A stretch of DNA of 38,105 nt from positions 1 to 38,105 of the forward strand of contig JAIOAU010000025.1 in assembly GCA_019873655.1 (NCBI GenBank), given 5' to 3'. Position 1 is the first letter of the stretch, and each line of letters starts with the position of its first letter. The stretch comes from Chloroflexota bacterium. GTDB taxonomy: Bacteria; Chloroflexota; Anaerolineae; Anaerolineales; Villigracilaceae. Positions 1-38,105 of the stretch are shown here, piece after piece. The notes under the pieces were generated by a model. That model was not told the origin of the DNA. It searched no databases and saw nothing but the letters and a program-made list of their open reading frames with translations. The translations under genes and the position numbers were made by a program.

Positions 1-41
1 GCTCTGCTACCGTCAATGGTCGCCGATGCGTTGACATTTCT

Positions 42-65
42 CCTCCAAAACCAAAGGTTTGGAGG
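42..65. repeat. Short hairpin upstream of the first gene
   Basis: The arms CCTCCAAAACC and GGTTTGGAGG pair with one bulged A and an AAA loop. The right arm ends in GGAGG, so the hairpin could hide a ribosome-binding-like sequence. No T-run follows on either strand, so it is not a clear terminator. The rest of positions 1-127 shows no supported gene. Confidence 0.35.
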
Positions 66-127
66 TACGATTTTATGAGATTGTAAAGGTACGAATTAAC
101 GAGACACTACACACTGAACACTGGAAC

Positions 128-928
128 ATGCCCGCCATTGACCTCGCCCGTCTCAAACTCCAGGCCGCCCGGCTGGCTGACCATTTCAGCGACCCGCCGG
201 CCTTTTTGCGCGCCCTGGAAGAGATTCTGGACTTTTACACCAACCGCACCCTGCACCCCAAACAGGCCGCCCAACGCCTCTCGTTGCCCGCTTACCGAAC
301 GCCGCGCCCTGTTCTGCGCCAAATCCAGGCGGAAATCGCCCCCCTCGCCGAAGCGCGCCCTGCCGACGCCCTCGCCCTGACCTACGCGCTATGGGACGCC
401 GGCTCCCTTGAATCTCGTCTGCTGGCCGCCCATCTCCTCGGCTCGATTCCGCCCGCCTCCGCCATGCCCGCCTTTGCCCGTCTGCCCGACTGGCTGCGTC
501 TCAGCGCCGACCGGGAAATACGCCACGCCCTGCTGACCGACAGCCTGCGCCGGGTGCGGACCGAGAACCCGGATGTCTTCCTGACCCTGCTCGAAGACTG
601 GCTGCGCTCTCCGCTTTCCGGCATCCAGGTGTGGGGACTGCAAGCCCTGCTCCCTCTCCTCGCCGAAAATTTCGAGAACTTGCCAGCCATCTTTCGCATC
701 CTGCGTCCGGCGCTCGAATCGGCGGGGCCGGCGACTCAAATCGAACTCCAGGAATGTCTGAGCGCCCTGGCGCGTCTCTCGCCGATCGAAACGACCTACT
801 TCCTCAAAGAAATCCTCGCCAACGCGCCGCCGATGACGGTGCGCACCCTGCGGCGCATCCTGCCCGGCTTGCCCGCAGAGTTGCAATCCAAACTGCGCGA
901 CCTGCTGCGACAAATGCCCGCCGCCTGA
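128..928 (+). CDS. HEAT-repeat-like helical protein, function unknown
   Basis: This is a 266-residue, almost entirely helical protein rich in Leu, Ala and Arg. Repeated paired-helix segments such as 'ALTYALWDAGSLESRLLAAH' and 'GIQVWGLQALLPLLAENF' look like HEAT or ARM repeats of the kind seen in DNA-alkylation-repair-like (AlkD fold) proteins. I do not see the specific catalytic residues of AlkD, so I name only the fold. There is no signal peptide or membrane segment, so it is probably cytoplasmic. The frame extends upstream to a TTG at 59, but those 23 residues (starting MEVRFYEIV) are not repeat-like, so I prefer the ATG at 128. No convincing Shine-Dalgarno sequence precedes it. It ends 26 bases before the rpsO promoter. 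Confidence 0.6.
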   Translation: MPAIDLARLKLQAARLADHFSDPPAFLRALEEILDFYTNRTLHPKQAAQRLSLPAYRTPRPVLRQIQAEIAPLAEARPADALALTYALWDAGSLESRLLAAHLLGSIPPASAMPAFARLPDWLRLSADREIRHALLTDSLRRVRTENPDVFLTLLEDWLRSPLSGIQVWGLQALLPLLAENFENLPAIFRILRPALESAGPATQIELQECLSALARLSPIETTYFLKEILANAPPMTVRTLRRILPGLPAELQSKLRDLLRQMPAA

Positions 929-951
929 AGCGCGTTTTTCTCTCCATTTTC

Positions 952-960
952 TGGTATAAT
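952..960 (+). promoter_or_regulatory. Extended -10 promoter of rpsO
   Basis: TGGTATAAT is a perfect extended -10 element (TGn-TATAAT) in the gap between the HEAT-like gene and rpsO. No good -35 box is seen at the usual distance, which is normal for extended -10 promoters. It would give a leader of about 80 nt before rpsO. Confidence 0.6.
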
Positions 961-1048
961 CCATGCCCGCATGGACTGGTCCCACCCGCGGCTCACCCTG
1001 CCGGTGCGGAGACCTGCTCAAAATCTCTTCGAAAGGATAGCACACGTC

Positions 1049-1321
1049 ATGCCGCTTGCAAAAGAAACCAAATCCAAAATCATCGCCGACTATCATCGCC
1101 ACGAGGCCGATACTGGCTCCCCCGAAGTCCAGATCGCCATCATGACCAACCGCATCCTCCAACTGACAGAACACCTGCGCGCTCACAAGCACGACGAATC
1201 CTGTCGGCGGGGGCTGCTCAAACTGGTCGGACAACGCCGTCGGCTGCTGGCCTACCTGCGCAGGACGAACTACCAGCGCTACCTGGCCCTGACGGAGCAG
1301 TTAAAACTGCGCCGCAAATAA
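1049..1321 (+). CDS. rpsO: 30S ribosomal protein S15
   Basis: This 90-residue protein is the usual S15 length. S15 binds the central domain of 16S rRNA early in small-subunit assembly. The family signature is clear: '[16 protein letters not shown]' near the N-terminus, '[20 protein letters not shown]' in the middle and '[13 protein letters not shown]' near the C-terminus. The frame is open back to 971, but the ATG at 1049 gives the family N-terminus (MPLAKETK) and follows a GAAAGGA ribosome-binding site. It lies upstream of pnp, the arrangement also found in E. coli, where S15 represses its own translation. Whether that holds here cannot be read from the sequence. Confidence 0.97.
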
Positions 1322-1336
1322 ACAGCAAGTCACCCC

Positions 1337-1364
1337 GTAGGGGCGCAGCGTCTTGCGCCCCTAC
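1337..1364. repeat. Perfect inverted repeat, GTAGGGGCGCA type
   Basis: The arms GTAGGGGCGCA (1337-1347) and TGCGCCCCTAC (1354-1364) are perfect complements around a GCGTCT loop. It lies between rpsO and pnp. There is no T-run, so it is less likely to be an intrinsic terminator than a dispersed palindrome or RNA-stabilising hairpin. It resembles the palindrome at 3781-3804. The remaining 150 bases before pnp hold no gene I can support. Confidence 0.65.
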
Positions 1365-1514
1365 ATCATGTCAATCGATCCACCCGCCGGTCAGGAATTG
1401 AAACATGCGGGCAACGCTCATCCGTGACAGAGTCCGTTGCAAGCATCTTTCAGTCCCTGACACCAGGCGGGAAGTTCAGAGCGGGACTCGCGCCCGCTTG
1501 TACAGGAGAATATC

Positions 1515-3770
1515 ATGAAACCCGAAAGTAAACGCTACACCACCACCGTGGGCGGCCGGGAAATCACCATCGAGACCGGCAAACTGGCTGCCCAGGCGGG
1601 AGGCGCTGTCACCGTGCGCCTCGGCGACACGATGATCTTTGCCGCCGCCACGATGGGCGAAGTGCGCGAAGGCATCGACTTCTTCCCCCTGAGCGTCGAA
1701 TACGAAGAGCGCATGTACGCCAGCGGCAAAATCCCCGGCTCCTTCTTCCGCCGCGAAGGCCGCCCCGGCGCCGAAGCCATCCTGACCGCCCGCCTGACCG
1801 ACCGCCCGATCCGCCCGCTCTTCCCCAAGGGCATGCGCAACGAGGTCCAGGTCATCATGTACTCGCTCTCGGCCGACGCCGAAAACCCGATCGACGTCCT
1901 CGGAATCACCGCCGCCTCCGCCGCCCTGATCATCTCGGACATCCCCTGGAACGGCCCGGTCGCCGCCGTGCGCGTCGGCCGCGTCGACGGCCAGTTCGTC
2001 ATCAACCCCACCTTCGCCGAACTGGAAAAGTCGGACCTCGACCTGCGCCTGGCCGGTTCGCGCGACGCCATCCTGATGGTCGAATGCGGCGCTAAGGAAG
2101 TCCCCGAAGACGTCATGGTCGCCGCTCTCGAGGTTGGCCACCAGGCCCTCCAGCCTCTGATCGACCTGCAAGAACGCATGGGCGCAGAGATCGGCAAGCC
2201 CAAGCGCGAGGTCGTCATCGTGCAGCCCGACGAGACCATCCGGCAAAAAGTCTACGCCCGCGTCGAACAGGCCATGCAAGACCTGCTCGCTCAGCCGCTC
2301 TCCAAAGACGAATTCAACACCGGCATGGGCGCCCTGCGCGATCAGGTGCGCGCCGAATTCCTCCCGGCCGACGAAACCCTCGCCGAACCGCCGCCCGAAG
2401 ACTTCGAGCGGCCCGATCCCATCCTGCTCGACGAAGCCTTCAGCGAAGCCGAGCGGCGCGTCGTCCGCGAACGCATCCTCAACGAGGGCAAACGCCCCGA
2501 CGGCCGCGGCCCCAAGGACATCCGCCCCATCTGGTGCGAGGTGGACGTCTCGCCGCGCGCCCACGGCTCCGGCCTCTTCACCCGCGGCGAAACCCAGGTG
2601 CTCACCCTGACCACCCTCGGCACACTCTCCGAGGCCCAGGAACTGGACACCCTGACGCCGATCGACACCAAACGCTACATGCATCACTACAACTTCCCGC
2701 CCTTCTCGACTGGCGAGGTCAAACCCCTGCGCGGCCAGAGCCGGCGCGAGGTCGGGCACGGGGCGCTGGCCGAGCGCGCCCTCGAGCCGGTCATCCCGCC
2801 CGAATCCGAATTCCCCTACGCCCTGCGTCTGGTCTCCGAGGTCCTGTCCTCCAACGGCTCGACCTCGATGGCTTCGGTCTGCGGTTCGACTCTCTCGCTG
2901 ATGGACGCCGGCGTGCCGATCAAGGCCCCGGTTGCAGGCGTCGCCATGGGACTCATCAAAGAAGGCGATCGGTACGTCATCCTGACCGACATCCAGGGCG
3001 CCGAAGACCACCTGGGCGACATGGACTTCAAAGTCGCCGGGACGCGCGCCGGCATCACCGCCCTGCAAATGGACATCAAAATCTCCGGCCTGAGCAAAGA
3101 AATCATGGCCGAGGCCCTCGAACAGGCCCGCCAGGCGCGCCTGGCGATTCTGGACGCCATGCTGGCCGTCCTGCCCGCCCCGCGCCCAGACCTGAAACCG
3201 TTCGCCCCGCGCATCACCACCATCAAGATTCCGGTGGACAAGATCGGCGCCCTCATCGGCCCGGGCGGCAAGAACATCCGCGCCCTGCAGGAGGAGACCA
3301 ACACCAAGATCGACGTCGAAGAGGACGGCACGGTTTACATCGCCGCCACCGACGGCATCGGCGCCGAACTGGCCCGCGAGCGCATCGAGTCCCTGGCCGA
3401 ATCGCCCGAACTGGGCCGCATCTACACCGGCAAGGTCGTGCGCGTCACCGACTTCGGCGCTTTCGTCGAGATCATCCCCGGCGTGGACGGGATGGTGCAC
3501 ATCTCGCAACTGGACAGCGAACGCGTCCAGAAAGTCGAAGATGTCTGCCGCCCCGGCGATGAACTGACCGTCATGGTCACTGGCATCGACCCGATGGGCA
3601 AAGTGCGCCTCTCGCGCCAGGCCGTCCTCGAAGGCTGGTCGCTGGAGGAGGCCCAGGAACACGACAAACCCGGCGGCAGTCGCGGGGGCGGACGCCCCGG
3701 CGGCGGCCGGTCGGGCGACCGGCGCGGCGGCCGCAGAGACGACTCACGCGGCGGCAGCCGCCGACGATAA
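1515..3770 (+). CDS. pnp: Polyribonucleotide nucleotidyltransferase (PNPase)
   Basis: This 751-residue protein degrades RNA from the 3' end using phosphate and releases nucleoside diphosphates. Two RNase PH-like modules are separated by a helical linker. The catalytic second module contains '[20 protein letters not shown]' and the metal-site region '[13 protein letters not shown]'. A KH domain follows with its GxxG loop ([16 protein letters not shown]), then an S1 domain ([15 protein letters not shown] to [11 protein letters not shown]). The C-terminal 35 or so residues are a Gly/Arg-rich tail, probably unstructured and RNA-binding. CAGGAG precedes the ATG. PNPase usually acts as a trimer, free or in the degradosome. 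Its position downstream of rpsO is conserved in many bacteria. Confidence 0.97.
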
Positions 3771-3780
3771 TCTTCCCTAA

Positions 3781-3804
3781 AGGGGCGACCGGCCGGTCGC
3801 CCCT
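3781..3804. repeat. Perfect 24-bp palindrome after pnp
   Basis: The half-site AGGGGCGACCGG is followed directly by its own reverse complement. It sits 10 bases after the pnp stop and just before the MFS gene. It shares the GGGGCG arm with the element at 1337-1364, which suggests a dispersed repeat family. It could also act as a 3'-end hairpin for pnp, but no T-run follows. Confidence 0.65.
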
Positions 3805-3818
3805 CTCACTATATTTGT

Positions 3819-5057
3819 ATGATTCCACGCCTGCGCCATACCTTCGCCGCCTATCCCTCCCAATTCTGGCTGATCGTCTTCGGGGTGATGTTCAGTTCCA
3901 TCGGTTCGAGCATCATCTGGCCATTCCAGTTAATCTATATCAGCCACAAACTCGACCAGCCGCTGGCTGCCACCGCCACCCTCATCACCATCAGCGCGAC
4001 GATCGGCATGCTGGTCTCCTTCCTGGGCGGCAGTCTGGCCGACCGCTTCGGGCGCAAACCCATCATGACGCTGGCCCTCGCCGCCCACGGCCTCGCCTAC
4101 CTGCTAATGAGCCGGGCCGACTCCTATCTGGCCTTCCTCCTGCCGATGAGCATCATGGGCGCGGCCATGCCCTTCTACGCCGTCGGCTCCGACGCCATGA
4201 TGGCCGACCTCCTGACGCCGGCCCAACGCCCCGGCGGCTACTCCATCCTGCGCATGATGAACAACGCCGGCATCGCCATCGGACCCTCCATCGGCGGCCT
4301 CCTGGTGACCCGCTCCTACGCCCTGGCCTTCTACGCCGCCGCGGCCGGCATGCTGATCTATGCTGCTCTCCTGCTCATCTTCGCCCGCGAGACGCTGGGA
4401 AAGGCCGCCGACGGGCAGAAAGCCGAGTCTCTGGCCCGCAACCTGCTCGGTTTCGGGCAAGTCTTCCGCGACCGGGCCTTCATCGTCTTCGTCGCCGCTG
4501 CCGCCTTCGGCCTGATCGCCCCCCTGATGATGTGGACCCTGCTGGCGGTGTACACCAACACCTACTTCGGCCTGCCCGAAAACCTGTACGCCTGGCTGCC
4601 GGTCACCAACGCCCTGATGTGCGTCTTCGTCCAGTATTTCGTCACCCTGGTCACGCGCCGCTTCCGCCCGATTCTGATGATCGCCGCCGGGATGCTGGTC
4701 TATGCCGTCGGCGTCGGCAGCGTCGGCCTGATGAGCAACTTTTGGGGTTTCTGGCTCAGCATGGTGATCATCACCCTCGGCGAACTGATTCTGATGCCGA
4801 CCGGCACCACCTACGCCGCCAACCGCGCCCCCGAAGCGATGCGCGGCCGCTACATGTCCATCTACTGGCTGACGTGGGGCCTGGCGCGCGCCGCCGCCCC
4901 GATGATCGGCGGCTTCCTGCACGATCAGATCGCCCCGGTCGCCATCTGGTACGGCGGCCTGGCGATCGGGCTGGTCAGCGCGCTGGTGCTGTTCGCCCTG
5001 GCGGCGCGCGAGGACCGGCCGCCGGCGTCAGAAGGCCGGGGCGCCGCCTCCGCCTGA
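3819..5057 (+). CDS. MFS family transporter
   Basis: This 412-residue integral membrane protein has about 12 hydrophobic segments, as expected of the major facilitator superfamily. The signature loop between TM2 and TM3 is present as 'GGSLADRFGRKPIMTLALAA', the DRxGRR/K motif of drug and metabolite exporters. A second motif region, 'RMMNNAGIAIGPSIGGLL', matches the TM5 antiporter-type motif. It is probably a proton-coupled efflux permease, but the substrate cannot be told. No Shine-Dalgarno sequence precedes the ATG; the upstream bases are AT-rich (CACTATATTTGT). Its last 30 bases overlap the end of the convergent GNAT gene. A second open frame shifted by one base over the same stretch (3815-5098) lacks membrane character and is rejected. 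Confidence 0.88.
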   Translation: MIPRLRHTFAAYPSQFWLIVFGVMFSSIGSSIIWPFQLIYISHKLDQPLAATATLITISATIGMLVSFLGGSLADRFGRKPIMTLALAAHGLAYLLMSRADSYLAFLLPMSIMGAAMPFYAVGSDAMMADLLTPAQRPGGYSILRMMNNAGIAIGPSIGGLLVTRSYALAFYAAAAGMLIYAALLLIFARETLGKAADGQKAESLARNLLGFGQVFRDRAFIVFVAAAAFGLIAPLMMWTLLAVYTNTYFGLPENLYAWLPVTNALMCVFVQYFVTLVTRRFRPILMIAAGMLVYAVGVGSVGLMSNFWGFWLSMVIITLGELILMPTGTTYAANRAPEAMRGRYMSIYWLTWGLARAAAPMIGGFLHDQIAPVAIWYGGLAIGLVSALVLFALAAREDRPPASEGRGAASA

Positions 5058-5660
5058 CTCCGCTCCCCTGCTCAGTTTTGCCTCCAGGTTGGCCTTGACC
5101 TCCGGCCATTCCCGGTCGAGAATGCTGTAATAGACCGAATCGCGAATCGTCCCATCGGGCAGGATGTAATGATTGCGCAAGACGCCCTCGCGCTTGGCCC
5201 CCAACCGCTCGATGGCGCGCCAGGAACGTTCGTTGCGCACATCCGCCTTGAACTGGACGCGAATCGCTCCCAATTCCTCGAAAGCGTGCTTCAACAGCAA
5301 ATACTTGGCCTCCGTGTTGACAACCGTGCGCTGGAACTCCAGCCCATACCAGGTGCCCCCAATCTCCAGGCCGCGGTGCGGCGGACGGATTTCCATGTAG
5401 CGCGTCGCCCCCGCCACGCGCCCCGACGCCAGATGGACGACCGCAAATGGCACATCCGTCCCCTGCGCCTGACGTTCCAGCAAATCGCGCACCCAGCGGC
5501 GCATATCGGCCTCGCTGCGAATCCAGCCGTAGAGCATCAAGGCCCAGATGCGGTCGTCGCAGCCGATTTGCGCCAGGGCGGGGACGTGCGCCTCGCTGAG
5601 CGGCTCCAGGCGCACATACTTCCCCGTCAGCGTGACCGGCCGGACCCACGGTTCATTCAT
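5028..5660 (-). CDS. GNAT family N-acetyltransferase, RimJ/RimL type
   Basis: This 210-residue acetyl-CoA-dependent transferase has the RimJ/RimL layout: an N-terminal strand pair (VTLTGKYVRLEPLSEAHVPAL), a central core 'EIGGTWYGLEFQRTVVNTEA' and the C-terminal motif 'VRNERSWRAIERLGAKREGV'. Family members acetylate ribosomal-protein N-termini, antibiotics or small amines; the substrate here is not readable. The ATG at 5658-5660 overlaps the murE stop (ATGA), so the two are translationally coupled. Upstream in-frame codons exist but lie inside murE and are not GNAT-like. The Gly/Ala-rich C-terminus overlaps the convergent MFS gene by 30 bases. Confidence 0.88.
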   Translation of the reverse strand: MNEPWVRPVTLTGKYVRLEPLSEAHVPALAQIGCDDRIWALMLYGWIRSEADMRRWVRDLLERQAQGTDVPFAVVHLASGRVAGATRYMEIRPPHRGLEIGGTWYGLEFQRTVVNTEAKYLLLKHAFEELGAIRVQFKADVRNERSWRAIERLGAKREGVLRNHYILPDGTIRDSVYYSILDREWPEVKANLEAKLSRGAESGGGGAPAF

Positions 5661-7228
5661 TTGGACTCCTGCGTCGGCAGGTAAGGCATGGACGGGCCGT
5701 CCACGCCCAGCAATTCGGCCAGGGCGGCGCGCATCGCCGTGCGGTCGTCCCAGAGATACTCGGTCTCGCCGAAGCACATGGACTGCTCGTGTCCCTTGCC
5801 GCAGGCCATGACCAGGTCGCCCGGCCGCGCCAGCCGGACCCCCAGCCGGATGGCCTCGCCCCGGTCGGGGACGCGGAAGAAGGTCTCCCCCTCCCGCCCG
5901 CCGCGCGCCCTCGCGCCGGCGGCCATTTCCTCGAGGATGGCCTCCAGCGACTCGGTGCGCGGGTCCTCGGCGGTCAGGATGGAAATGTCGGCCAGTTCCG
6001 CCGAGACCTCGGCCATCAAGCGGCGCTTCTCCCGGTCGCGCAGCCCCGCCGAGCCAAAGATGGCAATCACGCGGCCTTCGGTCATCTTCCTGGCGGTTTC
6101 GATGGCTACGCGCAGAGCATTGGGGGTGTGGGCAAAGTCCACGATGGCGGTGAAGGGCTGGCCCAGGTCGATGCGCTCCATCCGCCCCGGGACGCCCGTC
6201 AGCGCGGCGATGCCGCGGGCGGCCGTCTCCGGGTCAACGCCCAGGCCGCGGACGGCAGCCGTCAGCGCGGCCAGACAGTTCGAGATGTTGTACGCGCCCA
6301 CGAGGGGGCTGATCACCGGGACGCGGAAGTCCGCGCCGACCGCCTCGAAGCGGATTCCGCCCGGCGAATAGACGATGGCTTCGGCGCGGATGTCGGCCGA
6401 GGGTCCGAGGCCGTAACTGACGGCGTTTACCGACCGCAGACCACGGACCATGGACGATAGAAACTCGAAGGAGGCGTCATCCCGGTTCAGGACGGCCAGG
6501 CGCGGGTTGCCCTGCGGCTTGGGGTCGGTCTTTTCCAGCAACTGGAACAGGCGCGCTTTGGCGGCGCGGTAGTTTTCGTAGGAGCCGTGCTGGTCGAGGT
6601 GCTCGTGGGTGATGTTGGTGACCACGGCGATGTCGTACTGCGAGGCGTCGACGCGGTGCTGGGCCAGGCCGTGCGAGGTGGTTTCGAGGATGACATGCGT
6701 CAGTCCGGCGGCGACCATCTTCGACAGGTAAAACTGCACTTCAGGCGCGTCGGGCGTGGTGACGTGGAAGCCGGTATCCAGCACCTCGTCGCCGATGACG
6801 GCGTTGACGGTGGAGATGAGGCCCGCCCGCAGGCCGGCCGCCAGCAGAATCTGGTAGAGCAGGTTGGAGGTGGTGGTCTTGCCGTCGGTGCCGGTGACGC
6901 CGATGACGGTCAGACGGCGGCCCGGCCAGTCGTAGAAGGCGGCCGCCAGCCAGGTCACGGCCTCGACCGAGTTCGGGACGCGCACGTAGGGCCGGCCTTC
7001 AGCCGGCCACTCCAAGGCTTCGTCCCCCACCACCGCCGCCGCGCCGCGGGCGAGGGCGTCCGGGATGAAGCGGTGTCCGTCCACCGAGCCGCCGCGCCGG
7101 GCGATAAAGAGGTTCCCCGGCTGGACCCGGCGGCTGTCGATGGCGATGCCGGTGATGGGCAGGTCGGGCAGGTCAGAGGGCGAGTACGGGAAGGGAAAGC
7201 CGTTGAAGAGGGCGGGGAGAGTTTTCAT
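5657..7228 (-). CDS. murE: UDP-MurNAc-tripeptide synthetase (MurE family)
   Basis: This 523-residue ATP-dependent Mur ligase adds the third (diamino) residue to UDP-MurNAc-L-Ala-D-Glu in the cytoplasm. The P-loop is 'GVTGTDGKTTTSN' (about 111-122). The nucleotide-binding 'ETTSHGLAQHR' and the carbamylated-lysine site 'YRAAKARLFQ' (K224) follow, and the C-terminal domain has 'ACGKGHEQ'. The substrate-recognition motif, DNPR in meso-diaminopimelate enzymes, reads EDPR here (421-424), so the residue added may be lysine or ornithine (see findings). The ATG follows a TGn-TAAAAC box by only 7 nt with no Shine-Dalgarno, so the mRNA may be leaderless. It forms an operon with the GNAT gene and lies downstream of the atpF terminator. 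Confidence 0.93.
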   Translation of the reverse strand: MKTLPALFNGFPFPYSPSDLPDLPITGIAIDSRRVQPGNLFIARRGGSVDGHRFIPDALARGAAAVVGDEALEWPAEGRPYVRVPNSVEAVTWLAAAFYDWPGRRLTVIGVTGTDGKTTTSNLLYQILLAAGLRAGLISTVNAVIGDEVLDTGFHVTTPDAPEVQFYLSKMVAAGLTHVILETTSHGLAQHRVDASQYDIAVVTNITHEHLDQHGSYENYRAAKARLFQLLEKTDPKPQGNPRLAVLNRDDASFEFLSSMVRGLRSVNAVSYGLGPSADIRAEAIVYSPGGIRFEAVGADFRVPVISPLVGAYNISNCLAALTAAVRGLGVDPETAARGIAALTGVPGRMERIDLGQPFTAIVDFAHTPNALRVAIETARKMTEGRVIAIFGSAGLRDREKRRLMAEVSAELADISILTAEDPRTESLEAILEEMAAGARARGGREGETFFRVPDRGEAIRLGVRLARPGDLVMACGKGHEQSMCFGETEYLWDDRTAMRAALAELLGVDGPSMPYLPTQESK

Positions 7229-7235
7229 GGGGCAA

Positions 7236-7244
7236 GTTTTACCA
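7236..7244 (-). promoter_or_regulatory. Candidate extended -10 of murE
   Basis: On the minus strand TGG-TAAAAC ends 7 nt before the murE ATG. Transcription would begin at or next to the start codon. It follows directly after the atpF terminator, which supports a separate murE transcript. Confidence 0.4.
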
Positions 7245-7245
7245 C

Positions 7246-7281
7246 AAAAAAGACCTGACAGGCGGCGTACCGGTCAGGTCT
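7246..7281 (-). terminator. Rho-independent terminator after atpF
   Basis: On the minus strand the 9-bp stem AGACCTGAC / GTCAGGTCT is followed by a run of six T. It starts 18 bases after the atpF stop and ends the F0 operon, showing that no F1 genes are co-transcribed downstream. Confidence 0.85.
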
Positions 7282-7299
7282 GTGGAAAAGCGGTTCAGT

Positions 7300-8037
7300 C
7301 TACTTCAGCGACTGGCGCAGGCCTTCGAGTTGGGCAGCGACCGAGCCGTCCAGCACCTTGTCGCCGACCTTGATGACCAGCCCGCCCAGGATGGACGGGT
7401 CGACGCGGAAACTGACCGTCGCCTGCTTGCCCATCTTCGCCAGGACGTCCTTCTTGACGGCCTCCTGCTCGTCCTTCGTCAACGGCAGGGCGGAGATGAC
7501 TTCGGCGGCCGCGCCGCTCACCTCCGCGCCCTCCAACACGACCACCTTGCCGGCCTTGACGCCGGAGAAGAACTCGTTGATGAGGGCGTGCTGGCGCTTC
7601 TCGTCCAGCGCCTCGCCGACCAGTTTCTGCGCCGCGGCGATGGCCAGCGCCGCCACCTGGCCGCGCAGGTCGCTCAGCAGACGGTTGCGCTCGCCCTCGG
7701 CCTCGGCCAGGGCGTTTTCGCGGGCTTTGGCGATCTCGGCCTCGGCCGCAGCGCGGACGTCCTTAGCCGCCGCCTCAGCGCGTTCGGTCGCCTCGCGGAT
7801 GAGTTGCGCGGCTTTGCCCTGGGCCTCGGCAAGGATTTTGGCCGCTTCCTTCTCGGCGTTTTCACGCGCCTCGGCTGCCACGCGGGCGTCTTCCATGCCC
7901 TGGGCAATCTTCTCGCGGCGCTTTTCGAGGCTGCGGACAATCGGCTTGTAGGCCCAGGCGTAGAGCAAAATCACCATGACGGTGAAGTTCAACACCTGGA
8001 AGATGAAGAACCCCAGATTGATACCGAGTTTTTCCAT
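7300..8037 (-). CDS. atpF: F0F1 ATP synthase b subunit fused to a delta C-terminal domain
   Basis: This 245-residue protein is longer than the usual b subunit of about 160. Residues 8-30 form one membrane helix. Residues 35-150 are a long Ala/Glu/Arg-rich coiled coil, the peripheral stalk. Residues 165-245 look like the C-terminal domain of the delta subunit, with 'VSFRVDPSILGGLVIKVGDK' and 'VLDGSVAAQLEGL' matching the usual LIGG...G...DGSV...L pattern. The N-terminal helical bundle of delta that binds F1 alpha is absent. Mycobacteria have a known b-delta fusion, but there the whole delta is joined. The gene is last in the operon, 18 bases after atpE, and is followed by a terminator. Confidence 0.9.
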   Translation of the reverse strand: MEKLGINLGFFIFQVLNFTVMVILLYAWAYKPIVRSLEKRREKIAQGMEDARVAAEARENAEKEAAKILAEAQGKAAQLIREATERAEAAAKDVRAAAEAEIAKARENALAEAEGERNRLLSDLRGQVAALAIAAAQKLVGEALDEKRQHALINEFFSGVKAGKVVVLEGAEVSGAAAEVISALPLTKDEQEAVKKDVLAKMGKQATVSFRVDPSILGGLVIKVGDKVLDGSVAAQLEGLRQSLK

Positions 8038-8055
8038 CGGAACTCCTTCCGGGTA

Positions 8056-8298
8056 TTAGCCGACGAAGATGATGATCAGGGCCACCGCCAGGGCGTAAAT
8101 GGCGACCGCTTCGGCAAAGGCCATGCCCAGAATCATGTTGGTCTGGATGATGGGCGCGGCGTCGGGGTTGCGGCCCATGGCCTGCACGCCGCCCGAAGCG
8201 GCGATGCCCACGCCCGCGCCGGCGCCGATGGCGCCCAGCATGGCGATGCCCGCGCCCAGAAGTTTCAAACCGTCAACGAAGAATTGATTGAATTCCAT
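8056..8298 (-). CDS. atpE: F0F1 ATP synthase c subunit
   Basis: This 80-residue hairpin of two membrane helices forms the rotor ring. Helix 1 has the Gly-rich packing motif 'GAIGAGAGVGIAASGG', the loop has 'RNPDAAP', and helix 2 carries the ion-binding Glu63 in 'GMAFAEAVAIYALA'. The Gln in helix 1 and the Ser/Thr after Glu that mark sodium-binding rings are absent, so proton use is more likely. A good ribosome-binding site (AAGGAGAG) precedes the ATG. It lies between atpB and atpF in standard F0 order. Confidence 0.96.
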   Translation of the reverse strand: MEFNQFFVDGLKLLGAGIAMLGAIGAGAGVGIAASGGVQAMGRNPDAAPIIQTNMILGMAFAEAVAIYALAVALIIIFVG

Positions 8299-8328
8299 GG
8301 TTCTCTCCTTGAGGTAGGATGTTATTTT

Positions 8329-9378
8329 CTAGTGATGTTCTTCATGGCCGTGGGCCACAGTCGCCCCGCTGAGGAAGATGGTCGCCAGCAGGAAGAAGAC
8401 GTAGGCCTGGATGACGCCAAAGAAGACCTCGAACAGATACAACCCGGCCGGGACGGCGACCGCCGTCAACGCGCCGACGATGGACAGCAGCAGCGCGCCG
8501 GCGAAAATGTTGCCAAATAGACGGAAGCCAAACGAGAGGATTTTGGCAAACTCCAGAACAACTTCGAGCAAGCCAACGCCGAAGTTGATCATGCCAAAAA
8601 TGCCGCCGTTGACGAGTTGCTTGAACTGGAAGAACTTCTCGAAATACTTCGGCCCCTGCGCCCAGACCCCGAAGACCTGCGTCAACAGGACGGTGGTGAC
8701 GGCCAGCGCGAAGGGGAAGTTGATGTCCGTCGCCGTGCCACGCAGGAAGGGGACGACCTCGCAGGCCGTGCAGGGCGCGCCCTCGGCGGCGTGTTCCTCG
8801 GTCGCGGTCGCGTGTTCCTCCCCGTGCGCCTCGGCCTCGACCGGATGGCCCTTGTCAATCGTCCAGAGGGTGAAATCGCCGATGTGCAGGAGCGCCACCG
8901 GCGCGTAACCCGTCCCCTCGTGGACCTGCTTGATGCGGCCGATGCTCTCGAAACCCGGCACCAATTTGACCATGTTGGCCGTGAAGATGAGCAAGAAGAT
9001 GGTCGCGACGATGGGGAAGATGCGCTTGGCCCACTTGCCCGCCGATCCCTGCACCGTGTTCCAGAGGAACTCCACAATGGCCTCGAAAGCGTTCAGGAGG
9101 CCTTTCGGCGCTTCCTCGCTTCTGCGATAGTGACGGTAAGCAAAGATCGCTAAGATAATGAGCAGGATATCGGTCAGCAGAGTGGCGGCGATGGTGTTGG
9201 TGATGGGGAAACCAAAGACTTCCAGTCCGGTTTCTTCAGGCGGCAAGACGACCACCGGACTGATGGGTTTCAAAATCGAGGGTCCAATAAACGCGGCGTA
9301 AATCCCCAGGGCAAACAGCCCGAGGATGATCGTCGTCTTGATATGGAAACGCTTCTTGGGTTTTGCTTCGCTGCTCAC
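8329..9378 (-). CDS. atpB: F0F1 ATP synthase a subunit with His/Cys-rich loop
   Basis: This 349-residue stator subunit forms the proton half-channels. The essential stator arginine is R286 in 'ILSFGFRLFGNIFAGALLL', and the last helix has 'GVIQAYVFFLLATIFLSGA'. It starts with GTG at 9376-9378, three bases after the stop of the upstream AtpZ-like gene. Between the early helices and the 'DINFPFALAV' helix there is an extra loop (about 176-210) with His178, 185, 189 and 196, many Glu residues and a CTAC pair (Cys203, Cys206). The C-terminus is also His-rich (HGHEEHH). The family function is secure; the loop is unusual and may bind a metal. Confidence 0.95.
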   Translation of the reverse strand: MSSEAKPKKRFHIKTTIILGLFALGIYAAFIGPSILKPISPVVVLPPEETGLEVFGFPITNTIAATLLTDILLIILAIFAYRHYRRSEEAPKGLLNAFEAIVEFLWNTVQGSAGKWAKRIFPIVATIFLLIFTANMVKLVPGFESIGRIKQVHEGTGYAPVALLHIGDFTLWTIDKGHPVEAEAHGEEHATATEEHAAEGAPCTACEVVPFLRGTATDINFPFALAVTTVLLTQVFGVWAQGPKYFEKFFQFKQLVNGGIFGMINFGVGLLEVVLEFAKILSFGFRLFGNIFAGALLLSIVGALTAVAVPAGLYLFEVFFGVIQAYVFFLLATIFLSGATVAHGHEEHH

Positions 9379-9381
9379 CCG

Positions 9382-9678
9382 TCAATCCTCCTTTTCGTCA
9401 GATTGGGTTTTGCTGGAGGCAATCGGCGGAGGCGGCAGAGTCTGCACGGCCCGCATCGCCAGCCGGAAGGTCAGGAATAAAGAAAGCGGCCCGACCGCGA
9501 CCACCAGCGCAATCAGAATGGCGTGGCCGGTGCCGAGCAGTTTGTCCAGCCACTGACCGCCAAAGACCGCGCCCAGAATCAGGATCAGGCTCAGGCCGGC
9601 GATCTGCGCGGCCAGACTCCCCATCCGGTTGAGGAGAGCCGGGAGGGAGTAGTTCGAGCGTTTTTCGGGTTCGGTCAT
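9382..9678 (-). CDS. AtpZ/AtpI-like small membrane protein
   Basis: This 98-residue protein has two membrane helices (about 23-45 and 52-74) and a charged C-terminal tail. The 'GGQWLDKLLGTG' segment between the helices is typical of the AtpZ/AtpI group encoded first in atp operons; members are linked to c-ring assembly or Mg2+ uptake. Its place directly before atpB agrees. No Shine-Dalgarno is seen; a TGA-TATAAT box lies 9 nt before the ATG, so the operon mRNA may be almost leaderless. Confidence 0.8.
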   Translation of the reverse strand: MTEPEKRSNYSLPALLNRMGSLAAQIAGLSLILILGAVFGGQWLDKLLGTGHAILIALVVAVGPLSLFLTFRLAMRAVQTLPPPPIASSKTQSDEKED

Positions 9679-9687
9679 AGCGGCGAA

Positions 9688-9696
9688 ATTATATCA
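9688..9696 (-). promoter_or_regulatory. Extended -10 promoter of the F0 operon
   Basis: On the minus strand TGA-TATAAT lies in the 35-base gap between nuoN and the AtpZ-like gene, ending 9 nt before the ATG. It is a perfect extended -10 and implies a very short leader. No terminator separates it from nuoN, so read-through from the nuo operon is also possible. Confidence 0.6.
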
Positions 9697-9713
9697 GAGG
9701 CGGCAAGCGGCGT

Positions 9714-11153
9714 CTAGAACAGCGTCGCGGCGGCCTGTTCGGCAAAACCGAACCAGGGTCCGAACAACGTGCCGAGCAGCAGAATGCCCACCGCCAGGAC
9801 GACGACCGCCGCCGCCACCGGCCGCGAGACCGGGACGGGATGTTTCTCCTCGTCCTCCCCTTCCATGCGGAAGAGGTAAACGTACTTCAAGACGTTCAGG
9901 TAGTAGTACAGGCCGACGATGGAGTTCAGCACGCCGACAAAGGCCAGCCAGACCCAGTTCGAGTTCACCGCGGCCAGGAAAACGTAGAACTTGGCAATGA
10001 AGCCGACGAAGGGCGGCATGCCGGCCAGCGAGAGGAAGGCGACCAGCATCGCCAGCGCCAGCGGCGCATTGCGGCGGCTGAGGCCGTTATAGGCGGAAAA
10101 TTCATCCGAGCCGGTCACTCGACCGACGATGGCCACCACGCCGAAGGCCAGCAGGTTGGTCAGGACATAGGCGATGAGATAAAAGGCCACGCTGGTCATG
10201 CCCAGTTGCGAGAAGGCGACCACGCCAATCAGGGCATAACCGGCATGGGAAATCGAGGAATAGGCCAGCAGGCGCTTGACGTTCTTCTGCGCCAGGGCGA
10301 TCAGGTTGCCGACCGTCATGGTCAGGGTCGCCAGGATGGCGAGGATGAGGCTCCAGTCGGCGTTCACGGCCGGGAAGACCGCCGTGAAGAGACGCATCAG
10401 GACGGCAAAACCGGCCGCCTTCGAGGCGGTGGAGAGGAAGCCGGCCACCGGGGTCGGCGCGCCCTGATAGACATCCGGCGCCCAGAAATGGAACGGGAAG
10501 GCCGAGACCTTGAACGCCAGCCCGGCCAGGACGAGGAAGGTGACGCCCGCAGCCAGCAGATTGAAGTCGCCGAAATGGAGCGCCAGCGCATACAGACCGG
10601 TCTCGCCGGTAAAACCGTAGGCCAGGCTGAAGCCGTACAGAAGCACGGCAGAGGCCATCGCCCCGAAGAGCATGTACTTGAAGCCCGCCTCGATGGACTT
10701 GTCGTCCTCTTTCATGAAACCGGCCAGGACGTAGAGCGGGATGGAGGCCGTCTCGATGGAGAGGTAGAGCATCACCAGGTCGGCGGCGGAGGCCATGAGC
10801 GACATGCCCAGGGTGGCGGCGACCAGCAGGAGGTAGGCCTCGGCGCGGCGGGCGAGTTTTTCCTCGTCCATGAAGAAGAGGGCTGTGACGGCCGCGGCAA
10901 AGAGGAAGAACATCTTGAAGAGGAAGCCCAGCCCGTCGAAGCGAATCATGCCGCCGTACACCAGGGCAGGCTCGGCCGGTCGGGCGAGGAGCAGGCTCAG
11001 GGTCAGCGCGACGAGCAGACCGGCCGCGGTGAACCAGCCCAGGAACGGGCGGCGCGCCTCGTCGCGTTTCACGAACGGATCGAGAATCAGAATCAGGACG
11101 CCCAGCGCCAGGAGCAGGATCTCAGGGAAGATGGGCAGGACGAAGTTCATCAA
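9714..11153 (-). CDS. nuoN: NADH-quinone oxidoreductase subunit N
   Basis: This 479-residue antiporter-like membrane subunit of complex I has about 14 helices. The channel residues are present: the TM5 glutamate in 'LYLSIETASIPLYVL', the TM7 lysine in 'LAGLAFKVSAFPFHFWAPDV' and the TM8 lysine in 'STASKAAGFAVLM'. The 'APDVYQGAPTPVAGFLST' segment is specific to NuoN as opposed to NuoL and NuoM. Its ATG overlaps the stop of the second nuoM by 4 bases, so the two are translationally coupled. It is the last gene of the cluster. Confidence 0.95.
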   Translation of the reverse strand: MMNFVLPIFPEILLLALGVLILILDPFVKRDEARRPFLGWFTAAGLLVALTLSLLLARPAEPALVYGGMIRFDGLGFLFKMFFLFAAAVTALFFMDEEKLARRAEAYLLLVAATLGMSLMASAADLVMLYLSIETASIPLYVLAGFMKEDDKSIEAGFKYMLFGAMASAVLLYGFSLAYGFTGETGLYALALHFGDFNLLAAGVTFLVLAGLAFKVSAFPFHFWAPDVYQGAPTPVAGFLSTASKAAGFAVLMRLFTAVFPAVNADWSLILAILATLTMTVGNLIALAQKNVKRLLAYSSISHAGYALIGVVAFSQLGMTSVAFYLIAYVLTNLLAFGVVAIVGRVTGSDEFSAYNGLSRRNAPLALAMLVAFLSLAGMPPFVGFIAKFYVFLAAVNSNWVWLAFVGVLNSIVGLYYYLNVLKYVYLFRMEGEDEEKHPVPVSRPVAAAVVVLAVGILLLGTLFGPWFGFAEQAAATLF

Positions 11154-12625
11154 ACACCTCCCAGCAGGGCAAGGATGTGTCGGACGCCCGAAAGGACCCA
11201 GGGTTCCATCAGGGCCGGGATCAGGCCGATGCCGATCATGAAGGCCATCAGCAGCACGAGAGCGGTTTTGTCGAAGACGTTAATCGGCGGGATGTGGCCC
11301 TCGAATTCCTCGGGCATTTTGCCGAAGAAGACCCGGCGGACGACCAGCAGGACGTAGGAGGCGGTCACCACAATCGAGATGGCGGCGATGAGCGCCATCC
11401 ACCACAGGTCCGTATGCCAGATGCCGCGGAAGATGGGGAATTCGGCCACGAAGCCGGAGAAACCCGGCATGCCCATCGAGACCAGGCTGCCGACGATGAG
11501 GCCGATGCCCGCCAGCGGCAGGGGCTTGATCATCCCGCCCAGTTTGGGGATGTCGCGGGTGTGGGCGCGGTCATAGACCATGCCGACAACGGCAAAGAAG
11601 AGGGCCGTCATCACGCCGTGGGAGAACATTTGCAGGCCGGCGCCGAGCAGGCCGTCCTGGTTGAGGGTGGCAAAGCCCATCATCACCAGCCCCATGTGCG
11701 AGACGGAGGAGAAGCCGATGACGTATTTGAAGTCGGTCTGCACGCTGGCGATGAACGCGCCGTAGACGATGTTGACCAGCGCCAGCGACATGATGAGCGG
11801 AGCCCAGAATTTGGCCCCCTCCGGCAGGAGCATGATGCCGACGCGCAGGGCGGCGAAGGCGCCCAGTTTCATCAGCACGCCCGCATGGAACATCGAGACG
11901 GCGGTCGGGGCGGCGACGTGGCCGTCCGGCGACCAGTTGTGGAAGGGGAAGATGCCGCCCAGCACCGCAAAGCCGAGGAAAACCGGCAGGAACCAGGTCT
12001 TCTGGAATTCGGGCGTGAATTTGACCGTCTCCAGCACCAGCAAATCGAAGGTACGCGCGCCGCTGGTGAAGTACATGACCAGCGCGCCGACCAGGGCAAT
12101 GACCGAACCGACGAACAGGTAGAGGGTCAGTTTCATCGCCGCGTACTCGCGGGTCTTCACCCAGCCCCAGATGGCGATGAGCAGGTACATCGGGAAGACG
12201 GCGATTTCGTAGAAGAAGAACAGCATGAACAGGTCGAGCGAGGCAAAGACGCCGAAAACGCCCGAAGCCAGGATGAACAGGAAGGCAAAGAATTCGCGCG
12301 GCCGGTCTTCGATGCCCCAGGAAATCATCACGCCGGTCGCCATGACCACGCCGGTCAAGAGGACCAGCGGTACGGACATGCCGTCCACGCCAAAGTGCAG
12401 GCTGATGCCCAGAGCGGGAAGCCAGTCATATTTCTCGATGAACTGGTAGCCGCCAACCGCCTTGTCATACGCAAAGTACACCCAGAAGGAAAGCGCCAGC
12501 GCAATCAGACCGGCAGCCAGCGCGGTCCAGCGGACGGCTTTTTTCCACTCCGGCTTGTAGGTCAAAATGATGAGACCGGCGGCCAGCGGAATGAAGACGA
12601 TAACGCTCAGGAACGGAAATTGCAT
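11150..12625 (-). CDS. nuoM: NADH-quinone oxidoreductase subunit M, second copy (NuoM2)
   Basis: This 491-residue antiporter-like subunit is recognisable as NuoM from 'MLFFFYEIAVFPMYLL' with the TM5 Glu140, 'SPDGHVAAPTAVSM', 'AGVLMKLGA' with the TM8 Lys253 and 'SSVSHMGLVMMGF'. The TM7 lysine (E. coli K234), expected 31 residues before Lys253, is Leu222 in 'FAVLGGIFPFHNW', and no lysine lies nearby. In the neighbouring NuoM1 both lysines are kept at the same spacing. So this copy may not move protons by the usual path. It lies 11 bases after NuoM1 and overlaps nuoN. The two copies are clearly diverged, not a recent duplication. Confidence 0.93.
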   Translation of the reverse strand: MQFPFLSVIVFIPLAAGLIILTYKPEWKKAVRWTALAAGLIALALSFWVYFAYDKAVGGYQFIEKYDWLPALGISLHFGVDGMSVPLVLLTGVVMATGVMISWGIEDRPREFFAFLFILASGVFGVFASLDLFMLFFFYEIAVFPMYLLIAIWGWVKTREYAAMKLTLYLFVGSVIALVGALVMYFTSGARTFDLLVLETVKFTPEFQKTWFLPVFLGFAVLGGIFPFHNWSPDGHVAAPTAVSMFHAGVLMKLGAFAALRVGIMLLPEGAKFWAPLIMSLALVNIVYGAFIASVQTDFKYVIGFSSVSHMGLVMMGFATLNQDGLLGAGLQMFSHGVMTALFFAVVGMVYDRAHTRDIPKLGGMIKPLPLAGIGLIVGSLVSMGMPGFSGFVAEFPIFRGIWHTDLWWMALIAAISIVVTASYVLLVVRRVFFGKMPEEFEGHIPPINVFDKTALVLLMAFMIGIGLIPALMEPWVLSGVRHILALLGGV

Positions 12626-12636
12626 GACAACCTCGT

Positions 12637-14193
12637 TTAGAACAGCATCATCACGGCTTTGTTGATCACGTCCAAAATCCAGGCCGGGTACAGGCCGATG
12701 ACGAGGATGAGCGCCATCAGCGGGGCCATGACCACGATTTCACGCGTGTTGATTTCGGTCAGTTTGTGTTCGCCATGCGCCCAGTGTTCGTTCAGCGGGC
12801 CGTGCAGCACCTGCTTGATTCCCTTCAGGATGTACGCGCCGGTGAAGAGCAGGCCGATCATGGCAATCGCCGTGTAAACGGTCAAAATCGGCCAGGAACC
12901 CCGCACCACCAGGAACTCGGAGACGAAGCCGTTCAGTCCCGGCAGGCCGAGCGAGGCCATGCTGGTGAAGATGAGAATGCCGCCATAGACCGGCACGAGC
13001 GGGAAGAGGCCGCCGAAATCGTCCAGGTTGCGGGTGTGTGTCCGTTCATAGATGACGCCGACCAGGAAGAACATGCCCGCCGCCGAGAGGCCGTGGTTGA
13101 ACATCTGCAAGACCGCGCCGTTCATGGCAATCGTCGCATCGAGCGTGCCGGACGCTTTGGCGGCCGCGGCAATGCCGAGCAGGACGAAGCCCATGTGGTT
13201 GACCGAGGAATAGGCCACCAGGCGCTTGAAATCTTTCTGCCCGTAGGAGGCAAACGCGCCGAAGACAATCGCCATCACCGCCAGGAAGGCCAGCGCCCCG
13301 GCGTAGCGCGCCGATTCCGCCGGATAGAGCGGCAGGACGAGGCGCAGGAAGCCGTACGCGCCCAGTTTCAACAGGACGCCAGCCAGAATCATCGAACCGG
13401 CGGTCGGGGCTTCGGTGTGGGCGTCGGGCAGCCAGGTATGGAACGGCCAGACCGGGACCTTGATGGCAAACGCCACCACGAAGGCCCAAAAGGCCACCGT
13501 CTTGACGGTCGCGACGGGCAGGCCGAGCAGAGTCCCCTCGAGGGCGGTCCATTTTTCGGTCAGGACAGGCAGGTCATAGGTCTGGAAGAGGACGCCCAGG
13601 AGCTGAATCGCCAGCAGGAGGCCGAGCGAACCGGCCATGGTGTAAATCATGAACTTGAGCGAGGCGTAGTTGCGCGCCTGGACTTTGACGCCCTTCCACA
13701 GTTCGCGCTCGCCCTTCTCGCTCCCCCACTGGTTGATGAGGAAGTACATCGGGACGAGGCCGACTTCCCAGAAGACGAAGAAGATGAGCAGGTCGAGCGC
13801 CAGGAAGACGCCCAGCATGCCCGTCTCCAGCAGGAGGAAGAGGAACATGTAGGCCTTGACCCGGTCGCTGACGCTGAAGGAGGCCAGCAGGGCGACGGGC
13901 GTCAGGAGCGTGGTCAGCAGGACCATCGTCAGCGAAATGCCGTCCACGCCGAGGTGCAGGCTGGAGTTGAGCGCCGCGTACCAGACGTATTTCTCTTCGA
14001 ATTGAAAACCGGGCTTGCCGGGTTCGAACTGCACCCAGAGATAGATGCTCAACGCCAGCGGAATCAGGCTGAGGGCGAACGCCGTCCAGCGCGTGACCTG
14101 GGGCTTGTCCTTCGGCAGGAACAGCACAATCACCGCCGCCAGGACGGGGAAGAACAGGATGAGGGTCAGGATGTGAGCGTGAATAAATTCCAT
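12637..14193 (-). CDS. nuoM: NADH-quinone oxidoreductase subunit M, first copy (NuoM1)
   Basis: This 518-residue antiporter-like subunit has all the canonical channel residues: Glu143 in 'FFVFWEVGLVPMYFL', Lys245 in 'AFAIKVPVWPFHTWLPDAHT' and Lys276 in 'AGVLLKLGAYGF'. The TM8-loop stretch 'QKDFKRLVAYSSVNHMGFV' is also standard. It pumps protons in the distal part of the membrane arm. It precedes NuoM2 directly and follows nuoL after an 87-base gap that holds two hairpins. The ATG is preceded by TATGGAG. Confidence 0.95.
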   Translation of the reverse strand: MEFIHAHILTLILFFPVLAAVIVLFLPKDKPQVTRWTAFALSLIPLALSIYLWVQFEPGKPGFQFEEKYVWYAALNSSLHLGVDGISLTMVLLTTLLTPVALLASFSVSDRVKAYMFLFLLLETGMLGVFLALDLLIFFVFWEVGLVPMYFLINQWGSEKGERELWKGVKVQARNYASLKFMIYTMAGSLGLLLAIQLLGVLFQTYDLPVLTEKWTALEGTLLGLPVATVKTVAFWAFVVAFAIKVPVWPFHTWLPDAHTEAPTAGSMILAGVLLKLGAYGFLRLVLPLYPAESARYAGALAFLAVMAIVFGAFASYGQKDFKRLVAYSSVNHMGFVLLGIAAAAKASGTLDATIAMNGAVLQMFNHGLSAAGMFFLVGVIYERTHTRNLDDFGGLFPLVPVYGGILIFTSMASLGLPGLNGFVSEFLVVRGSWPILTVYTAIAMIGLLFTGAYILKGIKQVLHGPLNEHWAHGEHKLTEINTREIVVMAPLMALILVIGLYPAWILDVINKAVMMLF

Positions 14194-14211
14194 CGTTTAC
14201 TCCATAGGAGT

Positions 14212-14273
14212 CCGACGTCTCCTGACGTCGGGCGGGAGTCTCCAGAGGCTTGTCCGAAATCTGGAGATTTCGG
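14212..14273. repeat. Two small hairpins between nuoL and nuoM1
   Basis: CCGACGTC-TCCT-GACGTCGG (14212-14231) and CCGAAATC-TGGA-GATTTCGG (14254-14273) are perfect 8-bp stems with tetraloops, 22 bases apart. Neither is followed by a T-run. They may set mRNA stability between the two genes or be dispersed repeats. Confidence 0.6.
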
Positions 14274-14280
14274 AGTCCGG

Positions 14281-16419
14281 CTACACAATCAGGAAGTAAT
14301 ACAGCACAGCAAAAATAACCAGCAAGACCATCGAAACTACCATGTAATACTGCACGCGTCCGGTCTGGATGAAGCGCAGTCCCCTGCCGGAGGCCTTGAC
14401 CAGGTTGCCGGTCCCGTCGCCGATGAGTTCGTTGACCACCGGCTTGTCGAAGTAGTTGCGGAAGGCGTGGCCGAGGAAGAGCGAGAAGCGCGCCACGACG
14501 TGCAGGATGCCGTCAATCACGGCGCGGTCCATGAACAGGTACGTGAACTTCTCGGCAATCCAGTAAGCCGGTTTGACGAACAGGAAATCGTAGGCTTCGT
14601 CGAAGTACCACTTGTTCTTCAGCACCGGGATTTGCAATTTGTCTTCGGCGGGCGACTTGACGTTGCGATAGACCAGCCAGCCGAAGAACAGACCGCCGAG
14701 GGCAACCGCCAGAGAGGTCAGGAGCGGCCAGATGCTGAAGGGCGCGGCTTCGGGATGCTCGGCCAGCGTCGAACCGACGAATTCATGGAACCAGTTGGGG
14801 ACCAGTCCGCCGAGGAGCGGGAAATGTTCCGGGATGCCAACCCAGCCGTAGGTCACGGCGAAGAAGGCCAGCACCACGAGGGGCAAAGTCATCGTCCAGG
14901 GCGTCTCCTGGGCGTGTCTGGCTTCCTCCGTGCGCGGCTCGCCGAGGAAGGTCAGCGTAATCTGGCGCATGGTGTAGAAGGCGGTCAGGAAGGCGGCCAC
15001 CGCGAGGGTGATGAAGACCGCCCAGTGACCGTGAGCGAAGGCGTCGGCCAGGATTTCATCCTTCGACCAGAAGCCGGCGGTGATAACCGGGAAACCGGAA
15101 AGGGCAAAGCCGCCGATGAGGAAGGTCCAGAAGGTGATGGGCATCTTCTTGCGCAGGCCGCCCATGTTGAACATGTCCTGCGGGTCCACGTGGTGGTTGC
15201 CCGTGTGCAGGACGCCATGCTCCATGCCGTGAATGACCGAGCCGGAGCCGAGGAAGAGGAGCGCCTTGAAGAAGGCGTGGGTAATCAGGTGGAACGCGGC
15301 GGCCACATACGCGCCGATGCCGAGGGCGGCAATCATGTAGCCGAGTTGCGAGATGGTCGAGTAGGCCAGGACGCGCTTGATGTCGTTCTGGGCGACGGCA
15401 ATCGTGGCGGCGAAGAGCGCCGTGAACGCGCCGATGAAGGCCACGATGGACATCGTCGCCGGGTCGAGGCTGATGAGCGGGAACATGCGGATGACGGCGT
15501 ACACGCCCGCCGAGACCATCGTGGCGGCATGAATCATCGCGCTGACGGGGGTCGGGCCTTCCATCGCGTCCGGCAGCCAGACGTGGAGCGGCCACTGCGC
15601 CGACTTGCCGACCGTGCCGATGAAGAGCAGGAGGCCAATCAAGCCCGCGCCCGAAAGCCCCAGGATGGGGGTCGAGATGCTCGCCAGGTGATGGAGCATT
15701 TCCTCGGTAAAGATTTCGGAGAAGGTCAGCGTGCCGGTCGCCGAGTAGAGAAAGGCGATGCCGAGCAGCATGAACACATCGCCGATGCGGGTGGTCATGA
15801 AGGCTTTGATGGCCGCGTTGCGGGCGGAAGGTTTGCCGTACCAGAAACCAATCAACAGATAAGAGCAAAGTCCCATGATTTCCCAGCCGACGAAGAGCGT
15901 CAGCAGGTTGTTCGAGACGACCAGCGTGTACATGCCGAAGGCAAACAGCCCCAGGAAGGCAAAAAAGCGGCTGTACATCGGCTCGACCGAGGGGACGGTG
16001 TGCTTATGCCCGTGCGCGTCGGTCACCGTCGCGCCGTGCGGCGGCAGGCCCTTGCGGTCGTGGTCGCCTTCCGGCTGGCCGAAGTTATGGTAGCCGATGC
16101 TGTAAATGAAAATCATGAAAATCGTCCAGGCGACGAAGAACAGCACGGCCGCGCCGAGCGGGTCGATGCGCACGCCGATTTGGAACCAGGTCTCGCCGGT
16201 CGGCAGCCAGTTGATGACCGACTCGAAGGCATGTTTGCCGAACTCTTCCACGCCGAGGGCGCGGACGAAAACAAGCATGCTCCCCAGCCAGGAAAGCCCC
16301 GCCGCGCCGACCGCGATGCCGTGGCTGAGCGCCTTGTTCTTATTGGTAAACAGCACAATCAGGAAGAACGCCAGCAGGGGCGGGAGAGGAAGGAACCAGA
16401 TGATCGTCTCAGTTGCCAT
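14281..16419 (-). CDS. nuoL: NADH-quinone oxidoreductase subunit L, extended
   Basis: This 712-residue distal antiporter-like subunit is about 100 residues longer than E. coli NuoL. Channel residues are present: Glu180 in 'LLTLFVGWEIMGLCSYLLI' and Lys272 in 'IGTVGKSAQWPLHVWLPDA'. Two regions account for much of the extra length. A His-rich loop (about 115-147, including DAHGHKH) lies before 'YSRFFAF'. The C-terminal region between 'FVKP' (614-617) and the last helix is about 34 residues longer than in E. coli, with 'RNYFDKPVVNELIGDGTGNL' inside it. That region forms the lateral helix that clamps the other pump subunits, so its length fits two NuoM copies. GGAGG precedes the ATG. Confidence 0.95.
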   Translation of the reverse strand: MATETIIWFLPLPPLLAFFLIVLFTNKNKALSHGIAVGAAGLSWLGSMLVFVRALGVEEFGKHAFESVINWLPTGETWFQIGVRIDPLGAAVLFFVAWTIFMIFIYSIGYHNFGQPEGDHDRKGLPPHGATVTDAHGHKHTVPSVEPMYSRFFAFLGLFAFGMYTLVVSNNLLTLFVGWEIMGLCSYLLIGFWYGKPSARNAAIKAFMTTRIGDVFMLLGIAFLYSATGTLTFSEIFTEEMLHHLASISTPILGLSGAGLIGLLLFIGTVGKSAQWPLHVWLPDAMEGPTPVSAMIHAATMVSAGVYAVIRMFPLISLDPATMSIVAFIGAFTALFAATIAVAQNDIKRVLAYSTISQLGYMIAALGIGAYVAAAFHLITHAFFKALLFLGSGSVIHGMEHGVLHTGNHHVDPQDMFNMGGLRKKMPITFWTFLIGGFALSGFPVITAGFWSKDEILADAFAHGHWAVFITLAVAAFLTAFYTMRQITLTFLGEPRTEEARHAQETPWTMTLPLVVLAFFAVTYGWVGIPEHFPLLGGLVPNWFHEFVGSTLAEHPEAAPFSIWPLLTSLAVALGGLFFGWLVYRNVKSPAEDKLQIPVLKNKWYFDEAYDFLFVKPAYWIAEKFTYLFMDRAVIDGILHVVARFSLFLGHAFRNYFDKPVVNELIGDGTGNLVKASGRGLRFIQTGRVQYYMVVSMVLLVIFAVLYYFLIV

Positions 16420-16429
16420 GAAGCCTCCA

Positions 16430-16453
16430 AAACGTTCAAACGTTTGAACGTTT
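16430..16453. repeat. Perfect 24-bp palindrome between nuoK and nuoL
   Basis: The half-site AAACGTTCAAAC is followed directly by its reverse complement. The unit contains AACGTT twice. It fills most of the 39-base gap between the two genes. It could be a hairpin that tunes nuoL expression or a dispersed palindrome. Confidence 0.65.
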
Positions 16454-16458
16454 CCATA

Positions 16459-16770
16459 TCACCACTTCATCAAATCAATCTCATCGGCCACCACCGTCTT
16501 GCGGCGGCGGTAAACCGCGATAATCAGCGCCAGGCCGACGGCCACTTCCGCGGCGGCGACGGCAAAGACGATGACGGCAAACGCCTGTCCGGCCATCCGC
16601 GCCGGGTCGAGATAGCGCCAGAAGGCCACCAGGTTAATGTTGACGGCGTTGAGCATCAGTTCCACGCTGAGCAGGATGGCAATGGCGTTGCGGCGCGACA
16701 GGACGCCAAACAATCCCACGCAGAACAAAGCAACCGAAAGGAGAAGATACCAGGAAAGCGGAATGCTCAT
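16459..16770 (-). CDS. nuoK: NADH-quinone oxidoreductase subunit K
   Basis: This 103-residue protein with three membrane helices is the usual NuoK size. The two buried glutamates of the proton path are present in 'LLSVELMLNAVNINLVAF' and 'FAVAAAEVAVGLALI'. The frame is open further upstream, but the ATG at 16768-16770 gives the family N-terminus (MSIPLSWYLLLS) and has a GTAGGAG ribosome-binding site. It starts 7 bases after the nuoJ stop. Confidence 0.95.
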   Translation of the reverse strand: MSIPLSWYLLLSVALFCVGLFGVLSRRNAIAILLSVELMLNAVNINLVAFWRYLDPARMAGQAFAVIVFAVAAAEVAVGLALIIAVYRRRKTVVADEIDLMKW

Positions 16771-16777
16771 AACGCTC

Positions 16778-17290
16778 CTACTGTTTCTTGAGGAATGCCA
16801 GGTACACCGCCCCCACCAGCGCCGACAACAGAAGCACCGAGGCGACTTCGAAGGGCAGGACATACGCGTCGGGCGAGACCAGAGCCTTGCCCAGCGCCGC
16901 GACGGGATCGAGGCCGGACGGGAGAGCCGGCGCAACGCGGCCGACGCCGGGCTGAGCCAGAATCAGAGCAGTCAGGCCGGCCAGGATGAGCAGACCGAGG
17001 AGGACCGCAACCGGCCAGTTCCGGCCAATTTGAGCGCGAGATTCGCGCACATCCCGGCGCGTCAACATATCGGCGAAGATGAACATAATGGCAATCGCGC
17101 CGATGTAAATCACGACCTGTATCATGGCCATGAATCCGGCCTGCAAAATCGCATACACGACGGCCACGCCGAACAAGGCGGCAATCAGCCAGAAGGCGGC
17201 GTGCATCAGATTGCGCGCCGTCACCACCATGACCGCCGAGCCGAGAATCAGCCCGGCGCAAACGAGGAATAGGATTTGTGCACCCGTCAT
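16778..17290 (-). CDS. nuoJ: NADH-quinone oxidoreductase subunit J
   Basis: This 170-residue membrane protein has five helices. TM3 contains the family motif 'QVVIYIGAIAIMFIFADML', whose pi-bulge region takes part in coupling electron transfer to pumping. AGGAG precedes the ATG. It follows nuoH directly with 12 bases between; nuoI, which usually sits between nuoH and nuoJ, is missing. An overlapping frame shifted by one base gives no membrane protein and is rejected. Confidence 0.94.
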   Translation of the reverse strand: MTGAQILFLVCAGLILGSAVMVVTARNLMHAAFWLIAALFGVAVVYAILQAGFMAMIQVVIYIGAIAIMFIFADMLTRRDVRESRAQIGRNWPVAVLLGLLILAGLTALILAQPGVGRVAPALPSGLDPVAALGKALVSPDAYVLPFEVASVLLLSALVGAVYLAFLKKQ

Positions 17291-17302
17291 GAGAATCCGC
17301 TC

Positions 17303-18538
17303 CTATTGCTGCGCGGTTGGCGCGCCAGCCTGGGCGCACCCCGTCCCGACGCGGGCAGCCTCCGCTTTGCGCTGTCGGCGTCCGTGGGCGCGCAGGATTT
17401 CGACCGTCGCCCAGGCAATCAAAAGGTTACTGAGGAACAGGCCCGGAACGTACCAATTCGAGCCGTCCAGGACGCGGTCGAGAACCGCGGTCGTCATCAG
17501 CAGGATCAGCGCCAGAGGGGTCAGGAATTTCCAGTTGAAGGCCAGCATATGGTCGATGCGCACGCGCGGCATAGTGTACTTGATCCACATGATGACCCAG
17601 TAGCCGATCAGCGCCTTGAGCATGAACACCGGCGCTTGCACGAAAGGATTGTTCAGCCAGGCAAAGGCAGGCAGGTTCTGCAGGCCAAAGAAGCCGCCGT
17701 AACCGCCAAAGAAAAGGAGAGCCGCGAAACCGCCGAAGGTGAAGGCGTGGAGCAATTCGCCGGCGTAGAACAAGCCGAACTTCATGCCCGAATACTCGAT
17801 GTGGAAACCGGCGATGATCTCCGACTCGGCCTCGTTGAGGTCGAAGGGCGCGCGCCCGAGTTCGGCGACCGCGCTGATCAAAAAGATGACCGCCGCCAGC
17901 GGCGACAGGAAGAAGAACCAGACATTCCCCTGCGCCTCGGTGATGCCGCGCACGCTCATCGTCCCCGCCAGGATGGCAGGAATCAGCAGCGAAACGACCA
18001 TCGGGATCTCGTACGAGATCATCGTCGCCACCATGCGGAAGGCGCCCAGGAGGGCGTATTTGTTGTTCGACGCCCAGCCGCCCATGATGATCGCCAGCGT
18101 CCCCAGCGCGCCGGCCGCCACCAAGTAAAGCAAAGCGACGTTCAAATCCACGCCGTAGATGACCGAGGCCAGCGGCAGAATCGCCCAGAGCAGAAGCACA
18201 GAGGCCAGGGCCAGCACCGGCGCCAGGTTGTACAGGAACTTGTCCGCTCCGGCCGGGGTAATATCTTCCTTGATGATCAGTTTGATGATGTCCGCAAAGG
18301 GCTGCACCAGGCCGAAAGGACCCAACCGATTCGGCCCCAGGCGGTCCTGGAAGCGCGCCACCACTTTCCGTTCCACCCAGACCAGAAAAATGGCGAGCAC
18401 CAGCGAAAAGGTAATGAGCAACAACGCCCCCAAAAGCGCAAGCAAGATATCAGTCATCTGCGCCGCCAGACCCCAGCCGGTCAACAAATCCCTGAGCCAG
18501 TCGGCCGCAAAGCGAATTGGATCGTTCCAAAAAGTCAT
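17303..18538 (-). CDS. nuoH: NADH-quinone oxidoreductase subunit H
   Basis: This 411-residue membrane subunit forms the quinone-chamber floor and links the peripheral and membrane arms. Family signatures are 'WVERKVVARFQDRLGPNRLG', 'IKEDITPAGADKFLYNLAP', the acidic loop 'AELGRAPFDLNEAESEIIAG' and 'EYSGMKFGLFYAGE'. The C-terminus has an extra Arg/Ala-rich tail of about 30 residues. AAGGAG precedes the ATG. Between it and nuoA there is only a 79-base gap with a hairpin, where other genomes have nuoBCDEFG. Confidence 0.96.
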   Translation of the reverse strand: MTFWNDPIRFAADWLRDLLTGWGLAAQMTDILLALLGALLLITFSLVLAIFLVWVERKVVARFQDRLGPNRLGPFGLVQPFADIIKLIIKEDITPAGADKFLYNLAPVLALASVLLLWAILPLASVIYGVDLNVALLYLVAAGALGTLAIIMGGWASNNKYALLGAFRMVATMISYEIPMVVSLLIPAILAGTMSVRGITEAQGNVWFFFLSPLAAVIFLISAVAELGRAPFDLNEAESEIIAGFHIEYSGMKFGLFYAGELLHAFTFGGFAALLFFGGYGGFFGLQNLPAFAWLNNPFVQAPVFMLKALIGYWVIMWIKYTMPRVRIDHMLAFNWKFLTPLALILLMTTAVLDRVLDGSNWYVPGLFLSNLLIAWATVEILRAHGRRQRKAEAARVGTGCAQAGAPTAQQ

Positions 18539-18565
18539 GCGATGCTCCTTGCTTTAAAACAGCGA

Positions 18566-18597
18566 AAAGGCTGAGAGAACATCTCTCGTCAGCCTTT
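18566..18597 (-). terminator. Hairpin between nuoA and nuoH, possible attenuator
   Basis: AAAGGCTGA (18566-18574) and TCAGCCTTT (18589-18597) pair perfectly, and inner GAG/CTC bases extend the stem. On the minus strand it is followed by TTCGCTGTTTT, an imperfect T-run. It could partly terminate transcription after nuoA and lower expression of the rest of the operon. Confidence 0.5.
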
Positions 18598-18617
18598 ATA
18601 CACTTTTTCTTGCAAAC

Positions 18618-18974
18618 CTACGCCCACTCCAGCATTCCTTTCCGCCAGGCATACACCAGGCCAACCACTAGAATGGTGATAAACAGGATGCCTTCCAGCG
18701 CCACAAAAAGCGGCATCTGCTTGAGCGCCAGCGCCCACGGAAAAAGAAAGACGGTCTCGACATCGAAGACCAGGAAAACCAGGGCAAAAATGTAATACTG
18801 CGCCTTGAACTGCACCCGGCTCTCTCCCACCGTTTCCAGACCGCATTCATAGGTGCTCTGTTTGATTGGATTGGGTTTGCGCGGCGCGACCAGGCGGGCA
18901 ATGATGAGCGGCGCAATCGGGATGATGATCCCCACCACCAAGAACAGACCAATGTAAAGCCACTCATGCTGCAT
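18618..18974 (-). CDS. nuoA: NADH-quinone oxidoreductase subunit A
   Basis: This 118-residue protein has three membrane helices. The loop 'PIKQSTYECGLETVGESRVQ' carries the conserved Cys near the quinone site, and TM2 has 'YYIFALVFLVFDVETVFLFP' with the coupling Asp/Glu pair. The frame is open to a TTG at 18989, but GGGAG lies 8 bases before the ATG at 18974, which decides the start. It is the first gene of the cluster, behind its own promoter. Confidence 0.94.
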   Translation of the reverse strand: MQHEWLYIGLFLVVGIIIPIAPLIIARLVAPRKPNPIKQSTYECGLETVGESRVQFKAQYYIFALVFLVFDVETVFLFPWALALKQMPLFVALEGILFITILVVGLVYAWRKGMLEWA

Positions 18975-19031
18975 AAGACGCGCTCCCAAGAAATAATGAC
19001 AAATTGTCTTACAATTACCTAGAACGGGCGA

Positions 19032-19040
19032 ATTTTACCA
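19032..19040 (-). promoter_or_regulatory. Extended -10 promoter of the nuo operon
   Basis: On the minus strand TGG-TAAAAT is an extended -10 element about 57 bases before the nuoA ATG. No good -35 box is seen. The leader between it and nuoA contains the Shine-Dalgarno sequence that selects the start at 18974. Confidence 0.5.
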
Positions 19041-19094
19041 TAATGAAGCGTGGAACAGCACCGTGCAACCTTCCCCTGTTTTGCATTATTTTTG

Positions 19095-19814
19095 TCATTT
19101 TTCCTTCTTGACCCGTCTCCGGCCCCGGCGTTTGAACAGCAGGCGGACGATGTCCTCGAAGAACGGAAAGCCCAAGGCCCCGCCGACAAACGTCCCCACC
19201 GCCCCCAGCCAGCGCGCCGTCCTTGCCCGCAGACCTAGGAGGGAAATCGCCTCGATCTCGATCGGCATGGCCGCCAGGGCCGAGCGGCTTTCTGGACCTC
19301 CAGCCAGCGGAATGAAACGCAGAAAGAACCAGACCGTGCCGCGATAACGCCCCGTTTCGGTCGGACGGACGCTCCAATAAAAGGTGACCGACCGCCCCGG
19401 CAAAAGCGCCTCGGTGGTCACGCCCGCCGGCGAAATCTGCACGCCGGCCATATCCAGACGCGCCTCGGCCAACACCGTGTGGGTGTCGAACACATCCGGA
19501 ATGACCACCGTTTCTCCGCCGACCTGATGACCGGCGTACTCGGCCGTCGGCGTGACCTGGCCGCCCTCATCCACCTCGAGCGTCAGGCGGATGACATCGG
19601 CGTCGCCGACGCGGACCAGCGGCGGCCACTCGACCGTCAGCCGGCGCGTTTCCAGGATGGCGGGTTCGGCCGCGGGGAGCGGCGTCGGCGTCGGGGCCGA
19701 GGCAGGCGGCGGCTGGGTAGAAGCAGGTTCGACGTTCAGCGCGCCGCCCGCGCAACCGGTCAAGATCAGCAACAGGCACGAGGTCAACGCCAGGCGGCGG
19801 CGGGAAATCATCAT
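19095..19814 (-). CDS. Lipoprotein with C-terminal membrane anchor, function unknown
   Basis: This 239-residue protein begins with a lipoprotein signal (MISRRRLALTSCLLLILTGC lipobox, after a second possible Met). A Pro/Thr/Ala-rich linker follows, then a beta-rich domain of about 130 residues containing 'RLTVEWPPLVRVGDADVIRL' and 'LLPGRSVTFYWSVRPTETG'. Near the C-terminus there is a weakly hydrophobic helix (GAVGTFVGGALGFPFFEDIV) and a basic tail. AGGAG lies 7 bases before the ATG at 19814. I do not recognise the family. It is divergent from the ATP-grasp gene at 19964. Confidence 0.75.
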   Translation of the reverse strand: MMISRRRLALTSCLLLILTGCAGGALNVEPASTQPPPASAPTPTPLPAAEPAILETRRLTVEWPPLVRVGDADVIRLTLEVDEGGQVTPTAEYAGHQVGGETVVIPDVFDTHTVLAEARLDMAGVQISPAGVTTEALLPGRSVTFYWSVRPTETGRYRGTVWFFLRFIPLAGGPESRSALAAMPIEIEAISLLGLRARTARWLGAVGTFVGGALGFPFFEDIVRLLFKRRGRRRVKKEK

Positions 19815-19884
19815 GGAAATCTCCTGAAAGAATGCTGCAATCTCTATGATACCCACTTTTGCGAGAAAACCATCCTTAAAAATC

Positions 19885-19913
19885 TTCACACTCACGCCGA
19901 AAAATAGTAAGAT
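19885..19913 (+). promoter_or_regulatory. Candidate promoter of the ATP-grasp/GNAT operon
   Basis: TTCACA and TAAGAT are separated by 17 bases, each matching four of six consensus positions. They lie about 50 bases before the GTG start at 19964. Confidence 0.35.
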
Positions 19914-19963
19914 GATTTCGAATTGCAGGCATTCCTGCTTACTCTCTTCTGAGGCCCTGTGGA

Positions 19964-21046
19964 GTGAACGACGAAGACCCGCTAATACTTTTTCTCTATA
20001 ACGTCGAAACCTGCACCTCGAGCGATGAAGCAAAAGTGTTAATTGCTCTGCAGGAGACCGCCCAAGTGGCGATGCGGCTCATCAAGGCTTTGAGGTCGCG
20101 GGGATACGCTGTTCTCCCCATCGCGGTAAGAGACTCTCTCGAAGAGTTGCGAAACATGCTCAGGCCGTTTTCTCCCCAAACGGCTTTTGTGTTTAATTAC
20201 TGCGATGGTTTTGCGGGCAACAATATGGCAGCCACCAAGATCGCCCGCCTGCTGGACCATCTGGGATACAAACATACCGGCTCGACCGCCGAGACGATCG
20301 CCCTGTGCATCGACAAAAGCCGGGCCAAGCGCCGCCTGATGACCCACGGCATTCCCACGCCGCGGTACCAAATTTTCACCCAGGCGGCCGGATTCTACCG
20401 GTATCGCTTCCCGGCCATCGTCAAGCCCGTCGCCGACGACGCCAGCATCGGCATCGACGCCGAGTCGGTGGTCACCACCCACGAGGACCTGCTGCGGCGC
20501 GTCGAGTACATCCTGCGCTGCCACCGCCAGGCCGCCCTGGTCGAAGAGTACATCCCCGGCCGGGAATTTTCGGTCGCCGTGTGGGGCAACGACACGGTTT
20601 GCGCCCTGCCGATTACCGAGATCAATTACTCGGCCGCTCTCGATCCATTGCGGCGTATTCTGACCTACGATTCGAAGTGGGACCCGGCCTCCTCCGACTA
20701 TCAGCACACCCCCACCCGCTGCCCCGCCCGCCTGACCCCAGAAGAACGAAAGCGCATCAGCGAGACAGCCATTCAGACCTATCGGGCGGTGGGACTGCGC
20801 GACTACGGCCGGGTGGACATCCGCTATCACAACGGAATCCCCTACGTCATTGACATCAATGAAATCCCCGACCTGTCGCCCGACGCGGGCTTCCCGAATG
20901 CGGCCCGTGTGGCAGGCTATTCCTACACCGACATGGTCGAACAAATTCTCAAACTTGCCCTGCAAAGAGAAGGCTGGCAATGGCAACCCAAGACATCGAA
21001 ATCTCTGTCCCCACAGCCGCAGATGGCGACCGCATCCTCCGATTAG
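19964..21046 (+). CDS. D-alanine--D-alanine ligase-like ATP-grasp protein
   Basis: This 360-residue ATP-grasp enzyme is related to D-Ala-D-Ala ligase. An N-terminal Rossmann-like part contains 'FVFNYCDGFAGNN' and 'LGYKHTGSTAETIALCIDKS', as in Ddl. The ATP-grasp core has 'FPAIVKPVADDASIGIDAES', 'ALVEEYIPGREFSVAVWGND', and the Mg2+-binding 'GRVDIRYHNGIPYVIDINEI' followed by PDLSPDAGFPNAA. The start is GTG at 19964, with GTGGAG just upstream. Its last 67 bases overlap the next gene. Because of the pairing with an acetyltransferase and distance from mur genes, it may join amino acids in a small-molecule pathway and not be the housekeeping ligase. Confidence 0.8.
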   Translation: MNDEDPLILFLYNVETCTSSDEAKVLIALQETAQVAMRLIKALRSRGYAVLPIAVRDSLEELRNMLRPFSPQTAFVFNYCDGFAGNNMAATKIARLLDHLGYKHTGSTAETIALCIDKSRAKRRLMTHGIPTPRYQIFTQAAGFYRYRFPAIVKPVADDASIGIDAESVVTTHEDLLRRVEYILRCHRQAALVEEYIPGREFSVAVWGNDTVCALPITEINYSAALDPLRRILTYDSKWDPASSDYQHTPTRCPARLTPEERKRISETAIQTYRAVGLRDYGRVDIRYHNGIPYVIDINEIPDLSPDAGFPNAARVAGYSYTDMVEQILKLALQREGWQWQPKTSKSLSPQPQMATASSD

Positions 21047-21465
21047 CGCGCGGCATTGCCCTTTTCGATGAAGACGATGTCGCGACCATCGAAGAGTTGT
21101 GGACCGAATTCGCCGCCAAGGGGGAAAAGAGTTGGTACCATTTCCTGGCAGCGCGCCAGGGCGAGGACATCCTCGGCTTCGCCGCCTACGGCCGCCGTCC
21201 GTTGACCGAAGCGACCTTCGATCTCTATTGGATCGGAACCGGCCAACAGTTTCAGGGTCGGGGAATCGGCAAGAAACTGCTGCAGCGGGTCGTAAACGAG
21301 GTGCGCAACCTGGGCGGCAAACTCTTGATTATCGAGACCTGCGGCCGCCCCGAGTACGAACCGACGCGGCAATTCTATCTCCGCGCCGGCTGCGAACTGG
21401 AAGCCCGCATCCGGGACTTCTACGCCCCCGGCGACGACTTGGTGGTCTTCACCATCCACCTGTAA
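20980..21465 (+). CDS. GNAT family N-acetyltransferase
   Basis: This 161-residue acetyltransferase has the acetyl-CoA binding motif A 'QQFQGRGIGKKLLQRVVNEV' and the following strand-helix 'LLIIETCGRPEYEPTRQFYL' then 'RAGCELEARIRDFY'. The start lies 67 bases inside the upstream ATP-grasp gene; AGAGAAGG precedes the ATG. The long overlap in another frame implies tight co-expression and an old association. Probably the two act on the same amino-acid-like substrate; the substrate is unknown. Confidence 0.85.
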   Translation: MATQDIEISVPTAADGDRILRLARGIALFDEDDVATIEELWTEFAAKGEKSWYHFLAARQGEDILGFAAYGRRPLTEATFDLYWIGTGQQFQGRGIGKKLLQRVVNEVRNLGGKLLIIETCGRPEYEPTRQFYLRAGCELEARIRDFYAPGDDLVVFTIHL

Positions 21466-21482
21466 AACATCCCTTGCCAAAC

Positions 21483-21516
21483 TCTACCCCCGCGGGCAGC
21501 GCCTAGCGGGGGTAGA
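21483..21516. repeat. Inverted repeat after the GNAT gene
   Basis: The arms TCTACCCCCGC (21483-21493) and GCGGGGGTAGA (21506-21516) are perfect complements with a 12-base loop. It lies between the convergent ends of the GNAT gene and the 48-residue peptide gene, so it could terminate both, although no T-run is present. Confidence 0.6.
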
Positions 21517-21520
21517 ACGT

Positions 21521-21667
21521 TCAAGGAGTCGGCAAACGCATGTTTTCGGGCGAAAACAACAACACGCGCACTTCGGGCAGGAAGGGCCACAAGCCCCAAA
21601 GCAGCAAGACGCAGGAAACGGCCAAAATGGACAATCCTATCCAAACCCGCAATCTCTTTTTTGACAT
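21521..21667 (-). CDS. Small single-pass membrane protein, 48 residues
   Basis: The frame encodes a basic start (MSKKRLRVW), one hydrophobic helix (IGLSILAVSCVLLLWGLWPF) and a short tail ending RLPTP. This order fits a real type II or signal-anchored peptide with its tail outside. A near-consensus promoter (TTAGCA, 17 bases, TATAAT) ends 6 nt before the ATG, so the mRNA would be leaderless. No homologue family is named here. It is divergent from the tryptophanase gene. Confidence 0.65.
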   Translation of the reverse strand: MSKKRLRVWIGLSILAVSCVLLLWGLWPFLPEVRVLLFSPENMRLPTP

Positions 21668-21673
21668 GCTTTA

Positions 21674-21702
21674 ATTATATCCCCATCCCGGAATCGTGCT
21701 AA
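21674..21702 (-). promoter_or_regulatory. Promoter of the 48-residue protein
   Basis: On the minus strand TTAGCA (21702-21697), a 17-base spacer and a perfect TATAAT (21679-21674) lie directly before the ATG at 21667. The expected transcription start is at or within a base or two of the ATG. Confidence 0.6.
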
Positions 21703-21715
21703 ACTCGGAATAATC

Positions 21716-21737
21716 CCCTCTGTCCACAACCAGAGGG
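21716..21737 (+). promoter_or_regulatory. Leader hairpin before the tryptophanase gene
   Basis: CCCTCTG and CAGAGGG pair around an 8-base loop, 27 bases before the tryptophanase ATG and just upstream of its strong GAGGAGG ribosome-binding site. No Trp-containing leader peptide like TnaC is visible. Confidence 0.4.
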
Positions 21738-21764
21738 AAATCCATTTGTCGTAGAGGAGGTTTC

Positions 21765-23141
21765 ATGCCGACGTATCCGCCCGAACCCTTCCGCATCAAG
21801 ATGGTCGAACCCATCCGTTTGCTGCCCCTCAACGAGCGGCGGGCCGCCCTGCAACGAGCCGGATACAACATCTTCAGCCTGCGCGCCGAAGAAATTTTCA
21901 TCGACCTGCTGACCGACTCGGGCACCGGGGCGATGAGCCATGACCAATGGGGCGCGCTCATGAGGGGCGACGAATCCTACGCCGGAGCGCGCTCCTACTA
22001 CCGTCTGGCGGAAGCCGTCCGCAACATCTTCGGCTTCCGCTTTTTCGTCCCCACCCATCAGGGACGCGCCGCCGAAAACATCCTCAGCGCGGTGACTGTC
22101 AAACCCGGGCAATTCGTGCCCTCCAACATGCACTTCGACACCACCGACGCCAACATCCGCGCCCGCGGCGGCCGGCCGACCAACCTGGTCATTGACGAGG
22201 CCTTCGACCCGGCCAACCCCCATCCCTTCAAGGGGAACATGGACATCGCCAAACTCAAGGCTTTCATCGAGAAAACCGGGCCGGAGAACATCCCCTTCGG
22301 GATGATGACGATTACCAACAACGCCGGGGGCGGCCAGCCCATTTCGATGGAAAACCTGCGCCAGGTTTCCGAAGTCTATCATTCCTACAATCTGCCCTTT
22401 TTCATCGACGCCGCCCGCTACGCCGAAAACGCCTATTTTATCAAGTTGCGCGAACCTGGCTATGCGCATAAATCCACCCTCGAAATCGCCCGCGAAATGT
22501 TCGCCCTCGCCGATGGAATGACCATGTCGGCCAAGAAGGACGCCATCGTCAACATCGGCGGCCTGTTGTGCATGAACGACGAAGCCCTCTACCAGCGCGT
22601 CTGCAACGAACTCATCCTGCGGGAAGGCTTCCCCACCTACGGCGGCCTGGCCGGCCGCGACCTGGACGCCATGGCCGTCGGCCTCTACGAAGGCCTGGAC
22701 GAAGATTACCTGGCCTACCGCCTGAACCAGACCGCCTACCTGGGCGCCTGTCTGCGCGAGCAAGGAGTCGCCATCATCGAGCCGCCCGGCGGACACGCCA
22801 TTTACATCGACGCCGGCAGCCTGCTGCCTCACATCCCCCACGCCGAGTTCCCCGGCATTTCCCTGACCAATGCTCTGTATCTGGAAGGCGGCATTCGCGG
22901 CTGCGAGATCGGCTCGGTCATGTTCGCCCATCCCGACCCCGAAACGGGCGAGATGATCTACCCGCGCCTCGAACTGGTCCGTCTGGCCATCCCGCGCCGG
23001 GTCTATACCCGCAGTCATTTCGACTACATCGCCGAAATCGTCGGCCAGATCGCCGCCCGCCGCGAGGAACTGCGCGGCTACAAATTCACCTACGCGCCGG
23101 AGTTGCTGCGCCACTTCACGGCCAAGTTCGCGCCGCTCTAG
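21765..23141 (+). CDS. tnaA: Tryptophanase (tryptophan indole-lyase)
   Basis: This 458-residue PLP enzyme of the beta-eliminating lyase family would cleave L-tryptophan to indole, pyruvate and ammonia. Family landmarks are '[16 protein letters not shown]', '[12 protein letters not shown]', '[11 protein letters not shown]' and the PLP-binding Lys258 in '[17 protein letters not shown]'. Overall wording also resembles tyrosine phenol-lyase, so I checked the specificity positions. Asp125, Ile382 and His450 match tryptophanase; tyrosine phenol-lyase has Thr124, Arg381 and Phe448 there. A strong GAGGAGG precedes the ATG. The gene stands alone, with no tryptophan permease beside it, and ends 3 bases from the convergent glycosidase gene. 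Confidence 0.88.
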
Positions 23142-23144
23142 CCC

Positions 23145-24002
23145 TCAGGGAACCAGAATACCCAGATGATTGGCCACCGGCCGCTCACGTCCCGGCACAT
23201 AGCCGTCGATCGGCGAATTCATCACCTCGACCCCCAGCGCGCCGCGCACGACCATCGTGGACGACCCGCCGCCGTCCAGGCTCATGGCCTCCGTCGCCCC
23301 GTAATAGAGGAGCAGGTCGGCCAGTTCGGCCAGGGTCGCCCCCTCGCTGTAGAGCGGCTGGCGGCCGTCGATGACGATCAAAATCAGGCGGTTGCTGTAG
23401 CCGTCGATGCCGACCGCCGTCCGAGGCGCGAGCCGGCCGTCGTCCAGGTCCGCCACGGCAGCCCCGTCCACGATGAGCATCCGGTCGCCGGCGATGGCGT
23501 TGTAGATGGGATCCTCCGTCTGGTTGAAGGAGGCGCGGTTGGTCTGAGAAATGTACAGGACCGGCCCGCCATTGGGCGGCGAATAGACCACCCCCTCCGA
23601 GGCGGCCAGCCCGTTCGGCCGCACCGGGTCGCCCGGGTGCGGATAGTAGTCCAGCAGGCTGTTGAAATACCAGGGCGTGAACCCGTCGCCGTTGATGGCC
23701 ACCAGCGCGCCGTAGTCGCGGGCAAACTGAGAGGTGGTGGAGGCGGCCATGGGGTACTCCGCCCCCGGGTCGCCGGGCGTGACCAGGACGCGCACGTCCG
23801 GGTTGTTGAGGTCCACCGAGACGATGTGCGCCATCATCAGGTGCGGCGTCGCGTGGAAGCGGCGGTAATAGACCACCCCCGGCGCCAACTCGCGGCGGAC
23901 GGCGGTCGGCAAAGGCCGCCCGGCATAGTACAAAGCCGGCAGGCCGAGACAGCACAACAAGCCGAGGAGGATTATCAGCCAGGGAAAGAGTTTTCTGCGC
24001 AT
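23145..24002 (-). CDS. Phosphodiester glycosidase (NAGPA-like) family protein
   Basis: This 285-residue protein begins with one membrane helix (FPWLIILLGLLCCLGLPALY), so the rest lies outside the membrane. The family signature is 'GATEAMSLDGGGSSTMVVRG', with earlier conserved parts 'GALVAINGDGF' and 'RTAVGIDGYSNRLILIVIDG'. The family includes the mammalian enzyme that uncovers GlcNAc from mannose-6-phosphate; bacterial members probably act on cell-wall or exopolysaccharide phosphodiesters. The actual substrate is unknown. It converges on tnaA and is divergent from the Rieske gene 35 bases away. Confidence 0.85.
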   Translation of the reverse strand: MRRKLFPWLIILLGLLCCLGLPALYYAGRPLPTAVRRELAPGVVYYRRFHATPHLMMAHIVSVDLNNPDVRVLVTPGDPGAEYPMAASTTSQFARDYGALVAINGDGFTPWYFNSLLDYYPHPGDPVRPNGLAASEGVVYSPPNGGPVLYISQTNRASFNQTEDPIYNAIAGDRMLIVDGAAVADLDDGRLAPRTAVGIDGYSNRLILIVIDGRQPLYSEGATLAELADLLLYYGATEAMSLDGGGSSTMVVRGALGVEVMNSPIDGYVPGRERPVANHLGILVP

Positions 24003-24037
24003 AGGGGCTGATTGTACCTCATAAAATTAAGGAGAAG

Positions 24038-25045
24038 ATGATGATTCCCAATCAGTGGTACGCCATCCTGGAATCGAACGAGGTGAAAAAGAACCGGCCG
24101 GTCGGCGTGACCCGCATGGGCGAGAAACTGGTCGCCTGGCGCGACTCTGCCGGACGGGTCACCGTCATGGCCGACCGGTGTCCGCACCGCGGCGCGGCGC
24201 TCAGCGTGGGCAAGGTGACCGGCGACTGCATCCAATGCCCCTTCCACGGCTTCGAGTACGACCCCTCCGGGGCCTGCGCCCTGGTCCCCGCCAACGGACG
24301 CGCCGCCGAGCCGCCCAAGGCCCTGCACGTCAAGACCTATCCGACGCGCGAGGAACACGATTTCATTTACATCTGGTGGGGCGAACCGCAGGAGAGTTAC
24401 CCGCCCGTTCCCTGGTTCGAATCGATCCCCGACGAGATGGTGTACGCCACCCTGCGCGATCACTGGGCCAATCACTACGCCCGCGCCATCGAGAATCAAC
24501 TGGACGTGGTGCATCTGCCCTTCATCCATCACAACACCATCGGGCGCGGCAACCGCACACTGGTCAACGGGCCGATCGCCCGCCGCGAAAGCCATTGGGA
24601 GGACGACAACCTGATCAACCTGTGGGTCTACAACGAGGTGGACCGCGGCCAGAAGCCGAAGAAGCCCTCCGAACTGCCCGAACCGACCCGCCGCCCGTTC
24701 CTGCAATTCCGCTTCGGCAACCTGTGGCAGAACTGGATCGCCGACGGCATCCGCATCGTCATCGCCTTCGCCCCGATCGACGACGAGAACACCCTGATGT
24801 ACATCCGCTATTATCACACCGTGCGCCTCCCCGTCCTGCGGCAACTCTTCGGCTGGATGGGAACGCTGGCCAATCGGGTCATCGAGCGCCAGGACCGGCG
24901 GGTCGTCGTCACCCAGCGCCCGCCGCGCCCCGACCTGGGCATCGGCGAGATTCTCATCCAGGGCGACAATCCCATCGTCCTGTATCGCAAAATCCGCCGC
25001 GACCTGATCGAGGCCGCGCAGAAAACCGCCCGGCAAACTGGATAG
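24038..25045 (+). CDS. Rieske [2Fe-2S] oxygenase, large-subunit type
   Basis: This 335-residue protein has a Rieske domain with Cys48-Pro-His50 and Cys67-Pro-Phe-His70 binding the 2Fe-2S cluster. A catalytic domain follows, where 'ENQLDVVHLPFIHHNT' provides His159 and His164 for the mononuclear iron. The layout resembles vanillate demethylase and pheophorbide a oxygenase types. It would need O2 and a reductase partner, which is not encoded nearby. AAGGAG lies before two adjacent ATG codons; I take the first. It is the only clear oxygen-dependent enzyme here besides the respiratory genes. Confidence 0.88.
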   Translation: MMIPNQWYAILESNEVKKNRPVGVTRMGEKLVAWRDSAGRVTVMADRCPHRGAALSVGKVTGDCIQCPFHGFEYDPSGACALVPANGRAAEPPKALHVKTYPTREEHDFIYIWWGEPQESYPPVPWFESIPDEMVYATLRDHWANHYARAIENQLDVVHLPFIHHNTIGRGNRTLVNGPIARRESHWEDDNLINLWVYNEVDRGQKPKKPSELPEPTRRPFLQFRFGNLWQNWIADGIRIVIAFAPIDDENTLMYIRYYHTVRLPVLRQLFGWMGTLANRVIERQDRRVVVTQRPPRPDLGIGEILIQGDNPIVLYRKIRRDLIEAAQKTARQTG

Positions 25046-25073
25046 ACACGTCCGCCGAATCCTGGGGTAGAAT
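25043..25073 (+). promoter_or_regulatory. Candidate promoter of the HisKA-like gene
   Basis: TAGACA (25043-25048) and TAGAAT (25068-25073) each match five of six consensus positions, but the 19-base spacer is long. TAGAAT ends 15 nt before the ATG at 25089. Confidence 0.35.
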
Positions 25074-25088
25074 CTAATCGAAGCAACC

Positions 25089-25751
25089 ATGCCCTCGACA
25101 AAATTGACCCTCCCCACCGACATCGACATGGCGGAGTTCCTCTCCGTCCACGCCCACGATTTGCGCTCGCCGTTCAACCACATCATCGGCTTCGGCAAGA
25201 TGCTGCTCAACACCATCGGCGACGAACCGCTGACCGATTTCCAGAAAGAAGACCTGGGAACGGTGTACCGCAGCGGCCTGCGCGCCTATCTGTTGATCAA
25301 CGGTTTGATCGACGCCGCCCGCCTGCAGCGCAGCGAAAAGATTCTCTCGCCCGCAGAGACGGACGCGCAGCGCGCCTTCGAGACGGCCCTGACGCAATGG
25401 AAGAAATTCTATCCCACCAGCGGGACAGAAGTCGAAGCGCGCTTCGAGAGCGCCTCGGCAAGTCTGCGCGCCGACGAACAAATCCTGCCTCAGGTGATCT
25501 TCGGCTTTCTATCCTACGTGGCATTGTTCATCGAACCCGGCGGGAAACTGACCTTCACCCTGCGCGAAGAGGCCGACGACTTCGTCTTGGGCTTCGCCAG
25601 CCGTGGCCGAAAAGCCGCCCACGTCCCCGAACTCGACCTGCAATTGCTCGGCTATGTCAACCGCAAATTCGTGGAATTGCAGGGCGGCGAGATTCGCCGC
25701 GCCGAGGAGAACGACGAGGGCGCGCTGGTGCATGTCGCCCTCCCGAAGTAA
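25089..25751 (+). CDS. HisKA-type protein with degenerate ATP-binding domain
   Basis: This 220-residue soluble protein starts with a histidine-kinase dimerisation helix pair. The H-box 'SVHAHDLRSPFNHIIGF' places the phosphoacceptor at His23. The second half is the length of a reduced HATPase_c domain, but I cannot find the N-box asparagine or the DxGxG motif; the final strands are 'GGEIRRAEENDEGALVHVAL'. It has no sensor or membrane part. It may be a phosphotransfer protein like Spo0B or ChpT, or a pseudokinase. No response regulator is adjacent. It ends in a strong shared terminator. Confidence 0.7.
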   Translation: MPSTKLTLPTDIDMAEFLSVHAHDLRSPFNHIIGFGKMLLNTIGDEPLTDFQKEDLGTVYRSGLRAYLLINGLIDAARLQRSEKILSPAETDAQRAFETALTQWKKFYPTSGTEVEARFESASASLRADEQILPQVIFGFLSYVALFIEPGGKLTFTLREEADDFVLGFASRGRKAAHVPELDLQLLGYVNRKFVELQGGEIRRAEENDEGALVHVALPK

Positions 25752-25789
25752 CGAAGAACCCGTTTCCTTCAAGGAAACGGGTTCTTCGT
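25751..25789. terminator. Bidirectional terminator between convergent genes
   Basis: A perfect 17-bp stem with a TTCAA loop begins in the stop codon of the HisKA-like gene and ends directly at the stop of the DUF1385 gene. The arms are read as CGAAGAACCCGTTTCC and its complement. There is only a short T-run on either side, but stem strength and position between converging genes support the call. Confidence 0.8.
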
Positions 25790-26680
25790 TCAGCCGTCCG
25801 CTTCTCCTTCCGCCGCCTCTGCCCGGCGCATCTCCTCGAAGGCGCGGATGGCCACCTCCAGCATGCCCTCGTCGGGCGGGCGCGTCGTCAGCGATTGCAG
25901 GGCCAGGCTGGGCGCGACCATCGCCCGCACCAGCGGATGGCCGATGTGGTTGGCCGTCCAGCGGATGTACTCGTAGGCCAGCCCCGCCAGGACGGGAATC
26001 ATCAGCACGCGGCTGACCAGCCGCCAGCCGAGCGGGAGCGGCCCCAGCAGGGTGAACACCAGCAGGGAAAGCACCACCAGCGTCAACAGGAAGGCCGTCC
26101 CGCAGCGGGTGTGGGCCAGCGGGAAGCGCGCCACCGAAGCAGGCGTCAGGTCTGCGCCGGCTTCGTAGGCGTTGATGGTTTTGTGCTCCGCGCCGTGATA
26201 GGCAAAGACGCGCCGGACGTCCGGCATGAATCCGATTCCCCAGATGTAGGCAATCAAAAACAGCAGGCGGATGAGTCCCTCGAGCAGATTGCTCCACCAG
26301 GCGTTCCAGCGCAGGAAATGCTCGCTCAGCCAGCCCACCCCGGCCGGGGCCAGGAAAAAGACGCCGATGGCCAGCAGAAAGGTCAGGCCGAGGGTGAGAT
26401 AGAGGGTCGGGCCTTCGATTTTCTCGTCCTCGCCGGCCTGCAGATTGGCCGAGAGGGTCAGGGCGCGCAGGCCCAGGCCCAGGGCGTCCCACAGCAAGAC
26501 CAGGCCGCGCAGAAAAGGCAGGCGCGCCAGGCGGCTGCGGTAGATTTTCCCCAGCGGTTCGGTGCGGGTGACGATCGCGCCGTCGGGGGCGCGCATCGCC
26601 ACCGCGCAGACGCGGCGGCCGCGCATCATCACGCCCTCGATGACCGCCTGACCGCCGTAGTTGATGAGTTTCTCTTCCAT
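25790..26680 (-). CDS. DUF1385 family membrane protein (YqhQ-like)
   Basis: This 296-residue protein matches the DUF1385 pattern: 'YGGQAVIEGVMMRGRRVCAV' at the start, 'FAYHGAEHKTINAYEAGADL' in the middle (a possible metal site with His and Glu), then 'HTRCGTAFLLTLVVLS' and 'YEYIRWTANHIGHPLVRAMV'. Three or four membrane helices lie between. Its biochemical function is not established. The frame is open to a TTG at 26701, but the ATG at 26680 gives the family N-terminus MEEKLINYGGQAV. It follows the M20 dipeptidase gene on the same strand. Confidence 0.85.
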   Translation of the reverse strand: MEEKLINYGGQAVIEGVMMRGRRVCAVAMRAPDGAIVTRTEPLGKIYRSRLARLPFLRGLVLLWDALGLGLRALTLSANLQAGEDEKIEGPTLYLTLGLTFLLAIGVFFLAPAGVGWLSEHFLRWNAWWSNLLEGLIRLLFLIAYIWGIGFMPDVRRVFAYHGAEHKTINAYEAGADLTPASVARFPLAHTRCGTAFLLTLVVLSLLVFTLLGPLPLGWRLVSRVLMIPVLAGLAYEYIRWTANHIGHPLVRAMVAPSLALQSLTTRPPDEGMLEVAIRAFEEMRRAEAAEGEADG

Positions 26681-26708
26681 ACCGGTAAACGCTCGCGACA
26701 AACCTTGT

Positions 26709-28082
26709 TCAGGATTTCAAATTCAACAGAAAATGCGTCAACGCTTCGATGCCCCGATACCAGGTGGGCAGGTGCTGTTTTTCGTTCGGGGCGTGGACGT
26801 TGTCGTCCGGCAGGCCGAAGCCGCAGATGACCGACTCGACCCCCAGGATGGTCTGCATCTGGCCGACGACCGGGATCGAGCCGCCCTCGCGGCGGAAGAA
26901 CGGCCGCGTCCCCCAGACGGTCTCCAGCGCCCGTTCCATCGCCCGGATGGCCGGGCTGTGGCGGTCCGAGATGGAGGCCGCCGCCCCGTGCATGGAGGTC
27001 ACCTCCCAGCGGATGTCGGCCGGGGCGTTTTCTTCCAGGTAGCGCAGCAATTGCTGGTGAACTTCCTCCGGCCTCTGGTCGGGGACCAGGCGGCAGGAGA
27101 TCTTGGCCATCGCCCAGGCCGGGATGACCGTCTTGGACCCCGGGCCGGTGAAGCCGGACAGCAGGCCGTTCACGTCCAGGGTCGGGCGGGCGCCGACGCG
27201 CTCGTTGGCCGTGTACCCGGCCTCGCCGTAGAGGGCCGGGGCGCCGGTCTGCTCCAGGTAGTGCTGGTCGGCAACCGGCAGGCGCGCCATCTCGGCGCGT
27301 TCCTCGTCGCTGAGCGGCCGGACGCGGTCGTAGAAGCCCGGCAGGGCGACGCGCCCCTGGTCATCGTGCATGCCGGCGATCAGTTCGGCCAGGGCAATCG
27401 CCGGGTTGTGAACGACGCCGCCGTACAGGCCGGAGTGCAGGTCGTGGGCCGGGCCGTGAACGCGCAGTTCGAAATAGGCCAGGCCGCGCAGGCCGTAGGT
27501 GATGGTCGGCCAGTCCTTGCCGAGCAGGCCCGAGTCGGGGTTGAGGGCAAAATCGCAGGCCAGCAGGTCGGCGTGTTCGGTCATGAATTTGCCGAGGCTG
27601 GGCGAGCCGATCTCCTCCTCGCCCTCGATCAGCCACTTGACGTTGACCGGCAGGCCGCCGGTCTGCATCAGGGCCTCGACCGCCTTGAGCGCCGCCACGA
27701 CCTGCCCCTTCATGTCCGAGGCGCCGCGGGCGTAGAGATTTTCGCCGCGCTCGGCGGGCTGGAAGGGGTCGCTCTCCCACAATTCGAGCGGCTCGGCCGG
27801 CTGGACGTCGTAGTGGCCGTAAATGAGGACGGTCGGCGCGCCGGGCGCGCCCAGCCACTCGGCGTACACCACCGGATGGCGCTCGGTGGGAAAGACATCG
27901 ACCCGCTGCATCCCCAGGGCGCGCAGGTTGTCGGCCACCCAGGCCGCGGCGCGGCGGATGTCCTCGGCGTGGGCCGGGTCGGTCGAGACGGAGGGGATGC
28001 TCAAAATCTCGCCCAAGGCGCGGCGGAAGGCGTCGCGGTGGGCGCGGAGGTACGCCAGAGCCTGTTCTCGCTGATTATTCAT
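26709..28082 (-). CDS. M20 family dipeptidase
   Basis: This 457-residue di-zinc aminoacyl peptidase is probably cytoplasmic. Metal and catalytic residues are His90 and Asp92 in 'IYGHYDVQPAEP', Asp123 in 'ASDMKGQ', the catalytic Glu in 'EGEEEIGSPSLGKF', Asp183 in 'NPDSG', and the late His in 'DDNVHAPNEKQH'. A dimerisation lid domain lies between about 200 and 330. The closest style is that of the dipeptidases annotated as M20/M25/M40. With the upstream peptide-type binding protein it could take part in using imported peptides. Confidence 0.92.
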   Translation of the reverse strand: MNNQREQALAYLRAHRDAFRRALGEILSIPSVSTDPAHAEDIRRAAAWVADNLRALGMQRVDVFPTERHPVVYAEWLGAPGAPTVLIYGHYDVQPAEPLELWESDPFQPAERGENLYARGASDMKGQVVAALKAVEALMQTGGLPVNVKWLIEGEEEIGSPSLGKFMTEHADLLACDFALNPDSGLLGKDWPTITYGLRGLAYFELRVHGPAHDLHSGLYGGVVHNPAIALAELIAGMHDDQGRVALPGFYDRVRPLSDEERAEMARLPVADQHYLEQTGAPALYGEAGYTANERVGARPTLDVNGLLSGFTGPGSKTVIPAWAMAKISCRLVPDQRPEEVHQQLLRYLEENAPADIRWEVTSMHGAAASISDRHSPAIRAMERALETVWGTRPFFRREGGSIPVVGQMQTILGVESVICGFGLPDDNVHAPNEKQHLPTWYRGIEALTHFLLNLKS

Positions 28083-28094
28083 AGAAAAATCCTT

Positions 28095-28643
28095 TCACGT
28101 TTTCAAACTTCCGTAAAGATACCAATAGCGGTCGGCGGGAAACGCCTGAGCCAGTTCCTTCTCCCAGACGAAAGCGCCGGGGAGGAAATGACGCCGCAGC
28201 AGACGGTCGAGGTCGCCCAGCGCCTGCGCCTGCGGGGGCGTCTCGGACAGTTCGGCCAACAGGAGTTGCAGCATCACCCGCCAGCGCGCCTGACGCGGGT
28301 AGGCGTCGGCGTGTTCGGCGGGGGCGGCGCGGTAATCTTGCAGATAATTGCGCCACAAATCGAAGCGGGCGCCGACCTCGCGGGCGGCTTTGCGCTCCCA
28401 GGCCGCCCGCCAGCGCAGACGCGTCGCCTCCAGTTCGGCGTCGGCGCGCCGGAAGGAGGGGTCGTCCTCGCCGGCCGCCCAGCCGAGCAAACGCGCCCGG
28501 GCCAGCAGCAAGCCGCCGAGGGTCAGGCGCGGCAGGCTGACGGGTCCGGGCAGCGGCCAGAAGAGTTCGTCGGCGAGCAAATACGCGGGAAGTTCCTGAA
28601 CGCCAGCCTCGAAAAACGCCCGGTCTTGCTCGCGGGAAGGCAT
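28095..28643 (-). CDS. Conserved-looking hypothetical protein
   Basis: This 182-residue protein is rich in Arg, Ala, Leu and Trp and mostly helical. Visible stretches include 'LPAYLLADELFWPLPG' near the N-terminus and 'FVWEKELAQAFPADRYWYLY' near the C-terminus. There is no signal peptide or membrane helix. It lies 12 bases upstream of the dipeptidase gene and 12 bases downstream of the binding-protein gene, so it is in their operon. AGAGGA precedes the ATG. I do not recognise a family. Confidence 0.65.
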   Translation of the reverse strand: MPSREQDRAFFEAGVQELPAYLLADELFWPLPGPVSLPRLTLGGLLLARARLLGWAAGEDDPSFRRADAELEATRLRWRAAWERKAAREVGARFDLWRNYLQDYRAAPAEHADAYPRQARWRVMLQLLLAELSETPPQAQALGDLDRLLRRHFLPGAFVWEKELAQAFPADRYWYLYGSLKT

Positions 28644-28655
28644 GTTCGAAGTCCT

Positions 28656-30332
28656 CTAGGGTTCGCCGGCAGGCTGTTCCCCGCGGCCGGTGACCAGGTA
28701 CCAGTTCCAGATGCTGTTGAAGCGGTCGGCCGGTTCGAAGAGCGGGGCCACTTGGACGCCGCGCACCTGTCCGTCCACGCCGTAGTTATAGACTTCGAAA
28801 AACAGCGGCAAAGCGGGCAATTCGCGGGCAAAGATGACCTGGAAGTTGCGATACAGCCGGGCGCGGGCCTCGCGGTCGGCGATGACGCGGGCCTGCTCGA
28901 GATACTCGCTCGCCGTGCGGTTGTCCCACTGCGAATAGTTCTGTCCGCCGGTGATTTCGGCCTGGTGCCAGAACGGATAGGGGTCGGGGTCGTAGGCCCG
29001 GCTCATATCCAGGTCTACCAGGGCGGCCTGGTAATTGCGGGCAGCCAGGCGGTTGTCGATCAGTTGCCGGTAAGGCACGGCTTCCAGGTTCACTTCGACG
29101 CCGAGGGCCGCCCAATCCTGCTGAATGGCCTGGGCCAGCAAAGCGTGCAGGCCGTCATCGGGGTACAGCAAGGTGAAACGCAGCGCCACGCCCTCGCGGA
29201 CGCGGGCAAAGCCGTCGGGGGGCAGGAAGTAACCTTCGTCCTGCAAGAGGTTGATGGCGGCGCGGCGATCGAAGGGGATGGGGTCGAGGCCGTCATAGTA
29301 GGCCCAGGTGCCCGGCAGAAGCGGGCTGTCGCTCAGGATGGCCTGACCGCTCAGATAGGTGTTCACCATCCACTGACGGTTCAGGCCCATCATCAAGGCG
29401 CGGCGGATGTCCTTGTCTTGGAAGAAGGGGACATCCGTGTTGTTCAGATTCAACAACACCAGGGTCAGGCGCGGCATACGGCTGGAATAGAGCGCCAGGT
29501 TGGGGTCTGTCAGGGCCGTGGGCAGAATATCGGGAGTGATTCGGCTGATTCCCAATACCTCCCCCTCCTGATAGGCCCGCATCGCCGAGGCCGCGTCGGG
29601 ATAGTAACGGAAGACCATTTGCTCGATGTAGGGAACCTGGCCGTAATACTGCGGGTTGACCGTCAGCACGACCCCGGTCACCTGGCCGTCCTCGACGACC
29701 AACTGCTCGAAGCGAAACGGCCCGCTGCCGACCGGCGCCAGATTCAAGGGGGCGTTGGCCAACTGATCCGGGGAAACGGCCTGCCAGAGATGCACGGGCA
29801 AGACGCCAAAGGTCAGATAGTCGAGGAAAGGCGCGAACGGCTCCGGCAGACGGAATTGAAGCGCCTTGTCGCTCAGGCGGACGACTTCCACCTGCGACCA
29901 CAGGGCGCGCACATCCGCCGGAAAGGCCGAGAACTCGCTCTGCAACAGACCGATGGTGAAGATCACGTCGTCGCTGGTGACCGGCTGGCCGTCGTGCCAG
30001 ACGGCATTCGGGCGGATGGACACGTTGTAAACCGTCCCGTCGAGCGAGACGCCCCACGAATCGGCCAAATCAGGCACGGGCGTGCCGGTGGAATCGAAGC
30101 GCAGCAGGCCGCTGAAAATCAGGCGATCCACGTCCCGATCGGCCGGATTGTACAGGTCGAGCATCGGATTCAGGCGGCCGAACGAGCCGATCAACGCCTC
30201 GGTATAGACGCCGCCGCTGACCGGCTGGGGAACCGTCAGCGTGACCTCCGCTTGTTTTTGGGTCAACAAGAGGACAGCCACCAGGACGAGGGTCAAGAAG
30301 ACGATCAGGATTTGCCAGCGCAGTTTTTTCAT
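28656..30332 (-). CDS. Peptide/solute-binding protein (SBP_bac_5 family)
   Basis: This 558-residue extracellular binding protein has the family 5 layout: 'GGVYTEALIGSFGRLNPMLD' at the start of the mature part, 'RPNAVWHDGQPVTSDDVIFT' as the family hallmark, and 'IRRALMMGLNRQWMVN' and 'YPFWHQAEI' later. The N-terminus is one membrane helix without a lipobox Cys, so it is either secreted or anchored by that helix. No permease or ATPase genes are nearby, so it is an orphan component or serves another transporter. The ATG at 30330-30332 is preferred over an in-frame TTG 6 bases upstream. Confidence 0.88.
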   Translation of the reverse strand: MKKLRWQILIVFLTLVLVAVLLLTQKQAEVTLTVPQPVSGGVYTEALIGSFGRLNPMLDLYNPADRDVDRLIFSGLLRFDSTGTPVPDLADSWGVSLDGTVYNVSIRPNAVWHDGQPVTSDDVIFTIGLLQSEFSAFPADVRALWSQVEVVRLSDKALQFRLPEPFAPFLDYLTFGVLPVHLWQAVSPDQLANAPLNLAPVGSGPFRFEQLVVEDGQVTGVVLTVNPQYYGQVPYIEQMVFRYYPDAASAMRAYQEGEVLGISRITPDILPTALTDPNLALYSSRMPRLTLVLLNLNNTDVPFFQDKDIRRALMMGLNRQWMVNTYLSGQAILSDSPLLPGTWAYYDGLDPIPFDRRAAINLLQDEGYFLPPDGFARVREGVALRFTLLYPDDGLHALLAQAIQQDWAALGVEVNLEAVPYRQLIDNRLAARNYQAALVDLDMSRAYDPDPYPFWHQAEITGGQNYSQWDNRTASEYLEQARVIADREARARLYRNFQVIFARELPALPLFFEVYNYGVDGQVRGVQVAPLFEPADRFNSIWNWYLVTGRGEQPAGEP

Positions 30333-30334
30333 GA

Positions 30335-30363
30335 CCAAAAAGAAAAGGCCCGTGCCGGGCCTT
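30335..30363 (-). terminator. Rho-independent terminator after secG
   Basis: On the minus strand AAGGCCCG and CGGGCCTT form a perfect 8-bp stem with a 3-base loop, followed by TTCTTTTT. It sits right before the binding-protein start, which means that gene may need its own promoter or read-through. Confidence 0.75.
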
Positions 30364-30385
30364 GCTCATGGAAGAAGGCTTTTCG

Positions 30386-30446
30386 CGCCCGGTCGCGACT
30401 CTGTGCAGGGAACCTCGCCACAGCAGTCACCGTTTCGGACCGGGCG
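30386..30446 (-). ncRNA. Structured 3' UTR element after secG, unidentified
   Basis: The 9-bp arms CGCCCGGTC and GACCGGGCG enclose 43 bases that form a second helix (GACT, bulge, CTGTG pairing with CACAG and AGTC). The outer stem begins directly after the secG stop, and a terminator follows about 20 bases later. It lacks tRNA landmarks (no GGTTCGA) and the SRP-RNA core. It may be a 3' UTR structure or small RNA; no known class is assigned. Confidence 0.3.
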
Positions 30447-30671
30447 TCAACCCTTGACCACCACCGTGATAATCGCCAGCGTAAAGAACACGACGCTAAA
30501 GATAACCGTCACCCAGAACAGCACCTTCTCGATCCCCCGCCGGGCGGTGAACACGCCGCCCATATCCGTCCCAGACAAACCGCCCAGGCCGGCCCCTTTG
30601 CTCTGCAGCAGGATGCTGGCGACCAGAGCGATTGATGTTACAATCAGCGCAATATCCAGAATGCGTTCCAT
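30447..30671 (-). CDS. secG: Preprotein translocase subunit SecG
   Basis: This 74-residue protein has two membrane helices and the conserved loop 'LLQSKGAGLGGLSGTDMGG' followed by 'RRGIEKVLFWVTVIFSVVFF'. SecG assists the SecYEG channel in protein export. The frame is open to 30728, but the ATG at 30671 with GGAGG just upstream gives the family N-terminus. Transcription is from a strong promoter 28 bases upstream. Confidence 0.93.
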   Translation of the reverse strand: MERILDIALIVTSIALVASILLQSKGAGLGGLSGTDMGGVFTARRGIEKVLFWVTVIFSVVFFTLAIITVVVKG

Positions 30672-30698
30672 TTTGCCTCCAAAGAATTTAGCCGCCAA

Positions 30699-30728
30699 AT
30701 TATACCTGTGAAGAGGGAAAACCGTCAA
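30699..30728 (-). promoter_or_regulatory. Promoter of secG
   Basis: On the minus strand TTGACG (30728-30723), an 18-base spacer and a perfect TATAAT (30704-30699) form the best -35/-10 promoter in the window. The leader is about 20 nt and contains the GGAGG ribosome-binding site. Confidence 0.75.
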
Positions 30729-30733
30729 CGAAG

Positions 30734-31792
30734 ATGGACGAACTGACTGTCAACCTGCACATGCACACCCGCTACTCAGACGGCAGCGGGACGCACGCCG
30801 ACCTGGCCGGCGCGGCCCTGAAGAGCGGCGTGGACGTGCTGCTGGTCACCGACCACAACGTCTGGGTCCAGGGAGTGGAAGGATACCACGAGGCCGACGG
30901 CCGCCGCGTCCTCCTGCTGGTCGGCGAGGAGATTCACGACCAGGCCCGCGACCCGCAGAAGAATCATCTGCTGGTCTTCGGCGCCGAACGGGAACTGGCG
31001 ACCCTGGCCGACGATCCGCAGCGGGTCATCGACGCCGCGGCGCGGGCCGGCGGCCTGTCGTTCCTCGCCCACCCGATCGACCCGGCCCTGCCGGCCTTCG
31101 GCGAGACCGACATCTCCTGGGAAGATTGGAGCGTGCGCGGCTACACCGGCCTCGAACTGTGGAACGGCTTCAGCGAACTCAAGGTCGTGGTCAAGAGCAA
31201 ATTGCACGGCCTTTTCTACGCCTACTTTCCCGAATTCATCGCCCGCGGCCCCTTGCCGGGGGTATTGAAAATCTGGGATGACCTGTTATCCACCGGGCAA
31301 CGCGTCGTGGCCGTCGGCGGCTCGGACGCCCACGCCCGGCCGATGTCCATGGGGCCGCTGCGCCGCGTGATCTTCCCCTACGAATATCACTTTTCGGCGG
31401 TCAACACGCATCTGTTGACCCCCGGCCCGTTGAGCGGCGACCTGGAGGCCGACCGCCAAATGGTCTATCGGGCGCTGGCCGAGGGCCACTGCTTCATCGG
31501 ATACGACCTACCCGCCCCAACGCGCGGCTTCCGCTTCTCGGCCCATGGCCTGGAACAGACGGCCGTCATGGGCGACGAAATTCCACTCGAAAAGAGCCTC
31601 ACCCTGCAGATCAAAACCCCCGGCCGCGCCCACCTGCGTCTGCTGCAAAATGGACGGGTCATCAAACAGGCCTACGCCGAAGCCCTGACGCACGTGGCCG
31701 CCGAGCCGGGCGTCTATCGGGTGGAAGTCTATCGCCGCTTCCTGGGGCGGCTGCGCGGCTGGATTTACAGCAACCCGATCTACGTCCGGTAG
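30734..31792 (+). CDS. PHP domain metal-dependent phosphoesterase
   Basis: This 352-residue protein has the PHP motifs in order: 'NLHMHTRYSDGSGTHADL' (His9, His11, Asp16), 'LLVTDHNVW', 'LVGEEIHD', 'SFLAHPIDP' and 'AVGGSDAHARPM'. These bind a trinuclear metal centre that hydrolyses phosphoesters; known relatives include histidinol phosphatase and nucleoside 3',5'-bisphosphate phosphatase. A C-terminal domain of about 100 residues (from about 255) looks beta-rich, 'TLQIKTPGRAHLRLLQNG', and may bind the substrate. The ATG lies 5 bases beyond the divergent secG promoter. Confidence 0.85.
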   Translation: MDELTVNLHMHTRYSDGSGTHADLAGAALKSGVDVLLVTDHNVWVQGVEGYHEADGRRVLLLVGEEIHDQARDPQKNHLLVFGAERELATLADDPQRVIDAAARAGGLSFLAHPIDPALPAFGETDISWEDWSVRGYTGLELWNGFSELKVVVKSKLHGLFYAYFPEFIARGPLPGVLKIWDDLLSTGQRVVAVGGSDAHARPMSMGPLRRVIFPYEYHFSAVNTHLLTPGPLSGDLEADRQMVYRALAEGHCFIGYDLPAPTRGFRFSAHGLEQTAVMGDEIPLEKSLTLQIKTPGRAHLRLLQNGRVIKQAYAEALTHVAAEPGVYRVEVYRRFLGRLRGWIYSNPIYVR

Positions 31793-31813
31793 AGGCAAAA
31801 CGCTCTTGCAACA

Positions 31814-31835
31814 GCCCTCCCCAAAACCGGGCTTT
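31814..31835 (+). terminator. Weak terminator after the PHP gene
   Basis: AGCCC and GGGCT form a 5-bp stem with an 11-base loop followed by TTT. It is weak and lies just before the rpsF promoter. Confidence 0.3.
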
Positions 31836-31840
31836 TAGCG

Positions 31841-31846
31841 TACAAT
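31841..31846 (+). promoter_or_regulatory. Candidate -10 box of the rpsF operon
   Basis: TACAAT matches five of six positions. A good -35 is not seen. The leader of about 100 bases is GC-rich with a hairpin (GCCGCGC / GCGCGGC) and could carry the S6:S18 autoregulatory site known in other bacteria, but I cannot assign that motif by eye. Confidence 0.4.
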
Positions 31847-31949
31847 AGCGCCCGTCTCTGCCGCGCCCCTGCGCGCGGCGGCTTTCCGCCCCCGGCTGCG
31901 CCTACGGCGGCTGACCGGGAGCATACCCGAGGAAAGGAGGTTTTCCCAC

Positions 31950-32234
31950 ATGCGCAAGTACGAGTTGGTTTGCGTTGTCCATCCCGATCAGGATGAGGCC
32001 GCCCTGAACGGCATCATCGAAAAAATCAAGGGATGGATCAGCGAGGCCGGCGGCAGCGTGGACAAGGTGGACCTGTGGGGCCGCAAGCGGCTGGCATACG
32101 CCATCCGCAAGCAGCAAGAAGGCCAGTACGTCTTGTTCAACATCACGCTCCCTCCAACGGCCGCGGCCGCGCTGGACCAGAATCTGCGCTTCCTGGAAGC
32201 CGTCATCCGGCACATGCTCACCGTCGTTGACTGA
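31950..32234 (+). CDS. rpsF: 30S ribosomal protein S6
   Basis: This 94-residue protein has the S6 start 'MRKYELVCVVHPDQDEAAL', the central 'VDLWGRKRLAYAIRKQQEGQ' and 'YVLFNITLPPTAAAALDQNL'. S6 binds 16S rRNA together with S18, encoded two genes downstream. A perfect AAAGGAGG lies before the ATG. The order rpsF-ssb-rpsR is conserved in many bacteria; rplI, which often follows, is not present. Confidence 0.97.
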   Translation: MRKYELVCVVHPDQDEAALNGIIEKIKGWISEAGGSVDKVDLWGRKRLAYAIRKQQEGQYVLFNITLPPTAAAALDQNLRFLEAVIRHMLTVVD

Positions 32235-32282
32235 GCCGCCAGGCGCCGATTCTTCGTTTATTGAGAATGTAAGGAGAAAGAC

Positions 32283-32708
32283 ATGAGTCGTGGATTGAAC
32301 AAGGTCATGATCATCGGCCACCTGGGGCGCGACCCGGAAATGCGCTACACTCCCTCCGGCCGCCCCGTGACCACCTTCACGGTTGCCACCAGCCGCTCCT
32401 GGAACACCGCCGACGGCGAGCGGCACACCGAAACCGAGTGGTTCAACATCGTCACCTGGGGCAACCTGGCCGAGATTTGCAAACAATACCTGACCAAGGG
32501 CCAGCAAGTGTACATCGAAGGCCGTCTTCAAACCCGCCGCTGGGAAGATAAAGAAGGCGTCAAACACTCGACCGTCGAAGTGGTGGCCACCGAAATGATG
32601 ATGCTCGGCGACCGCCGCGAGGCCAATCATGGCCAGGCGGGCGAGGTCGTCAGCGCCGAAGAAGAAATCGAAAGCCAGGCCGAAAGCGAAGACGAATTTC
32701 CTTTCTAA
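32283..32708 (+). CDS. ssb: Single-stranded DNA-binding protein
   Basis: This 141-residue protein has an OB-fold (residues 1-108) beginning 'LNKVMIIGHLGRDPEMRYTP', with 'ETEWFNIVTWGNLAEICKQY' and 'VYIEGRLQTRRWEDKEG' following. The tail is short and acidic and ends in DEFPF, the interaction tip that recruits repair and replication proteins. It coats single-stranded DNA as a tetramer. AAGGAG precedes the ATG. The tail lacks the long Gly/Gln-rich linker common in other SSBs. Confidence 0.96.
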   Translation: MSRGLNKVMIIGHLGRDPEMRYTPSGRPVTTFTVATSRSWNTADGERHTETEWFNIVTWGNLAEICKQYLTKGQQVYIEGRLQTRRWEDKEGVKHSTVEVVATEMMMLGDRREANHGQAGEVVSAEEEIESQAESEDEFPF

Positions 32709-32729
32709 GCCTGGAATGGAGTTGCACCT

Positions 32730-33005
32730 ATGGATCGAATCGAAACCGAAATGGAAGTCGGGCAGGAACGTCGTTATTTTGCCCGCCCCAAAATTTGTCA
32801 GTTCTGCGCCGATAAGCATCTGGCGATTGACTACAAGCAAATTGATGTTCTGCAGCGCTTCATCACCGAAGAGGGCAAAATCCGCCCGCGCCGCCAGACC
32901 GGCACCTGCGCCAAGCATCAACGCCAATTGGCCAACGCCGTCAAGCGCGCCCGTCACATCGGCCTGCTGCCTTTCACCGGCAAAGACTGGGATCAAGATC
33001 GCTAA
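32730..33005 (+). CDS. rpsR: 30S ribosomal protein S18, zinc-ribbon type
   Basis: This 91-residue protein has the S18 core '[19 protein letters not shown]' and '[20 protein letters not shown]'. Cys23, Cys26, Cys60 and His63 form a likely zinc site, so it is the metal-binding form of S18, not the cysteine-free form that some bacteria switch to under zinc limitation. It follows ssb by 21 bases. The N-terminal 14 residues are acidic and longer than in E. coli. Confidence 0.96.
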
Positions 33006-33023
33006 TCGCTGCCTATCGTTACC

Positions 33024-33039
33024 GGGGCGTCCGCGCCCC
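33024..33039. repeat. Small hairpin after rpsR
   Basis: GGGGCG and CGCCCC pair with a 4-base loop in the 82-base gap between rpsR and the foldase gene. A GC-rich stretch follows. It has no T-run; it may be an RNA 3'-end structure. Confidence 0.35.
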
Positions 33040-33087
33040 CATTCCGCGCCGCCGCGCCTCGCGGCAGGCGCACGTTCGTGAGGTCGT

Positions 33088-34428
33088 ATGGCAAAGAACA
33101 GACCCGCTCGAGTCATCTCGAAGAAACACCTGGCACGCCTGGAACGCGAACGCCGTCAGGCCAGGGCGATTGTCATCGGCGCGATCGTCGTCCTGGTCGC
33201 TGTGATCGGCATGGTTGTTTACGCCGTGCTGGACAAGGCCTATTTCCAGGTTCGGCGGCCGATTGCCCGCGTCAACGGCGAGAAAATCCTGGTCGGCGAG
33301 TTCCAGACGCGCGCCCGCATCCGCAAACTCGAACTGATCAACTACTACATCCAGTACTACCAGTTCGCCCTGATGTTCGGCATCACCGACCCGGCCACCG
33401 ACCCAACGCTGAGCGAAACCTTCCTCGAACTGCGCTCGCGGATGACGGCCGTCAACCTTGGCCCGGAAACGCTGGACGAGTGCATCAACGCCGTCCTCAT
33501 CCGCCAATACGCTGCGGCTCACGGCATCCAGGTCACCGAGGAGGATATCGAAAGACGCATCCAGGAATCCTTCAACTACTACCCGCAAGGGACGCCGACT
33601 CCCTCGCCGACGGCCACTCCGGTCGTCTATCCGACCCTCTCGGCCACCGACCTGGCCTTCGTGACGCCGACCTTCACCCCCACCCGCGTCCCGACCGCCA
33701 CCCCCGATCCGGCCGCCTCTCCCACCCCCGCCCCGACCGCGACCGCCACCTTGAGCGCCACTGCCACCGCCACCCCCACCCCGACCGAATATACCTTCGA
33801 AGGGTATCAGAGCAATTACCAGCAAGCGGTGGAATACTACCGCTCGACCATCGGCCTTTCGGAAGCCGATTTCCGCCGCATCTTCCACGAGGACGCTCTC
33901 TACCGGCAGCGGGTCTATGACATCATCACCGCCGACGTCCCCCGCGAACAGGAACAGGTCTGGGCGCGGCACATCCTGGTCATGGACGAAACCACCGCTC
34001 TGACGGTGCGCAACATGCTTCTGCAAGGCGCCGACTTCGCCGAGGTGGCCGCTCAATACTCGCTCGACACCAGCAACGCCACCTCCAGCGGCGACCTGGG
34101 CTGGTTCGGCCCCGGCAAGATGGAGGCCGCATTCGAAGAGGCCGCCTTTGCCCTCCAGCCGGGCGAAATCAGCCAGCCGGTGCAAACCCGATTTGGCTAC
34201 CATATCATCCAGGTCCTTGCCCGCCAGGTGCGTCCCCTCACCGAGGACGAATACCGCCAGGCGCGCGACAGGCACTTCGAAAACTGGCTGAAAGAGCAAA
34301 AAGAACAGGCCAACATTTACTACTACATCGATGTCGCCGCCAACTCACGCGAACTGTGGGCGCTGATTCCCCCGGACCCCGACCTGGATACGGAACTGCA
34401 AAAAGCCCTCTCGGGCATGGCCCCCTGA
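33088..34428 (+). CDS. PrsA/SurA-like foldase with parvulin domain
   Basis: This 446-residue protein has a basic cytoplasmic start, one membrane helix (about 27-49) and an extracellular chaperone part. The N-terminal chaperone segment begins 'PIARVNGEKILVGEFQTRAR'. A Thr/Pro/Ser linker of about 65 residues (about 172-235, repeats of TPTP and TATP) interrupts it; such linkers are common in Anaerolineae secreted proteins. The parvulin peptidyl-prolyl isomerase domain (about 291-380) has 'WARHILVMDETTAL', 'SGDLGWFGPGKMEAAFEEAA' and 'TRFGYHIIQVLAR'. It probably helps fold exported proteins. GAGGTCGT precedes the ATG. Confidence 0.9.
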   Translation: MAKNRPARVISKKHLARLERERRQARAIVIGAIVVLVAVIGMVVYAVLDKAYFQVRRPIARVNGEKILVGEFQTRARIRKLELINYYIQYYQFALMFGITDPATDPTLSETFLELRSRMTAVNLGPETLDECINAVLIRQYAAAHGIQVTEEDIERRIQESFNYYPQGTPTPSPTATPVVYPTLSATDLAFVTPTFTPTRVPTATPDPAASPTPAPTATATLSATATATPTPTEYTFEGYQSNYQQAVEYYRSTIGLSEADFRRIFHEDALYRQRVYDIITADVPREQEQVWARHILVMDETTALTVRNMLLQGADFAEVAAQYSLDTSNATSSGDLGWFGPGKMEAAFEEAAFALQPGEISQPVQTRFGYHIIQVLARQVRPLTEDEYRQARDRHFENWLKEQKEQANIYYYIDVAANSRELWALIPPDPDLDTELQKALSGMAP

Positions 34429-34485
34429 TCTCTATCTGTTCAACAGACGCTCTCGACCTGGGCTCTTTGAACAAAATGACGGTTT

Positions 34486-34513
34486 CAAAAAGGGTGCTTT
34501 TGCACCCTTTTTG
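34486..34513. terminator. Strong bidirectional terminator
   Basis: CAAAAAGGGTGC and GCACCCTTTTTG form a perfect 12-bp stem with a TTTT loop; T-runs occur in the arms on both strands. It ends the rpsF-to-foldase transcription unit and marks the edge of the GC-rich core genes. Confidence 0.85.
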
Positions 34514-34566
34514 CGTTGGACGCTAGCAGAAGCGTCTGCCGTCCCAAAAAATATGACATTCATCAC

Positions 34567-34595
34567 TTGCTTCTCCCTCCCCATGTCTGTACAAT
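34567..34595 (+). promoter_or_regulatory. Candidate promoter in front of the gene remnant
   Basis: TTGCTT, a 17-base spacer and TACAAT lie 44 bases before the ATG at 34640. The spacing is ideal; the -35 is only a partial match. Confidence 0.4.
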
Positions 34596-34639
34596 AACGT
34601 TCAATAACATCCGACGACCACTCATCAGGGCGGAAAACG

Positions 34640-35032
34640 ATGCGTCCTCGTCTCCGGCAGCGAATGCGTATCCCTGCTCAAGATTGTCTTCCCGCCGACT
34701 CCCCGCGCGCCTGGCGGGGGCCGATCGGCGCGGCGACGGCCTACGCCCTCGAGCAGCAGCGCCGCCGCGAAGAAGAGGAAGCCCCCGCCGCCGCTTTCAA
34801 CGCCAGTCAACGCGCCATGGACGCGGCCGGGCTGAGCACCAAACATCACCTACCGGTCATCGAATACGACGGTCCGCCTCCCGCCGCGGCCCATCCGCCC
34901 AGCAGCCTGTGCCCCCGCCGCCCGGCCTCCCGCTCGACTGCTACTGGGCCTGATATAAGAAGAGATGCAAGATGGTGGATTTTTGAGAATTGGGATCGGC
35001 TGAAAGCAGAAGAAAGTGAGAACGAGGAGTAG
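34640..35032 (+). pseudogene. Possible remnant of a larger secreted protein
   Basis: The frame gives 130 residues with low-complexity content: a helix-forming stretch 'ALEQQRRREEEEAPAAAFNA', then 'AGLSTKHHLPVIEYDGPPPA' and Pro/Arg/Ser-rich text, ending 'WWIFENWDRLKAEESENEE'. Between about 34890 and 34950 the +1 frame reads more naturally as a proline-rich linker (PVPPPPGLPLDCYWA then stop). That suggests a frameshifted tail of a larger protein whose front is missing. It could also be a short real gene. GC-rich codon use contrasts with the next genes. Confidence 0.35.
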
Positions 35033-35116
35033 AATAGAGAAGAATCAGGGGAAAATCCGCCCGCTGAAACACCCTCATTGGAACCATTGTAATCATCGTT
35101 GACCTGACAGCAACTA

Positions 35117-36010
35117 TTGGTGATCGAAATGAGACATGGATTACAAGACCTCGCCAGCCACATGCTATTACGTTTATTCCTTTGTTTTCTCCTGTGGGAA
35201 AATATGGGGTGTACCAATATGCCTTCAGATGCAAGCACAACGACTCAGTCGCTTGGATTTTCTATTCCGTCACCAACCGATGTAGGTGCTTCACCTGAAA
35301 CGGCTGGAGAAGTACTCTGGTTATTGAGTACCAATGGCGAATGCGACTTACCTTGCTTTTGGGGAATTGTGGTAGGGGCCACTCCTTGGAGCGAAGTTGA
35401 AACCTGGATGAATGAGATCGGCACTATATATTACGATCCGATTTTTTATCAGGACGGCGACTACCCTGCATACTCTATTCCCTTTCAGATGTCTGTTGTC
35501 TCATCCGACGGGAGTCGAAAGGCCGCTTTTTCCTTACATGTCACGGTCGGTAATGACCTGGTTCAAAGGGTACAGTTCGTCGTCTATGAAGAGGCTGATG
35601 TTCTAGAAGAATACTTCTTCAAATATTCACTGCAAGGAGTTTTTCGAACTCTTGGCGCCCCCAATCAAGTCTTTCTAAACGTTACACCCACTGACCATAC
35701 GTATTCTACGTACGACCTATTGGTTTTTTATGAAGAAGAAAAACTTGCTCTGGACATATCTGCAAATAACGAAAACCGCGATGTTGTTTGTCCTCAGCTT
35801 TCGGACAGCGGCAGTGTGGTTTACTTAAGATTATCCGTCACTAATCCAAACAGTAATTTGACGATCCAACCCCCCGATTGGATTCCTTATACGGCCACTG
35901 AATATTGGCAGACGATTGAAGAAGTGTTGGGAATAGACGAACAGACTTTCTATCAGCAGATACTTGCTAATCGTTCCGCTTGTTTCGATATCGTTCAGAC
36001 TGAACCATAG
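35117..36010 (+). CDS. Putative secreted lipoprotein, unknown function
   Basis: This protein of up to 297 residues has a hydrophobic segment (MLLRLFLCFLLWENMGC) ending in a lipobox-like Cys, so the N-terminal 11 or more residues before it may not be translated; starts at 35117 (TTG/GTG type), 35129 (ATG) or later are possible. The mature part has 'NGECDLPCFWGIVVGATPWS' with paired cysteines and 'YSLQGVFRTLGAPNQVFLNV'. The fold is unknown. Codons are visibly AT-richer than in the core genes. It is the first of three lipoprotein genes in a row. Confidence 0.65.
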   Translation: MVIEMRHGLQDLASHMLLRLFLCFLLWENMGCTNMPSDASTTTQSLGFSIPSPTDVGASPETAGEVLWLLSTNGECDLPCFWGIVVGATPWSEVETWMNEIGTIYYDPIFYQDGDYPAYSIPFQMSVVSSDGSRKAAFSLHVTVGNDLVQRVQFVVYEEADVLEEYFFKYSLQGVFRTLGAPNQVFLNVTPTDHTYSTYDLLVFYEEEKLALDISANNENRDVVCPQLSDSGSVVYLRLSVTNPNSNLTIQPPDWIPYTATEYWQTIEEVLGIDEQTFYQQILANRSACFDIVQTEP

Positions 36011-36044
36011 GCGGGAAGATATACCACGAGGGAGATTGATAAGA

Positions 36045-36500
36045 ATGGATAAGAATCCACTTCGGCGCTTGTCTTTGGGGATAGGACTATGGGTATGGAT
36101 GATACTCCTCGGAACTATAGCAGGATGTACAGGAAATGTTTTGGTCACAGAAGAACAGAGAGAGGCAGAATATATGTGTACAGGAGACTATATTGGTCTG
36201 AATCAAAATGCTCCGGCATGGGCAACTGATACGATAGTTATTGTGGCTGCAACTTTCCAGAAAGGCTCATATTTTGATCATGATAGAAATCCACAGAATG
36301 GGGATTCGGTTGCATTGTGTGCATGGTTGGAAGATAACCAGGAAAGTTCATTCTCTTGTGAGAGAGTGGGGATAGGTCGCCATATGAATTTCCATGGTTA
36401 TCGATTTACAGTTCTGAGCATTCGATTACCCAGTGGCAAACCTGAACCAGATGGATCTGTAACAATATGTGTTGAACCGATCACGGCTGGATCGGATTAA
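36045..36500 (+). CDS. Putative lipoprotein, unknown function
   Basis: This 151-residue protein starts with a lipoprotein signal (LGIGLWVWMILLGTIAGC). The mature part is short and beta-rich, containing 'WATDTIVIVAATFQKGSYFD', 'SVALCAWLEDNQESSFSCER' and a final 'SVTICVEPIT', with five cysteines after the lipid anchor (four of them in possible disulphide pairs). GGGAG lies before the ATG at 36045, which decides the start although the frame is open back to 35964. No family is recognised. Confidence 0.65.
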   Translation: MDKNPLRRLSLGIGLWVWMILLGTIAGCTGNVLVTEEQREAEYMCTGDYIGLNQNAPAWATDTIVIVAATFQKGSYFDHDRNPQNGDSVALCAWLEDNQESSFSCERVGIGRHMNFHGYRFTVLSIRLPSGKPEPDGSVTICVEPITAGSD

Positions 36501-36546
36501 AATCATCAATGCGCCTATCTAGAGATCTTGTGGCTTTGCCCCCAAT

Positions 36547-36624
36547 CCGGGGATGGTTCGTGCGTCCAATTTTTCCGCGGCTTGTAATCCTCCAACCCGG
36601 GACCGGGGTGACGCACCTCCCCGG
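36547..36624. repeat. GC-rich structured island with complementary ends
   Basis: CCGGGG...GTGCGTC (36547-36566) pairs with GACGCAC...CCCCGG (36610-36624) around about 43 bases. The block is GC-rich inside AT-rich surroundings. It may be a small non-autonomous insertion or an RNA hairpin. The 212 bases between the flanking lipoprotein genes contain no gene I can support. Confidence 0.4.
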
Positions 36625-36712
36625 CCAGCCGCCGACCTCATGCCCTAATTTTTGGGAGATATCTTCCGTTTTTTATTCGATTCCTCCAACCAACAGCAGG
36701 TAGACAATTCTT

Positions 36713-37876
36713 ATGCCCAAACCACAACTCTGCTTTATCGCATTGCTGGTTATATTAGTTGCGGGATGTATAACAGGCAACAAGCCGATCCCTGCTTCGA
36801 TTCCGCCGCGCGGCGACCATTCATCTGAAGTCTCGCCACTTCCCTTGCCGACGGAAAGTCCTGCGCCCACCCTTAACTTGATGGAGGACGAAGAGCATAG
36901 GATCGTCGCTGTTTCTTTGGTTTTGGAGGAGGAGACTCTGGCATTAAACATGGTGGACGTTGATACGGGTCTATCTGAGGAGTTGATTCGAGATGCGCAT
37001 TATTTGACATGGACGGCAGATGGTTGTGGAATTCTGATTAGAAGAGCGGATTCGGGCAACCTAGAAGAAATAGACACGCGAGGGAATGTCCTTAGAGAGG
37101 TCTCGAGTTTACCGAGACAATATGGCGAAACCATATCCCCCGATCTCAACTGGATTGCGTATTTATCTGTTGGCGGATATCAGGACTACGATCATTACGA
37201 GATTCAGAATGTAAATGTCATCTCAGTAGACGGGTTGTCTGGGCCTTATACGCTTACCCAAAATGGCGGCGCGCGACAGGCCGCCTGGTCTCCTGATAGC
37301 CAATGGATAGCGTACAGCGATTATGACATGGACGCTGTACAGCAACTATTCATTTCACACGCAGACGGCAGCAACAAAAGACAATTGTCTGCTTTTACTG
37401 ATAGCAACCTTAGCATTATTTCTTATCAGTGGTCCCCAAACGGACAAGCAATCACTTTTGTACAAAGTTCTTCGAACTCAAGTTATCTGGGGATCATCAA
37501 CCTTGAAAATCAAGAGATCACATTTTATGGGTTTACAGCAATAGGGCGTTTTTGGTGGCATTCAGAGACAACCATAATTGCTCAAGTGATCCCGCAAGGT
37601 GTCCCAATCCAACATTCTGCCGATGTGGCAATTGTAAGGATCGACACACTAACAGGGCGCATTCATGAAATATTGATGGCAGCCTTACTCCCACAAAGAA
37701 ACATATGGCTACCTGGACCTATTGATGCAGAAACCATAGGCTTCTTCTCGTCCAACAACTTTTACCTGTTGGACCTTTCAACACAACAATATTCCATTGC
37801 CTTTAATCTGGATGGCGAAATCCTTGCCTGGAGTGCAGCCCCGCCTCATATGCAAGAACACAACTGCCCTCCATAA
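36713..37876 (+). CDS. Lipoprotein with TolB-like beta-propeller
   Basis: This 387-residue protein starts with a lipoprotein signal (CFIALLVILVAGC) and a Pro/Ser/Thr linker. The rest shows beta-propeller repeats of the PD40/TolB type: 'YLTWTADGCGILIRR', 'ETISPDLNWIAYLSV', 'AAWSPDSQWIAYSDYD' and 'YQWSPNGQAITFVQS'. Such proteins sit on the outer face of the membrane and bind partners. Codon use is AT-rich like its neighbours. Role unknown; six or seven blades are likely. Confidence 0.75.
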   Translation: MPKPQLCFIALLVILVAGCITGNKPIPASIPPRGDHSSEVSPLPLPTESPAPTLNLMEDEEHRIVAVSLVLEEETLALNMVDVDTGLSEELIRDAHYLTWTADGCGILIRRADSGNLEEIDTRGNVLREVSSLPRQYGETISPDLNWIAYLSVGGYQDYDHYEIQNVNVISVDGLSGPYTLTQNGGARQAAWSPDSQWIAYSDYDMDAVQQLFISHADGSNKRQLSAFTDSNLSIISYQWSPNGQAITFVQSSSNSSYLGIINLENQEITFYGFTAIGRFWWHSETTIIAQVIPQGVPIQHSADVAIVRIDTLTGRIHEILMAALLPQRNIWLPGPIDAETIGFFSSNNFYLLDLSTQQYSIAFNLDGEILAWSAAPPHMQEHNCPP

Positions 37877-38031
37877 GCATCCGCGGCAATAAAGATGGCG
37901 ACAACCGGTATCCGCGCCTTACTTTTCCATGGCGCCGACGCCAACTACATCGGACCATCGACAGAATGGGAAGAGCTCTTGTTATGAAACATAAGGCTCA
38001 TCTTGAGAAAGAGTGATGGTACACTATAGGC

Positions 38032-38105
38032 ATGGAATTTCCGATCACCGACCTCCTGAGCGCAGAAGAAAGTGAACGCTGGATTTTGGAACACTTTCAT
38101 CCTGA
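38032..38105 (+). CDS. Transposase, 5' end only
   Basis: The last 74 bases encode 24 residues starting MEFPITDLLSAEESERW and continuing to HFHP at the window edge. This matches the N-terminus of transposases with a following zinc ribbon (IS1595/ISXO2-like style, FPITDL...W...HP). Only the start is visible, so the family call rests on a short stretch. Positions 37877-38031 before it hold no supported gene and no terminal inverted repeat that I can identify by eye. Confidence 0.5.
   Translation, partial: MEFPITDLLSAEESERWILEHFHP

Follow-up and report, generated by a model that had tools for sequence, protein, structure and literature searches.

Complexes I with a second NuoM (2M complexes) have been cited as possible five-proton-per-two-electron enzymes, and Chadwick et al. 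(2018) reportedly proposed that they move a fifth proton per cycle. Among Chloroflexi, the 2M pattern has been described in a Lost City MAG and in Anaerolinea thermophila, where nuoBCDI lie apart and C and D are fused (PMC7117926, in excerpt). Chloroflexus aurantiacus and C. aggregans combine a 2M complex I with a second complete 14-gene set, according to excerpts of PMC3150298 and PMC8004040. A second NuoM together with a 26-residue insertion in the lateral helix (HL) of NuoL is also reported, in the source text available, for the 2M complex I of Nitrospira and for Complex_I_3 of 'Ca. Manganitrophaceae'. HL insertions are further described for Complex_I_1 and Complex_I_2 of the latter, which, in the available part of PMC9040806, are said to possibly hold additional pumping subunits already or to be in transition.

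Gene content of the window and its genome

Based on open reading frames and NCBIfam models, the window (the whole 38,105-nucleotide stretch of DNA that was analysed) carries the minus-strand gene order nuoA-H-J-K-L-M1-M2-N, with two full-length nuoM genes between nuoL and nuoN. The features are as follows:

18618..18974, minus strand: nuoA, 118 aa, counted from ATG
17303..18538, minus strand: nuoH, 411 aa
16778..17290, minus strand: nuoJ, 170 aa
16459..16770, minus strand: nuoK, 103 aa; start internal to a longer listed open reading frame
14281..16419, minus strand: nuoL, 712 aa, with long lateral helix
14377..14613, minus strand: NuoL lateral helix HL, residues 603-681; one continuous helix predicted by AlphaFold2
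14413..14493, minus strand: HL insert of ~27 residues (643-669) as compared with cyanobacterial NdhF 6hum_F
12637..14193, minus strand: nuoM1, 518 aa; TM7 lysine retained
13459..13461, minus strand: M1 Lys245 codon, the position of E. coli NuoM K234
11150..12625, minus strand: nuoM2, 491 aa; NuoM type without the lysine
11960..11962, minus strand: M2 Leu222 codon, replacing the TM7 lysine
11885..11887, minus strand: M2 His247 codon, M2-specific histidine at the E. coli L259 position
9714..11153, minus strand: nuoN, 479 aa; TTG start overlaps the nuoM2 end
9382..9678, minus strand: small membrane protein, start 36 bases past nuoN; putative atpI by position only
8329..9378, minus strand: atpB, F0 subunit a; the best models, for F0F1 ATP synthase subunit A, did not reach their cut-offs

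The frames from 9714 onward were named N, M, M, L, K, J, H, and A by NCBIfam. Both NuoM proteins passed the cut-off of the NuoM subfamily model (263.8 bits) with 444.5 and 531.4 bits, and they share 41.2% identity across 476 aligned residues. Structural comparison by VIA-align of the window NuoL against complex I structures gave Z scores of 40.5-45.2 with NuoL/ND5 (50 rows, the end of the long helix being scarcely aligned), thus confirming its identity as NuoL. The open frames and the NCBIfam matches therefore agree with the original prediction of NuoL, two adjacent, full-length and diverged NuoM, and NuoN. The description of the locus as a complex I cluster holds for the membrane arm (A, H, J, K, L, M1, M2, and N) but not beyond it, as none of nuoB, C, D, E, F, G, or I was found among the open frames and translations of the window. 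The putative atpI had no match in the NCBIfam search.

Elsewhere in the genome, one contig (C1) encodes a NuoB of 240 aa, a fused NuoCD of 580 aa, and a Fer4 NuoI-like protein of 245 aa. Another contig (C5) carries a second cluster, complete with all 14 genes and including a NuoM of its own. NuoE (PF01257), NuoF (PF01512), and NuoG (TIGR01973) were each matched once in the genome, in every case within the C5 cluster. Thus, the window resembles the Lost City and Anaerolinea pattern in having nuoL, two nuoM, and nuoN in one place and nuoBCDI apart, on C1, with C and D fused, and the genome resembles those of Chloroflexus in possessing a second complete 14-gene set. C. aurantiacus differs in that nuoA, B, C, D, and I form one run with the remaining genes (Caur_1976-1987) and in that it lacks only nuoG, a nuoF being recorded at a distant site, as given in the excerpt of PMC3150298. 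Beyond these differences in gene layout, we found nothing that separates the window from the Chloroflexi 2M complex I. The 2M cluster of N. moscoviensis is without nuoE, nuoF, and nuoH in the partial account available, whereas the window has nuoH. Canonical complex I (E. coli Nuo and the genome's own C5 cluster) contains homologous L, M, N, A, H, J, and K but has one NuoM, with the TM7 lysine, and NuoEFG; the canonical 14-subunit NADH:quinone enzyme has its own NuoE, NuoF, and NuoG, while the window operon has none. The Q module of the operon is most likely the C1 NuoB-NuoCD-NuoI, as judged by elimination and by the published pattern. Because the operon is without its own NuoEFG, the complex probably does not take its electrons straight from NADH; it would instead use ferredoxin or share the NuoEFG of the C5 complex.

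The full order A-H-J-K-L-M1-M2-N recurred in 59 of 80 loci, a set of relatives chosen for their likeness to the window NuoL, and L-M-M-N was present in 86 loci over all sets with the window counted, 65 of them from the 80-locus set. Given this recurrence, chance is ruled out as the source of the two-M arrangement. By its genes and their order, the window is therefore best described as carrying the operon for the membrane arm of the 2M complex I already known from Chloroflexi, in line with the 2M-type cassette originally proposed: two M lie between L and N, and nuoBCDI are located elsewhere with a fused CD. The class and phylum sets consisted of 100 regions hand-chosen from hit lists, partly on open-frame length. 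Since all sets were chosen by likeness or by hand, the shares of long and short helices and of one-M and two-M loci given below are not population frequencies. In one locus (L061), a 1284-aa open frame of no clear family lies between nuoL and nuoM1.

Phylogeny of the two NuoM

In the M tree (SH-aLRT), M1 formed one clade with a support of 98 and M2 another with a support of 100. Both clades include Anaerolineae and a locus that we take to be C. aurantiacus (L197, genome G185), so that each NuoM of the window groups with known 2M cassettes in the phylogeny that had been suggested as a check. The NuoM of the C5 cluster fell outside both clades; a second complete cluster, which would have counted against the original proposal had it used one of the two M copies, thus exists but has a different NuoM. 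M1 grouped with M sequences from single-M complexes that have a long helix (54 rows, support 100), and M2 with those from complexes that have a short one (43 rows, support 100). The AU test rejected M1 and M2 as one clade (p 1.4e-5), as well as a clade of M1, M2, and the M of single-M long-helix complexes (p 0.001), although these p values are weakened by both groupings having been framed after the first tree was inspected. The AU set comprised 62 hand-chosen rows of 127, with long-branch rows omitted; from the 80-locus set, 10 loci entered the L tree and 7 the M tree. By these tests, a recent tandem duplication of nuoM is rejected; M2 is a separate NuoM type and no fresh copy of M1. A single clade of all two-M NuoL was not rejected (p 0.188); thus, the data fit both a single gain of M2 followed by losses and gains on more than one occasion.

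A tblastn search with M2 matched 390 plasmid records, and the matches listed included Bacteroidota NuoM and no 2M cassette of other phyla. In each of three Bacteroidota clusters (plasmid records of Bacteroides, Prevotella, and Phocaeicola), the sole NuoM is of the M2 type, with leucine at the K234 position and histidine at the L259 position. These proteins grouped with M2 in a 53-row tree (14 rows, support 100), in which M2 minus Bacteroidota formed one side of a branch with a support of only 75. The Bacteroidota clusters differ from the window in having three antiporters, no M1, and a short HL (52 residues in Bacteroides NuoL, counted by eye).

Residues of M2 and proton transfer

The position of the TM7 lysine (E. 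coli K234) is occupied in M2 by leucine in 89 of 90 sequences and by threonine in the remaining one. M1 carries lysine there in 99/99, and the single NuoM of Chloroflexota in 70/70 (38/38 with a long and 32/32 with a short helix, the latter being 32 and not 33 because the residue counts and the M tree omit the M of locus L229, which exceeds 900 aa). The loss extends to the known 2M group, including L197, and we found no mention of a lysine-less M2 in the literature searched. M2 retains the TM5 glutamate, the TM8 lysine, and the TM12 glutamate (E144 in 90/90, K265 in 86/90, and E407 in 88/90 with two gaps), and it has a new histidine on TM8, at the E. coli L259 position, in 88/90.

In E. coli, mutation of the TM7 lysine in NuoN, NuoM, or NuoL results in loss of function, as reported in the part of PMC3046159 available. 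As M2 is devoid of this lysine, a canonical fifth proton appears doubtful, and the fifth proton per cycle proposed for such complexes should not be assumed here. We favor, with a probability of about 0.65, a 2M membrane arm in which A, H, J, and K would be the proximal subunits and L-M1-M2-N a chain of four antiporter-like subunits, clasped by an HL that is ~30 residues longer than usual, approximately the width of one antiporter. M2 would lengthen the arm and relay the electrostatic signal, and no proton would be moved through it by the canonical lysine-based route.

It is possible, at roughly half that likelihood, that M2 is a true fourth pump and accounts for a fifth proton in each cycle; the part of the TM7 lysine would then be taken by the TM8 histidine or by some other group. 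The retained charged residues of TM5, TM8, and TM12 and the conserved histidine are consistent with such a role, but the complete absence of the TM7 lysine, given its importance in E. coli, argues against it. Because it is the sole NuoM beside NuoL and NuoN in the three Bacteroidota clusters, the M2 type may well be able to pump via another residue, for instance its specific histidine. If the NuoM added in 2M complexes is without the lysine needed by E. coli NuoM, their five-proton claim calls for a test and not for an assumption; the lysine-less NuoM, present also as the sole NuoM of the three Bacteroidota clusters, offers a natural test of the proton-carrying residues in complex I.

The lateral helix of NuoL

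The window NuoL has 81 residues between the HL anchors, as compared to 51-52 in short forms and 48 in E. coli, and its ~27-residue insert matches the ~26-residue insertion of the 2M pattern. The single-chain AlphaFold2 model shows residues 603-681 as one continuous predicted helix (pLDDT block means ~49-71). All 86 two-M loci carried a long HL and none a short one; however, a long HL was also present in 38 of 71 single-M loci, the other 33 (Chloroflexota) having 51-52 residues, in a comparison from which 25 of 182 NuoL rows were dropped as NuoN was not seen there. The long-helix single-M cases include the genome's own C5 cluster (82 residues) and two genomes that possess three antiporter genes altogether. 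Thus, the long NuoL tail, put forward as support for a fourth subunit, is real but unspecific, and on its own it is no proof of one. For the association between two M and a long HL, an independent-pairs test found two pairs on supported branches and had no power.

M1 and M2 could be isoforms alternating in one place, leaving three antiporters per complex, since neither a shared operon nor a long HL proves co-assembly of a fourth subunit. We consider this improbable, because the HL is long in every L-M-M-N locus and the two M come from separate NuoM clades that are kept together. Even less probable, to the point of being hardly credible, is that one window M serves the cell's other complex I: the extended HL of the C5 NuoL beside a single M makes a place for an extra subunit conceivable, but the C5 set is complete, its own M belongs to neither clade, and the synteny of M1 and M2 with L and N is retained. 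We infer that both M are assembled into one 2M complex.

HL lengths are stepped, with values of 51-52, 77-83, and, once, 104, which suggests a simple counting rule for subunit places. In Chloroflexota complex I, the HL might act as a ruler with steps of ~26-30 residues that sets the number of antiporter places, these places being uncoupled from the number of protons. The extra place would be filled in 2M complexes by the lysine-less NuoM, relaying and not pumping canonically; in single-M long-helix complexes, both M places would be occupied by one NuoM in two copies, even where the genome has only three antiporter genes. Taken jointly, these proposals are speculative and rather unlikely to hold in full. 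An orphan antiporter-like gene in the window's own genome (contig C3, 465 aa, a weak match) was considered as the missing subunit of single-M long-helix complexes and rejected as a general answer, because in two genomes (G024, 93% complete in 530 contigs, and G142, 99% complete in one contig) the only PF00361 genes are the three of the cluster.

For internal repeats within the HL, the best mean z was 1.5 in two-M loci and 3.0 in single-M loci of the 2M type, both at offset 27; the C5 type reached 3.1 at offset 29, and short helices 1.3. As these scores are modest, they only suggest that the HL was lengthened by tandem duplication.

The cassette within its genome

The cassette has the following gene order, with ATP synthase genes directly 3′ of nuoN:
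9714-18974, minus strand: nuoA, H, J, K, L, M1, M2 and N
7300-9678, same strand as nuoN: ATP synthase genes

A small ORF starts 36 bases after nuoN and is followed by atpB. Of 54 related loci that extend more than 1.3 kb beyond nuoN, 49 likewise have atpB 3′ of nuoN on the same strand. The predicted presence of two full-length, diverged NuoM proteins was borne out: M1 (adjoining nuoL) and M2 (adjoining nuoN) are both full length, score 531.4 and 444.5 bits against the NCBIfam NuoM cut-off of 263.8, and are 41.2% identical. The window NuoL as query retrieved 80 loci at a best-segment identity of 73-95%, all from Chloroflexota MAGs, mostly titled Anaerolineales, Anaerolineae or Chloroflexi bacterium. 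The full A-to-N order was found in 59; in the remaining 21, genes were missing at the contig end, as judged from contig ranges. One of these 21 (L061:9896-13750) also carries an extra 1284-aa ORF of no clear family between nuoL and nuoM1.

The genome (3.04 Mb, 45 contigs, 99.8% complete) contains 10 PF00361 matches: L, M1, M2 and N of the window, L, M and N of contig C5, two on contig C38 and one weak orphan on contig C3. The C38 ORFs (830 and 510 aa) were taken, judged by size, as putatively Mrp-type. The C3 orphan (L014:3782-5179) is a divergent antiporter-like protein of 465 aa (PF00361, 62 bits) sharing a run with 518-aa and 213-aa ORFs, neither matching Pfam; weak, partial PF00361 matches likewise occur in at least 11 of 23 genomes. 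A search for a second complete nuo cluster found one on C5, canonical, with NuoA to NuoN all detected by NCBIfam or Pfam and with a NuoM of its own, to which M1 is 49.2% and M2 39.2% identical. NuoE, NuoF and NuoG each gave one match genome-wide, every one in C5, leaving the window complex with no NuoEFG of its own. Contig C1 encodes NuoB, a fused NuoCD and a NuoI-like ferredoxin-type subunit, adjoining a ParA/NUBPL gene.

According to PMC7117926, a Lost City Chloroflexi MAG and the 2M complexes of cultured Chloroflexi have nuoLM1M2N in one place, and nuoBCDI, which contains a fused CD, lies elsewhere. The window and C1 together have this same layout, in agreement with the original assignment to the 2M type; the cassette adds one more member to a kind already known. 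PMC3150298 and PMC8004040 describe C. aurantiacus and C. aggregans as having, like this genome, a complete 14-gene set plus a second set with two nuoM; in C. aurantiacus, however, B, C, D and I are part of the single run that makes up the second set, nuoF lies at a distance and nuoG is absent.

The lateral helix of NuoL

AlphaFold2 modeling of the window NuoL with 45 sequences (mean pLDDT 78.5, pTM 0.78) predicted a single continuous helix at 603-681, at a local confidence of only about 49-71, followed by TM16 at 689-711. Measured as residues between two conserved anchors, the lateral helix (HL) comprises 81 residues in the window NuoL versus 48 in E. coli. The comparison covered 157 Chloroflexota loci in which NuoN could be seen, 86 with two NuoM and 71 with one, among which no intermediate lengths were found. 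HL spans 77-83 residues in all 86 two-M loci, while in single-M loci it spans 51-52 in 33, 77-82 in 37 and 104 in one. The last (L178, G005:C159) resembles three similar units of ~26 residues and belongs to a cluster with one NuoM.

By best match, 26 of the 38 long-HL single-M loci, including the one of 104 residues, have a 2M-type NuoL and 12 a C5-type NuoL. Among the latter, 11 carry another insert and L224 a third kind; the genome's own C5 NuoL, with an HL of 82 residues and one NuoM, is among these C5-type forms. The C5-type insert (~30 residues, DWRFWHDWFHD-like) differs from the 2M-type one and occurs in single-M clusters (own C5, L011:11094-13235; L131, L132, L134, L143, L179, L180, L212-L215); it seemingly represents an independent lengthening of HL. 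The long-helix cluster, with its three antiporter genes, accounts for every PF00361 match in the genomes G024 (93% complete) and G142 (one contig, 99% complete); G072 and G026 have six matches, three per cluster.

All two-M loci seen have a long HL. Because 38 of 71 single-M loci, G024, G142 and the genome's own C5 among them, have one too, a long HL does not show the presence of a fourth gene product, and the NuoL tail no longer supports the proposed fourth subunit. HL insertions of this sort were described earlier, in PMC9040806, for NuoL of 'Ca. Manganitrophaceae' Complex_I_1 and Complex_I_2, with the suggestion that they accommodate extra subunits or mark complexes in transition; our counts extend the insertion finding given there to Chloroflexota.

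Origin and residues of M2

Quick trees with SH-aLRT support were built for NuoL (102 rows, HL part omitted) and NuoM (127 rows). All 2M-type long-helix NuoL of the set formed one group (56 rows, support 99), in which a single-M locus branches deepest. The Chloroflexia-like two-M rows of this group share one branch, and Anaerolineae two-M rows, the window included, lie among single-M rows. In the NuoM phylogeny proposed as a check on the two copies, M1 (98) and M2 (100) each formed one clade. M1 groups with NuoM from long-helix complexes that have a single M (54 rows, support 100), and M2 with NuoM of other Chloroflexota short-helix complexes (43 rows, support 100), one of those rows being long-helix L224. 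A sister relationship of M1 and M2 was rejected by AU tests, for groups framed after the tree was seen. Three added Bacteroidota NuoM fell in the M2 group (14 rows, 100), and support for M2 alone was then 75. M2 may have been gained once and frequently lost, or gained more than once.

The TM7 lysine (K234 in E. coli NuoM numbering, used throughout) is Lys in M1 (99/99) and in single-M long-helix (38/38) and short-helix (32/32) NuoM; in M2 the position is Leu in 89 of 90 and Thr in one. No charged residue lies within 12 positions before or 6 after this Leu in the window M2 and two other M2. The window NuoL and NuoN retain their lysines. M2 keeps the TM5 glutamate (90/90), K265 (86/90) and E407 (88/90, 2 gaps), the latter two of which we take to have functional roles in E. 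coli NuoM. It also has its own set of residues, Tyr 143, Leu 174, Leu 178, Ser 244, Gly 247 and His 259, each in 88-90 of 90. Thus, with its loss of the TM7 lysine and this set, the added subunit M2 is a distinct NuoM type.

According to PMC3046159, E. coli complex I loses function when the TM7 lysine of N, M or L is mutated. In the literature searched, which did not extend to the founding 2M paper, we found no report of TM7 lysine loss in M2 or Bacteroidota NuoM, though it may be published already. From its residues, M2 may either relay without canonical pumping or pump by another residue. NuoM of Bacteroides, Prevotella and Phocaeicola match M2 at 234 and at the six positions of its own set and do not have the M2 Gly at 316. 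In the plasmid records from these genera (L232, L233, L234), the sole NuoM of each complex I cluster has no TM7 lysine. That the only NuoM of these Bacteroidota clusters is of the M2 type argues that M2 is not a dead subunit.
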